Shown here: positions 1 to 64,000 of the stretch, one piece after another
How positions within the stretch are numbered: the first letter of the stretch is position 1
Layout: every line of letters begins with the position of its first letter
NCBI GenBank assembly: GCA_015978205.1
Contig: JADWMM010000002.1
Location: forward strand, 1 to 64,000
Length of the DNA: 64,000 nucleotides
Direction: 5' to 3'
DNA from: Alkaliphilus sp. NP8
GTDB taxonomy: Bacteria > Bacillota > Clostridia > Peptostreptococcales > Natronincolaceae
Position numbers and translations under genes: made by a program
Notes under the pieces: generated by a model
The model's input: the letters and a program-made list of their open reading frames with translations, nothing else
Told to the model about the DNA's origin: nothing
Databases searched by the model: none

Positions 1-293
1 CCTTTATGTCTAAGCACCCATATATAATATTTTAATTGCCAAATTGAAGCTTCATCTATTTTTCTTGATTTTTTAACTTCGTGAATTACCTTCCAATCCT
101 TTAAAAAATCTACATTAATCGTTTCATCTATTAATATATTTTTCTTTTCTCTATTGTAAGATGTTTCATCAAGTAATTTTCCTATTCCTACAAGCTCACT
201 ATTTGATTCCATACTTACATCATTAGAAAAAAACCATAGTTTTCTTTTACATACAAAATAATAATAAACCATAACCCCTGTTACCTTTTTCAT
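1..293 (-). CDS. cas4: CRISPR-associated exonuclease Cas4 (N-terminal part, runs off left edge)
   Basis: Reverse complement from 293 reads MKKVTGVMVYYYFVCKRKLWFFSNDVSMESNSELVGIGKLLDE...; YYFVCKRKLWFF is a Cas4 hallmark. Located after cas3. Confidence 0.85.
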   Translation of the reverse strand, partial: MKKVTGVMVYYYFVCKRKLWFFSNDVSMESNSELVGIGKLLDETSYNREKKNILIDETINVDFLKDWKVIHEVKKSRKIDEASIWQLKYYIWVLRHK

Positions 294-305
294 AATCTCA
301 CCCAC

Positions 306-2543
306 TTAAAAGAACTTATCCTCTATAGATATTTTCCCTTTTTTATTTCGTGCAACTCTTATTCCTACTTCCTTTGAATAAGTAGAATTTAAAATTGGTA
401 AGTATTCATAGTTATTCAACTTCAAATTATCGCTAATATTTCCTTCTACTAGATACTGTTGAACACTAACAGTAAAATCCATTAATTTATTTCTAGCAAT
501 TATCTTACTTTTTCTTATTTTTTTTCTTTCATTATCTGTCAACTTTTTATCATAAGATAAGGACATAATATTAATATATTCTTCAATATCGAATTTATTT
601 TTATTATAGATGTCAACTGGGATAACTGTAGCAGTATTAATATTTCTAAATTTCTTTTTAATTTCACTTTTAGATTTTTCAAAGTCCTCTATACTCTTTA
701 CATAACTAATTGTATTTTTAATTAACTTGTAGTAATCAGTATTTTTAAGGTTATCTGTAGTATATAAGTTACTAATTATATCAATTTTATCTTTTTCTGT
801 TAAAATTCCATCTACGTTTCTAATATAACATTTAGATAAGTTAAATATGTCTTTATCTACAACAAATCCAACTCCACTACATTCTTTTTTATCTCCGGTA
901 AAGACATAGCAATTATATCCTTTACCTATAAACTTTCTTTTTCTATAACACCTACCCATTCTTTGAAAAAGACCATTTATATCTGATAGTTCTGTTACTA
1001 AAACGTCGAAATCAATATCTAGTGAGGCTTCAACTACTTGAGTAGCTACCCAAATTCCATAACCATCAGAATGCCTAGAACCTAATTCTAAAATATCTAA
1101 TTCTTTTTCTTTTCTATGTTTTTTTATAAAGCCACTATGAAATAGATTTATATTATCTATGCCTTTTTTCTCTAATTCGTTATATATTTCTTGTGCTTTT
1201 TTTACTGTATTACATATAACTAAAACTTTATTTTTATTGTAAAAATTTAAAATATAATCTACGTTAATATCATTTTCTATTACTTTTACACTATGTCTAT
1301 TAAAACTTTCATCGATAAATGCTTCATTTGGGGTTTCAAATTCAATCTCCTCTTCTCTTAATAAATCTAGTACAATGTTAGGTAATGTAGCTGTAAGTAT
1401 TGCAAATTTCCCTCCAACTTTATTGATATAAGATAATCCTATAATTAAGTAAGCAAGTAGATCTGGTGAATACATTTGTATCTCATCTATTACTATTTTA
1501 GAATAAGTTAGTGTAGCTAATTTAGATTCAAACCCTCTATACCTATAAACAAAATCAAATATTTGATCTAATGTACATACAGTTAAAGGTAAAGACATTT
1601 GCTTTGTTTTATTAAAATATTCATCTAAATCAATATGATCAGACTTAATGTTTAAATATTCGCTGTAAGTATCTGAATGTAATAAGCCAACTTTATCTTG
1701 AAAGTTATTTTTTACAATATTTTTAGATATTCTATCGAATATAGAATTAATAGCTGTTTTTAAAGGTAATGTAAAGAATCCTTTATTATTTCCTATCCAA
1801 AGTAATCCTGCTTCTGTTTTTCCCATTCCTGTTTGAGCAACTACAATTACATTTTTTTCTCTATTTTTAATCATATATTTTTGCAACTTATTCCAGTCAG
1901 AATTTGGATTTTGATTTTTCCAATTTATTAATAAATCACTCATATTATCTATCAAAAAGTCATTTTGTTTTTCAACATCTATATGTCCACTAGCAGCATA
2001 ATCTATTCTATTTAATAAACCTTTTATAATTATGTATTTAATAAATATATCTTCATTATCTTTTTCGTAAATTCTGTCATTTTTTATAAAAAATGAATCC
2101 TCTATGAAGTCATCTATAAATTTACTATTAAGTTTATTATACTCAAATTGTTTTAAATCCTCTTTCATTGATTCAATAGCTTCTTCGAGTTCAAATTCTT
2201 CATAGGATAAATCTCTTTCATGATGGTAAGCTACAGTATGAAATAATATTTTTATATCATCATCTGAATATCCTATTTCTTCAAGTTCTTCATAATTAAT
2301 GAAAGCTAAACTTAATATTCCATGAGGAATTTCATCATCATATTTTTTTCTTGTTGTAAGTTTTTCTTGAAACTTAAAATTCATTTTCCCCAAATCATGA
2401 TGCAAGCAAGCCATATACAACATATCCCAATCTATTTCTAGATTAGGATATATTGTCTTAAGTATTTCATAATTTTTAATTAGATTATCTGTATGTTCTT
2501 GAATCGTTTCTTGGGGATTAGATTTTGCTAGAAACTTATTCAT
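306..2543 (-). CDS. cas3: CRISPR-associated helicase/HD nuclease Cas3 (type I-B)
   Basis: HHDLGKMNFKFQEKL HD motif, AQTGMGKTEA Walker A, DEIQ box, QRMGRCYR motif VI; cas neighbours. Confidence 0.95.
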   Translation of the reverse strand: MNKFLAKSNPQETIQEHTDNLIKNYEILKTIYPNLEIDWDMLYMACLHHDLGKMNFKFQEKLTTRKKYDDEIPHGILSLAFINYEELEEIGYSDDDIKILFHTVAYHHERDLSYEEFELEEAIESMKEDLKQFEYNKLNSKFIDDFIEDSFFIKNDRIYEKDNEDIFIKYIIIKGLLNRIDYAASGHIDVEKQNDFLIDNMSDLLINWKNQNPNSDWNKLQKYMIKNREKNVIVVAQTGMGKTEAGLLWIGNNKGFFTLPLKTAINSIFDRISKNIVKNNFQDKVGLLHSDTYSEYLNIKSDHIDLDEYFNKTKQMSLPLTVCTLDQIFDFVYRYRGFESKLATLTYSKIVIDEIQMYSPDLLAYLIIGLSYINKVGGKFAILTATLPNIVLDLLREEEIEFETPNEAFIDESFNRHSVKVIENDINVDYILNFYNKNKVLVICNTVKKAQEIYNELEKKGIDNINLFHSGFIKKHRKEKELDILELGSRHSDGYGIWVATQVVEASLDIDFDVLVTELSDINGLFQRMGRCYRKRKFIGKGYNCYVFTGDKKECSGVGFVVDKDIFNLSKCYIRNVDGILTEKDKIDIISNLYTTDNLKNTDYYKLIKNTISYVKSIEDFEKSKSEIKKKFRNINTATVIPVDIYNKNKFDIEEYINIMSLSYDKKLTDNERKKIRKSKIIARNKLMDFTVSVQQYLVEGNISDNLKLNNYEYLPILNSTYSKEVGIRVARNKKGKISIEDKFF

Positions 2544-2557
2544 AATAATCCTCCATT

Positions 2558-4371
<1,814 letters not shown>

Positions 4372-4379
<8 letters not shown>

Positions 4380-6051
4380 TGATTACCCCTCCATTTTCAT
4401 CTTTATTTATAACTTGCTTACCTTCAATTAATCCACTTACAAATGCATAACCTATAGTTTTGAAAGCAACATCATCAGTTAAGCCATCTAAAAATATTTG
4501 AGGAACTGTCTTTTGAACATATAGATAACAATTAAGTATAGTATCCATAAACATATCTTTATTATTTACTTTCAATGCATTCAACAATCTATAAGATATG
4601 CCACTTAATTTATTTTCAGCTTTTCTTTCTTTGTATTCTTTTCTTAAGAAATATCCATCTCTATTAGCTTTCTTTACAAGATCATGCTCTAAATTACCCA
4701 TGTATCCTACCCCCCTCATAAATTTAAAATTGATATTTTGCACCTTAATTAGTTGACTAACATTAAATCTAGCATTTTTAGGATTCGTCAATTTGTATAC
4801 TAATAACTTGTGAGTTAATAAGAATAAATTTTGATTATTAAATAAATTTTCAATTACTAAATCATAGATGTTAAAGTATATATTAGCTTCTTTAAAACCA
4901 CAATTTAATAGCTTATTTAAATCTTCTCTAGAATTATAAATAATATCTAAAGTCCTTCTTGATAATATATTAAATAAATATTTACCTTCACTATATCTAA
5001 CAACTTGTACATCTGATAATTCATATTTTGAACTATCAGTAAATTGATCTTTAATAGAGTTAACTAAGGCTCTATAAGTAAGAGAGTGTGTTATCTCATG
5101 ACCCTTTAAGATTTCACTTTTCACTTTATTATTTATAGTAATAGCACTCTCCATTGATGAATTATCATTTATGTAAATTCCTGAATTATGCACATATATT
5201 ATTCCAGCAGGACTGCAAGAATATATAAGCTTACAAATTGGACAAGTAGTAACATCATTATTAAAGTTCCAAACATGAGAAGATTTTCTACTAGTATCAA
5301 ATCCAGTATTAGTTAAAAAACTTAGATCATTTTTAAAATCTTTCATTTCTCTATCACAAACAAAACAATTATATTTAAACTTTGATTTATCTATTGATAT
5401 ATATTCTTTTGTTGGAGATATAAAATAATTTTTATAATCAACATACATATCTTTTTCCTTAGTTCGGGGATTTAAAAAACAAACTCCATCCCAAGCATTT
5501 TTAATTATTGTATAAATTACATTTTTAGCAGCTATATATTTTTTAGAACTATTCATATTTAAAAATTCAATTATATCTTTCAATACATTAAAAGATTCTT
5601 TTACTTTAGGAATTATGTCTTTAATATCTTGTTTCTTTTTTATATTGATTGTAGATAGCTTTTTTGATAAATTTAATATATAAATATCTTTATCTATTAG
5701 ATTATACGCACTTTTATAGCTATTACTTTTTATATAATATTTTACATCTTTTATATATCGATTTAGGTTATCTAAGCTAGACTCATCAAACTCTGTAAAA
5801 TCACTTTCTTCATGATAAACTATTGCATTTTTATAAGAAGTTATTTTATACCAAGATAATAAACACTCATATTTATTTATAAAATAATTAAAATATTTAG
5901 TTTCAAAATCTTCTAATAGATCAGAATCAAATTCAATATAATTATCATTAATAATAACTTGATCCTCTGCTTCTTTAAAAATATTATATAGCCCTACTAA
6001 TCCAGCATCATATAACCAATTATTCATTTCTAATCGTATAACTTGTCCCAA
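4372..6051 (-). CDS. cas8b: Type I-B Cas8b1/Cst1 large subunit
   Basis: CxxC (CFVCDREM) and CPICKL zinc-binding pairs typical of Cst1; position between cas6 and cas7. Confidence 0.85.
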
Positions 6052-6063
6052 AACTTCACCTCC

Positions 6064-6789
6064 TTACATTAGTTCCACCATGCCAAACCCTGTACTTTTC
6101 TGACTACCAATACCAGCCTTATAAATATAATCAAGTATATATGGTTTTCCCTTAATCTTTAAAATCGCTACATTACCTAAAACTTCAATACCATAGTGTT
6201 TTACTTTTACTTCTTTGTTTTTTAAAACATCTATTTTTAGTTCTTCAAGGTCTAATAACCTATTACTTTCAAAAGTATCATTAAATTGATGCCCAAAATT
6301 TTTAATAAATATTTCTTTGCCTTTTTCATCACTTAATGAATGATACCATGTTTTACTGTTATCTCCTTTATGCTCTCGAACTACAATAGGACTTAATGTT
6401 TTTAATATTATTTCATGATCATAGATATAAGACTCTTTTATAAAGTTGATTTTTTCAATAGTCATAACATTATTTTTAATGTTATATTTTTTACCCTTGG
6501 TACTTAAAAAAGAGTTATAAAACATAATTCCATCTTCCATATTATAAGTAGAGAAGTTTAATATTATCTTTTTATCTGGAATAATAATTTCTTGTCTCAA
6601 GAACTTGCAATCTTTCATAAATAATGAAAATGTAAAGTCCTTTGTTTTTGTTGGATCTTCTTTATAAAGTTTTGAGTAATATTCTTCATTATAAGAGATA
6701 AAATTATGTTTTATTAAAGATAAAATTATTCTATTTTTATCCTTAGGAATACTTTCATTTTCTAATAAAAGTTCTACATTAAATCTCAA
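6064..6789 (-). CDS. cas6: CRISPR pre-crRNA endoribonuclease Cas6
   Basis: C-terminal G-rich loop AGIGSQKSTGFGMVELM; TTG start with AGGAGGTGAGC upstream. Confidence 0.9.
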   Translation of the reverse strand: MRFNVELLLENESIPKDKNRIILSLIKHNFISYNEEYYSKLYKEDPTKTKDFTFSLFMKDCKFLRQEIIIPDKKIILNFSTYNMEDGIMFYNSFLSTKGKKYNIKNNVMTIEKINFIKESYIYDHEIILKTLSPIVVREHKGDNSKTWYHSLSDEKGKEIFIKNFGHQFNDTFESNRLLDLEELKIDVLKNKEVKVKHYGIEVLGNVAILKIKGKPYILDYIYKAGIGSQKSTGFGMVELM

Positions 6790-6833
6790 ATGCTCACCTC
6801 CTAATATTTAGTTATATATTTTTATTATAACTT

Positions 6834-6862
6834 TTAATGTTGACATATAATGGTAACATTAA
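6834..6862. promoter_or_regulatory. Candidate operator: inverted repeat TTAATGTT-N13-AACATTAA between WYL gene and cas6
   Basis: Perfect 8-bp arms at 6834-6841 and 6855-6862, just upstream of a minus-strand TATAAT. Confidence 0.45.
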
Positions 6863-6866
6863 AAAA

Positions 6867-7820
6867 TCATTTGTAATTTTCTAATATTTTTTCTGCTTCC
6901 GTTTTTATTTCCTCTTTTAAACTTATTGGTTCTATTACTTTAACATTACTTCCCATGCTTAATATCCAACTCTTAACTTCAGTTAATCCTTTCATCTTTG
7001 CTCTAAATAATATAGAATTATTATTATATAACTCTTGAATTTCTTGATTTTCAACCCATATTTTTTCTTTTATAATTTGCGCTATAGGATATTTTATCTC
7101 TAGCTCTATAAATATTTCTTGGTCTTTAAATATTCCAAAGCAATTTTTCATATATTCCTTCACATCAAAGTTAGAATCTCTATCAAATGTTTCATCTAAT
7201 ATTCTATACTCTTTTATTCTTGAAATTTTAAAATCTCTCATTTCATTTCTATATTCGCAAAAGCCTGCAAAATACATTGAACCTTTATACTGAAATATAT
7301 AATATGGGTGTACTATTCTAACATTTAATTCTTGTTTAGCTGACTCATATATGATTCTAATTTTTTTATTTAAAATAAGAGCTGCTTTTATATCAAACCA
7401 AATATTTTTTTCTCTTTGTAGATTATAATTTGATTTAGTATTTTTAATAACAAAATCAAAACTTATATCATTTTCACAATCTCGAAGTGCACCTATTTTA
7501 TCTACTAAAGACTTTAATTCTGAATATCCTATAAAATGTTCATACTTTAAGTGTTCCAAAGCAGAAAGTAAAGTTAAATATTCTTCATCTATAACATTTA
7601 ATCCTAATATATAGTCTTTATTATTAATTACATATCCACCGTATTTTCCTGGTATTGTATCTATATATATTCCTGCTTTATCTAAATCTTCTCTGTATCG
7701 AATTATCTGTCTTTTACTCACCTCTAGTTCATCAGATAATTCCTGTAGAGTCATCTTTCCACGGCTCTTTAACAAAATTAACATTTTTAAAGCATTGCTT
7801 ACTTTACTCAACACCATCAC
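6867..7820 (-). CDS. HTH + WYL-domain transcriptional regulator, probable cas operon regulator
   Basis: N-terminal winged HTH (TLQELSDELEVSKRQIIRYREDL); C-terminal WYL-type region (KIRIIYESAKQELNVRIVHPYYIFQYKGSMYFAGFCEYRNEMRDFKISRI). Confidence 0.88.
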   Translation of the reverse strand: MMVLSKVSNALKMLILLKSRGKMTLQELSDELEVSKRQIIRYREDLDKAGIYIDTIPGKYGGYVINNKDYILGLNVIDEEYLTLLSALEHLKYEHFIGYSELKSLVDKIGALRDCENDISFDFVIKNTKSNYNLQREKNIWFDIKAALILNKKIRIIYESAKQELNVRIVHPYYIFQYKGSMYFAGFCEYRNEMRDFKISRIKEYRILDETFDRDSNFDVKEYMKNCFGIFKDQEIFIELEIKYPIAQIIKEKIWVENQEIQELYNNNSILFRAKMKGLTEVKSWILSMGSNVKVIEPISLKEEIKTEAEKILENYK

Positions 7821-8050
7821 CTTTTATGTATTATTTAATTAATTGAAATTAATATATAAGATTAATCTAAAACAAACCTTACCTTCAAAATAATTCCATA
7901 TATAGATATCTTTCAACATATTACACAAAAACCCTTTATTGAAAAATAAAAGCTTTTGTAGAATAAAAATAAAGTTTTGCGTTATTTTATCCTTATATAA
8001 ATTGACATGACACCTCATACATGTTATATTAAAAAAAATATTATTTTTGT

Positions 8051-8082
8051 CCTTTAACTTGGTCCTGTGAGGCCACAAGGGT
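8051..8082 (+). promoter_or_regulatory. PyrR-binding loop 1 (pyr leader)
   Basis: CCTTTAACTTGGTCCTGTGAGGCCACAAGGGT matches the TCCNGNGAGGYY PyrR-loop pattern in a stem. Confidence 0.88.
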
Positions 8083-8152
8083 AGATATGTAATTAAGTAA
8101 TTTACTTATAAATTATAGGTTTTGATATATAATTTTGCTTATTTATGTATAT

Positions 8153-8186
8153 ATCCTTTGATCTCAGATCAAAGGATTTTTTATTT
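8153..8186 (+). terminator. Intrinsic attenuator terminator in pyrB leader
   Basis: ATCCTTTGAT-CTCAG-ATCAAAGGAT followed by TTTTTATTT. Confidence 0.85.
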
Positions 8187-8194
8187 AATATTCA

Positions 8195-8226
8195 CCTTTA
8201 ACTTAGTCCAGAGAGGCTAAAAAGGG
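8195..8226 (+). promoter_or_regulatory. PyrR-binding loop 2 (pyr leader)
   Basis: CCTTTAACTTAGTCCAGAGAGGCTAAAAAGGG; second copy of the motif, 42 nt before pyrB ATG. Confidence 0.88.
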
Positions 8227-8267
8227 AGCGTTGACTCCCACAAACCAAAATTCAGGGAGGTTTTTTT

Positions 8268-9197
8268 ATGCAATTAAAAGGAAGACATTTAATCGATCCA
8301 GATGGTATTACCTTAGAGGAACTTAATAAAATATTAAGTTTAGGTCTACAAATGAATAGTAATCCTAAAAAATATAGTGAAATTTGTAAAGGAAAAATTT
8401 TAGGCACATTATTCTATGAGCCTAGTACAAGAACTAGATTAAGCTTTGAATCTTCCATGCTTAGAATGGGTGGAAATGTGCTTGGCTTTTCCGATGCTAA
8501 TACAAGCTCTGTAAAAAAAGGGGAAAGTGTTGCAGATACTATTCGTGTTTTAGATGATTATGCAGATATTTTAGTTATGAGACACCCTTCTGAAGGTACA
8601 CCTGCACTAGCTTCTAATTACTCTACAGTTCCAATTATTAATGGTGGTGATGGTTGGCATCAACATCCTACTCAAACATTAACTGATTTAATTACAATAA
8701 AGAAGTTTAAAGGTGAAATAGAAAATTTAAAAATTGCTATCTGTGGAGACTTACTATTCGGTAGAACAGTGCACTCTCTTTTAAAAACATTAAGTCGCTT
8801 TCCAAATATGGAGTTTATTTTAATTTCTCCTCCAGAACTAAAAATTCCTAAAGTTTTAAAAGACGAAGTTATAAATAAATATAATGTTAAAATTACAGAA
8901 ACAACTTCTTTAGAAGAATGTATGGCAGAAATTGATATTCTATATATGACTCGTATTCAGAAAGAGCGATTTTTAAAAGAAGAAGATTATATAAGATTAA
9001 AGGATAGCTATATATTAAATACTTCTACTTTAGACAACGCAAAAGAAGACCTTCTTATTCTGCATCCTCTTCCTAGAGTAAATGAAATTCATACTGATGT
9101 GGATAATGATCCTCGTGCAAAATATTTTGAGCAAGCCAAATTAGGAGTTTATGTAAGAATGGCACTAATCGTACTTTTACTTGGAGTTATTGAATAA
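8268..9197 (+). CDS. pyrB: Aspartate carbamoyltransferase catalytic subunit
   Basis: [37 protein letters not shown] motifs. Confidence 0.97.
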
Positions 9198-9316
9198 CTA
9201 ATCACTAGTATATATGAACAATTAGAGTTTAAAATATATGTTAATATAATATTATCTAGAATATTTTTTTATCATATACACACTATTTTTATTGTAAAAT
9301 AAAGTTGTACATCAAA

Positions 9317-9390
9317 ATAGGCTCTTTGTCAATAACGCAGCGGAATTACTTATAATCCCAGTCCACTATTGACAAATAGCCTTATTTTTT
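9317..9390. repeat. Short element with imperfect terminal inverted repeats (GGCTCTTTGTCAATA / TATTGACAAATAGCC); possible ISL3-type MITE remnant and/or bidirectional terminator
   Basis: 15-nt arms with 14/15 match enclosing 32 nt; T-run on + side; lies between convergent pyrB and mrp operon. Confidence 0.5.
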
Positions 9391-9459
9391 CACTGCTTAT
9401 TCAGTTGTTTTATTATTCCATTTTTGTTCACTAACATCAGTTAATCAAGAGTCATATGT

Positions 9460-11355
9460 TTAAAGTAAACTAGGATTCATAAGAGTATACAATACAATTA
9501 TAACCCCTAATGAAAGGATTAATATTGCAACATCAGCAGTAATACCTATTAAATTAATTCCGAATACGGTACTGCTTTTTGACTTATCAAATTTACGTAA
9601 ATCTGAACATAAGCGTGAGCTCATGGCTTCACCAATATGATGAATTGATTCAACCACATAAACATAACCTTTCAAACCAATTTGTATAATAGCAGCAATT
9701 CCTCTAACAATTAATTTTACTATCCCCTCTATAGTCATATAAGTAGGAAGGTGCCAATGGAATATTCCACTTTTAAGTCCTCCCCAACATACTAATATAC
9801 CAAGGGTTAATGTAATTATCATGCCAGATAGATCATGAAAATTCCAAAATGAAAGATGCGCTAAAGTTGTAGAGATATTCTCTATGCCTAATGCCTCTAC
9901 CGCTGGTGCTATGGCACTGTTCAATAGAAACTCAGGTCTAGTTCCAATCCCTATCATTACTACAGCTATCAATCCCATAGCTATTTGTAACTTAGGAGAT
10001 CCTTCATCATTGATCTTTAATTCAGTAGGCTTTCCAAAGAACATAAGATAATATAACTTAGCAAAAGATGCAGCAGTTCCAACACCTACAACCATAAATA
10101 ATCGTTCCACCCAAATTAGCCATGGTGCTCCAGTTTCAGTTGCTAGACTAACCCCATGGTGAAGTATAGTCTTACTAGCATATCCATTTAACCCTGGTGT
10201 ACCAGTAATACCAAAAACAGCCACTAACATTAGTATGGCTGTCACAGGGAATCGACGCCAAAGTCCACCTAGTTTATATAAATTAGTTTCTCCTGTATGA
10301 ATATAGATAACACCCACACCTAAGAATAGAGCAACCTTAAATAGAGCATGGTTAATTATATGATAAATTGCACCTGATAGTCCAAGTCCTCCATCTGCTC
10401 CTAGATAAAGACCAACACCTAAACCTAGTATAATATAACCCATCTGACTAACACTATGATAAGCTAGTAGTTTTTTTGCATTACTTTGAATTAATGCGTT
10501 TAAAACACCTAATAACATGGTTAAAGTTCCTAAAATTAGAAGTGTAGAAGCTAACCAAGTCATGCTATCTCCTAATTTTATACCCCATCCAGTAAACTCA
10601 CCTGCACGTATTAATCCATATGCCCCTATCTTAATAATAAGTCCAGATAGAAGTGCACTCCCAGGAGTAGGTGCAACTGAGTGAGCATGAGGTAACCAAA
10701 GATGCAATGGTACCATACCAGCCTTAATACCAAACCCTACTATAAGTGTAGCAATACTCCAACCAAACAATGTAGGATTTAAAGGTGTAACCATACCTGA
10801 ACCAATTGTAGGAAGCACATCAGTAGCTGATCCCATCATAACAATTCCTAATGTTACTACTAGACCTCCAACGATACTAAAGAATAAATAAAAATATCCA
10901 GCTCTAATTGCTTCTTTATTCCATCGATGAATAACCCAAAAATATGATGTAATGGTCATCAATTCAAAAAAGAGCAACATAGTTATCATATTACCTGCTA
11001 AAAATATTCCTAAAACTGAAAATAAAGTAAGCATTGTGCATAGCTGAAAGCTCCAACCTCTGCCTTCATGTTCCATATATTTCGGTGAATATATAGAAAC
11101 TACAAGCCAAAGAAAAGTCGACAATATTACAAATATGGCAGATAAACTGTCAGCTTGAAAATTTAGCACAAAAGGACCCGGCATTGCTATATTATAAGTT
11201 AATGGTATCCCTCCAAAAACATCCTTTAGCCCAAATAACCCTAATACAAAAACAGTTAAGGTTATAACAAAAGGGATCTTTGCAAACCTATCTCGCATAA
11301 GTAATAGAGCTACTGTTCCTAAGAGTGGAATAGCCATAAGTATGACAAGTAACAT
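9460..11355 (-). CDS. NuoL/MrpA-N/MbhH-like proton-translocating antiporter subunit
   Basis: Multi-TM with FFELMTITSYFWV, GIKAGMVPLHLWLPHAHSVAPTPGSALLSG. Confidence 0.9.
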   Translation of the reverse strand: MLLVILMAIPLLGTVALLLMRDRFAKIPFVITLTVFVLGLFGLKDVFGGIPLTYNIAMPGPFVLNFQADSLSAIFVILSTFLWLVVSIYSPKYMEHEGRGWSFQLCTMLTLFSVLGIFLAGNMITMLLFFELMTITSYFWVIHRWNKEAIRAGYFYLFFSIVGGLVVTLGIVMMGSATDVLPTIGSGMVTPLNPTLFGWSIATLIVGFGIKAGMVPLHLWLPHAHSVAPTPGSALLSGLIIKIGAYGLIRAGEFTGWGIKLGDSMTWLASTLLILGTLTMLLGVLNALIQSNAKKLLAYHSVSQMGYIILGLGVGLYLGADGGLGLSGAIYHIINHALFKVALFLGVGVIYIHTGETNLYKLGGLWRRFPVTAILMLVAVFGITGTPGLNGYASKTILHHGVSLATETGAPWLIWVERLFMVVGVGTAASFAKLYYLMFFGKPTELKINDEGSPKLQIAMGLIAVVMIGIGTRPEFLLNSAIAPAVEALGIENISTTLAHLSFWNFHDLSGMIITLTLGILVCWGGLKSGIFHWHLPTYMTIEGIVKLIVRGIAAIIQIGLKGYVYVVESIHHIGEAMSSRLCSDLRKFDKSKSSTVFGINLIGITADVAILILSLGVIIVLYTLMNPSLL

Positions 11356-11373
11356 AAATTCACATCTCCTTTC

Positions 11374-12816
11374 CTAAAAGAACCAATTAACAACAGCCTC
11401 AACTCCAGGCCAAACTATTCCAGGCCAAAGACCAATCAAAATGGAAACCATGGATAAAAGTAAGGTTGGGGCAAGCATAAGGTTAACTTTACTTCCCTTT
11501 TCAGTATCCCCTTGAACTTTTTCTCCACGAAAAGCATCCACAATAACAGGTATAAAACAGTAAGCATTAATGATACCACTGATGACTAATACCACGGCAA
11601 GAGGCCACATTCCACCTTCTACACTGCCCTTCATTAAATAATACTTACCCCAAAATGTATTTAGAGGCATAGTACCAATCATCCCAAGAGCAGCAACACT
11701 TAAAGCGACCATAGTCTTTGGTAATAACCATCCAATTCCACGCATTCTATCGATATTCTTCTCACCTGTCTGTTCAGAAATAATTCCTGCACAAAAGAAC
11801 AAGCTAACTTTCAGCGTAGAATAGCTAATCATATGCATTATTGCCCCAGCTAATCCCCAAGGTTGAAATGTGAAAACACCTAACAATATATATGAAAGGT
11901 GACTAATCGTCTGATAAGCTAATCGACGTTTTAATACATTTTGACGAGCAGCAATTATAACTCCCATCAAAATAGTAAATGCTATAACCCAAGGCATGAT
12001 TCGACTAAAACTTAACTGCCTAACAAGCTCGTGTCCAAATACAGAATACACAACTCGTACAATTCCATAAGCCCCGGAATAAACTACTGCTACTGCGTGA
12101 AGCAGCGCACTTATGGGAGTTGGTGCTACCATAGCTCCCGGCAACCATCCATGAAGTGGCATTAAAGCTGCCTTAACACCAAACCCAATAATAAATAGAG
12201 CCAACAGCAAGTTAAGTCCAGAACCTGTAGAACCTGCTAGAATAGCATTTCCAGCAAAATCAAGATTTCCTGCCAAACTATAAGTTATTACTATTGCAAT
12301 CAAAATTACTCCTGCACCAGAAAGGCTATATAGAATATATTTTTTCCCCGACTTCATCGCCTCAGGTGAACGTTCGTGAATCACTAGAGGATAGGTAACA
12401 AGAGTTAATAATTCATAAAACAAATATAAAGCTACAAGATTACCTGAAAAAGCTACTCCAAGAGTCACACTTAAAGCTAAAAGTAAAAATGTATAATAAG
12501 TACGTTGGTTATGCTTACCCTCCATATATCCAAAAGAATATACAGCAGCGAAAATCCATAAACTGGAGGCTATGAGTGCAAAAATTACCCCTAATGGATC
12601 TGGGTTAATACTCCAAGAAAATCCTGCAAACTCACCAGCTATTTTGATATTTTTACCTGCAAATACCAATAAAGCAACTCGCCAGCTAAAAACTGCACCT
12701 AATATAGTAAATAACAATACTACAAGGTTACGTATACGGTTTCTCACCTTTGGCATAACTGCAACGATTAAGGCACCAACTACTCCACTAAGTAAAGCTA
12801 AAACAAGATTAAGCAT
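11374..12816 (-). CDS. MrpD/NuoN-like antiporter subunit
   Basis: LFYELLTLVTYPLVIH, GFGVKAALMPLHGWLPGAMVAPTPISALLHAVAVV. Confidence 0.9.
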   Translation of the reverse strand: MLNLVLALLSGVVGALIVAVMPKVRNRIRNLVVLLFTILGAVFSWRVALLVFAGKNIKIAGEFAGFSWSINPDPLGVIFALIASSLWIFAAVYSFGYMEGKHNQRTYYTFLLLALSVTLGVAFSGNLVALYLFYELLTLVTYPLVIHERSPEAMKSGKKYILYSLSGAGVILIAIVITYSLAGNLDFAGNAILAGSTGSGLNLLLALFIIGFGVKAALMPLHGWLPGAMVAPTPISALLHAVAVVYSGAYGIVRVVYSVFGHELVRQLSFSRIMPWVIAFTILMGVIIAARQNVLKRRLAYQTISHLSYILLGVFTFQPWGLAGAIMHMISYSTLKVSLFFCAGIISEQTGEKNIDRMRGIGWLLPKTMVALSVAALGMIGTMPLNTFWGKYYLMKGSVEGGMWPLAVVLVISGIINAYCFIPVIVDAFRGEKVQGDTEKGSKVNLMLAPTLLLSMVSILIGLWPGIVWPGVEAVVNWFF

Positions 12817-12832
12817 CTAATATATCCCTCCT

Positions 12833-14329
12833 TTACTGGATCATTAAAAGTTCAGCAGCAGCTCTGCTAGCTAGTTCTAATATAGATCCCGGTAAAATTC
12901 CTAAAATTATCACGCCTGCAGCCAGCATAATAAGAGCTATTTTCTGTGGCAAAGCTGGATCTCGCAAGTCTTTCTCCGGTGCCGGTTCAAAGTATGCGAT
13001 CCTAATAATCGGTAGAAGATAAGCAGCACAAAGCACACTCCCCACGATAATTACAATTGCCGCAAGAATATTTCCAGACTCTAAACTACCAAGAAGCAAG
13101 TACCATTTCCCAACAAAACCAGAAAATAGTGGTATACCTATAAGACCTAAAATTCCGATCGTAAAAACTCCCATGGTTATAGGCATCTTTCGCCCAACAC
13201 CAGCTAGGTCACTAATTTTTTTCTTTCCAGTAGCAGCAATCATAGTACCTGCTGCCAAGAATAATGATGACTTGATTAATGCATGACTAAATAAGTAAAA
13301 TAATGTTCCTGTCAAACCTTTTGTATTCATTAATCCTAAGCCTAAGAAAAGATAACCTATTTGTGCAACGGTAGAATAAGCTAATCTTCTCTTTAATTCA
13401 TTCTGTGTAAGAGCAAATAAAGAACCAGCAATAATGGCAATCATACCTGCTAATACCAATATTTTGTGCATATTAAATTGTTGCATTAAATTTTGACCAA
13501 ACACAGTGTACATAAACTTTAAAAAACAAATTATATAACCTTTGACAGCCAGTCCGGACAAAATAGCACTAGCTGGCGTTGGAGCATTTGAATGAGCATC
13601 TGGTAGCCAAACATGTACTGGAAAAAGAGCTGATTTAACTCCAAATCCAATCAATACAAAACTCATTGCTAGCCATATGGCATGAGGACTATTCTGCCAA
13701 ACTTGAACCATTTCCTGATGAGCAAACCCCATATTTAAATAGCCAGTTATATTAAGTATAAAACCAATCCCACCAAGCACAAAGGTGGAACCTAAAGTTG
13801 CTAATATTAGATACTTAAATGCAGCTTCAGAAGCTCGAGGATTGCTATTAGCACTTACCAAACCACAACAGCTTAAAGTAGCCACTTCAACCAATACAAA
13901 AACATTAAAGAGGTCATTTGTTAGGGCCATTCCTACCATAGCGCCACCAAGTAGTAATAAGAGCACATAGAACCGAGTCACTCGCTCTTTAGCTCCCACC
14001 TCTTTAGTAAGGTTACCCTTTGCAAATAATGCAACAGGCAAATTAATACAAGTTACAACAATCATAAAAAAAGCTCCCAGGCTATCTACTTTTAACTCTA
14101 TACCCCACGGAGCCGCCCAACCCCCCATATTATAAATGATGGGAGTACCATTTTGTAATAAAACCACGGACGCCAAATATCCTGCACCTAGAAGCCACAA
14201 AGTCTCAGTAGAGATGACTACCCCCTCTACTAGCTTCATACGACGAGAAAATGTTGGTAAAATAAAAGCTATAAACAAAGGGATAATGATAACAAATATT
14301 GGTAAGTTAGTTGTAATGGCAGATATCAT
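12833..14329 (-). CDS. mrpD: Na+/H+ antiporter subunit MrpD/MnhD
   Basis: VFVLVEVATLSCCGLV, GFGVKSALFPVHVWLPDAHSNAPTPASAILSGL. Confidence 0.92.
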   Translation of the reverse strand: MISAITTNLPIFVIIIPLFIAFILPTFSRRMKLVEGVVISTETLWLLGAGYLASVVLLQNGTPIIYNMGGWAAPWGIELKVDSLGAFFMIVVTCINLPVALFAKGNLTKEVGAKERVTRFYVLLLLLGGAMVGMALTNDLFNVFVLVEVATLSCCGLVSANSNPRASEAAFKYLILATLGSTFVLGGIGFILNITGYLNMGFAHQEMVQVWQNSPHAIWLAMSFVLIGFGVKSALFPVHVWLPDAHSNAPTPASAILSGLAVKGYIICFLKFMYTVFGQNLMQQFNMHKILVLAGMIAIIAGSLFALTQNELKRRLAYSTVAQIGYLFLGLGLMNTKGLTGTLFYLFSHALIKSSLFLAAGTMIAATGKKKISDLAGVGRKMPITMGVFTIGILGLIGIPLFSGFVGKWYLLLGSLESGNILAAIVIIVGSVLCAAYLLPIIRIAYFEPAPEKDLRDPALPQKIALIMLAAGVIILGILPGSILELASRAAAELLMIQ

Positions 14330-14709
14330 TCTTTCGTCACCTCGTTTCTCATTTCCGCTATTTTAAGAGCATCAACAGTTCCATATGATTTATATAATCG
14401 AATAATAAGAGCTAAAGCAAAAGCAGTTACACTTACACTAACAACTATTCCAGTCAACATTAAAGCTGAAGGCAATGGATTGATATAAGCCAGATCAGAA
14501 TGAGCGCTATTAAGAACAGGTTCAACTGCACCTCTAATATTTCCACTGCTAATAAACATCAGAAAGATAGCACTTTCCATAATATTAATTCCAATTAGCT
14601 TCTTAAATAAATTAGATTTCGTTATCACAATAAGAGCTCCAATAGCAAATAAAAAAACAGCAATTGTGTATGGATAGTTTACTATTAGTTTTTCAAGTAA
14701 TATCTTCAC
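14326..14709 (-). CDS. mrpC: Na+/H+ antiporter subunit MrpC (NuoK-like)
   Basis: Size, TM pattern; NPLPSALMLTGIVVSVSVTAFALALI. Confidence 0.93.
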   Translation of the reverse strand: MKILLEKLIVNYPYTIAVFLFAIGALIVITKSNLFKKLIGINIMESAIFLMFISSGNIRGAVEPVLNSAHSDLAYINPLPSALMLTGIVVSVSVTAFALALIIRLYKSYGTVDALKIAEMRNEVTKE

Positions 14710-15131
14710 GAGTCTGCTCCTTCCATTGTAAAAAATAAAATTAATAAGGTATTGGCTACCCTAATACCAACACCAAGACCAAGAAGACCAATAAGTCCTC
14801 CAGAAGTAAGAGTTCCCGGTATTCCAAGATCAATACCTGCCAATTTATTTGCCAAAAAAGGAGCTCCATTGATGATTCCTATCATTCCTATAATCCCATA
14901 AAAAAGAGTACCATAGCTCTCTATGCAAAAAAGAACTTTTTCTGGAAACTTCTTTTTACCTTTTTTTAAACCATAAATAGTAGAGAATACTATAGCAGCA
15001 AGTCCTAATATAATACCTCCTGCAAAGGATCCTCCCGCTGCCGAAGCACCATGAAGAATTACATAAAAGCCATATATGCATATAAAAGGTATAATTATAG
15101 CAGCTATTCGCTTAAAAATGAAATCTCTCAT
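14706..15131 (-). CDS. mrpB: Na+/H+ antiporter subunit MrpB/MnhB
   Basis: FYVILHGASAAGGSFAGGIILGLA; MnhB family. Confidence 0.9.
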   Translation of the reverse strand: MRDFIFKRIAAIIIPFICIYGFYVILHGASAAGGSFAGGIILGLAAIVFSTIYGLKKGKKKFPEKVLFCIESYGTLFYGIIGMIGIINGAPFLANKLAGIDLGIPGTLTSGGLIGLLGLGVGIRVANTLLILFFTMEGADS

Positions 15132-15424
15132 TCGTCGACCTCCTCTTTTTTGAATGGCTTTAAGGTAACAACTACAGCCAATGTTGCAGTAAATAAAACA
15201 ATTGTCTCAAACATAGTATCATATGCTCTGTAATCAAACACAATTCCTGTTACCATATTTAGAGTTCCAGTATCATCTAAAGATTCGTTGATATATCGTT
15301 CCGATACCTGATTATGAATAGGATTATCGTCCATGCCATAAGGAGGAAGCTCAGCTACTGCAAGCAATATTCCAAAGGTTGTCAATAAAACTATTAAAAG
15401 TACCAGTATATTCTTTATCTTCAC
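15128..15424 (-). CDS. MbhE-like subunit (detached part of MrpA C-terminus)
   Basis: 98 aa; YRAYDTMFETIVLFTATLAVVVTLKP; position between DUF4040-like gene and mrpB. Confidence 0.75.
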   Translation of the reverse strand: MKIKNILVLLIVLLTTFGILLAVAELPPYGMDDNPIHNQVSERYINESLDDTGTLNMVTGIVFDYRAYDTMFETIVLFTATLAVVVTLKPFKKEEVDE

Positions 15425-15678
15425 TACTCTTCCTCCTTTCTATTTGTACGAAAAACAACTAACATCATCAAAATAGTCACGCAAATTCCTGCTGCTGCTT
15501 CCGTAATAGCAATATCCGGAGTGTTCATCTGTAGCCAAACTAATGCCATAATCAAACTATATACACCATAAACAATAACTGCATGTAGTAGATCCTTAAT
15601 AAAATATATAGCTAAAGATGCTACAACCAGGATAAAAAGAAGAACCATAATCCAATAATCAGCAACTATAAGTTCCAT
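15424..15678 (-). CDS. MbhD/DUF4040-like subunit (detached part of MrpA C-terminus)
   Basis: 84 aa; LLHAVIVYGVYSLIMALVWLQMNTPDIAITEAAAG. Confidence 0.82.
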   Translation of the reverse strand: MELIVADYWIMVLLFILVVASLAIYFIKDLLHAVIVYGVYSLIMALVWLQMNTPDIAITEAAAGICVTILMMLVVFRTNRKEEE

Positions 15679-15682
15679 AATA

Positions 15683-15994
15683 TTACTCCTTTCTCATCCT
15701 TGTAGTTTTCGTAGGATTTATTCCGCACATTACAGCTGCTTTAGCTATCAAATGTGACATAGTAGGATTAATAATCCAAAACAATACTAAAATAAATATA
15801 AGTTTAAATCTCAAAATCCAAGTAGGGCTAAGTAATAAAAGTCCAATTCCCATGAGTCCCACGCCAAGAGTATCCCCTACACCTACTCCATGCATTCGAG
15901 TGTACGGATCTGGAAACTTAAATAATCCTAGGGTTCCAAACGCAAAGGCTAAAAATGACCCAATAAAACAAATAGTAACTATACCTTCAATCAT
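15683..15994 (-). CDS. mrpG: Na+/H+ antiporter subunit MrpG
   Basis: GTLGLFKFPDPYTRMHGVGVGDTLGVGL. Confidence 0.93.
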   Translation of the reverse strand: MIEGIVTICFIGSFLAFAFGTLGLFKFPDPYTRMHGVGVGDTLGVGLMGIGLLLLSPTWILRFKLIFILVLFWIINPTMSHLIAKAAVMCGINPTKTTRMRKE

Positions 15995-15995
15995 T

Positions 15996-16298
15996 TCAAG
16001 ACACGTCCTCTCTATCGTCTTGTAGTTCTTTTAATTTTGGCATCTTAAACTCCCAAACACTAGAAGTAAGTACCTTAATTATCCATAGTCCTCCTATAAA
16101 CCCACACAGCATAAAAACAAAAGCTGCATCAATAAACCCATACTGATCTGTGTAAAAAGCTAGTAATAAAATAATCATACTTACCTTACTAGTAATAGCA
16201 TTTACAGCAATGAATCGATCAATCACAGTCGATCCGATGACTGCTTTTAATAAAGCTAATAAAATTAGAATTGTAAATCCTATCATTATCAACAACAT
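15996..16298 (-). CDS. mrpF: Na+/H+ antiporter subunit MrpF
   Basis: GSTVIDRFIAVNAITSKV. Confidence 0.92.
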   Translation of the reverse strand: MLLIMIGFTILILLALLKAVIGSTVIDRFIAVNAITSKVSMIILLLAFYTDQYGFIDAAFVFMLCGFIGGLWIIKVLTSSVWEFKMPKLKELQDDREDVS

Positions 16299-16798
16299 GG
16301 AGTTTTCCTCCTCTGCACCAATGTTTCTAAATTCTTAATTTCAGTAATAATCCTCCAGTCGTACAAAGCTGCTCCAGTTTCTCTTGTAAGCGCATGCACA
16401 GTAAATTTATTAGTTTCTGGATTAAAGTCAACAGTTATCGTGCCAGGAGTAATGGTTATACAGTTAGCCAAAAGCACTCTTCCCCATTCACTTTTTATGT
16501 CAGGTTCCAACTCCAAAAATATTGAACCTGCTGATAGATCAGAAAACAGCAATATTTTAATTACATCTATGTTAGACTTAATCACATATCCTACTAGCAT
16601 TATAATACAACGACCAAAATGCAGTAACTCTTTAGGGGATAATATACTAGGTAGCTTTGGGTTAAGATCTTTCCAAAACCAAACAGTAAGTAGAGAAACA
16701 AATATTCCAACAATAATATGCTGTAGATCTACTATTCCTGAAATCACTATCCAAAATATAAATAAAAAAGAAAATAAAATGAATGATTTCTTATCCAT
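16289..16798 (-). CDS. mrpE: Na+/H+ antiporter subunit MrpE
   Basis: LANCITITPGTITVDF motif; start reassigned to MDKKSF at 16798, preceded by AGGAGG (ORF track gives 16849). Confidence 0.9.
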   Translation of the reverse strand: MDKKSFILFSFLFIFWIVISGIVDLQHIIVGIFVSLLTVWFWKDLNPKLPSILSPKELLHFGRCIIMLVGYVIKSNIDVIKILLFSDLSAGSIFLELEPDIKSEWGRVLLANCITITPGTITVDFNPETNKFTVHALTRETGAALYDWRIITEIKNLETLVQRRKTPCC

Positions 16799-16916
16799 AA
16801 CAAACCTCCTATTTAAAGTTTTTGTAAACATAAAAAAAAGCATTAACAAAGTCTAAATCGATAATGCCCAACACCTGAAGCACCCCTATTAATATTACTT
16901 CAAACATATAATATGT

Positions 16917-16957
16917 GATTATAACACAAAATCCAATATGATTATAACACAAAATCC
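16917..16957. repeat. Tandem repeat GATTATAACACAAAATCC x2, 23-bp period, upstream of mrp operon
   Basis: Identical 18-mers at 16917-16934 and 16940-16957; minus strand contains GTGTTATAAT twice. Confidence 0.75.
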
Positions 16958-17113
16958 GATTAAATTAAACAATATTTTCACAAAATAAACCACGGAATTT
17001 TTTAATCTTAAAACACAAAGTTATTTACAAATTCTAAACTTAGGTTTGAGTAAAATAAAATTTTCTTCCCATTTTTATTTTACTCTTCCTAAATTTATTT
17101 TACAACAACATTA

Positions 17114-17695
17114 TTATTTTATCTTTCTACTTCCAGGCTTAACAACATCTAATTTTCCTTCTTTACATATTGGGCAATTTTCTGGTTCGTAAGATATAAC
17201 TTCTATTGTTAAAGCTGCTCTTAACTTTGTGCCAAAGTCAATTGTACCATTACTTCTATCTACTAATACAGATACACCTACAACTTCTCCTCCTTGAGAC
17301 TCTACTACTTCCATTACTTCTTTTACAGATCCGCCTGTTGTTATTACATCTTCTGCAATTAATACTCTCGCTCCTTTAGGAATCTTAAACCCACGTCTAA
17401 GAGTCATTTCTCCATATTCTCTTTCTGCAAATAGATTTTTTACTCCTAACTGCCTCGCCATTTCGTATGCTATTATAACTCCACCCATTGCTGGTCCTAC
17501 TACCATGTCAATTTTATCATTTTTAAACTCTTCTGCTAAGCCTTTAGATATTTCTGCTGTAAATTCTGGGTACTGTAATATCTGTGCACATTGCATATAT
17601 TGATTACTATGTCTTCCTGAAGTTAATAGAAAATGTCCATTTAATAATACATCAGCTTCCTTTAATATTTCAATTACTCTCTCTGTATTTATCAT
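17114..17695 (-). CDS. pyrE: Orotate phosphoribosyltransferase
   Basis: VLIAEDVITTGGSVKE PRPP motif; operon context. Confidence 0.96.
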   Translation of the reverse strand: MINTERVIEILKEADVLLNGHFLLTSGRHSNQYMQCAQILQYPEFTAEISKGLAEEFKNDKIDMVVGPAMGGVIIAYEMARQLGVKNLFAEREYGEMTLRRGFKIPKGARVLIAEDVITTGGSVKEVMEVVESQGGEVVGVSVLVDRSNGTIDFGTKLRAALTIEVISYEPENCPICKEGKLDVVKPGSRKIK

Positions 17696-17742
17696 TATAA
17701 TTCCTCCCTTTTATTCGTTGTGTGTATTTTTTATTAATTATA

Positions 17743-18654
17743 TTACAGTAATTTGCCACGAATATCATCTAAATTTTCCACATTATATTTATCCATATAT
17801 TCTTTAACTTCATCTATAACATCTATAGTGGCAGTTGGATTATTAAAATTTGCAGTGCCTACTGCAACTGCACTAGCCCCTGCTAATATAAACTCTACTG
17901 CATCTTCTCCATTTGCAATACCACCCATTCCAATAATAGGTACATCTACTGCATTTGCTACTTGGTAAACCATTCTAAGAGCTACTGGTTTAATAGCAGG
18001 ACCTGAAAGTCCACCTACTGTATTAGCTAATATTGGCTTTCTTTTATGAATATCTATTGCCATTCCAAGTAAAGTATTAATTAGAGATAGTGCATCTGCT
18101 CCTCCTCTTACTGCTGCCTTTGCAATTGCTACTATATCTGTAACATTTGGTGTTAGTTTTACTATTAACGGCTGTTTTGCTACTTTCTTAACTGCTTTTG
18201 TAACTTCTTCTACCATTGCTGGATCTGTTCCAAAATTTACTCCTCCAGCTTTTACATTTGGACAGGATATATTAAGCTCTATTAAATCAATATCTGCTTT
18301 GATTAATTTTTTTGCTACTTCACAGTAATCTTCTATGCTTTTTCCTGCTATATTTACAATAATTTTAGTATCGAACTGTCTTAAGAAAGGTATATCCTTT
18401 TCTATAAATTCATCTACTCCTGGATTTTGAAGACCTACACTGTTTAGCATGCCACCATATGTTTCTGCAATTCTTGGAGTAGGGTTTCCGTCCCAAGGCT
18501 CCTTTGCTACTCCTTTAACTACTACAGCTCCTAGCTTGTTTAAATCCACATATTCTCCATACTCTCTTCCAGATCCAAATGTTCCAGAGGCTGTCATTAC
18601 AGGATTTTTCAATTCTACTTCTGCTATATTTACTTTTATATTAGGATTAGTCAT
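17743..18654 (-). CDS. pyrD: Dihydroorotate dehydrogenase B (NAD+), catalytic subunit
   Basis: NPVMTASGTFGSGREY, ELNISCPNVK, GMGGIANGEDAVEF; likely start MTNPNIK overlapping pyrK stop (ORF track start 18690). Confidence 0.95.
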   Translation of the reverse strand: MTNPNIKVNIAEVELKNPVMTASGTFGSGREYGEYVDLNKLGAVVVKGVAKEPWDGNPTPRIAETYGGMLNSVGLQNPGVDEFIEKDIPFLRQFDTKIIVNIAGKSIEDYCEVAKKLIKADIDLIELNISCPNVKAGGVNFGTDPAMVEEVTKAVKKVAKQPLIVKLTPNVTDIVAIAKAAVRGGADALSLINTLLGMAIDIHKRKPILANTVGGLSGPAIKPVALRMVYQVANAVDVPIIGMGGIANGEDAVEFILAGASAVAVGTANFNNPTATIDVIDEVKEYMDKYNVENLDDIRGKLL

Positions 18655-19414
18655 TCCACACAACCTCCTCACTATAAAATACAGGTCCATCTTTACATAC
18701 TTTTTTATTTTGTACTTCTTCTTTTTTCTTGGTCTTACAAGTACAACCTACACATGCTCCAATTCCACAAGCCATTCTTTCTTCCATAGAAACCTGAGCT
18801 TTGATTCCATTTTCTGTTGCATATTTAGCAATTGCTTTAAGCATTGGCTTTGGTCCACAGCTGTATATCATATCTGCTTTAAGATTTTTTTCTTTAAGAA
18901 TATCCCTAACATTACCTTTTATTCCTACGCTTCCATCTTCTGTAGCTACATACACCTTTGCTCCATACTCTTTAAATTCTTCTATCAATATTGGATTACT
19001 TCTAAATCCTAAATAAACTTCTATATTTCCCTTAAGCTGCTTTACTAGTTCCACTAAAGGTGGAGCTCCAATTCCTCCACCTATTACAATATGATTTTCA
19101 GCTTCCTTTGGAATATTAAATCCATTTCCTAAAGGCCCTAGTACTTTTACTTCATCACCTATTTTCATCTCTGATAATGCTTTTGTACCTTTTCCAACAA
19201 CTGCATAAACAATGGTTAAAACATTTTTCTCTTTATTAATTTGGCTTATACTAATAGGTCTTGGTAGTAATGAACCTGAACTATTAGTATACATATTTAC
19301 AAATTGACCTGCCTTTGCACTTTCTACTATTTCTTTAAAAAGTAAATCTATTTTATATATTCCTGGTGAAATTTCTACATTATCTACTATTTTGACTTTA
19401 TGAGTTTGCTTCAT
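18647..19414 (-). CDS. pyrK: Dihydroorotate dehydrogenase electron transfer subunit
   Basis: RPISISQIN flavin motif; C-terminal MACGIGACVGCTC 2Fe-2S motif. Confidence 0.95.
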   Translation of the reverse strand: MKQTHKVKIVDNVEISPGIYKIDLLFKEIVESAKAGQFVNMYTNSSGSLLPRPISISQINKEKNVLTIVYAVVGKGTKALSEMKIGDEVKVLGPLGNGFNIPKEAENHIVIGGGIGAPPLVELVKQLKGNIEVYLGFRSNPILIEEFKEYGAKVYVATEDGSVGIKGNVRDILKEKNLKADMIYSCGPKPMLKAIAKYATENGIKAQVSMEERMACGIGACVGCTCKTKKKEEVQNKKVCKDGPVFYSEEVVWND

Positions 19415-22400
19415 TATTCCACCCCCAAGTTAATCATTTCTAAGCTTTCCATAGATATATTAGACTCTAATACTTTCAATAAAGCTGCTACTGTATCTAA
19501 CGATGTTATTACTCCAATAGATGATTCTACAGCTGCTCTACGAATTTTAAATCCATCTCGCTTTGTATCATTTCCTTTAGTTGGTGTATTCACAATTAAA
19601 TCTACTTCTCCACTTTGTATTATATCTAGTATATTTGGTTTTTCTTCTCCTATTTTGTTTACACTTTCTACTGCTATTCCATTACTTTCTAGATACTTTG
19701 CTGTACCCTGTGTTGCCATAAATTTATATCCTTTTTTAGCAAAGTTCTTCGCTAAAGGTAAAAATTCTTCTTTATCTATATCTTTTAATGTTACTAAAAC
19801 TTTGCCATTTTCTTTTAAAATAGGAATCTTTGCAGCTAAACAACCTTTGTATAAAGCTTCTATCCAGTCTTTTCCTACACCTAGAACCTCTCCAGTAGAT
19901 CTCATTTCTGGTCCTAAGCTTACTTCTACTTTAGGTAGTTTTTCCGTAGAGAATACTGGCACTTTTACTCCTACAATATCTGATTCTTTATATAATCCAG
20001 TTCCATAACCTAAATCTTTTATTTTCTCTCCTAACATTACTCTAGTTGCTAAAGCTACAATAGGAACTTCTGTTACCTTACTTATATATGGTACAGTTCT
20101 ACTAGATCTTGGGTTTACTTCTATTATATAAAGCTCATTTTTAAATTCGATAAACTGTATGTTGATCATTCCGTTAACTTTTAGTCCTAAAGCAATCTTC
20201 TTTGTATAATCTTCTATTTTTTCTTTTATTTCTTTTGATATATTCGGACTTGGATATATAGATATACTATCTCCAGAGTGAACTCCAGCTCTTTCTAGAT
20301 GTTCCATAATTCCTGGAATTAATATTTCCTCTCCATCGCATAAAGCATCTACTTCTATTTCTCTTCCTATTAAATATCTATCTATAAGAACTGGGTTTTT
20401 CTTATCTTTATTAAAAGCTTCTCCTAAATATTTTTTTAGTTCTTCCTCTTTAAATGTAATTTCCATACCTTGTCCACCAAGTACATAGGAAGGTCTTACT
20501 AACACTGGATAACCTAATTTCTCTGCTACATTTAAGCCTTCTTCTAAGTTCCAGACAGCTTTTCCTTTAGGTCTTTCAATATTTAAGCTTTCCATTAAAG
20601 CATCAAACTTCTCTCTGTCTTCTGCAGCATCAATCTGTTCTGGTTTAGTTCCTAATATTGGAATATTCATTTCTCTAAAGAATTTTGATAATTTGATTGC
20701 CGTCTGTCCACCAAACTGTAAGATTACACCGTCTGGATTTTCTTTTTCAACAATGTTTAACACATCTTCTTCTGTTAAAGGTTCAAAGTATAATTTATCT
20801 GATATATCAAAATCTGTACTTACGGTTTCCGGATTATTATTAACCATAATAGTTTCGATTCCTGCTCTTCTTAAAGCTAATACACTGTGTACACAGCAGT
20901 AGTCAAACTCAATTCCTTGCCCTATTCTAATAGGCCCTGATCCTATAACCATAACCTTTTTCTTATTAGATATATTTATTTCATCTTCTTTGTCGTAAGT
21001 TGAATAGTAGTAAGGAGATACGGCTTCAAACTCTCCACCACAAGTATCTACCATTTTATATACTGGGTTAATATTAAATTTATTTCTTAACTTGTAAATG
21101 TTCTGTGGACTACATCCAATTAAATCTGCTATTCCCTTATCTGAAAAACCTTGTTTCTTAAGTTTTCTTAACCATTCTTCATTTAAATCTTCTAATTTAG
21201 TTTCTTTTAATCTTTCCTCTTCTTCTACTATTCCTTTTATTTTCTCTACAAAGAATGGATCTACTCCAGTAATTTTACTTACCATGTCTACTCTATAATT
21301 TCTTCTAATCATTTCTGCTAAATCGAACAATCTTTCATCGTCTGGAACTTGAACCCTAGCTTTTAATTCATCTATACTTCGTTTTCTAGAGTTTTTATGT
21401 TCTAAAGAATACTGACCTATTTCTAAAGATCTGATTCCTTTTAACAGAGCTGCTTCAAAGTTATTTCCTATTGCCATAACTTCTCCAGTTGCCATCATCT
21501 TTGTTCCTAAGCTTTTGTTTGCTTCATGGAATTTATCAAAAGGCCATTTTGGTATTTTTATTACTACATAATCAAGAGTTGGTTCAAAACAAGCATATGT
21601 TTTTTTCGTTACTGCATTTTTAATTTGATCTAATCCATAGCCTAAAGCAATTTTAGTTGCGACCTTTGCTATTGGATACCCTGTTACCTTAGAAGCAAGA
21701 GCTGAAGACCTACTTAACCTTGGATTAATTTCTATAACTATATATTCAAAGCTTTCAGGATCTAATGCAAACTGTACATTACACCCTCCTTCTATTCCAA
21801 TTTCATTTATAATATCCATAGATGCACTTCTAAGCATTTGACACTCTTTATGTGAAAGAGTTTGAGAAGGAGCTACTACTATACTATCCCCTGTATGAAC
21901 ACCTACAGGATCCACATTTTCCATATTACACACAGCTATACAGTTTCCATAGCTGTCTCTTATAACTTCATATTCTATTTCTTTCCAGCCTTTAATACTT
22001 TTTTCAAGAAGTACCTGGCTAACTGGACTTAAGTGTAAACCTGATGCTAAAATCTCTTTTAGCTCTTCTTCTGTTTCTGCAATTCCACCACCAGCTCCAC
22101 CTAATGTATATGCTGGTCTTACTATTACTGGGTAACCTATTTGCATAGCAAATTCTAATCCATCTTCTAAATTTGTAACAATAGAACTTTCTATAATAGG
22201 CTGATTTATTTCCTCCATTAAGTTTTTAAATAACTCTCTGTCTTCTCCCTTTTTTATGGAGTTTATTGATGTTCCAATTACTTTTACATTATATTTATCT
22301 AAAATTCCCTTATCATCAAGCTCTACTGCTAGGTTTAGTCCTGTTTGACCTCCCATTCCTGCAATTAAACTATCTGGTCTTTCTTTTTCTATTATCTTTT

Positions 22401-22623
22401 CTACTACTTCTACCTTTAATGGTTCTATATATATTTTATCTGCTATTTCTCTATCCGTCATAATAGTAGCTGGATTACTATTTATTAATACAACTTCTAT
22501 TCCTTCTTCCTTTAAAGCTTGACAAGCCTGAGTCCCTGCGTAGTCAAACTCTGCTGCTTGCCCTATAGTTATTGGTCCTGATCCTATTACTAGTACTTTT
22601 TTTATGCTGTTGTCTTTTGGCAT
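19414..22623 (-). CDS. carB: Carbamoyl-phosphate synthase large subunit
   Basis: [20 protein letters not shown], second repeat [20 protein letters not shown]; 1069 aa. Confidence 0.98.
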
Positions 22624-23687
22624 ACTTTTTCTCCTCCTGTCATTTCTAAAAATCTGTCAAATATATATTCTGTGCCGTTTGATCCTGGGCATGTTTCTGG
22701 ATTAAATTGTACGCTGAATATTGGCAGAGTTTTATGCTGCATTCCTTCAACTGTGCTATCGTTTAGATTTACATGCGTAACTATCATTTCTTTAGGTAAA
22801 TCTGATATTCCAACTACATATCCATGGTTTTGAGAAGTTATATAAACCTTATTAGTAATAAAATCTTTAACTGGATGGTTAGAGCCTCTGTGTCCAAATT
22901 TCAACTTAGAAGTATTTCCACCTAAGCTAAGTGCAAGGAGTTGATGTCCTAGACTGATTCCGAATATAGGTTTCTTCCCTATTAACTCCTTAATATTTTC
23001 TACAATATCTGTTAAGTCTTTTGGATCTCCTGGTCCATCAGATAAGAAGATTCCATCTGGATTAATACTTAAAATTTCATTTGGAGTTGCAGTTGCTGGA
23101 AATACAGTTAAGCGACAATTTCTTTTTTGAAAACTTCTTAAGATATTTGATTTAACACCTAAGTCTATTACTGCAATATGTTTACCTTCTCCTTTTATTT
23201 CATAAACAGCTTTACTTGTAACGGATTTAACTGGACTTTCATTATTAAATCCTTTTAATTTTTCTTTAACTTCTTCATCTGTTAATTCTGCTGTAGTAAT
23301 AATTCCTTTCATAGTCCCGTTATTTCTCAATATTTTAGTTAGCGCTCTCGTATCTATTCCTTGTAATCCCATTACTTTATTTTGTTTTAAATATCCATCT
23401 AAATCCATTTCACAGCGCCAATTACTTGGACTTTCACAAAACTCTCTTACTATTAAAGCTTTTACCTGAACTTTTTCCGACTCAATATCTTCTAAGTTAA
23501 TTCCATAGTTTCCTATTAAAGGATAAGTCATCGTAACTATCTGTCCAGAGCAGGATGGATCTGTCAATACCTCTTGATATCCTGTCATTCCTGTATTAAA
23601 AACTACTTCTCCAATACTTTCTCCTATATATCCAAAAGCTTTACCTTCTAAAATACTTCCGTTTTCCAGTATAAGTTTTGCTTTCAT
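22602..23687 (-). CDS. carA: Carbamoyl-phosphate synthase small subunit with substituted glutaminase catalytic residues
   Basis: CarA fold ([41 protein letters not shown]) but FGISLGHQ replaces GICLGHQ and VQFNPE replaces xHPE. Confidence 0.96.
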
Positions 23688-23700
23688 TTTAATGCCTCCC

Positions 23701-24624
23701 TTATAAGATTTTTTCTATATCTTTTTTCATTTCAATTACTGCCTTGCGACTTGCTAAAGCAAACTCTTTCTCAGTAAATTCATACCTATATTTTTCATTT
23801 TTGTAAGCTGCTATAATTCCTCTAGAAGAATTAATAATTGCTCCTAATCCATCTTCGTTAAAATATCCCTTTAAGTCTTCCGCAGTTGCCCCTTGTGCTC
23901 CGTAACCAGGAACTAAGAAATAACTTCTCGGCATTAACTTACGAATTACTTTTGCCTCTTCTGGGTGGGTAGCTCCTACTACTGCGCCTACTAAGCTATA
24001 TCCTCTTTTTCCTATAACTTCTTCTCCCCATTTATTTACAGAATGCCCAACTTTTTCGTAAAGCTTTTCTCCTCCAATGTCTAAATCTTGAAATTCTCCA
24101 CTATTTGGGTTAGATGTTTTTACTAGTATAAATAATCCTTTGTCGTATACTTTACAGTTACCTATATATGGATTTATTGAATCTACTCCTAAATAAGGGT
24201 TTAGTGTTATTGCATCCTGATTAAAAATTGTATGGCTATTACCTTCTATATCTATTTTCCCTATGTGCCCATTTGAATAAGCCTCTGCAGTAGATGCTAT
24301 ATCGCTTCTTTTTATATCTCCTATTACAATAAGTCCTTTTTCCTTTGCATAGTCTATAGTTTTTATATATGCTTCTAATCCTTCAGGTCCATACTGCTCA
24401 TACATTGCTATTTGAGGTTTTACAGCAGGAACTAAATCGTAAACATTATCTATTATTTCTTTATTAAATCTATAAAAAGCTTCACCTACTGCCCTTGCTG
24501 TTTTTCCGTATACTTCATAAGCGTTATCTTTTATATGATTTGGTATAAAGTTAAGTCTTGGGTCTAAACCTACAACAATCGGTGCTTGTTTTTCCTCTAT
24601 TGTTTCTATTAATTTATCTATCAT
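23701..24624 (-). CDS. pyrF: Orotidine-5'-phosphate decarboxylase
   Basis: VGLDPRLNFIP, GDIKRSDIASTAEAY, VPGYGAQG. Confidence 0.95.
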   Translation of the reverse strand: MIDKLIETIEEKQAPIVVGLDPRLNFIPNHIKDNAYEVYGKTARAVGEAFYRFNKEIIDNVYDLVPAVKPQIAMYEQYGPEGLEAYIKTIDYAKEKGLIVIGDIKRSDIASTAEAYSNGHIGKIDIEGNSHTIFNQDAITLNPYLGVDSINPYIGNCKVYDKGLFILVKTSNPNSGEFQDLDIGGEKLYEKVGHSVNKWGEEVIGKRGYSLVGAVVGATHPEEAKVIRKLMPRSYFLVPGYGAQGATAEDLKGYFNEDGLGAIINSSRGIIAAYKNEKYRYEFTEKEFALASRKAVIEMKKDIEKIL

Positions 24625-24696
24625 ATTTATCCCTCCATTTTTATTTTTTAGAGTTGTACTTTAAATTAAATAATATAGAAATTAGCTGTATATTGC

Positions 24697-25998
24697 TTAC
24701 TTAGTTTTTAACTCTCCATCTTCTACTACAACTTTTCCACTTACTATGGTGTAAAGTGCCTTTCCTTTCACTTTTCTATTGTGAAAAGGACTGTTTTTAC
24801 TTTTAGAAGCGAAGTTATTACTATCTATTTCATATTCTAAGTTTGGGTCGATAATTGTAATGTCTGCATACTTCCCCACACCTAAACTACCTTTTTCTAT
24901 TCCTATTATCTTTGCTGGATTAATTGTCATTTTTTTAATAAATTCTATAGGGCTAAGAAGTCCTGTTTCTACAAGTTCTGTAATTCCTAAAGGTAGTGCT
25001 GTTTCAAGTCCTACAATGCCAAATGGAGCTTTGTGAAACTCTGTATCTTTTTCATCTTTACTGTGAGGGGCATGGTCTGTTGCTATAATTCCTATAGTTC
25101 CATCCTTTAAACCTTGTTTTATTGCTTCAACATCTTTAGTATTTCTAAGAGGCGGATTCATTTTTGCATTTGTAAAACCTCTTTCTACTACTTCATCAGT
25201 TAATGTAAAGTGATGAGGACAAACTTCTGCACTTATATTTTCACCTCTTACTTTTGCTTCTCTAATAAGCTCTACACCACCCTTTGTACTTACATGGCAT
25301 ATATGCAGCTTTACTCCAGTATTTCTTGCAAGTATTATATCTCTTGCTATGATTACGTCCTCCGAATCATTTCCTATGCCTTTTATACCTAACTCTTTTG
25401 ATCTTTTTCCTTCGTTCATTGCTCCACCCTGTACTAAATCAGTATCTTCACAGTGAGAAAACACTGGAATCTCACAAGTTTTAGCTTGCTTCATTGCTTC
25501 TTTTAGTAAATTACTTTTTATAACTGTCTTTCCATCTTCACTAATAGCACAAATTCCTGCCTTTACCATTTCATCTATTTCAACTAGTTCTTCTCCAGTC
25601 TGACTTTTAGTAATGCTTCCAATAGGTACTACATTAACTATTCCCTCTTTTTTACTTTTTTCATTAATGTATTCTACTACCTCTACTGTATCTGTTACAG
25701 GCTTAGTGTTTGGCATACAGCAAATTGTTGTAAATCCTCCTTTTGCTGCACTTTCACATCCAGTTTTAATACTTTCTTTATGCTGAAATCCAGGATCTCT
25801 TAAGTGTACATGTAAATCTATAAGTCCAGGTACTACCCAGTATCCTTTTGCATTTATTACTTTGTCTGCTTCTTCATTAATCTCTGATTGTATATTTACT
25901 ATCTTTTTATTATGAATCAATATATCTTGAACTTTATCTATTTTTGTAGCTGGATCAATAACTCTTCCATTTTTAATTAATAATTTCATAAGATCCAC
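24697..25998 (-). CDS. pyrC: Dihydroorotase
   Basis: GLIDLHVHLRDPGFQHKE, ATDHAPHS; probable start MKLLIKNG. Confidence 0.96.
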   Translation of the reverse strand: MDLMKLLIKNGRVIDPATKIDKVQDILIHNKKIVNIQSEINEEADKVINAKGYWVVPGLIDLHVHLRDPGFQHKESIKTGCESAAKGGFTTICCMPNTKPVTDTVEVVEYINEKSKKEGIVNVVPIGSITKSQTGEELVEIDEMVKAGICAISEDGKTVIKSNLLKEAMKQAKTCEIPVFSHCEDTDLVQGGAMNEGKRSKELGIKGIGNDSEDVIIARDIILARNTGVKLHICHVSTKGGVELIREAKVRGENISAEVCPHHFTLTDEVVERGFTNAKMNPPLRNTKDVEAIKQGLKDGTIGIIATDHAPHSKDEKDTEFHKAPFGIVGLETALPLGITELVETGLLSPIEFIKKMTINPAKIIGIEKGSLGVGKYADITIIDPNLEYEIDSNNFASKSKNSPFHNRKVKGKALYTIVSGKVVVEDGELKTK

Positions 25999-26066
25999 TC
26001 CCTTTTTAAGTTATACATGGATAAAATCATAATTCTGTATATTTTCTTATTAATTGTAAAATTTAA

Positions 26067-26120
26067 TAAAACAAAAGGACAATGGAAAGATTATAAAAAC
26101 AATAATCTCTCCATTGTCCT
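26067..26120 (-). terminator. Attenuator terminator in pyrC operon leader
   Basis: Minus strand AGGACAATGGAGAGATTATT-GTTTTT-ATAATCTTTCCATTGTCCT then TTTTGTTTT. Confidence 0.85.
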
Positions 26121-26270
26121 AACTTATTAGCTATAAATTGAGAACTTAAAAATACAGGGTTAATTAAATTAATTTTATCCATTTTGCCCTTATTTTTAGT
26201 TTCATTATTTTTTTGTACATTAAAAAACCCATCAAAAAAACACGCAGTGATGAACTCCATCTTAATTCCT

Positions 26271-26303
26271 CCCTTTCTGGCCTCACAGGACCACCTTTAA
26301 AGG
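26271..26303 (-). promoter_or_regulatory. PyrR-binding loop 3 (pyrC operon leader)
   Basis: Minus strand CCTTTAAAGGTGGTCCTGTGAGGCCAGAAAGGG, same core as the pyrB leader loops. Confidence 0.88.
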
Positions 26304-26478
26304 TCGACAGCGTATTGTCGTTTTCTTATCATATTTTTTTATTTATTTTTTAACAGTTTATCATAATATTTTTCATTGGTCAATACTTTTTTGTCTAATT
26401 ATTAGACCTTCCATTATATTTCCTGCTATAATATATCTATATATAATAAAAAATTATTATCCCCTATGGAGGTTTAAT

Positions 26479-27054
26479 ATGAAAACTAAAAAACCTATTT
26501 TTATAATAATATCTTTATGTATTATAATCTTTGCTACTATTCAAATTACAATTATAATAACTCCTTTTCGTGAAAGTCCTAAAAAGTCCGATACAATTAT
26601 TGTACTAGGTGCTAAATTATATGGAGATAAACCTGGACCTATGCTGCAGTATAGGTTAGAAAAAACTCTTGAACTTTATAATAAAGGGTATGGAGATAAA
26701 ATTATAGTAAGTGGCGCCCAAGGACATGATGAGCTAGTTACAGAAGCTTTTGCTATGAAAAAGTATCTTGTAGAAAGTGGTGTGCCTGAAGATATCGTAT
26801 TTGAAGAGGATAACTCATACAGTACTTATCAAAACCTATATTATAGTAATAAGATTATGAAGAAAAAAAACTTAAAAACTGCTATTATAGTAACTAATAA
26901 ATTTCATATTGGTAGATCTTTAATGATTGCAGATCGTTTGAATATAGTGGCAAGTGGAGCACCTACAAAAAATATTCCTAACTTACCTTTAACTATTAAG
27001 TATTATATACGTGAAGTTTTAGCTTATATTAAAGATTTTATATTAGTAAGATAA
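26479..27054 (+). CDS. YdcF/SanA/ElyC family (DUF218) membrane-associated protein
   Basis: DTIIVLGAKLYGDKPGPMLQYRLEKTLELY, VTNKFHIGRS. Confidence 0.88.
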   Translation: MKTKKPIFIIISLCIIIFATIQITIIITPFRESPKKSDTIIVLGAKLYGDKPGPMLQYRLEKTLELYNKGYGDKIIVSGAQGHDELVTEAFAMKKYLVESGVPEDIVFEEDNSYSTYQNLYYSNKIMKKKNLKTAIIVTNKFHIGRSLMIADRLNIVASGAPTKNIPNLPLTIKYYIREVLAYIKDFILVR

Positions 27055-27069
27055 TTTAAAATAACATTA

Positions 27070-27099
27070 AAAGTCTAGGAGAATTTCTCCTAGACTTTT
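27070..27099. terminator. Bidirectional intrinsic terminator
   Basis: AAAGTCTAGGAGAA/TTCTCCTAGACTTT between convergent genes. Confidence 0.85.
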
Positions 27100-27102
27100 G
27101 TA

Positions 27103-28485
27103 TTATAATTTCTGTTCTGAAGTTTTTTCATCTTCTACAACTAAACTTTTTAATGGCTTATCCATTAACCAAAGTATTATACCAGAACCAATAGCAATGG
27201 CTGCAATTACAAAGTATACAGTTGAGAATTCAAAATTCAATGTGAACTCATATAACCATCCGTAAGATTTACCTGCAACGAAAACAGCAAGTACCCAAAC
27301 ACTCATCATTCTTGATAATAATCTAGGTGGCGAAAACTTACTTATAAATGAATTTCCAAGTGGTGAGAACACCATTTCACCAAGAGATAATAAAATACCA
27401 AATGCAACTATCCAAATTAATGGTGCAAGATTTTCACCTCTTAGAACATCTGCTGCTGCAAATACTACATAAGACACCCCTAGTAATATCATACCTAAAG
27501 AAGTTTTCTTAAACATACTTAAATCACCTTGTGGTCTTTTAGCTAGTCTAGCCCATACCTTAGCAAGTACTGGTCCTAATGTAATACACATTAAAGCGTT
27601 TAATGAATCAAACCAAATTGTTGGAACTTCAAAATTACCTATCATCCAGTTAGCATGAGGAACCCCGCCTTCTGCTCCCCAGTAGTAATATACAGGCATA
27701 TAAGCTAAATACCAGAATATCCAGAAAATTACTGAGAAAAAGGATACTAATACAATGGCTGCAACTCGTTTCTTTTCAAGAGTTGTAAGTGGCTTCTTTT
27801 CTTCATTTTTTTGTTTTTCTTTAACTTCAGTATCTTTTTCATTATACTTAAATGGCTTTTTACCTGCTTCACCTAAAAATCTCCATCCAAATATAAACCA
27901 AACTGCACCAATGAACATCATAATTCCACAAACTAAAAAGCTAAATGAATATCCTTGACTTTTGGTAAGTAAACCAATAACCGTAGTACCAATGAATGAT
28001 CCAATATTAACAAAAGAATATTGAATAGAAAATGCACTATCTAATTGGTCTTTATTACTAAAAAGTCTACCTGTTATAGCATTTGTTTGCGGTTTAAATA
28101 AACCTGTACCAATAGAAACTAAAATTATCATTAAGTTTACCATAGCAGCACTTGTAGCTTGTGAGCCTATTATATAACCTGCTCCCATTAAAGCCATTCC
28201 GAGTGGAGCTAAGTATCTCGCTCCTATAAAACGGTCAGATACATATGAGCCAAAAATTGGTGCAAGGTAAGTAAAAGCAACTAAGTTTGCAGACATTTTT
28301 GCTCCATCTGCTGGAGAAAGCCCAAGTCCTCCATCTGCCACACTAGCAACTATAAACACTGCTAGTAACCATTTTGCTGAATAGAATGCAAATCTTTCAA
28401 ATGTAAAAGCAAGTGAGCATACATAAAAGCCAAATGGTCTTCTTTGTTTTGTGTTTTCCATTTTTAATCCCCCTTTAATTTCCAT
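27103..28485 (-). CDS. POT/PTR2-family proton-dependent peptide transporter
   Basis: AFTFERFAFYSAKWLL, FGSYVSDRFIGARYLAPLG, IGTGLFKPQTNAITGRLF. Confidence 0.85.
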   Translation of the reverse strand: MEIKGGLKMENTKQRRPFGFYVCSLAFTFERFAFYSAKWLLAVFIVASVADGGLGLSPADGAKMSANLVAFTYLAPIFGSYVSDRFIGARYLAPLGMALMGAGYIIGSQATSAAMVNLMIILVSIGTGLFKPQTNAITGRLFSNKDQLDSAFSIQYSFVNIGSFIGTTVIGLLTKSQGYSFSFLVCGIMMFIGAVWFIFGWRFLGEAGKKPFKYNEKDTEVKEKQKNEEKKPLTTLEKKRVAAIVLVSFFSVIFWIFWYLAYMPVYYYWGAEGGVPHANWMIGNFEVPTIWFDSLNALMCITLGPVLAKVWARLAKRPQGDLSMFKKTSLGMILLGVSYVVFAAADVLRGENLAPLIWIVAFGILLSLGEMVFSPLGNSFISKFSPPRLLSRMMSVWVLAVFVAGKSYGWLYEFTLNFEFSTVYFVIAAIAIGSGIILWLMDKPLKSLVVEDEKTSEQKL

Positions 28486-28737
28486 TTTAATGTTACTATT
28501 TTAACATTGATTTACTATACCATAATAACATAGAACTTGCAATTTACACAAGGGAAATTTTCATAATTTTAACTATATTATAAAACAATTACACCGCACT
28601 ATAAAATAATTATATATTTTTTATTAATGTATGAATTTTTTTACTAATATATGAAAAAACAGAGACGAATTAATAAATAGAATTAAAGTATCACAAATAA
28701 ATAATAGCCTAATTTAATTCAATATATTGATATATTA

Positions 28738-28766
28738 TTGACATACTTTCGTAAATATATTATTAT
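28738..28766 (+). promoter_or_regulatory. SigA-like promoter for M24 peptidase/pip pair
   Basis: TTGACA-N17-TATTAT. Confidence 0.55.
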
Positions 28767-28809
28767 TTGTAGTATATTCAGAAATTATAAATAAATAGGA
28801 GGTATTATC

Positions 28810-29898
28810 ATGAATAAAAATAGAATTAACAAAGTTTTAGAATCAATGAAAGAAAATGAAATTCCTCAATTAATCATTTCCGATCCAACTGCTATTTTTT
28901 ATTTAACAGGAAAATGGATCATTCCAGGAGAAAGACTATTAGCATTATATCTGAATGTTAATGGAAACCATAAGATAATTATCAACGAGTTATTCCCACA
29001 AAAAGATGATCTAGGTGTTGATATAGTATGGTATAACGATATTCAAGATGGAGTTGAAATTTTATCTAAATATGTGGAAAAAGATAAAGTTATAGGTATA
29101 GATAAAACATGGCCATCTAAATTTTTATTAAGATTACAAGAACTTGGGGCTGGAAGTAAATTCGTAAACGGTTCTCATATAGTTGATTACGTTAGAATTA
29201 TTAAAGATGAAGAAGAAAAGTCTATTTTAAGAGAATCTTCAAGATTAAATGATCTTGTAATGGAAGAATTAATTCCATGGGTAGGAAAAGGGTTAACTGA
29301 AAAAGAATTAAATGACAAGGTACGTGAAATATACAAAACACATGGTATAACTGAAGTTTCTTTCGATCCGATTACAGCATATGCTAAAGGAGCAGCAGAT
29401 CCACACCATGTAACAGATGATACTAAAGGAAAATATGGAGATTGTGTTGTTCTTGATATAGGCGGATTCTACAACAACTATGCATCTGATATGACAAGAA
29501 CTGTATTTTTAGGTGAAGTTTCCGAAAGACAGAAAGAAATATACAATATAGTTTTAGAAGCAAACTTAAGAGGTATAGCTGCTGCCAAACCAGGAAACAA
29601 GATGTGTGATGTAGACTTAGCTGCAAGAAACTACATAGAAGAAAAGGGATATGGAGAATATTTTACTCATAGAACTGGTCACTCTATCGGTTTAGAAGAT
29701 CATGAATTTGGCGATGTTTCTTCTGTAAATGAAGATATTATAAAACCTGGCCAAGCATTTTCTGTAGAACCAGGAATTTATCTACCAGATGAAGGTATTG
29801 GTGTGCGTATTGAAGATATACTAATAGTTACTGAAGATGGTTGTGAAGTACTAAACAAGTTTACAAAAGATATAATTGTTGTTCCTGAAGATAAATAG
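28810..29898 (+). CDS. M24 family Xaa-Pro aminopeptidase/dipeptidase
   Basis: VVLDIGGFYNNYASDMTRTVFLG, HRTGHSIGLEDHE, SVEPGIYLP metal-binding motifs. Confidence 0.92.
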   Translation: MNKNRINKVLESMKENEIPQLIISDPTAIFYLTGKWIIPGERLLALYLNVNGNHKIIINELFPQKDDLGVDIVWYNDIQDGVEILSKYVEKDKVIGIDKTWPSKFLLRLQELGAGSKFVNGSHIVDYVRIIKDEEEKSILRESSRLNDLVMEELIPWVGKGLTEKELNDKVREIYKTHGITEVSFDPITAYAKGAADPHHVTDDTKGKYGDCVVLDIGGFYNNYASDMTRTVFLGEVSERQKEIYNIVLEANLRGIAAAKPGNKMCDVDLAARNYIEEKGYGEYFTHRTGHSIGLEDHEFGDVSSVNEDIIKPGQAFSVEPGIYLPDEGIGVRIEDILIVTEDGCEVLNKFTKDIIVVPEDK

Positions 29899-29915
29899 AA
29901 AAGGATGGTTTCTTT

Positions 29916-30800
29916 ATGAAAATTACTGAAGGATATATGCCTTTTAAAGGATATAAAACTTATTATCGTATAGTAGGAGAAAATAAAAGTAATAAAACAC
30001 CATTAGTTTTATTACATGGAGGGCCTGGTTCTACTCATAATTACTTTGAAGTACTAGATAGGTTGGCCGAAGAAGATGATCGAACTATTATTATGTATGA
30101 TCAAATAGGATGTGGGTTATCTTCAATGCCTGATTCTCCAGAATTGTGGAATGCAGAAACATGGGCTGAAGAATTAATTCAACTAAGACAACATCTAAAA
30201 CTAGATGAAGTTCATTTACTAGGTCAGTCTTGGGGCGGAATGTTGGCTATTCACTATGCTTGTGAACATAAGCCTAAGGGAATTAAAAGCTACATTTTAT
30301 CCAGTACTCTACCAGCTGCTTCATTGTGGGAAAAAGAACAACGTAGAAGAGTTGGATATCTTCCACAACACATGCAAGATGCTATTGCTAAAGCAGAACA
30401 AACTGGAGATTATTCTTCAAAGGAATATCAAAAAGCTGAAGCAGAGTTCATGCATCGTCACTGTGCAGGTTCAATAGGCCCAAATTCACCAGAATGCTTA
30501 AGACGAGAAAAGAAAGCTGGAACAAATGCTTATATAACTGCATGGGGACAAAATGAATTCAGTCCATCAGGAACATTAAAAAATTTTGATTTTATGAAAG
30601 AGATTGAAAATATTAAGGAGCCTTGTTTAATTACTAGTGGTTTAGTTGACCTTTGTTCACCACTTATTGCTAAAACAATGTATGACAAAATTCCAAATTC
30701 TGAATGGGAATTATTTGAATTTAGTCGTCATATGCCTTTCGTAGAAGAAAATGATAAATATGTAAAAGTAATGATTGATTGGTTGAATAAAAACGATTAA
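29916..30800 (+). CDS. pip: Proline iminopeptidase (alpha/beta hydrolase, S33)
   Basis: LLHGGPGSTHNYFE, LLGQSWGGMLA. Confidence 0.9.
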   Translation: MKITEGYMPFKGYKTYYRIVGENKSNKTPLVLLHGGPGSTHNYFEVLDRLAEEDDRTIIMYDQIGCGLSSMPDSPELWNAETWAEELIQLRQHLKLDEVHLLGQSWGGMLAIHYACEHKPKGIKSYILSSTLPAASLWEKEQRRRVGYLPQHMQDAIAKAEQTGDYSSKEYQKAEAEFMHRHCAGSIGPNSPECLRREKKAGTNAYITAWGQNEFSPSGTLKNFDFMKEIENIKEPCLITSGLVDLCSPLIAKTMYDKIPNSEWELFEFSRHMPFVEENDKYVKVMIDWLNKND

Positions 30801-30840
30801 TACACTAACCTGTATAGAAGTTCATTATTAATTTAAAAAA

Positions 30841-30890
30841 TAAAAAAATCCCGAAAAGCAGATTATACAATCTACTTTTCGGGATTTAAT
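30841..30890. terminator. Intrinsic terminator (pip +, ileS -)
   Basis: AATCCCGAAAAGCAGATT...AATCTACTTTTCGGGATT. Confidence 0.85.
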
Positions 30891-30913
30891 TTATATATTG
30901 ATAAATATTTGTA

Positions 30914-33900
30914 TTAAATTTTTTCTACTTTAATACCTGTATCATGATCATTTAGATTTTGTTTTTCTAAGCTATCATCATTTACTCTTTCAACTTTTTG
31001 TGCTAATGTTTCTTGCATAATGTAGTCTTTATGAATATCTACTGCTTTAGCAATTTCATCATCACTATTAAAGTAAATATTAATATTATCCGCTACTTCA
31101 AATCCACTATTTTTTCTTAATTGCTGTACTTTAGAAACAAACTCTCTAGCTAAACCTTCGTTAATTAAATCTTCATTTAATGTTGTATCTAAAATAACGA
31201 ATAAGTTGTTTGCCATTTCTACAGTAAAGCCTTCTTTAGCTGAAATTGTAACCATTACATAGTCTTTATTGATTGTAGTCTTTTCTCCATCTAAATCAAT
31301 CTCTATGCTTTCTCCAGCTTCAAGCTTTGGTACAACTTCTGATGCATCAAGCTGTGCTAAAGCTTTTCCTAATAACTTAACTTTACCTCCTAATAAAGGG
31401 CCTGCCTTTTTAAAGTCTGGCTTTAAGTTAAAGTTCATAAAGTCTCTTAGGTTTTTCTCGAAAACAACTTCTTTAATATTCAGCTCTTCTTGAATTAATG
31501 AAGCTAAGTCAGAAATTAAGCTTTCATACTTACCATCTACAAGAATTTTTTGTAATGGCTGACGAACTTTGATCTTTTCTTTTTCTCTTGCTGCTCTTCC
31601 AAGTCCTACTAAATCTCTAACTAAGTCCATCTTTTCTTCTACGTCGTTATCTACTAATTCTTTATTTGCTACTGGATAATCTGCTAAATGTACAGATTCT
31701 TTTCCAGTTAAGTTTTTGTAGATTTCATCAGATATAAATGGTGCAAATGGAGCTACCATTTTTGCTACTCCTGTTAAAATTTCATATGTTGTATTGTATA
31801 CTGCTTTTTTATCTTCAGTTAATTCTGTTGCCCAGAAACGACGTCTTGCTCTTCTAATATACCAGTTAGATAAATCTTCGTTTAAGAAGTCTTGAATCTT
31901 TCTAACTGCTTTAGTTAAGTCATATACTTCTAATTCGTTTATTACTTCATCGATTAAGTTATTGTATTTAGATAAAATCCATCTATCTAACTCTGGTCTA
32001 TCTTTATATTCGATAAAGAAATCTTCTGGGTTAATTCCATCTGTATTTGCATATAAAGTAAAGAATGTATATACATTTTGAATAGTTGTAAAAAATTTAC
32101 TTTGTACTTCTTTTAATCCATCAACATCAAACTTTGTAGGTGTCCAAGCTGGAGATACGAATAATAAATACCATCTTAATGTATCTGCACCATACTTATC
32201 GAATAATTCAAATGGATTTACTGTATTTCCTTTAGACTTAGACATTTTCTTTCCATCTTTATCTAATATAAGATCATTTACAAGTACATTTTTATAAGGA
32301 GAAACTCCTTTTACAAATGTAGAAATAGCTATTAGTGAATAGAACCAACCACGAGTTTGGTCAATTCCTTCACAGATAAAGTCTGCTGGGAATGATCTTT
32401 CAAATTCTTCTTTGTTTTCAAATGGATAATGTTGTTGTGCAAATGGCATAGATCCACTGTCAAACCAGCAGTCAATTACCTCTGTTACTCTTGTCATTTC
32501 GCCGCCACATTTATCACATTTTAAGTGTACATCATCAACATAAGGTCTGTGTAATTCTATAGATTCATCAATATCTTCAATAGCTTTTTCTGCAAGTTCA
32601 GCTCTAGAACCTACCGATGTTTTATGTCCACAGTCACATTCCCAAATATTAAGTGGTGTTCCCCAATAACGATTTCTAGATATTGCCCAATCGTTTAAGT
32701 TGTCTAGCCAGTTACCAAAACGTTTTTCACCAACAAAATCTGGATACCAGTTAACTGAGTTATTATTTTCAATTAATTTATCTTTAAGCTTAGTCATTTC
32801 AATGTACCAGCTTGGTTTTCCGTAGTATAAAAGTTCTGTTGAACATCTCCAGCAGTGTGGATAGTTATGAGCAATCTTTTCTTTATGGAATAGCTTGCCT
32901 TCAGCTGCTAACCATTTAATAATGTCAACATCGCAATCCATAACAAATCTTCCATCCCATGGCGTACCTACATATTTTCCCTGTTCATTAACCGGCTGAA
33001 GAACTGGCAGGTCATATCTTCTTCCTGTGTTGTAATCATCTTCACCAAATGCAGGAGCAGAGTGAACAATACCTGTACCATCTTCTGTAGTTACGTAATC
33101 TGCTAATGTAACAAAGAAAGCTTTTTTGTCTGGCTTTACGAATGGCATTAATTGCTCATATTCAATGTATTCTAAGTCCTTACCTTTTAGTTTCTCAATA
33201 ACCTCATACTCTTCTCCAAGTACTTTAGTAGACAGATTTTCTGCTACATAATAAACTTTTTCATCTGGCATTTTTACTTTTACGTACACTACTTCTGGAT
33301 GAACTGTCAATGAAACGTTTGCTGCTAATGTCCATGGAGTAGTTGTCCATGCTAAGAAATATTCATCCTTATCTTTTAATTTAAAAGGTGCAATAACTGT
33401 ATTAGATTTTATTTCCTTATATCCTTGTGAAACCTCATGAGAAGCTAATCCAGTTCCACAACGTGGGCAGTATGGCAAAATCTTATGTCCTTCATATATA
33501 TATCCTTCTTTAAAGAATTTATCTAAAATCCACCACACAGATTCTATATAGTTATTATCTAGTGTAATATATGGATTATCTAAATCGATAGCGTAACCCA
33601 TTCTTTCTGTCATTTCTCTCCATTGTTTTTCATATGTGAACACAGACTCTCTACACTTAGTATTAAACTTATCTAGACCATAATTTTCAATTTCTTGCTT
33701 ATTTGAAAGGTTTAACTGTTTTTCTACCTCTATCTCTACTGGAAGACCGTGTGTATCCCAACCTGCTTTTCTTTTTACTTGGTAACCCTTCATAGTTTTA
33801 TATCTACATACAGAATCCTTTAATGTTCTAGCCATAACATGGTGAATTCCTGGTTTACCATTAGCTGTTGGAGGTCCTTCATAAAATACAAAAGGCTTGT

Positions 33901-34024
33901 TATCAGCACGATTGTCTACACTTTTATCTAATATTTTATTATCTTCCCAATACTTAGAGGTTCTAATTTCTCTTTCTGCAACTGGTTCATTTGATAATGG
34001 TTTAAATCCTTTCATTTCTCTCAT
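30914..34024 (-). CDS. ileS: Isoleucyl-tRNA synthetase, IleS2-like, with GIHH in place of HIGH
   Basis: EGPPTANGKPGIHHVMAR, KKMSKSKGN, TTPWTLAANV editing domain; 1036 aa. Confidence 0.96.
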   Translation of the reverse strand: MREMKGFKPLSNEPVAEREIRTSKYWEDNKILDKSVDNRADNKPFVFYEGPPTANGKPGIHHVMARTLKDSVCRYKTMKGYQVKRKAGWDTHGLPVEIEVEKQLNLSNKQEIENYGLDKFNTKCRESVFTYEKQWREMTERMGYAIDLDNPYITLDNNYIESVWWILDKFFKEGYIYEGHKILPYCPRCGTGLASHEVSQGYKEIKSNTVIAPFKLKDKDEYFLAWTTTPWTLAANVSLTVHPEVVYVKVKMPDEKVYYVAENLSTKVLGEEYEVIEKLKGKDLEYIEYEQLMPFVKPDKKAFFVTLADYVTTEDGTGIVHSAPAFGEDDYNTGRRYDLPVLQPVNEQGKYVGTPWDGRFVMDCDVDIIKWLAAEGKLFHKEKIAHNYPHCWRCSTELLYYGKPSWYIEMTKLKDKLIENNNSVNWYPDFVGEKRFGNWLDNLNDWAISRNRYWGTPLNIWECDCGHKTSVGSRAELAEKAIEDIDESIELHRPYVDDVHLKCDKCGGEMTRVTEVIDCWFDSGSMPFAQQHYPFENKEEFERSFPADFICEGIDQTRGWFYSLIAISTFVKGVSPYKNVLVNDLILDKDGKKMSKSKGNTVNPFELFDKYGADTLRWYLLFVSPAWTPTKFDVDGLKEVQSKFFTTIQNVYTFFTLYANTDGINPEDFFIEYKDRPELDRWILSKYNNLIDEVINELEVYDLTKAVRKIQDFLNEDLSNWYIRRARRRFWATELTEDKKAVYNTTYEILTGVAKMVAPFAPFISDEIYKNLTGKESVHLADYPVANKELVDNDVEEKMDLVRDLVGLGRAAREKEKIKVRQPLQKILVDGKYESLISDLASLIQEELNIKEVVFEKNLRDFMNFNLKPDFKKAGPLLGGKVKLLGKALAQLDASEVVPKLEAGESIEIDLDGEKTTINKDYVMVTISAKEGFTVEMANNLFVILDTTLNEDLINEGLAREFVSKVQQLRKNSGFEVADNINIYFNSDDEIAKAVDIHKDYIMQETLAQKVERVNDDSLEKQNLNDHDTGIKVEKI

Positions 34025-34050
34025 CCTTTCTGTAATTTGTTCTTAAATAT

Positions 34051-34330
34051 CAAAAAGTCCCTAAGTCTAAAAGACTTAGGGACGAATTATCGCGGTACCA
34101 CCCTGATTATAAAATAGATTAGATTTATAGCTAAAATTCCTATAACTCTCTACTTTATCACTTATTGCATGTAACGTATGCAACGAAAGGTCTTACTATT
34201 ATTTCAGATCTTTAGCTCTAAGGTGATATTCATAAAAAGTACTGTCATAATCTTTCACCAAACGATTATGTCTCTAAAAGCAGTTTCTTTTTATTACTGT
34301 CCTTATCATTGCTTATAATGTTTTAAGTTT
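34051..34330 (-). promoter_or_regulatory. T-box leader (Ile-specific) upstream of ileS
   Basis: Minus strand AGGGTGGTACCGCG T-box, terminator GTCCCTAAGTCTTTTAGACTTAGGGACTTTTT, candidate specifier ATC in GAATATCACC (34225-34227). Confidence 0.93.
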
Positions 34331-34384
34331 TCTATATTATACACTTTGATTATTACAAAAGTCAAGTATAAATATACATGAATT

Positions 34385-37300
34385 TTAAGAACCTTGTAGA
34401 ATATTCGCAATTTTTTTATCTTCTACAGTATCATCAATTTCATTTCTTCTTTCATCTAAAGCTTTAAAAGCTACAGCAAGCATTAGTTTAATTCTATTTA
34501 ATTGATTAACTTCACTAGCACCTGGATCATAATCAACTGCAACAATATTTGCACTAGGATATCTATTTTTAAGCTCTTTAATCATTCCTTTTCCTGTTAC
34601 ATGGTTCGGCAGACAAGCAAATGGTTGCATACACAATACATTAGAAACTCCTTCTTCAATTAGCTCTATCATTTCTGCAGTCAAGAACCAACCTTCTCCT
34701 GTTTGGTTTCCTAAAGAAAGAAGTTTTGATGCACTTTTAGAAAGCTGCCTGATAGATTTAGGTGCCGTAAATCTATTACTTGTATTTAATGCGATTTTCA
34801 TCTCTTTACGATAATATTCTATAATTTTTATAACTGTATTTCCTATTAATCTGACTTTTTTACTTCCAGCTAATTCTGTATTTTTAAACTCATGATTGTA
34901 GGCAGAATATAGGAAAAAGTCCATAAGATCTGGCATTACTGCCTCTGCACCTTCAGCTTCTAGAATGTTTACAATATCATTATTTGCTGTAGGGTGAAAC
35001 TTAACCAAAATTTCTCCTACTAAACCTACCTTTGGTTTTTCTATATCTTTAATTTCAAGGTTATCAAAATCTTTAACAATCCTTCTTACATTATTCTTAA
35101 ATTCTTTAAAGCTGCCTTTAGCTACTGCATGATTACATATTTTTACCCATTTTTCATATAGAATATTGCTTGATCCTGGTATTTTTTCGTAAGGTCTAAC
35201 TTTATAAAGGACTCTCATGAAAAGATCTCCATATAAAAGAGCCATTATACCTTTATGAATTAAAGCAGGAGTTAATTTAAACCCAGGATTTTTTTCTAGT
35301 CCTGATGCATTAAGTGATATTACCGGTATATGACCAAAGCCAGCAGATTTTAATCCTTTTCGTAAAAATCCAATATAATTTGTAGCACGACAACCTCCAC
35401 CAGTTTGGCTTATTATTACAGAAGTATTGTTTAAATCATATTTACCAGATTTTAAGGCTTCTATAATTTGCCCTACAACTATAATAGATGGATAGCAAGC
35501 ATCATTATTAACATATTTTAATCCTTCATCTACTGCATTTTTATCTACAGATGGAAGTATTTCTAAATTATATCCAGATTTCTTAAAAACATGCTCTAAA
35601 AATTGAAAATGTATAGGTGATAATTGTGGTACTAATATTGTATGCTTATCCTTCATATCCTCTGTAAATACAACTCGTTCTGGTCTTGATCCTATTTTTT
35701 TAGGTATAAATCCATTTTTTTCTCTTTCTTCAAGTGCTGCCTTTAGTGAGCGAATTCTTATTTTAGCTGCTCCTAAATTACTACCTTCATCTATTTTTAA
35801 TGTAGTATATATTTTCCCATAGTTATCCAATATTTCTTTTACTTCATCTGTAGTTACAGCATCTAGTCCACATCCAAAAGAATTAAGTTGAATGAGCTCT
35901 AAATTAGGGTGTGCTGCTACAAAGCTAGCCGCATTATATAGTCTTGAATGGTATACCCATTGATCTACTACACCTAAAGGTCTTTCGACTTTACCTAAAT
36001 GTGCAATCGAGTCCTCGGTTAAAACAGGCATATCAAAAGAAGTTATTAATCCAGAAATACCATGATGAATTTCAGGATCTATTTGATAAGGTCTACCTGC
36101 TAATACTATAGCTCTCTTTCCACTTTCTTCAATATATTTTAATACTTCTTCTCCTTTTTTACGAATATCCTGCTTACATTTTTCTTCTTCTTCCCAAGCC
36201 TTATCTACAGCATTGTTTATCTCTTGCTTATCAATACCCATAAATTTAAATTCTTCTAAAAGTCGTTTTTTAAGTTTTTTCTTATGATATATCGGAAGGA
36301 AAGGATTCATAAACAGAATATCCTTATCCTTTAAAATTTCCATGTTATTCTTAATAACTTCTGGGTAAGAAGTTACAATTGGGCAGTTATAGTGGTTATC
36401 TGCATTAGCATTTTCTTTTTTCTCGTAAGGAATACAAGGGTAAAAAATAAAATCTAATCCCATTTCCACAAGTGATTCAATATGACCATGTGCAAGTTTT
36501 GCAGGGTAACATGCAGATTCAGATGGTATACTATCGATTCCTTTTCCATATACGTTCTTAGAAGATCTAGGAGATAATTGTACTCTAAAACCTAGTTCTG
36601 TAAAAAATGTAAACCAAAATGGATAATTTTCAAACTGATTCAATACTCTAGGAATACCTACTGATCCTCTCTTTGCTTCATCTTTTTTTAGTGGTTTATA
36701 TGAAAATACTCTTTCATATTTATACTCATATAAATCTGGCACAGATTCTTTCTTTTCTTCAATGCCTGCTCCACGTTCACATCTATTACCTGTTATATGC
36801 TGTCTTCCATCAGAAAATTTATTAACAGTTAAGAGACAATTATTACCACATAATCCACACCGTCTAGTATCTGTGTTCATATTAAATACTTTCAAGTCAT
36901 CTTTGCTTAAAAGAGTAGTTTTACTTCCTTCTATATATCTTTCTTTAGAAATTAAAGCAGCACCAAATGCCCCCATTATGCCTGCAATATTAGGTCTTAC
37001 AACTTCTCTTTCTGATACTAGCTCAAAGGCTCTTAAAACTCCATCATTAAGGAAAGTTCCACCTTGAACGATTATTTTTTCCCCAAGCTCTTTAGGCTCT
37101 CTTATTTTTATTACTTTAAATATAGCATTTTTTATTACAGAATAAGAAAGTCCTGCCGCAATATCTGGTATAGTAGCTCCTTCCTTTTGAGCCTGCTTAA
37201 CACTAGAGTTCATAAATACAGTACATCTAGTACCTAAATCTACTGGCGATCTAGATGTTAAGGATTTCTCTGCAAATTCATGTATCTTCAAATTCATTGA

Positions 37301-38683
37301 GTGTGCAAATGTTTCTAAAAATGACCCACAGCCAGAAGAACAAGCTTCATTTAGCATTATACTATCTATCACACCATCTTTAACCTTCATAGACTTCATA
37401 TCCTGACCACCAATATCTAATATAAAATCTACTCCCGGCAAGAAAAATTCTGATGCTTTATAATGTGCTATAGTTTCAATTTCTCCAATATCAATAGATA
37501 GAGCTTCTTTTAACAATGATTCACCATATCCAGTCACTGCAGAATTTACTATTTCAACATTTTCTGGTAGGTTATCATAAAGATCTTTCAAAACAGTTAC
37601 TGTGGAGTTAAAAGGACTTCCCTGATTACTTCCATAATGGGAATATAATAAAGATCCATCCTCTCCAATTAATACTACTTTTGTAGTCGTTGAGCCTGCA
37701 TCTATTCCTAAGTAAGCTTTTCCTTTATATTCTTGTAGATTTTTTTCTTTTACTTCATTTTTGCTATGTCTATTTTTAAACTCTTTAAGTTCATTTTCAT
37801 CTTTAAAAAGTGGTCTTAATGTACTTACTTCATTACTTACTTCGTTATCCCACAAATTCACTCTTTTAACTAGATTTTCAAAGGTTATTATTTTTTCGTC
37901 TTTGGCATCTAAAGCAGCTCCTATGGCTACAAAAAGCTGAGAATTTTCTGGGAACACAACTTCATCTTTAGTAAGATGTAAAGTTTCTATAAATCTTTCT
38001 CTAAGCTCTGATAAAAAGTATAAAGGTCCTCCTAAAAAAGCTACATTTCCTTTAATCGGTTTACCACATGCAAGACCACCTATAGTTTGATTTACTACTG
38101 CTTGAAGAACTGATGCTGCAATATTTTCTTTTGCTGCTCCTTCATTTAATAAAGGTTGAACATCAGTTTTAGCAAAAACCCCACATCTAGAAGCAATAGA
38201 ATATATAGTTGTATGTTTTTTAGCTAGTTCATTAACACCTAATGCATCTGTTTGAAGTAGTGCTGCCATTTGATCTATAAATGCTCCAGTTCCACCAGCA
38301 CAAGTTCCATTCATTCTCTGTTCAATTTGTCCCGATAAATAGGTAATTTTTGCATCTTCACCACCTAACTCTATTACAACATCAGTGTGAGGATAATATT
38401 TTTCAATTGCATTTGTGCTAGAAACTACTTCTTGAATAAAAGAAATATCTAACCACTTTGATACGGATAACCCCCCTGATCCTGTTGTCTTTACTAAGAC
38501 ATCACAATTTTTAAAGTTAGTGTAGGCATCGTTCATAAGGTTTTGTATAGTCTTTTTAATATCAGCATAATGTCTTTCGTATCGACTATAGACAAGTTTA
38601 TAGTTTTTGTCTAAAATAACTACTTTAACAGTTGTTGATCCTACATCTAACCCCATATATAATCTATTTTTCATTCGATTCAT
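34385..38683 (-). CDS. Giant 2-hydroxyacyl-CoA dehydratase activase-related protein (BadF/BcrAD/HgdC ASKHA domains + DUF2229)
   Basis: Two ASKHA repeats ([30 protein letters not shown]), [22 protein letters not shown]; 1432 aa. Confidence 0.9.
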
Positions 38684-39049
38684 CTACCTCTCAAATGATA
38701 TTAATGTTTTAATATTTTAAATATATATAATTAAACATTGAGCCTTAATTATATATATTATATTCCTATAAAATATAGATGTAAATATTTTAATTTTTAA
38801 TAATAATTTGATATTTATATTTGATTTTCCTTTTTTTAAATATACCCCCTTCCAGTATTTTAACACAAAAATAAACAACTTTAATATTAAAACTATAGTT
38901 AATGCATCTTATTACAAAAATGATGATTATTTTACATTGCTTACGGATAAAATGAATGGTATAATCCTTTCTTGGCATAAAAAAATCTACAATTATATTT
39001 TTACTAAACTGTAATTAAACAAACTTTTTTTGAAAAGGAGGATGAATTT

Positions 39050-40025
39050 TTGTCAAATCAAGATTTAAAAGTATTATATGGAGATGTTTGGGCATTTTTA
39101 TTAGGTTGGGTTCAAACTATAATTACTTATCCAGCTTCAGCTGCGGCGCTTGCAATTGCATTTGCAACATTTTCTACATTTTTTATTCCTTTAACAGATA
39201 TACAACAAAAGCTACTTGCAATATTTATTTTACTATTTGTAGTGATTATGAATATCATTGCTACTAAATTTGGGGGTATGATACAACTTATTTCAACTAT
39301 TGGTAAGCTTATTCCTATTATTGTTATTATTGGATTTGGACTAATTAAAGGAACAGCAAACGACTTGAACTTTATAAAAACTACTGCTCCTAGCTTAGGT
39401 TTTGGTGCAGCTCTGCTTGGTACTCTTTGGGCATATGATGGATGGGTTGGTGTAACAACCATTGCAGGAGAGCTTAAAAATCCAAGTAAAAACCTTCCAA
39501 GAGCAATTATTATAGGAGTATCTTCTGTTATAGGAGTTTATATAATATTTAATTTAGCTCTTTTAAAAGTTATGCCTATGAATGAAATTATTTCATCTTC
39601 TAAGCCAGCATCTGATGTTGCTACTATACTTTTTGGAAAAGGAACAACTTCCTTTTTCTAACTTTTTAAAACAAGTTCATCCAAAATTTAATACTCCAGC
39701 CAACTCCTTAATTGTAATAACAGTATTGGCAATATTATATATACTATCTGGTTCATTCAACACTCTAACAGATTTAACTATTTTTATACTATGGATATTC
39801 TTTGTAATGACTGTATGTGGTATATTCATCTTAAGAAGAAGAAAGGACATAGAAAAACCAGAATATAGAGTTCCTCTTTATCCTATTCTTCCTCCTATTG
39901 GTATTTTAGGTGGATCTTATATATTATATAGCACACTAGTAAGTTCCCCAATAAATTCTATTATAGGAATTGGGATTGCTTTATTAGGTCTGCCTTTCTA
40001 CTTTTATTTAAAAAATAAAAAATAA
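39050..40025 (+). pseudogene. APC-family amino acid permease (SteT-like), deleted and frameshifted
   Basis: Two ORFs in different frames: MSNQDLKVLYGDVWAFLLGWVQTIITYPA...ATILFGKGTTSFF* and LPFSNFLKQVHPKFNTPANSLIV...; N-terminal TMs and about one TM region at the break are missing. Confidence 0.8.
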
Positions 40026-40046
40026 AAATAGTTTAATAATAGATAA

Positions 40047-40078
40047 AAAAGACTTGCAAAACATTGCAAGTCTTTTTC
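40047..40078. terminator. Intrinsic terminator
   Basis: AAGACTTGCAA-AACA-TTGCAAGTCTTTTT. Confidence 0.8.
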
Positions 40079-40116
40079 TATAATCTATGTAAATGTATAA
40101 CAAATTCATTACTAAC

Positions 40117-40647
40117 CTAAAACATTAATCTAGCTATAATTACAGCAGTTATTATACCTACTGCGTCTGCAATTAAACCTGCAGGAAGTGCGTGTCTTGT
40201 TTTCTTAATAGATACAGCTCCAAAATAAACTGCTAAAACATAAAATGTAGTTTCTGTAGATCCCATCATAATTGAAGACATTCGACCTATTAAAGAATCT
40301 GCACCATGTGTAGTAATTAAATCTGTCATTACACCTGTTGCTCCTCCCCCTGATAACGGCCTCATAATAGCCATAGGTACTGTTTCAGCAGGCATTCCTA
40401 TTAAGCCTGTCACTGGACTTAATAATGATGTAAGTCCATCCATAGCTCCTGAAGCTCTAAATACGCCAATACTTACAAGCATAGCAACTAAATACGGAAT
40501 TATTCTTACAGCAGTTTGAAATCCTTCCTTTGCTCCATCTGTAAATGCTTCATATACCTTCACCTTTTTAATAAATCCATAGGCAGGTATAGCTAATAAT
40601 ATAAATGGTATGGCAAAATCAGAAATTATTTGAATAAAATTTAACAT
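40117..40647 (-). CDS. spmB: Spore maturation protein B
   Basis: GFQTAVRIIPYLVAMLVSIGVFRASGAMD, GSTETTFYVLAVYFG. Confidence 0.93.
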   Translation of the reverse strand: MLNFIQIISDFAIPFILLAIPAYGFIKKVKVYEAFTDGAKEGFQTAVRIIPYLVAMLVSIGVFRASGAMDGLTSLLSPVTGLIGMPAETVPMAIMRPLSGGGATGVMTDLITTHGADSLIGRMSSIMMGSTETTFYVLAVYFGAVSIKKTRHALPAGLIADAVGIITAVIIARLMF

Positions 40648-40659
40648 CTTTATACCTCC

Positions 40660-41271
40660 CTATTTTATATTTTCATTTTCAATATCCATTTGAAAGCGTG
40701 GTAATCTTTGTAATAATTTTACTGTTATAACCGCTGCAACGGTAGATGCAGCTGTAGCTATAATTGTTGGACCTATAATTTCTGCAGGGTTAGCAGAGCC
40801 AGCAGATGCGCGAATAGCTATAACTGAAGCAGGTATAAGAGTTACAGAAGATGTATTTATAGCTAAAAAAGTAACCATAGCATCAGTAGCTGTATCTTCA
40901 GTAGGATTAAGTGTTTGAAGTTCATTCATTGCTTTCAGCCCTAAAGGTGTAGCTGCATTGCCTAAACCTAACACATTAGCAGCCATATTCATTATGATGG
41001 CTCCCATAGCAGGATGCTCTGGTGGGACATCTGGAAAAAGTTTAACCATTATAATTTTTAGTGCCCTTGATAAAAGTTGAATAAGACCTGACTTCTCTGC
41101 TATTTTCATTATTCCAAGCCACAATGCCATTACACCTATTAATCCTATTGATATTTCTACCGCAAGTTCTGCACTACTAATAGCTGCATCCGTTATTGCA
41201 GTTATATTTCCATTAATTGCTCCAAAAATTACTCCTACAGCAATCATCAAAAACCAGATAATATTTATCAT
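40660..41271 (-). CDS. spmA: Spore maturation protein A
   Basis: MNMAANVLGLGNAATPLGLKAMNELQ, LINTSSVTLIPASVIAIR-like region. Confidence 0.93.
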   Translation of the reverse strand: MINIIWFLMIAVGVIFGAINGNITAITDAAISSAELAVEISIGLIGVMALWLGIMKIAEKSGLIQLLSRALKIIMVKLFPDVPPEHPAMGAIIMNMAANVLGLGNAATPLGLKAMNELQTLNPTEDTATDAMVTFLAINTSSVTLIPASVIAIRASAGSANPAEIIGPTIIATAASTVAAVITVKLLQRLPRFQMDIENENIK

Positions 41272-41409
41272 TTTGTCAGCTCCTTTATACTTTATTAATA
41301 CAATATTTATGCTTATTTCAAATTGAATATTTCAATTTTCTGAAAATTATACATTTACTTTTGAAATGTAATTATAAAAACATATACTTTGATATACTAT
41401 AAAAACGTG

Positions 41410-41460
41410 AAAAAGCTCTATAAAGTAGACTAATGTTTCGTCTACTTTATAGAGCTTTTT
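41410..41460 (-). terminator. Terminator of chemoreceptor gene
   Basis: AAAAAGCTCTATAAAGTAGAC/GTCTACTTTATAGAGCTTTTT, 21-bp perfect stem. Confidence 0.85.
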
Positions 41461-41476
41461 ATGTTTATTTAAGATA

Positions 41477-43465
41477 TTATATTTTAAACTTGTCTACTAA
41501 TTCTATCATCTCTTGAGCTAAATGACTTAGACTTTCACTCGAGTTAGCAATTTCATGAATAGAAGCACTTTGCTCTTCAGAAGCGGCAGATACTTCTTGA
41601 GTACTTGCTGCGTTTTCTTCAGCTATTGCGGTTAAATTATTTAATATACTAATCACGTCTTCTTGATTTTTATTTATTAGGTCACTCGTATCATCTAACC
41701 GATTAATCATATACTTTATCTTTTCAACAGATTCAGCAATTCCTGTAAATTTATCTTCTGTTTGCTTAAAGCTTTCTTGTTGCATATCTATAGCATTAAT
41801 TACATCACTTATAGTAGATTCAGAATCATCTGTACTCTGCTGAAGCTGACTAACCATATTATCTATAACTGCAATTGACTCTTTAGATTCCTCAGCTAGT
41901 TTTCTAATTTCTTCTGCAACTACAGCAAATCCTCTTCCAGATTCTCCTGCTCTTGCTGCTTCAATAGATGCATTTAATGCTAATAAATTAGTTTGTTGTG
42001 CAATTCCTTTAATTAAATCACTAGCTTCTGTAATTTTTGCCGCATTACTTGTTGTATCTTTAATCCCTTCATATACTTTTCGAACTCCTTTGCTACTGTT
42101 AATAGTTTTATCATTTAATTCTTTCATTAAATTATTTCCTTCATTTTTTAATTCCAATACTTTGTCAGCAAATGTGCTTAATTTATTAGCATTTTCTTGA
42201 TTTGCTTTTACCATTTTTCCTAATTCTATAGCAGAACTAGATCCTACTTCGGTGTCACTAGCCTGCTCTTCAGCTGCACTTGCAATTTGCTCTACTGTTT
42301 TAGAGATTTCTTCAGAAACCATAGCAGATTCTTCAGATGTTGCAGTTAACTCTTGTGATGAAGAGGCTACCTTAATAGAAGCATCCTTAACTTCATTTAC
42401 AATATTTCTTAAATTTTGATTTATAGATTGAACAGACCTGGCTAATAACCCTACTTCATCCTTTAGCTTTAATTGTTTTTCTGGTATATCTTTAGTAATA
42501 TCTAGATTTGCAATTTGCTCAGCATATTTAGCTGTTACCTTTATAGGTTCTACTAATTTACTACTTAATATAAATATTAATATACTTGCTAATACAATAA
42601 TTACTATTGTTGTACTAATAATCTGTGTTTTCATTTCTTTAACACTTTGTAGCACTTCACTTTCGAAACTACCTACTCCTATTAACCAATCTGTATTTGG
42701 TATAGGAGACATTCCTATATATCGGGCATTCCCTAAAAATTCATATGTAATAGTATCTGAAGATGTCATATCCATTTTTTGCATAGCTAATCCTAAATTC
42801 TTAAGTTCTCCATCTGTTTCAATATCTTTAAAAGCATTTTGCTTATTTAAAACATACTTCTCATTTTCGTGAGCATACATAGTACCATCTTTACCTATAA
42901 TGTATGAATAGCCATTTTCACCGAATCCTATTCTTTTAATAGTTTCATTTAATGCAGTGGCAGGTTTCCGTCCTATTAAAACTCCTACTACCTTCTCTTC
43001 CTGTTTAATTGGAGTAGCAAACATTAACACCATTTCATCTGTTACTCTACTCAATATTAAATCCGAAGTATTTGCTTCTCCTTCAAAAGCTTTTTTTACA
43101 TATTCTCTATCACCTAATTCTGCTGTAGAACCATCACTATATAAAGCTGTCCCATCAGAATGTACAATTCCTAATCCTAGAAAATCAAAGTAATCAATAT
43201 CTTTTTCCAATTCTGACTTTTGAATATTCCAGTCCATACTTTTTATTTCATTTTTATTAGCAATAGATTGAAGTTCTAATAATTGATTCTGAATTTTATT
43301 TTCTACTAACATTCCCCCTTCTATCGATAAATTTTCTATGGCATTATTAACTTCGTTTATAATTGCATCTGAAGATTTTTTATAAGATATACTTCCTAGT
43401 ACTGTAGACGTAACTAATAATATTAGTACTATATAAAATACTAATTTAAATTTTATGCTTTTCAT
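41477..43465 (-). CDS. Methyl-accepting chemotaxis protein with Cache-type sensor
   Basis: [40 protein letters not shown]; extracellular Cache-like region. Confidence 0.95.
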
Positions 43466-43625
43466 TTTATATCACTCCTAATTATGTCTTACATTCAAAT
43501 CCATTATTTGGTATAATATATACTGTGTTTAAATCGTATTTTGCTAATAATAATGCATTATGAATAATATATATCCATTGCTTAACATTTTAAACTTACA
43601 ATTGGTAAGATAGGAGGAAAATATT

Positions 43626-43904
43626 TTGTCTTATAAACATAACGATGCAAATTATAAATTTTTTCAGCATAAACAGTGTGAATTTTTTCCATGTCATAAA
43701 ATAAATGATTCGAATGAATTTAATTGCTTATTTTGTTATTGTCCACTATACATGCTAAAAGAAAGGTGTGGAGGAAATTTTAAATATACTGAAAATGGTA
43801 TTAAAGACTGTTCTAAATGTACAGTTCCACATGGAAAATATGGATATGATCATGTTATGTCTAAAATGATTGATGTTATGCGTACAAGTAAAAAAGATAA
43901 ATAA
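43626..43904 (+). CDS. Cysteine-rich small domain protein (zf-like)
   Basis: Cys/His pattern CEFFPCHK..NCLFCYCPLY...CGG...KDCSKCTVPHGKYGYDHV; TTG start with AGGAGG upstream. Confidence 0.8.
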   Translation: MSYKHNDANYKFFQHKQCEFFPCHKINDSNEFNCLFCYCPLYMLKERCGGNFKYTENGIKDCSKCTVPHGKYGYDHVMSKMIDVMRTSKKDK

Positions 43905-43913
43905 TAACAAAGT

Positions 43914-43943
43914 AAAGAGGAAGTATTATACTACTTCCTCTTT
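43914..43943. terminator. Bidirectional intrinsic terminator
   Basis: AAAGAGGAAGTA/TACTTCCTCTTT between convergent genes. Confidence 0.85.
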
Positions 43944-43998
43944 ATAAATATCAATGAATTTCTAAAATTTACTTCATAAAACTTTAAAAGATAAGTTA

Positions 43999-44793
43999 CT
44001 ACATGTTTTTAGAACGTTCGACACATGAAATCATAGCATTAATTATAGCACTACGAAAACCCTCATCTTCAAGAGTTTTAACTGCTTCTATTGTTGTTCC
44101 TGCTGGCGAGCAAACCATATCTTTTAACTGTGCTGGATGAAGTTTAGTCTCAAGAACCACCTTAGCACTTCCTAAAACTGCCTGTGCTGCAAAAGTATAA
44201 GCTTGAGCTCTACTCATTCCGTTTAGTACAGCTCCATCGGCTAAAGCTTCAATAAACATATATACATATGCTGGTGAACTACCACTAACAGCTACAACAG
44301 CATCCATCATATATTCTGGAACTACTTCTACACGCCCAAATCCTTCTAACACTCTTTTAACTTCTTTAATCTCTTCTTCAGTTACATATTCATTAGTACA
44401 CATAGCAGTCATGCCTTCTCCTACCATTGCTGGTGTATTTGGCATAGTTCTCACTATTTTTACTTTTTTACCAAATTGATTTTCTAAATCTTCTAGCATT
44501 TGTCCTGGTGCAATAGTAATAATAATTGTATCTTCTTTTATTATTGATGAAATTTCTTTTATAACAATATTATAAAATTGTGGCTTAACAGATAGTATAA
44601 TCATTTCACTGTTAGCTGCAACTTCTTTATTATCCACAGTAATATTTATATCTAGCGTCTTTTTAGCTTTCTCTAGACCTGGCTTATATGCGTCAGAAGT
44701 TATTATTTCATTAGCAGGAATTAAGTTTCCTGTAATAATTCCTCCCATCATAGCCTGCGCCATATTACCACAACCGATAAATCCTAACTTCAT
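43999..44793 (-). CDS. proC: Pyrroline-5-carboxylate reductase
   Basis: GFIGCGNMAQAMMGGI, VRTMPNTPAMVGEGMTA, SGSSPAYVYMFIEALADG. Confidence 0.96.
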   Translation of the reverse strand: MKLGFIGCGNMAQAMMGGIITGNLIPANEIITSDAYKPGLEKAKKTLDINITVDNKEVAANSEMIILSVKPQFYNIVIKEISSIIKEDTIIITIAPGQMLEDLENQFGKKVKIVRTMPNTPAMVGEGMTAMCTNEYVTEEEIKEVKRVLEGFGRVEVVPEYMMDAVVAVSGSSPAYVYMFIEALADGAVLNGMSRAQAYTFAAQAVLGSAKVVLETKLHPAQLKDMVCSPAGTTIEAVKTLEDEGFRSAIINAMISCVERSKNM

Positions 44794-44845
44794 AAATCCA
44801 TCCCTCTTTCCATGTTTTTCATTCGATTTTATTAATTTTAAATTT

Positions 44846-47233
44846 TTATTCTGCTATTGTTCCAAAAGATTGTTCTGTACGTCCAATTATTTCATCTTGA
44901 AGAGCCTTACTTAGATTTCTAAAATGATCACTATATCCAGCAACACGAACTATTAAATCTTTGTATTCTTCTGGATTATTTTGAGCCTTAATTAATATTT
45001 CCTTATCTATTACATTAAATTGGATATGATGTCCATCCATATTGAAATATGAACGAACTAAATTTGCCATATTATCTAATCCTTCTTCTCCTTTAACTAC
45101 TGATGGAGTAAATTTTTGATTTAACAAAGTACCTCCTGTACTTAAATGATCCATCTTTGATGCTGAACGGATTACTGCAGAAGGTCCTAAGGTATCTGCT
45201 CCTTTTTCAGGTGATATACCCTCAGAAAGTGGCTTATGGGCTAATCGTCCATTAGGACTAGCTAACATAACTTCTCCAAAATAAACATGACAAGTAGTTG
45301 GAAGCATATTTATACGGTATTCTCCCCCTTTCATATTTGGGCGTCCATTTACGGTTTCTTTATACGCATTAAATACTTCTTGCATGATTCCATCTGCATA
45401 GTCATCATCATTACCATATTTAGGTGTTTTATTTCTTACTAAATGACTAATAAGATCATGTCCTGCAAAATTGTCTTTTAAAGCTTCCATTAGTTCTTTC
45501 ATTGTAAATCTATTATTATCATATACATTATATTTTATAGCTGATAGAGAATCAGTAATAGTTCCAATGCCAACACCTTGTAAATAATTAGTATTATAAC
45601 GCGCTCCACCTGCGTTATAATCTTTTCCCCTTGATATACAATCGTTAGTAATAACTGATAAAAAAGGCGATGGCATGTATTTAGCATATATAGTCTCTAT
45701 AACATTTGAGCCTTGCATCTTAATATCTACAAAATACTTTATTTGTTTTTTGTAAGCATCAAAAAGTTCTTCATAGCTTTTAAAGTCCTCTGCATAACCA
45801 AGCTTTAATCCTAGTTGTTTTTTATTAACAGCATCATACCCATTATTCAGAGTTAATTCTAATATTTTAGGCAAATTGAAATATCCTGTTAAAATATAAG
45901 CTTCATTTCCAAAAGCTCCTGTTTCAATGCATCCACTAGTTCCTCCTAGGCGAGCATCTTCTATAGTTTTTCCTGCATTTAATAACTCTTGAATTATAGC
46001 TTCTGTATTATAAAAAGCTGGTTGCCCCCATCCTTTTCTAGATACTTCACAAGCTTTTTTTAGAAAATGCTTAGGAGTTTTACGGCTTATTTGAACATTT
46101 GAACTAGGCTGTAATAGTTTCATCTCATCCATACAATCTAATATTAAGTAGCTTACTTCATTTACTCCATCTTGCCCATCAGCAGTAATTCCACCAGTAT
46201 TTATATTTGCAAAGTCTGTATATGTACTACTTTCTTTTAATGTTACTCCTACCTTTGGTGGTGCCGGTTGGTTATTAAATTTAACCCATAGACACTGTAG
46301 TAATTCTAGTGCTTTTTCATCATCTAATCTTCCTTTAGACACTTCGTTTTTATAGAAAGGATATAAATGTTGATCTAATCTACCAGGACTAAAAGCATCC
46401 CATGGATTAATCTCAGTAGTAACTCCCAAGTGTACAAACCAATACATTTGAATAGCTTGCCAATACGTTTCAGGCTTATTAGCAGGAACTACATCACAAT
46501 TTTTAGCTATTTGTAAAAGTTCTTCTTTTCTAACTGGATCAGTTTCCTTTTCTGCCATATCTCTTGCTAATGCTGCATATCTTTCTCCTAAAATAATAAT
46601 TGCATCACATGTAATATCCATAGCTTTTAACTGTTCATGCTTACTAACAGCTTCAGAATCATTTAGAAAATCTAGTGATTCTATTTGGTTTCTAATCTTT
46701 TCTTTATAATCTTTAAATCCATTTTCATATATAGCTGTAGATCCTACAGTATGTCCTGGACCTCTTTGTTCCATAAATTCTGTAAAGATTCCAGATTCAT
46801 AGCAAGCTTTCCACTCATCAGTCATAGAATTTAATATACGAGTACGAATTGAACGATCCTTCCAATAAGGAATAATCTTTTCTTCCTGTAACTTAAAGTC
46901 TTCTTCACTTACTTTAAAGCTAATTAACTCTCTATCATTCATAATTTTCATATCTTCTAAAGTATGACAGCATAACTCTGGAAAAGTTGGAGATTTTTGT
47001 GGGCCATCACCCTTTTCACCTACAATTAACTCCCCATCATTTATACACAAAGTTTTATTTTCCATAAAATGTTTAAAAGCTAATGCACGCATTTCTGGAA
47101 TAGATACAGTACCGTCATATTTCATATAAGCATCTGTCATTAAATCAGCACGCTCCATATAAATTCTAGGATCGGTAGTTACACTTTCTTTACGTAAATT
47201 TCTTATTCTTTCATTCATACCTCTAAGTTTCAT
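44846..47233 (-). CDS. hypD: trans-4-hydroxy-L-proline dehydratase (glycyl radical enzyme)
   Basis: GGTSGCIETGAFG catalytic Cys region, RVAGYSDHF glycyl radical loop, high recalled similarity to C. difficile HypD, proC adjacent. Confidence 0.93.
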   Translation of the reverse strand: MKLRGMNERIRNLRKESVTTDPRIYMERADLMTDAYMKYDGTVSIPEMRALAFKHFMENKTLCINDGELIVGEKGDGPQKSPTFPELCCHTLEDMKIMNDRELISFKVSEEDFKLQEEKIIPYWKDRSIRTRILNSMTDEWKACYESGIFTEFMEQRGPGHTVGSTAIYENGFKDYKEKIRNQIESLDFLNDSEAVSKHEQLKAMDITCDAIIILGERYAALARDMAEKETDPVRKEELLQIAKNCDVVPANKPETYWQAIQMYWFVHLGVTTEINPWDAFSPGRLDQHLYPFYKNEVSKGRLDDEKALELLQCLWVKFNNQPAPPKVGVTLKESSTYTDFANINTGGITADGQDGVNEVSYLILDCMDEMKLLQPSSNVQISRKTPKHFLKKACEVSRKGWGQPAFYNTEAIIQELLNAGKTIEDARLGGTSGCIETGAFGNEAYILTGYFNLPKILELTLNNGYDAVNKKQLGLKLGYAEDFKSYEELFDAYKKQIKYFVDIKMQGSNVIETIYAKYMPSPFLSVITNDCISRGKDYNAGGARYNTNYLQGVGIGTITDSLSAIKYNVYDNNRFTMKELMEALKDNFAGHDLISHLVRNKTPKYGNDDDYADGIMQEVFNAYKETVNGRPNMKGGEYRINMLPTTCHVYFGEVMLASPNGRLAHKPLSEGISPEKGADTLGPSAVIRSASKMDHLSTGGTLLNQKFTPSVVKGEEGLDNMANLVRSYFNMDGHHIQFNVIDKEILIKAQNNPEEYKDLIVRVAGYSDHFRNLSKALQDEIIGRTEQSFGTIAE

Positions 47234-47237
47234 ACAA

Positions 47238-48152
47238 TCAACCTCCCACTTTTATATTTTGAAATCCTTTTTCTTTAAAAATATTTTTAATATCTTCCAT
47301 TTTCCACTGTTCAGGAACAGCCATAGATTCATGATCATAACTTAAACCTAATCGTTCGTATTTTGTTGATCCTGTATTATGATAAGGTAGTAAATTAATG
47401 CACTGTACTTTTATTTTATTTTCTAATAGCCAGTTAGCTATATTTGACATTCCATCTAATTCATCATTGACCTGCCCTATTATAGGTATTCTAATATTTA
47501 TATTAGAAGAAAATTTATTAATTTCTATTAGATTATTAAGTATAACCTCCAACCCTTCACCTATAAATTGCCTATGCTTCTCTACATCTAAAGTTTTAAT
47601 ATCATATAAAAAGGTATCTACATAAGGAGCAATCTTTCTGTAAGATTCTACTGGAGCAAATCCACAAGTATCAATGTAGATATGAATTCCTATTTTCTTT
47701 AGCTTCTTACATAGTTCTAAAAGAAACTCTATAGACTGTGACATCACTTCTCCGCCAGAAAGAGTTACACCTCCTCCAGATTCTTCATATATAATATTAT
47801 CTTTTTTTACTATATCTACTAATTCATCAGATGTGTAGTATTTCCCCGCAATTTCCAGGCTATTATATGCGCAATAATCTACACAAATTCCGCAAGCGTG
47901 ACACTTATCTCTATCTAATATAATTTTCCCATCTAATTTTTTTACTGCATTGTTAGGACATGCTCTTATACAAGCAACACATTTTTTACATCTTTCTTCA
48001 TATCTCATAATCTGCATTTTATAATTTTGACTTTCAGGATTATGGCACCATTTACAATGAAGTCCACATCCCTTAAAAAAAATAGTAGTTCTAATTCCCT
48101 CACCATCGTGTATAGAGAATCGCTGAATATTTAAAACTAAAGCTTGATTCAC
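47238..48152 (-). CDS. hypE: Glycyl-radical enzyme activating protein (radical SAM, with two ferredoxin-type clusters)
   Basis: FKGCGLHCKWCHNPE radical SAM motif, CKKCVACIRACP and CHACGICVDYC. Confidence 0.93.
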   Translation of the reverse strand: MNQALVLNIQRFSIHDGEGIRTTIFFKGCGLHCKWCHNPESQNYKMQIMRYEERCKKCVACIRACPNNAVKKLDGKIILDRDKCHACGICVDYCAYNSLEIAGKYYTSDELVDIVKKDNIIYEESGGGVTLSGGEVMSQSIEFLLELCKKLKKIGIHIYIDTCGFAPVESYRKIAPYVDTFLYDIKTLDVEKHRQFIGEGLEVILNNLIEINKFSSNINIRIPIIGQVNDELDGMSNIANWLLENKIKVQCINLLPYHNTGSTKYERLGLSYDHESMAVPEQWKMEDIKNIFKEKGFQNIKVGG

Positions 48153-48485
48153 ATTGAATCACAACCTTCCATGGTTTTTACTTTCTCATATTCCATGAGA
48201 TTGTTAATAATATATCATTGATTGTCAACAAACTTCCTTATGATTAATATTATAAATGTTTGTTATAAAAAAATCAATCTATATTGTTAGTTTTGTGAAT
48301 TTTTTTGCGCGATATTTTCATATATATAAATTTATATCAAAATATAGTCACTATTATGAATGTATATATTGTTATTTTTTATACTATTGCTTTTTTAGAA
48401 TAGTACTTCTGTGGTATAATTATCTTATTATTATTGAATATAAATCTATGAAACAGTGACTTTTTTTCAGTTAAGGAGGGTTTTA

Positions 48486-49106
48486 ATGCTTAAAATCGAA
48501 ACACAAATAGGCAAAAGAGCAAAGCAGCTTCGTCAAGAAAAAAAAATAACTCTTAAAGAGTTAAGTGAAAAAACTAATTTATCTGTAGGATACTTATCTC
48601 AGTTTGAACGGGGCATAAACACAATAGCTATCGATTCTCTAGCAAAGATTGCAGAAGTTTATAATGTAAGTTTGAGTTACTTTTTTCCTAATAAATCAGG
48701 AGAAAACTCTGTAGTATTAAAAAGTCATGAACAAGAAACTTTAGATGTAATCGGAGAAAATTATATAGTAACATGTCTATCTGTAGACAATACAGACCAT
48801 ATCCTGTATCCAAGGTTAATTGAAATTTTACCTACTTTAAAAACTAATGAGGCTTTACAAACTTACCCACATGAAGGTGAGGAATTTATATATGTTTTAG
48901 AAGGTATACTAACCCTTCTTTATAAAGATGAAAAGCATTACCTATATCCTGGAGACTCAGCACATTATTCATCTAGTGTTCCTCATAATTGGACTAATAG
49001 TACAAACAAAAATGTAAAAATATTGTGTATATCTGTTCCAAATCCATTTAATGAAAATAACCCTCATATTGCACTAGATAATGATCACATTAGTTTAAAT
49101 AAATAA
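48486..49106 (+). CDS. XRE-family HTH regulator with C-terminal cupin domain
   Basis: LRQEKKITLKELSEKTNLSVGYLSQFERG; cupin YPHEGEEFIYVLEG; start reassigned to MLKIET after AAGGAGGG. Confidence 0.93.
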   Translation: MLKIETQIGKRAKQLRQEKKITLKELSEKTNLSVGYLSQFERGINTIAIDSLAKIAEVYNVSLSYFFPNKSGENSVVLKSHEQETLDVIGENYIVTCLSVDNTDHILYPRLIEILPTLKTNEALQTYPHEGEEFIYVLEGILTLLYKDEKHYLYPGDSAHYSSSVPHNWTNSTNKNVKILCISVPNPFNENNPHIALDNDHISLNK

Positions 49107-49177
49107 ATAGGTTAAATGATAAGGATTGGTAAATGATAACGAAGTCTATTAAACCACTCTAAAGTAAAATACAAATC

Positions 49178-49221
49178 AAAAATACTCTCTGATAATGATT
49201 CAAAATCAGCTAGAGTATTTT
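49178..49221. terminator. Intrinsic terminator between convergent XRE gene and cblS
   Basis: AAAATACTCT...AGAGTATTTTT imperfect hairpin. Confidence 0.65.
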
Positions 49222-49234
49222 TCATTATTTTTAA

Positions 49235-49975
49235 CTATTTAAAAATACCAATAAAATTAACAGGAATAGGCATGGATTTCTTTAAATCTTCATAATCTTC
49301 TCTGTCTATTGCTACAATAACACAAGTAGCAGGCCCTGCCGATTTATACAAATCAATACCAGCTTTATCATATATATTGCAATTTAAATCACTAGTACTT
49401 GCCATTTCTTCTATCTCATAGGCTATCCCTTTAGAGCCTACAGGCAAAATATCATTTATATAGGATTTTTTAAGTAAATCTATCAGTATTGATATTGTCA
49501 TAGTTTTTTTCTCATTATCATCTAATACTTCATTTCCTACTTTTGGTATTCCTATAGCAACTATTAAATCTCTTTTCTTAGCTTTTCTTTGTCTCCATTT
49601 ATTCTTTTCAATCTTTCCAATTATAGTAATACCCATAGAGGTTTGACATACAGGAATATTTTCTTCTGTACTGCCTGTTATTACAATATCATCTTCTAGC
49701 TTTAAAGGTTTTAATGCCTTTTTTATACCCTTCATTATTTGTTGTCCAGTTTTATCCATTTCAACCCCTAAAGTATTAACAATAGTAATAGGTATAGCAC
49801 CTGTGGATAAAAGTTCCATAAGAGCAACCTGCGTTGCAAAATACCCTACAGTTTCAGGATCTGTCTTTATAATATCATTTTCTTTATTCCCAATTCCTCC
49901 AGATGAATCACAAGAAATTACCATCCTATATTCTGGTGTAATATCCACTACTGTTACGTCTCTAAATTTAAACAT
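49235..49975 (-). CDS. cblS: AIR-synthase-related kinase, probable alpha-ribazole kinase CblS
   Basis: PurM-like sequence (SCDSSGGIGNKENDIIKTDPETVGYFATQVALMELLSTGA), next to an ECF S-component and cobC. Confidence 0.7.
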   Translation of the reverse strand: MFKFRDVTVVDITPEYRMVISCDSSGGIGNKENDIIKTDPETVGYFATQVALMELLSTGAIPITIVNTLGVEMDKTGQQIMKGIKKALKPLKLEDDIVITGSTEENIPVCQTSMGITIIGKIEKNKWRQRKAKKRDLIVAIGIPKVGNEVLDDNEKKTMTISILIDLLKKSYINDILPVGSKGIAYEIEEMASTSDLNCNIYDKAGIDLYKSAGPATCVIVAIDREDYEDLKKSMPIPVNFIGIFK

Positions 49976-49980
49976 TTATA

Positions 49981-50493
49981 TTACCTACCTTTTTTAGTCA
50001 TAAATTTAAATATAATATACGAAAAAATAATATTAGCAGCAGAGGCTATAGTTAAAGGAATAATAAGAGTAGTAAACATTGTAATTCCACTAAAAGGCAA
50101 CCCCATTGCTTTTGCAGCCATAGCAGAAATGAAAGTAACAATAGGCCCATTTAATAATATAGCTATACTACATACAATAATACTATTATATTTCTTACTT
50201 AAAGCTCCAAATATATATACTATTAATCCCATTTGTAGTGCAGTTATTAAATGTAATGGCAAAGTTAAAGGAAAACCACTAGTTATAGCAGTTAATAAAT
50301 GACCTAAACCAGCTACAAACCCACCAGCTGTAGGACCTATAAATAAAGCAGCAAAATAGCCTGGCATAGAATCAAATGCAATTGTTCCTTGTATTTTAAT
50401 CATTGCACCTATTGCAGATAATGCTATTAATAATCCACTTCTTGTTATTACTTTAATATTGTTTATACTTACTTTTTCAGCATCACTCTTCAT
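49981..50493 (-). CDS. cblT: ECF-type S component, probable alpha-ribazole transporter CblT
   Basis: RSGLLIALSAIGAMIKIQGTIAFDSMPGYFAALFIGPTAGGFVAGLGHLLTA; adjacency to cblS. Confidence 0.72.
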   Translation of the reverse strand: MKSDAEKVSINNIKVITRSGLLIALSAIGAMIKIQGTIAFDSMPGYFAALFIGPTAGGFVAGLGHLLTAITSGFPLTLPLHLITALQMGLIVYIFGALSKKYNSIIVCSIAILLNGPIVTFISAMAAKAMGLPFSGITMFTTLIIPLTIASAANIIFSYIIFKFMTKKGR

Positions 50494-50510
50494 ATTTATT
50501 CTCCCCCTTA

Positions 50511-51101
50511 TTAAATATATGATGGAATTAATTTTCTTAAATAACCAAAATCATTTTTATAATCTATCTCTATATACCCTCCTGTAGTGCACTGAAAATG
50601 CCACATTTTTTTTAGATCTAGGTCTAATAAATATGTAACTATAGATTGAATAACACCTGCATGACTAACTATAATACAAGTACCATCTTTATTTTTAATA
50701 GAGTCCATAAATCCTTTAACTCTATTTAACATGTCTTTTAAACATTCTCCTTCGGGTATTTTATAACATTCGTAATCCTTTATCCAGTTATCCCATTCTA
50801 CAGGATATGTTTCTTCTATTTGCTTTGCAGTTTTACCGTCAAACACTCCAAAATTTATTTCTCTTAAATTATCATCAATCACTATTTCTTTTTCTGTAAT
50901 CTTAGCAATTTCTGTTGCAGTTTCCATAGTTCTACCTAGAGGACTTGTATAAATTACATCTACATTATAAGTTTTTAATTCCTCAGCTAATATTTTTATT
51001 TGTAGCTTTCCCTTTTCTGTAAGGTCATAATTAGACCATCCACTATATACTTTTTCAATATTAGCTACTGTTTCCCCATGTCTAACTAAAATAAACTTCA
51101 T
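50511..51101 (-). CDS. cobC: Alpha-ribazole phosphatase (histidine phosphatase family)
   Basis: MKFILVRHGETVANIEKVYSGWSN; cob cluster; internal start preferred over ORF start 51128. Confidence 0.85.
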   Translation of the reverse strand: MKFILVRHGETVANIEKVYSGWSNYDLTEKGKLQIKILAEELKTYNVDVIYTSPLGRTMETATEIAKITEKEIVIDDNLREINFGVFDGKTAKQIEETYPVEWDNWIKDYECYKIPEGECLKDMLNRVKGFMDSIKNKDGTCIIVSHAGVIQSIVTYLLDLDLKKMWHFQCTTGGYIEIDYKNDFGYLRKLIPSYI

Positions 51102-51173
51102 AAATTTCCTCCCCATTCTAAAATACAAATTTGTTTAAAAATGTATGCTTTAATTAAAACTATAAAATACAAA

Positions 51174-51917
51174 TTACATTTTTATTATAAATAAATAGTA
51201 GAAAAACATAAACAAACTTTGAGAAATTTCAACAACTGCACCTATTGTATCACCAGTGGTTCCCCCTAGTTTCTTTTCAATGTTTTTTGTTATTAGAATT
51301 ACAGCAGCTAAAGTAAGGCCTAAAGGAATAATTATAAAAGTAATATCAAATATGAATCCACAAATAAATGTAAATATAATACCTAGAAGTACCTCTTTAA
51401 TTCCACAATTTTTTATAAAAGCAGCTCCCATACCACCTTCTTTTCGGGCATAAGTGCTAATAGAAGCTGAAAGTAAAGCACATATTCTTCCAACTATAGG
51501 AACAAAAATTAAAATTACATTTTCTAAATAGTAAGTTAAAAATAAATTAATAAGTAATAGCCAAAATATAATAATAGCTCCAAAGGTTCCAACTCTACTG
51601 TCCTTCATAATATTTAACATTTCTTCTTTCTTTCGATAACTAAATATACCATCTACAGTATCTGCTAACCCATCAATATGAAGTCCTCCTGTTATAAATA
51701 AATAAATACTCCATACACCTAGTATTAATATAGGTCTATGTATGTAACTTTCTAATAATGTTGGAGCATAGAGAAACAGACCTACTATTAATCCAACAAT
51801 TGGCAGTAATTTTATTCCTTTTATAAAATCTTTTTCATCATATTTATACTTATAAGAGATGGGTATTCTTGTGAAAAATGTAATCATAAGTTTTAAACTC
51901 TTCATATAATACCTCAC
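51174..51917 (-). CDS. cobS: Adenosylcobinamide-GDP ribazoletransferase
   Basis: FFTRIPI, GGLHIDGLADTVDGIF, RVGTFGAI motifs. Confidence 0.95.
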   Translation of the reverse strand: MRYYMKSLKLMITFFTRIPISYKYKYDEKDFIKGIKLLPIVGLIVGLFLYAPTLLESYIHRPILILGVWSIYLFITGGLHIDGLADTVDGIFSYRKKEEMLNIMKDSRVGTFGAIIIFWLLLINLFLTYYLENVILIFVPIVGRICALLSASISTYARKEGGMGAAFIKNCGIKEVLLGIIFTFICGFIFDITFIIIPLGLTLAAVILITKNIEKKLGGTTGDTIGAVVEISQSLFMFFYYLFIIKM

Positions 51918-52474
51918 TTTATTTTCATTTCTATTCCACTTACTGTAAGATAAACTTCATTAGCTTTACTAGCAATATATTGGTTTACTCTACCAGCAAT
52001 ATCTCTAAATATACTTCCCATTTTATATGATGGAACTAGTCCCATTCCCACCTCATTTGTAACTATTATAGCTTTTTTATTTGTAGTAAAAATTATATCT
52101 AATAATTGTTTAACTTCTTTAAATATTTCCTTTTCTAAGTTATTTATTGCTTCTATAGAACAAGTATCAAAATCTAAACTACTATCTAATATTAAATTAG
52201 ATACCATTAATGTCATACAATCTAAAAGTATAATATCACTTTTTTTAAAGTCTTCATAACTTAAAATTGATGTAAAGTCTTTATATTTTTCTATAGTGCT
52301 CCATTTTTTTGGTCTATCTAACTTATGTCTTTTTATACGATCTTTCATTCCTTCATCAAAGGCAATAGCAGTTGCTATATATACTACTTTTCCACCAAGC
52401 TCTACTGCCTTTTGCTCTGCTAAACTACTTTTCCCACTTCTTGCTCCCCCTGTTATTAATATTAAAGAGTTCAT
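51914..52474 (-). CDS. cobU: Adenosylcobinamide kinase/guanylyltransferase
   Basis: LITGGARSGKSSLAEQKA, RIKRHKLDRPKKWSTIE, VTNEVGMGLVP. Confidence 0.95.
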   Translation of the reverse strand: MNSLILITGGARSGKSSLAEQKAVELGGKVVYIATAIAFDEGMKDRIKRHKLDRPKKWSTIEKYKDFTSILSYEDFKKSDIILLDCMTLMVSNLILDSSLDFDTCSIEAINNLEKEIFKEVKQLLDIIFTTNKKAIIVTNEVGMGLVPSYKMGSIFRDIAGRVNQYIASKANEVYLTVSGIEMKIK

Positions 52475-52518
52475 TTATTTACCTTCTTTCTATTTGTTCC
52501 TACAATTAATTTACATTG

Positions 52519-53304
52519 TTAAACAATATTTTGCGGTATGATATAAGAAAAACCATTCTTTTCAGAGTTTAATATTTCTACTTCCACTTCATATACATCT
52601 TCAATATTTTTAGGTGTTAATACATTTTCAGGTTTACCTTGTGCAGCTATCTGACCTTTATCTAAAAGTAATATAGAATCACTATATCGTGCTGCTAAAT
52701 TTATATCATGAAGAGTTGTAATAATAGTTAATCCCTTTTTCTCATTCAACTTTTTGCAAAGGTTAAGTATACTTATTTGAAATTTTACGTCTAAATTAGA
52801 TATAGGCTCGTCTAATATTAAAAGTTCTGGCTCCTGCACCAATGCTCTAGCTATCATAACTCTCTGTCTTTCACCACCACTTATTTCTCTTATATCCTTG
52901 TCTCTCAAATTCCATACTCCTGTATTTTGCATTGCTTCTTCAACTATTTTTATATCTTTTTTCGTTTCACCTTTAAACTTATTTATATATGGAAATCGCC
53001 CCATTAATACTGTATCAAAAACTGAAAATGAAAATCCTATATTATTATATTGATGCACTACTGAAATAACTTTGGCAAAATCTTTCTTATTTAAATTGCT
53101 TATTTCTTTATCATGAAGTAATATAGTACCTTCATTAGGTTTTAAAAGTCCACAAATATTTTTTAGTAATGTTGTTTTTCCAGAACCATTGGGGCCAAGT
53201 ATACTTATAAATTTTCTACTAGAAACATTAAAACTTATATCTTTTAATACAGATATTTTATCATAACTAAATGTTAAGTTTTTTATAGTTAAAATTGATT
53301 TCAT
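52519..53304 (-). CDS. btuD: Corrinoid ABC transporter ATPase
   Basis: Walker A GPNGSGKTT, ISGGERQRVMIARAL signature; FecCD-type neighbour. Confidence 0.88.
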   Translation of the reverse strand: MKSILTIKNLTFSYDKISVLKDISFNVSSRKFISILGPNGSGKTTLLKNICGLLKPNEGTILLHDKEISNLNKKDFAKVISVVHQYNNIGFSFSVFDTVLMGRFPYINKFKGETKKDIKIVEEAMQNTGVWNLRDKDIREISGGERQRVMIARALVQEPELLILDEPISNLDVKFQISILNLCKKLNEKKGLTIITTLHDINLAARYSDSILLLDKGQIAAQGKPENVLTPKNIEDVYEVEVEILNSEKNGFSYIIPQNIV

Positions 53305-53316
53305 TTTTATCCCTCA

Positions 53317-54357
53317 TTACATCATAGCTTTACTTTTTGACTTTTTTAATAAATATAAAAAGAAAGGCCCTCCTAAAACTGAAGTAATTACTCCTACAGG
53401 TAATTCCCTTCCCGGAAGAGCAGTTCGTGCTAATGTATCACAAATCAATAAAAAAATACCTCCTCCTATTACAGATGCTGGAAGTAGTATTTTATGATCT
53501 GAACCAAATATTATTCTAAAAAGATGTGGCACTATAATTCCAGCAAAACCTATAACACCACTTACAGAAACTGCCAATGCAGATAAAAGTGAAGCCCCTA
53601 CTAAAATCATTTTTTTTACTAGTTCTACATTCACTCCCATATTTTGTGCATCTTCTTCTCCCATAACAATTGCATTCATTTCTCTAGCTAAAAACGATAA
53701 ACATAAAAGGCCTATTATTGCAGGAATTATAATTACACTAATTTGGTTCCAATTGGCTCCATTAAAACTTCCCATTGTCCACGAAATTATATTAGCTAAA
53801 TCATCTTGATTAAAAATCATCATAATAGAATTTGCTGCAGATAATATAGAACTCATAACAATACCTGAAAGTAAAATAGATGTAGTAGATATCTTATGTC
53901 CAATTCGAGCTAAATTATAAACTATAACTGTAGTTATTAATGCACCAACAAAAGCCATAATAGAAGTGAATCCAAATCCCCATATTCCTTTGTTAAGTCC
54001 AAAAACTATGCTAAGTGTTGCACCAAAAGCCGCTCCAGAAGATACGCCCATAACGAAAGGATCTGCCATTGGATTTTTAAAAATAGCTTGATAAGAAGCT
54101 CCTACAGAAGCTAATATACCTCCTACTATTGTTGTTAATATAATTCTTGGAAGTCTTATATTAAGTACAATAAATATGTTAGAATCCTTAATACCATTTA
54201 AATTAATTTCAAAACTTAAATTTTTAATAAAACTGCCAACAATACTTATTGTTTCTCCTATAGGGATTTTTACTGCGCCTAATGTTATGGCAAATGTCAT
54301 GCAAATTAGTAAAGTTATTATTAAAAGTAAAATTTTCATTATATTTTTTTTAACCAT
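53317..54357 (-). CDS. btuC: Corrinoid ABC transporter permease (FecCD/BtuC family)
   Basis: LRLPRIILTTIVGGILASVGASYQAIFKNPMADPFVMGVSSGAAFGA, GFAGIIVPHLFRIIFG. Confidence 0.92.
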   Translation of the reverse strand: MVKKNIMKILLLIITLLICMTFAITLGAVKIPIGETISIVGSFIKNLSFEINLNGIKDSNIFIVLNIRLPRIILTTIVGGILASVGASYQAIFKNPMADPFVMGVSSGAAFGATLSIVFGLNKGIWGFGFTSIMAFVGALITTVIVYNLARIGHKISTTSILLSGIVMSSILSAANSIMMIFNQDDLANIISWTMGSFNGANWNQISVIIIPAIIGLLCLSFLAREMNAIVMGEEDAQNMGVNVELVKKMILVGASLLSALAVSVSGVIGFAGIIVPHLFRIIFGSDHKILLPASVIGGGIFLLICDTLARTALPGRELPVGVITSVLGGPFFLYLLKKSKSKAMM

Positions 54358-54407
54358 TGTATCCCTTACCTTAAAATTGATTTTTTTTATTTCTTTTACT
54401 ATTAAGA

Positions 54408-54437
54408 TTCAGGTAGAGCAGAAACTCTACCTGAATT
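54408..54437 (-). terminator. Stable intra-operon hairpin between btuF and btuC
   Basis: AATTCAGGTAGAGTTTCTGCTCTACCTGAAT, no good T-run downstream on the minus strand. Confidence 0.55.
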
Positions 54438-54448
54438 GAAATTACTTA

Positions 54449-55696
54449 TTAAAAATTTAATAATTTAGCTAAATTTCCATGCAATCCTTTAACTAAAATT
54501 TTAAGTCCTTGATTTATTAATCTTGGTGATGGTCTACTAAATATATCCTTATTAACAGTAATGTATTTTTTATTCTGAATGGCTTGTAAACTTGAATAAT
54601 TAGGATTACTATCCATAGTATTGTACCCATCAGCTGATCCAAAAATAATATCTGGATTATTGTCAATTAATTTTTCTAAAGTATAGCTCCAACCTGTAAT
54701 ATCATTAGCTATATTATTTCCTCCTGCAATTCCAATTACTTCTGCTATAAAAGTATCTTTACCTGCTGTATATTCTCCACCTTGACCTGTACCAACTACA
54801 TAATATACATCTGGTTTATTCTTTATCCTTTTTGTAAACATTTCTACAGTTTCAACTTTTGATTTCATAGCAGAAACTAAAGCTCTTGCTTCATAATTTT
54901 TTCCTACAATAGCTCCTAGTTTTAAAGTGTAGTTATACATTTCATCTAATGTATCCGGTGAATCTTTAGCTACTACATTTATACCTGCTTTTTTAAATTG
55001 ACTTAATACTTCTGGTTTATAATGAGTACCTGCAATAACTAAATCTGGCTCCATTGAAACAATAGTTTCAGCACTAGGGTCTGTCATATTTCCAACAACA
55101 GTAATAGATTTTGCTTCAGTTGGATATGTGCAGTACTGAGTTCTACCTTTAACCATATCTTCTGCTCCTATTGCAAATAGTATTTCCGTTACACTTGGTG
55201 CTAAAGAAACTATAGCTTCGGGAGCCTTATTTACTGTGTATATACTTCCTTGGTTATTAATTTCAATTGGATATTTAATCTCTTGATTTTTATTAACATC
55301 TATAGATTTTGTATTATCATTCCATTTAATTTCATAGCCTAGAGTTTCTAAAATAAAACGTAAAGGTAAATACGCTTCATTATCTTTCATATATGTTTTT
55401 ACATCTAATGTCATAGGAACTTCATTTACTTCAACATTATTTGTATTTAAAGTAAATTTCAAAGTAACTTTTTTATTTTTAATAGTAACTATGTTGTTTT
55501 TAATAGATGTATTTAGACCTATACCTAGATTTTCTAGACTACTACTTTGAATATAAGTTCTTCCATTAAAACTTTCAGATTTAAAGTTCTTGTTATTTCC
55601 ATCTAATAATAAAGAATTATTATTAGCAAAGCTAAAGCTTGTAAATAACATAACTAACACGAAAAAGATTGATGTTAATCTTAAGGTTTTTTTCAT
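54449..55696 (-). CDS. btuF: Corrinoid ABC transporter substrate-binding protein with N-terminal copper amine oxidase N-like domain
   Basis: Signal peptide, CuAO_N-like repeat (EVPMTLDVKTYMKDNEAYLPLRFILETLGYEIKWNDNTKSIDV), then BtuF-type domain (APEAIVSLAPSVTEILFAIGAEDMVKGRTQYCTYP). Confidence 0.88.
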   Translation of the reverse strand: MKKTLRLTSIFFVLVMLFTSFSFANNNSLLLDGNNKNFKSESFNGRTYIQSSSLENLGIGLNTSIKNNIVTIKNKKVTLKFTLNTNNVEVNEVPMTLDVKTYMKDNEAYLPLRFILETLGYEIKWNDNTKSIDVNKNQEIKYPIEINNQGSIYTVNKAPEAIVSLAPSVTEILFAIGAEDMVKGRTQYCTYPTEAKSITVVGNMTDPSAETIVSMEPDLVIAGTHYKPEVLSQFKKAGINVVAKDSPDTLDEMYNYTLKLGAIVGKNYEARALVSAMKSKVETVEMFTKRIKNKPDVYYVVGTGQGGEYTAGKDTFIAEVIGIAGGNNIANDITGWSYTLEKLIDNNPDIIFGSADGYNTMDSNPNYSSLQAIQNKKYITVNKDIFSRPSPRLINQGLKILVKGLHGNLAKLLNF

Positions 55697-55698
55697 AT

Positions 55699-56772
55699 TT
55701 ATTCCTCCCTAAAATTTTCTATTAAACTATGTATTAATTTCTTATTTTCATTTCTACTTCTTACAGCAAAACGTACAAACCTATCGTTTAATCCTTCAAA
55801 ATCTGTACAAGTTCGAATATATATACCTCTATTTAATAAATTCTTTTTTAAATCTTCACTTGTAGTATTTTTAAGCTTACAAAGAAAGAAATTTCCTTCA
55901 CTAGAAAAAACTTTTATATCATTAATCATCGATAATTCCTTTAGTAAAAATTCTTTTTCTGATTTATACCATTCCTTAGTTTGGTTAAAATAATCCTTGT
56001 CTTCAATTAAGGTTTCAACTGCTTTTAAAGCTAAACTATTAATTGTCCATGGTTCTTTTATATAGTTTAGCTTTTGAATAATTTCTGTATTACCAAGTCC
56101 ATAACCTAATCTTAGACCAGGTATTCCATAAGTTTTAGTCATAGACCTTAAAATAAAAATTGGATATTCATCTATAAGATTAATTATGGATGACTTTTCT
56201 GTAAAATCTATAAATGACTCATCTATAAATAAGTAACTATTATTTTCTTTAATAGCTTCTAAAAGGCACTTAAGCTGATGAGGCTCATAAAATACACCTG
56301 TTGGATTATTAGGATTACAAAGCACTACAACTTTAGGATTTATCTTTTTAATACTTTTTAATAGCTCAGTTATGTTTATATAAAAATCATTTTCTTCATA
56401 TGTATAAAAGTGATGTATATTACTTCCTGAAAGTTTAAATGCTCGTTCATATTCTGTAAAAGTTGGCTGTAAAATTAAAGTATTATGTGCTTTTATAGCT
56501 CTAGCGAATAAATAAATAATTTCTGTTGCTCCGTTTCCAAAAATAATTTGTTCAGTCTTCTTATTTAAATGCTTTCCTAAGATTTCTTTAGCTGTCTTAC
56601 CATCTATTTCTGGATAAGCAATTAAATTTGATAGCTCTTTTTCCAGTTTATTTATAAGGTTAGATGGTACACCTAATGGATTAATGTTAACACTAAAGTC
56701 TATTATATTTGTTTCTGCATTGCCAAAATACCCACCATGCTTATTCAAAATTTCACCTCTATTCAATACCAC
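55699..56772 (-). CDS. cobD: Threonine-phosphate decarboxylase
   Basis: HGG.FGN...IDFSVNINPLGVP; PLP aminotransferase fold (SMTKTYGIPGLRLGYGLG); cob cluster. Confidence 0.9.
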   Translation of the reverse strand: MVLNRGEILNKHGGYFGNAETNIIDFSVNINPLGVPSNLINKLEKELSNLIAYPEIDGKTAKEILGKHLNKKTEQIIFGNGATEIIYLFARAIKAHNTLILQPTFTEYERAFKLSGSNIHHFYTYEENDFYINITELLKSIKKINPKVVVLCNPNNPTGVFYEPHQLKCLLEAIKENNSYLFIDESFIDFTEKSSIINLIDEYPIFILRSMTKTYGIPGLRLGYGLGNTEIIQKLNYIKEPWTINSLALKAVETLIEDKDYFNQTKEWYKSEKEFLLKELSMINDIKVFSSEGNFFLCKLKNTTSEDLKKNLLNRGIYIRTCTDFEGLNDRFVRFAVRSRNENKKLIHSLIENFREE

Positions 56773-56812
56773 ATTATATAAATGTAGCTTTTAAATATTT
56801 TACATTTATTAT

Positions 56813-57772
56813 TTAGATAAAAATATTTGTTAAAATAAATGTTAGTACTAATAAAATTTGAGCACCATACATGATTTTAACAGTATTAATTATATGATTT
56901 GGAGTTAATTTTATAATCCTATCTCCTATTGTAGGCTTATATACTGTATGTCCAAAATATGTATTAGTCCCTCCAAGTTGTATTTTAAGAAGTCCTGCAA
57001 CAGCTGACTCTGGATAAGCACAATTAGGACTTTTATGATTTCTTTTATCTCTTTTTAAGATTTTAAAACCATTTTGAACATCATAACCTAACAGTCCACC
57101 TGCAAATACCATAAAAATACTCCCTATACGTGCAGGAATATAATTTACAATATCATCTAATTTGGCAGATGCATAGCCTATATCTTTGTAAGGCTGCTGT
57201 ACATATCCAACCATTGAGTCTAAAGTATTAATTACTTTATATCCTAATGCAAACTGTACTGGTAATCCAAAGTAAAATCCTACAGCCATGTAAAACACTG
57301 GAGCTAAAACTCCATCAACTGTATTCTCTGCTATGGTTTCAACAACTGCTCTAATTATCTCATTAAGATTTAATTCTGTTGTATCTCTTCCCACTAAGTA
57401 TGAAAGCTTTTTTCTGCTTAATTCTAAGTCCTCTTTGCAAATTGAATTATGTACCTTCCTGGCCTCTACATCTAAACATTTAGATGCTACAGATGTATAA
57501 AGTAAGTATACTGTAATTATTATTTTAAGTGTAGGGTGAATAATATATGCTATTTTAAGTATTAGAGTAGTTATAATTAAAACAGTGGTTAAAGATAATA
57601 AAACTAATATAAATCCTCCTACTTTTAAGTTTACTTTACTTTTTCGTATAATCTTTTCATATTTACTTATACTTAATCCTATCCATCGAATAGGATGTGG
57701 CCAATTAGGCGGATCCCCTAGTATAAAATCTAAAGTTATTACAATTATTAATAGAATGTTATTTGATATCAT
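56813..57772 (-). CDS. cbiB: Adenosylcobinamide-phosphate synthase
   Basis: [44 protein letters not shown]. Confidence 0.95.
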
Positions 57773-58637
57773 TAATTCCCATAATCCTTTTTATATGTTG
57801 TATATCTACATTTTCTCTAACTATTTTAGCTAACTTTTCATACTCTGTTTCTTTTATCTTTTTATACTCGTTTACAGTTGATTTTTCCTTAATTTCTTTT
57901 CTTCTAGGAGCTGCTACTGTATCTACTAAACTATCTTCATCTTCTATATTTATCTCAAAATATGGAATTACACCTAAGCAAGGCTTATCAACTAAATCTT
58001 CTAACATCTTTATACCTGGCTTTAAAATCTCAATATCCCCTCTAAATTTATTAATTATAAAACCTTTTATTCTACTTCTTTCTTCTTCATTAAGTAACAT
58101 AATAGTTCCATAGATCGAAGCAAAAATTCCTCCTCTATCAATATCTCCTATAAGAATAACAGGAGCATCTACTAAATTTGCCACTCCCATATTAACAATA
58201 TCATTTTTATTTAAGTTTATTTCCGCTGGACTTCCTGCTCCTTCAATAACTATAATGTCACAATTATCACTTAAGATATTGTAAGCATCTTTTACTATAT
58301 TTTTTAATTCTTCTTTTTTATCCTGATAAATATTAGCTGGCATATTCTCAGTTAGATTTCCATTTATTATAACTTGACTCTTACTATCACTAGTAGGCTT
58401 TAATAAAATAGGATTCATTTCCACCCTAGCATTTATTCCTGCTGCCTCCGCCTGAATCACTTGAGATCCAGCTATTTCATTGCCATCTTCAAGAATTATA
58501 GAATTCGATGTCATATTTTGAGACTTAAAAGGTGATACAGAAAAACCATCCTGTTTAAAAATCCTACACATAGCTGCAGTTAGTATAGTTTTACCTACTG
58601 AAGACGACGTTCCTTGAAACATAATATTATTTGTCAT
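57759..58637 (-). CDS. cobQ: Cobyric acid synthase CobQ/CbiP lacking the C-terminal glutamine amidotransferase domain
   Basis: [40 protein letters not shown] and [13 protein letters not shown]-domain motifs; only 292 aa; ends with the canonical CobQ tail [23 protein letters not shown]. Confidence 0.9.
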
Positions 58638-58734
58638 TTTATTCCTCCTTTCTATTTTTATTAATTGTTTACTCCTTCGGGATTTTTTATAGATTAGAAA
58701 ACTAATAATTTTACCTTTTTAAGCAATAAAAAAA

Positions 58735-58753
58735 CACATAGAGGGTCTATGCG
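58735..58753 (-). terminator. Terminator at 3' end of cobalamin riboswitch
   Basis: Minus strand CATAGA-CCC-TCTATG then TGTTTTTTT. Confidence 0.75.
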
Positions 58754-58789
58754 CTAGGTTCATCAAAAAATATAATCAGATTAGATTAT

Positions 58790-59000
58790 TTATGACGAAT
58801 CTTACATACTTCCCTCCGAAGCAACGATTCTTACTTTCCAAGGCAGGTCTCCTGACTTACAGATTTTCTTACTCTCTTTCCTTCCCAGTTTCCCAGTGGT
58901 TACAAAGATTTCATACCTGCTCACAGTAGCGGGGGCTGCAGAGGATTTTAACCTCTTTCCCTTTTAACTTTAAAAATAAAGCACCTTGAAGTTTTGTTTT
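58790..59000 (-). promoter_or_regulatory. Cobalamin (AdoCbl) riboswitch upstream of cobQ
   Basis: Minus strand AAGGTGC...AAAAGGGAA...GCAGCCCCCGCTACTGTGA...CCACTGGG...GGGAAGG...GTAAGTCAGGAGACCTGCC. Confidence 0.95.
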
Positions 59001-59064
59001 TATTTAATTTTAAGTTACAACTTTATTATAATTTAGTTAAGTTATATATGTCAATATTGTTAAA

Positions 59065-59775
59065 TTATATTATTATTTCGCCTTCAATAAATTTCTTAGT
59101 CGTAGAATGCTTTGGGCTATTAAAAAGTCTATCTGTTTTTTCTATTTCTATAATTTTTCCTTTATTCATAAATGCAACTTCCTTGCAAAGTCTTTTACTT
59201 TGCCCAAGATTATGGGTAATTATAATTACTGTAGAATTATTTTCCTTATGAAATTTTTTTATAGCTTCTTCCATTACTAGAATAGAATTAGGATCAATAT
59301 TAGCAGTAGGCTCATCCAATAATAAAAGAGAGGGTTTAATTACTATAGCTCTAGCCAAAGCTACTTTTTGAGCTTCTCCTCCTGATAATGTCCATGCTTT
59401 TTGATTCTTTAAACTTTCAATTCCTATGAAATCCATTACTTCTATAACTCGTTTTTCTATTTCTTTTCTTTCTACATTTCTTATTTTTAAAGGATAAGCT
59501 ATATTATTAAATACAGTACTTCTTAATAAGTAAGGTTTTTGAAATACTAATGTCATATGTTTTTGTATTTTAGATGAAAACTTATTGTTGTCATAATAAA
59601 TAGAACCAGAACTTGCTTTTATCAATCCTGCAATAGTTTTTATTAATGTACTTTTTCCAGCACCATTTGGCCCTATAATACCTAGTAAGCTCCCAGCTTG
59701 TATAGTTAAATTCTCTATATTTAATACAGGTTGTCCTTCATAATATTTCTGCAAATTGTTAATATTTAAGTTCAT
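59065..59775 (-). CDS. tupC: Tungstate/molybdate ABC transporter ATPase
   Basis: GPNGAGKST, LSGGEAQKVALARAI; paired with TupB-like permease. Confidence 0.82.
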   Translation of the reverse strand: MNLNINNLQKYYEGQPVLNIENLTIQAGSLLGIIGPNGAGKSTLIKTIAGLIKASSGSIYYDNNKFSSKIQKHMTLVFQKPYLLRSTVFNNIAYPLKIRNVERKEIEKRVIEVMDFIGIESLKNQKAWTLSGGEAQKVALARAIVIKPSLLLLDEPTANIDPNSILVMEEAIKKFHKENNSTVIIITHNLGQSKRLCKEVAFMNKGKIIEIEKTDRLFNSPKHSTTKKFIEGEIII

Positions 59776-59777
59776 AA

Positions 59778-60467
59778 CTAATCCTCCTGCTGCAATTTAT
59801 ATAATAGAGAATTTATAATAAAAGATAGGGATAGCAAAACTATTCCTATAGCTATTGCCATTTCATAATCTCCCATATTTCTTAACATTGCAATTGTAGT
59901 AGTCATAACTCTAGTATGTCCTTTTATATTTCCACCTACTATCATTACAGCACCAACTTCAGATATAGCTCTGCCGTATCCTGTAACAATTGAAGAAAAA
60001 ATATAAACTCTAAGCTCTTTAATTAAAAGAAATAGAGTTTGTATTTTATTTGCTCCTAGTGTATAGGCTAAATTTTTAATTTCTTCACCCTTTTCTTTTG
60101 TTCCATTATAAATACCTCCTGCTATAATAGGAGTTACTAAACAAATCTGTGCTATTATCATAGCTATAGGAGTATATGTTATGCCTAACCTTCCTAATGG
60201 GCCACTTCTAGATATTAATAAATATATAACTAGACCAACTATTACTGGCGGTAAGCTCATCATAGTATATAATCCACGAACTATTATTTTCTTTACCTTA
60301 AATGATTTTATTCCTAATATAATTCCAAAAGGTATGGCTAACAAACTGGAAATTAAAGTAGATGCTAAAGACACGTAAAGCGATAGCCCTACAATACTAT
60401 ATATTTCTTTATCAAATGATAACAGTAAGTATATTGCATTTTTAAAGCCTTCTAAAATAGCTTCCAC
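59778..60467 (-). CDS. tupB: Tungstate ABC transporter permease
   Basis: TM profile; RAISEVGAVMIVGGNIKGHTRVMTTTIAMLRNMGDYE is TupB-typical. Confidence 0.87.
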   Translation of the reverse strand: MEAILEGFKNAIYLLLSFDKEIYSIVGLSLYVSLASTLISSLLAIPFGIILGIKSFKVKKIIVRGLYTMMSLPPVIVGLVIYLLISRSGPLGRLGITYTPIAMIIAQICLVTPIIAGGIYNGTKEKGEEIKNLAYTLGANKIQTLFLLIKELRVYIFSSIVTGYGRAISEVGAVMIVGGNIKGHTRVMTTTIAMLRNMGDYEMAIAIGIVLLSLSFIINSLLYKLQQED

Positions 60468-60494
60468 GTTAATTTCAAGCCTCCTACAATCTCC

Positions 60495-60753
60495 TTATAT
60501 TTTGAAGAACTTTGCTTCAATCAAATCAACTAGCTCTTTTGTATCTTCAAACCCAAACTGTGGAACATTATTATTAAACTGTGTATCCGTAACAAGTCCA
60601 AATAATTTATGTTCTTTACATAAAAGGTCATCTGCTGCTTCTTTTCTATAAACCTCTAGCTTAGGCTTATTTCCCTTTTTATACCCTTCTGTAATTATAA
60701 TATCAACATTATCAATTTTTTCAAGTATTTTATCTAAGAATATCTGGTATCAT
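60495..60753 (-). pseudogene. mobB: MobB remnant (MGD biosynthesis accessory GTPase), N-terminus deleted
   Basis: Frame reads FLDKILEKIDNVDIIITEGYKKGNKPKLEVYRKEAADDLL...LVTDTQFNNNVPQFGFEDTKELVDLIEAKFFKI*; P-loop half missing and the ATG at 60753 is out of frame. Confidence 0.8.
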
Positions 60754-61025
60754 TTTAGTACCTCCGAATAATTTAATAATTGAACAGTAATCTTTTGCCC
60801 TTCTTTATATGGGCCTGTGCCAGAAGGAATATAAAATAAAGAGTTAGTCCCAGATAAACTTGAAAGTACTCCTGAACTATGCTTATCAGGAAACTTTGTA
60901 TAATATTTACCATCTTTATAATAAGTATTAACTCTAACAAATCTGTTTTGGCTACTTACTTTAGAAATTTCACTTTCCAACTTAAAGCTGTATTTCTCTG
61001 ATAAAATATAATCACCAAACCACAT
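60750..61025 (-). pseudogene. moeA: MoeA remnant (C-terminal domain IV only)
   Basis: NRFVRVNTYYKDGKYYTKFPDKHSSGVLSSLSGTNSLFYIPSGTGPYKEGQKITVQLL; no Shine-Dalgarno, upstream in-frame TGA. Confidence 0.7.
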
Positions 61026-61091
61026 TTTAAATAAGTATTTTCAAATTGTCTCATAATAATATATCTAAAAATAGTCTTATTTTTTACTTAT

Positions 61092-61667
61092 CTATTTGTT
61101 TACGTCTTTATGAGGTACAATAACTAAAGCTGGTTTAGTTGATGGTTCAGGCATGCCATCGATTTTATCCAATGTACCAAATTCTTCTCTTAATTTATCA
61201 ATTTCACCATAGTGTATTGCTCTTACAGGACATGAACCTACACAAACCGGGTCCTTTCCTTGAATTATTTGGTCAACACACAAATCACATTTACCCATTT
61301 TTTTCTTCTCAGTATTCAATACTGGTGCATCATAAGGACATGCTTTTGCACAAGCTTCACATCCTATACAAAATTCCTCATTTATTAAAACAATTCCATC
61401 ATCTTTCCTTTTGTACATTGCTTCTGTAGGACAGGTTTCAACACAAACCGGATTTTCACAATGGTTACAAGATAATGAAGTCCAATAAGAATACACTCTG
61501 TGTTCTATTCCATTACCTGATTCGCTATAACTTCCACCTTCTGTTTCAGTTACCTTCATAAATAATTGACCTACTTTGAGATCATGTTTATCTTTACAAG
61601 CTACCTGGCAAGCTTTACAGCCCATACACATATTTTGTTCTATACAAAATCCTAATTGTTTAGCCAC
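61092..61667 (-). CDS. dmsB: DmsB-like 4Fe-4S ferredoxin subunit
   Basis: Four Cys clusters: CMGCKACQVAC, CNHCENPVCVETCP, CIGCEACAKACP, CDLC. Confidence 0.9.
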   Translation of the reverse strand: MAKQLGFCIEQNMCMGCKACQVACKDKHDLKVGQLFMKVTETEGGSYSESGNGIEHRVYSYWTSLSCNHCENPVCVETCPTEAMYKRKDDGIVLINEEFCIGCEACAKACPYDAPVLNTEKKKMGKCDLCVDQIIQGKDPVCVGSCPVRAIHYGEIDKLREEFGTLDKIDGMPEPSTKPALVIVPHKDVNK

Positions 61668-61692
61668 AGTAATTCCTCCCTATCTATATATT

Positions 61693-64000
61693 CTATGCTT
61701 TTTCTACTTGAATTAAATTCGTATGTTGTGGATTTCCTTTTGCTAAAGGAGAAGGTTTATGTGTAGTTAAGGTATTAATACAACCTCTTGTATCTACTCC
61801 TCTTTTATTAGGTGTCCACCAAGCTCCTTGGGAAATACTTGTAACTCCAGGCATAACTTTATTAGTAACTTTAGCTGGTATTTCTACTGTACCACGATCA
61901 TTAAATGCTTTAACTAAAACTCCATCTTTAATACCTCTTACATCTGCATCAATTGGGTTCATCCATACAGTTTGTTGTTCAACTTCTTCTCCCCATGGAT
62001 TATTATCATGTGTAGAATGGCATCTTCTCTTTGTATGATGTCCAATACATTGTAGAGGATATTTTTCTTTAAGTGGGTCTTCTGGACCTTCCCAAGATGA
62101 AATATACTTTGGAATAGCTGGTATCTCTTCTGGAGCGTTCATATCCCATAACCTTTTAGAGAATATCTCTATTTTTCCTGATGGTGTATGGAATGGATTG
62201 TTTTCTGGATCTTCAATTTGTTTCTTAAAAGCAATTAATGGTTCATCAAACTTAAATCTATGCATACCACTTTTCTTAAACTCTTCAAAGGTTGGAAAAT
62301 CAAAATGTTTTTTTCTAGTTTCTTCCACTACCCATCTAGTCCAATCTTCATTCGTTTCATTACCGTCTGTAAATTCATCTCTAATTCCTAGCTTTGCTGC
62401 TACTTCTTTTAACCATTCATATTCAAACTTACATTCAAATGGAGGTTCAACTACTTTGTTTGCATATAAAGCGAAATCACCATATCCCCAAGGTTTTGTT
62501 ATGTTATTTCTTTCAAATACCGTATCCCCTGGAAGTAATATATCAGCAAATTTCGCACTTGGTGTCATAAATATATCACTAACTACAATAAATTCAACTA
62601 GACTTTCATCTGCTAAAATTTCAGCAGTTTTATTACAATCTGAATGTTGATTTATTAGTGCATTTCCTGCAAGATTGAAGATTAATTTAATGTTGCTTGG
62701 TAATTTATCAACACCTCTTACTCCATCCTTAGCAGTCATTTCACTACCTCTTACTATTGCATCTGTCCACAAGAACACAGGAATACTACCTTCAAAAGGA
62801 TTTTTGGGTACCGGAACACCAGGTATACTTATTCTACTTGCATATCCAGCTCCTGAAGCACAACCACCGCTAATACCAACATTACCTGTCATTGTAGCTA
62901 GTATTGTAGCACCTCTAACAATTTGTTCACCATATGCACTTCTTTGAGGCCCCCAACCTTGTATTAAAGCAGCTGGTTTCGTTGTAGCATATTCTCTTGC
63001 GAGTTTTTTAATTGTTTTTGCTGGAACTTTTGTAATCTTTTCAGCCCATTCAGGTGTCTTTTCTATACCATCCTTTTCTCCTAGAATGTACGATTTATAT
63101 GATTCCTTTCCATCAATTCCTTCTGGCATATGTTCTGCATCAAATCCAATTGCATATTTGTCTAAAAATTCCTGATCGTGTAAATCTTCAGTTATCATTA
63201 CATAAGCCATAGCATCCATCATTGCATTATCAGTACCTGGTAAAACAGGAATCCATTCATCTGCCATCCCTATGGCAGTATCACTATACCTAGGATCAAC
63301 AGCTATTATTTTTACACCTGCTTCTTTTGCTTTTCTTAAAGGATACATTGAAGTTCCGAATATTGTTTCAGCTGGGTTATGGCCCCAGAGTATAATCAGT
63401 TTTGAGTTCACATAATCATCAGGAGTATTTCCAGTAGATCCAGTACCATACGTATATGGAGTCGCATTTGATGTTTGGGCAGTACTATAAGTATTATAAT
63501 ATCCTAAGTATCCACCATCTAATGCCAAAAGTCTATTTGCTAAAGTATTACCTCGTATTGCTGCACTTACACCTGTAGCATAATGAACATATCTTGAAGC
63601 TGGACCGTATTGCTCTTTAACTCTCTTAGTTTCACTAGCAATAGTCTCTATAGCTTCTTCCCAGGTAATCCTTTCAAATTTTCCTTCTCCTCTTTTTCCT
63701 ACTCTTTTCATCGGATATTTTAGTCTATCGGGATGGAAGAATGTTTTACGATAAGACCTTCCTCTAACACAAGCTCTTGCTAAAGTAGTGCTACCTTCAT
63801 CTTCGGACCCTTCATCTGTACTCAACCTTATAATTACATCATCTTTAACATGTGCCTTAATAACACATCTCCCACCACAGTTGTTAGAGCCAGAAGTTGG
63901 TATAACTTCTACTCCTTCCTCAACCGCAATTGTTGGTTCACTGGCATTTACATCAGTAGATTCAGATTCCACATCTAAGGCACCTGGTGTACAACCACTT
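61693..64000 (-). CDS. dmsA: DmsA-like molybdopterin (or tungstopterin) oxidoreductase catalytic subunit, partial at right edge
   Basis: CGGRCVIKAHVKDDVIIRL, ACVRGRSYRKTFFHPDRLKYPMKRVGKRGEGKFERITWEEA; frame stays open to the window edge (SGCTPGALDVESEST), so the ORF-track Met is not the true start. Confidence 0.92.
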   Translation of the reverse strand, partial: SGCTPGALDVESESTDVNASEPTIAVEEGVEVIPTSGSNNCGGRCVIKAHVKDDVIIRLSTDEGSEDEGSTTLARACVRGRSYRKTFFHPDRLKYPMKRVGKRGEGKFERITWEEAIETIASETKRVKEQYGPASRYVHYATGVSAAIRGNTLANRLLALDGGYLGYYNTYSTAQTSNATPYTYGTGSTGNTPDDYVNSKLIILWGHNPAETIFGTSMYPLRKAKEAGVKIIAVDPRYSDTAIGMADEWIPVLPGTDNAMMDAMAYVMITEDLHDQEFLDKYAIGFDAEHMPEGIDGKESYKSYILGEKDGIEKTPEWAEKITKVPAKTIKKLAREYATTKPAALIQGWGPQRSAYGEQIVRGATILATMTGNVGISGGCASGAGYASRISIPGVPVPKNPFEGSIPVFLWTDAIVRGSEMTAKDGVRGVDKLPSNIKLIFNLAGNALINQHSDCNKTAEILADESLVEFIVVSDIFMTPSAKFADILLPGDTVFERNNITKPWGYGDFALYANKVVEPPFECKFEYEWLKEVAAKLGIRDEFTDGNETNEDWTRWVVEETRKKHFDFPTFEEFKKSGMHRFKFDEPLIAFKKQIEDPENNPFHTPSGKIEIFSKRLWDMNAPEEIPAIPKYISSWEGPEDPLKEKYPLQCIGHHTKRRCHSTHDNNPWGEEVEQQTVWMNPIDADVRGIKDGVLVKAFNDRGTVEIPAKVTNKVMPGVTSISQGAWWTPNKRGVDTRGCINTLTTHKPSPLAKGNPQHTNLIQVEKA

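Follow-up and report, generated by a model that had tools for sequence, protein, structure and literature searches.

Carbamoyl phosphate synthetases (CPS) of bacteria are all presumed to use glutamine as nitrogen donor. The enzyme from Escherichia coli cannot hydrolyse glutamine without Cys269 and His353, and CarB can also use ammonia, though only at high concentrations, in a reaction that is likely to be physiologically irrelevant (PMC6245113). The window, by which we mean the whole stretch of 64,000 nucleotides from Alkaliphilus sp. NP8 that was analysed, contains within a pyr operon a carA gene whose product has neither of these two residues. The question that this locus raises is from which donor such a synthetase obtains its nitrogen and for what reason its small subunit has been retained.

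The small subunit and its altered glutaminase site

The gene and the codons of interest are the following:

22602..23687, minus strand: carA, CPS small subunit lacking part of the glutaminase triad, 361 amino acids, one uninterrupted open reading frame
22953..22955, minus strand: codon AGT, Ser245 replacing the nucleophile Cys (E. coli C269), by alignment to E. coli CarA
22701..22703, minus strand: codon AAT, Asn329 replacing the catalytic His (E. coli H353), by alignment to E. coli CarA
22695..22697, minus strand: codon GAA, Glu331 of the triad, kept (E. coli E355), by alignment
22680..22682, minus strand: Ser336 replacing a Pro that is found in 109/109 intact relatives (HPExxPGP; E. coli P360)
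23037..23039, minus strand: Asp217 replacing the conserved Asn of SNGPGD (E. coli N240, adjoining G241), position computed from the residue number
23550..23552, minus strand: Cys46 replacing an invariant Tyr (E. coli Y48, adjoining S47), position computed from the residue number

The protein is a genuine member of its family: it scores 469.6 bits with TIGR01368 (cut-off 307), and Pfam recognizes both the CPSase_sm_chain domain (PF00988, 184.9 bits) and the GATase domain (PF00117, 171.6 bits). Its predicted fold (pLDDT 88.9) is matched best by structures of E. coli CarA, among them that of the C269S mutant (1c30). A sequence-only reading of this DNA had claimed that both catalytic residues of the glutaminase are substituted, and the alignment to E. 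coli CarA bears this out; the nucleophile motif (GISLGHQ), which had been placed around 22921-22980, is more precisely located at about 22941-22961. The sequence at the histidine motif is FNPET. Of the Cys-His-Glu triad by which TIGR01368-type CarA proteins are defined, the window protein has Ser245, Asn329 and Glu331. Judged by its sequence it is thus a CarA by descent, for which the label "glutamine-hydrolyzing" appears unwarranted, the defining triad being incomplete.

The substitutions are not scattered at random. Among 106 columns that are conserved to at least 90% across 109 relatives, the window CarA deviates at five (Y46C, N217D, C245S, H329N and P336S), and the probability that both catalytic residues are among five deviations is about 0.002 under random placement. 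The corresponding E. coli positions (Y48, N240, C269, H353 and P360) all presumably lie in or beside the glutamine site. The residues which we take to contact glutamine in E. coli CarA (S47, G241, L270, Q273, N311 and G313) are kept at every position checked, and for this reason the window CarA may still bind glutamine.

The pyr operon and the pathway to UMP

The operon has the order pyrC-pyrF-carA-carB-pyrK-pyrD-pyrE, which is identical in the nearest relative (G005). Besides carA, the window contains the following genes and elements of the pathway, pyrK, pyrD, pyrE, pyrF and pyrC having been aligned with the G005 operon:

24697..25998, minus strand: pyrC
23701..24624, minus strand: pyrF
19414..22623, minus strand: carB, synthetase large subunit, intact, 1069 amino acids, overlapping the end of carA (TIGR01369, 1553.6 bits)
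18647..19414, minus strand: pyrK
17743..18690, minus strand: pyrD, true start perhaps downstream of the one listed
17114..17695, minus strand: pyrE
26220..26307, minus strand: weak match to a PyrR-binding site in the pyr leader (34.2 bits, E 0.005; Rfam gathering score 54)
26074..26120, minus strand: strong hairpin followed by a T-rich stretch before pyrC, the terminator of a presumed attenuator (leader fold z = -4.9)
8268..9197, plus strand: pyrB, aspartate carbamoyltransferase (TIGR00670, 354 bits, cut-off 237)

CarB deviates at only 2 of 265 near-invariant columns, and its TIGR01369 score is the highest among the 21 genomes searched. No frameshift or stop was found in any pyr gene of the window; pyrB, C, D, E, F and K are intact, and their dN/dS values relative to G005 are about 0.02–0.09 where computable, synonymous sites being near saturation. 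PyrB was the sole transcarbamylase found in a search of the source genome, which revealed no ornithine transcarbamylase. With pyrB in the window the UMP pathway is therefore complete, and carbamoyl phosphate has no ornithine transcarbamylase competing for it. The PyrR-type control that had been proposed for the operon may exist, the match being a weak one at 34 bits against a gathering score of 54. Two further leader elements were noticed in the window, a T-box leader (34075-34318) upstream of an isoleucyl-tRNA synthetase-like gene (30914-34024) and a cobalamin riboswitch (58825-59003). By eye, a type I CRISPR-Cas-like set (Cas3, Cas5, Cas7, Cas8-like and Cas6) together with a WYL-type regulator was read at 306-7820.

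CarA and CarB are both absent from both other genomes of the genus that were examined, so that the pyrimidine pathway is dispensable in the genus. CTP synthase (PyrG, PF06418) was not found in any of its three genomes (G000, the source genome, G001 and G002), two of which are 99–100% complete; G005, which belongs to the same family, has the enzyme.

Loss of the triad in other CarA proteins

Whether the pair of Ser and Asn is shared by the clade can be answered in the negative, since 109/109 first relatives have Cys, His and Glu. The survey comprised 187 other CarA proteins, largely from one order, namely these 109 and 78 more from relatives in the order. The triad is present in 177 of the 187, including 68 of the further 78; of the remaining ten, one is truncated at a contig end and nine are triad-less. 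That the window CarA would be the sole case is rejected by these nine, which belong to three other lineages of the order and, as a paralogue, to one metagenome-assembled genome. Six genomes of one genus (3.9–4.3 Mb) have a CarA copy with Gly and Ile at the catalytic positions (GIGLGHQ, VQYIPEYTT). The CarA of G021 has Ser and Asp, with the histidine loop deleted, other species of its genus being intact, and that of G106 has Gly and Asn and lies within a complete operon (pyrB-pyrC-carA-carB-pyrK-pyrD-pyrF-pyrE); in both genomes the triad-less CarA is the only one listed. G061 carries a paralogue with Gly, Tyr and Phe alongside intact copies. CarB is retained in all these lineages with independent loss of the triad.

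The locus of the six genomes (L275:5404-14404) matches a record of Clostridioides difficile (NZ_CP149720.1, 113471-122478) at 91%. This record contains two tandem carA-carB pairs, the first with a triad-less and the second with an intact CarA, and both carA copies are publicly annotated as glutamine-hydrolyzing. The label of this record says plasmid, but the matched stretch looks chromosomal.

In a tree of the 188 CarA proteins the triad-less ones occupy at least five separate positions: the window CarA is sister to the intact CarA of G005 (support 0.98), and the CarA of G021 nests within an intact genus (support 0.93). On these sequences the triad would have been lost independently at least five times. 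A search of 398 genomes of the phylum with the DNA pattern for GxSLG(H/N)Q, restricted to AGY codons for serine, gave matches in 19 genomes, and the sole CarA among them was that of the window.

Selection on triad-less CarA

In the six Clostridioides-type genomes synonymous divergence is moderate, and dN/dS is usable. For the triad-less CarA it is 0.104 in the GATase domain and 0.069 in the N-domain, as compared with 0.036 and 0.026, respectively, for the intact paralogue of the same genomes. The triad-less CarA of Clostridioides, including its glutaminase domain, is maintained under purifying selection.

The relative rate of the GATase domain is higher in triad-less than in intact proteins (43 vs 6 for G021, 29 vs 12 for Clostridioides and 61 vs 16 for G106), and the CarB-facing N-domain of the same three is much less accelerated, mostly not evolving faster than that of the intact relative. 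A fast GATase domain next to a steady N-domain fits a protein that has lost the glutaminase function and kept the partner function. The GATase domain of the window CarA points the same way to a more modest degree, with changes of 22 vs 12 (p 0.12) or, when a different outgroup is taken, 18 vs 6 (p 0.02), and an acceleration specific to this domain relative to the rest of the operon is not significant (Fisher p 0.36). It should be noted that the window lineage consists of one genome, and that selection after the loss was measured only on the Clostridioides counterpart.

GMP synthetase and the remaining glutaminases of the genome

CarA is not the only protein of the source genome that is affected. 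Its GuaA has 324 amino acids, comprising the ATPPase and the C-terminal domain and lacking the GATase domain (TIGR00884, 502.7 bits):

L187:3377-4351 (G000:C43 131376-132350), minus strand: guaA without GATase, beginning 6 bp after guaB

No remnant of a GATase was found beside guaA in the sequence searched. Sister proteins retain the GATase with Cys and His intact (513 amino acids in G001 of the same genus, 510 in G005); among the matches listed, the GuaA frames of nearly all members of the order have at least 510 amino acids, the exception being G047 with 264. A second, intact CarA in the source genome, which would supply the function missing here, had been named as something to look for; a family search of this draft (81 contigs, 92.6% complete) found no second CarA, and no PF00117 domain other than that of CarA was found.

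This does not mean that the genome has lost all of its glutaminases, a possibility refuted by PurL, PurF and GlmS, in which the glutaminase residues are preserved. The glutaminase of PurL is a class-I-type domain related to PF00117 that looks intact and is fused within PurL; those of PurF and GlmS are of the Ntn type, each joined to its own synthetase. Glutamine use has thus not been abandoned. Glutamine synthetase is also present.

The purine genes show peculiarities of their own. In the source genome an in-frame fusion joins purE to purF (637 amino acids; L184:8230-10143 in G000:C43, minus strand), where relatives have purL (and purC, purQ) in between. The fusion keeps the propeptide-like motif of PurF (GEE|CGVVGI), and self-cleavage there could separate the two halves. 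A long PurL is encoded at 82497-86249 on the same contig, and the notion of a broken purine pathway, which the fusion might suggest, is weakened by this intact enzyme. In G001 the purine operon (L189:8569-18344) has no purC/purQ between purE and purF, unlike that of G005, and only a short PurL.

What the enzyme is likely to do

We consider it probable that the window encodes a working CPS that has lost glutamine hydrolysis, in which CarB is fed by ammonia and CarA persists as a partner without catalytic function. With free ammonia, bicarbonate and two ATP as substrates, CarB would supply PyrB with carbamoyl phosphate, and CarA would keep CarB in an active assembly, possibly still binding glutamine as a ligand. 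The sequence-only reading had made CarA a purely structural subunit. A need for it in the assembly of CarB would account most simply for its retention; glutamine sensing via the preserved binding residues is another possible reason. Such a loss would be plausible in an amino-acid-using anaerobe with plentiful ammonia. Genes for peptide utilisation and an operon for an Mrp-type antiporter, both read by eye in the window, would fit, as a conjecture, an amino-acid-using and possibly alkaliphilic anaerobe. We infer the loss of glutaminase activity, the use of ammonia in vivo, the structural role of CarA and the ammonia-rich habitat alike.

The most serious alternative is early decay: the genus would be losing de novo pyrimidine synthesis, and the changes in the triad would mark the onset of pseudogenisation in an organism that depends on salvage. 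The absence of both CarA and CarB from the two other genomes of the genus, the want of CTP synthase in all three and the rearranged purine operon with its purE-purF fusion speak for it. The sequence-only reading had held the intact carB and pyr operon against decay, an argument that has since been strengthened by the recurrence of triad loss, by purifying selection in Clostridioides and by the loss of the GATase from GuaA. Indeed, the pyr genes are free of frameshifts and stops, CarB is almost unchanged at its near-invariant columns, dN/dS is low wherever computable, and the changes in CarA are centred on the glutaminase site rather than spread. The purine gene lost from its operon is covered by the long PurL elsewhere, GuaA lacks cleanly the GATase domain and nothing else, and counterparts in other genomes are maintained under selection. 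The same kind of loss in CarA and GuaA of one genome makes the decay of a single pathway hard to invoke, and we regard decay as unlikely.

That glutamine is still used, either with Ser245 as a weak nucleophile or by another glutaminase feeding CarB in trans, we hold to be quite improbable. Serine can serve as nucleophile in other hydrolase families, and all glutamine-contact positions checked are retained; in the window CarA, however, the catalytic His is replaced as well, no second PF00117 domain was found from which CarB could be served, and the glutaminase domains of PurL, PurF and GlmS are fused to their own enzymes. An error of sequencing or assembly at both codons, for which one could point to the single draft genome in 81 contigs, can practically be dismissed in view of two separate sense substitutions at both catalytic residues, accompanied by other changes of the glutaminase site in a clean frame, and of the independent cases found in several other genomes, the named C. 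difficile record being one.

Beyond the single operon, we lean, with less assurance than for the window itself, toward the view that CPS in anaerobic Clostridia has repeatedly been switched from glutamine to free ammonia by knocking out the triad of CarA and keeping the protein, that in the present organism GMP synthetase has followed the same course, and that Clostridioides runs both types of CPS. If true, two central nucleotide enzymes of the source species would draw their nitrogen from free ammonia and not from glutamine, which would alter metabolic models as well as the effect to be expected of glutamine-analogue inhibitors on CarAB and GuaA, and the reason why Clostridioides retains two carAB pairs would be suggested. 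Because sister species keep the triad, possible causes such as ammonia supply, amino-acid fermentation and alkaline habitat would then become testable.

In the open-access literature we found no description of a triad-less bacterial CarA. The NCBIfam cut-offs for glutamine-hydrolyzing enzymes are passed by the window CarA, by all three of the other triad-less CarA proteins that were scanned and by the GATase-less GuaA, so that the phenomenon is hidden in annotation; if our reading is true, the label "glutamine-hydrolyzing" is being put automatically on proteins without the residues needed. In a published survey guaA was fused to a glutaminase in 730/730 genomes and carAB without a glutaminase gene occurred in 0/600, where gene arrangement was scored, not residues (PMC3376133).

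Comparison with known systems

E. coli CarAB belongs to the family of the window enzyme and shares its fold (TMq 0.90). The wild-type enzyme differs in having an intact triad and in being glutamine-dependent. Its mutants with Ser269 (1c30) and Asn353 (1a9x) were made singly in the laboratory; the window CarA combines both exchanges naturally.

Among other amidotransferases, single-domain bacterial NadE is comparable in that its members, which have no glutaminase component, are supplied in vivo by free ammonia. Single-domain NadE has been judged to be ancestral (PMC3376133), whereas the glutaminase loss in the genome of the window is secondary. The two-subunit GMP synthetase of archaea has a stand-alone ATPPase (PMC9312489), to which the GuaA of 324 amino acids may be likened. 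Archaea, however, encode a separate GATase subunit, and the only PF00117 protein found in the source genome was CarA.

CPS III of Alcolapia, a soda-lake fish, shows a shift from glutamine towards ammonia in an alkaline habitat, but it retains the triad, has one glutamine-binding residue changed and still uses some glutamine (PMC7657897).

Vertebrate CPS I is a further system to be compared. Human CPS1 (PDB 5dot and 6w2j) has Ser at the position of the Cys in a retained glutaminase-like domain and uses only ammonia, which is external and possibly arrives via an alternative path (PMC4655335); both structures match the predicted window CarA with TMq 0.86–0.87. By analogy, ammonia would also be the donor of the window CPS. 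CPS I is one fused chain that functions in urea synthesis and requires N-acetylglutamate, whereas in the window carA and carB are separate genes of a pyrimidine operon, a context that argues against activation by N-acetylglutamate and against a role in a urea cycle. Unlike CPS I, the window CarA has also lost the His, and it keeps the glutamine-contact residues. The resemblance to CPS I that had been noticed at the outset thus holds for the mechanism and not for membership or origin: the window CPS is not a CPS I, and its origin is independent. If our interpretation is true, the switch from glutamine to ammonia that vertebrate CPS I has undergone has a repeated parallel in bacteria.
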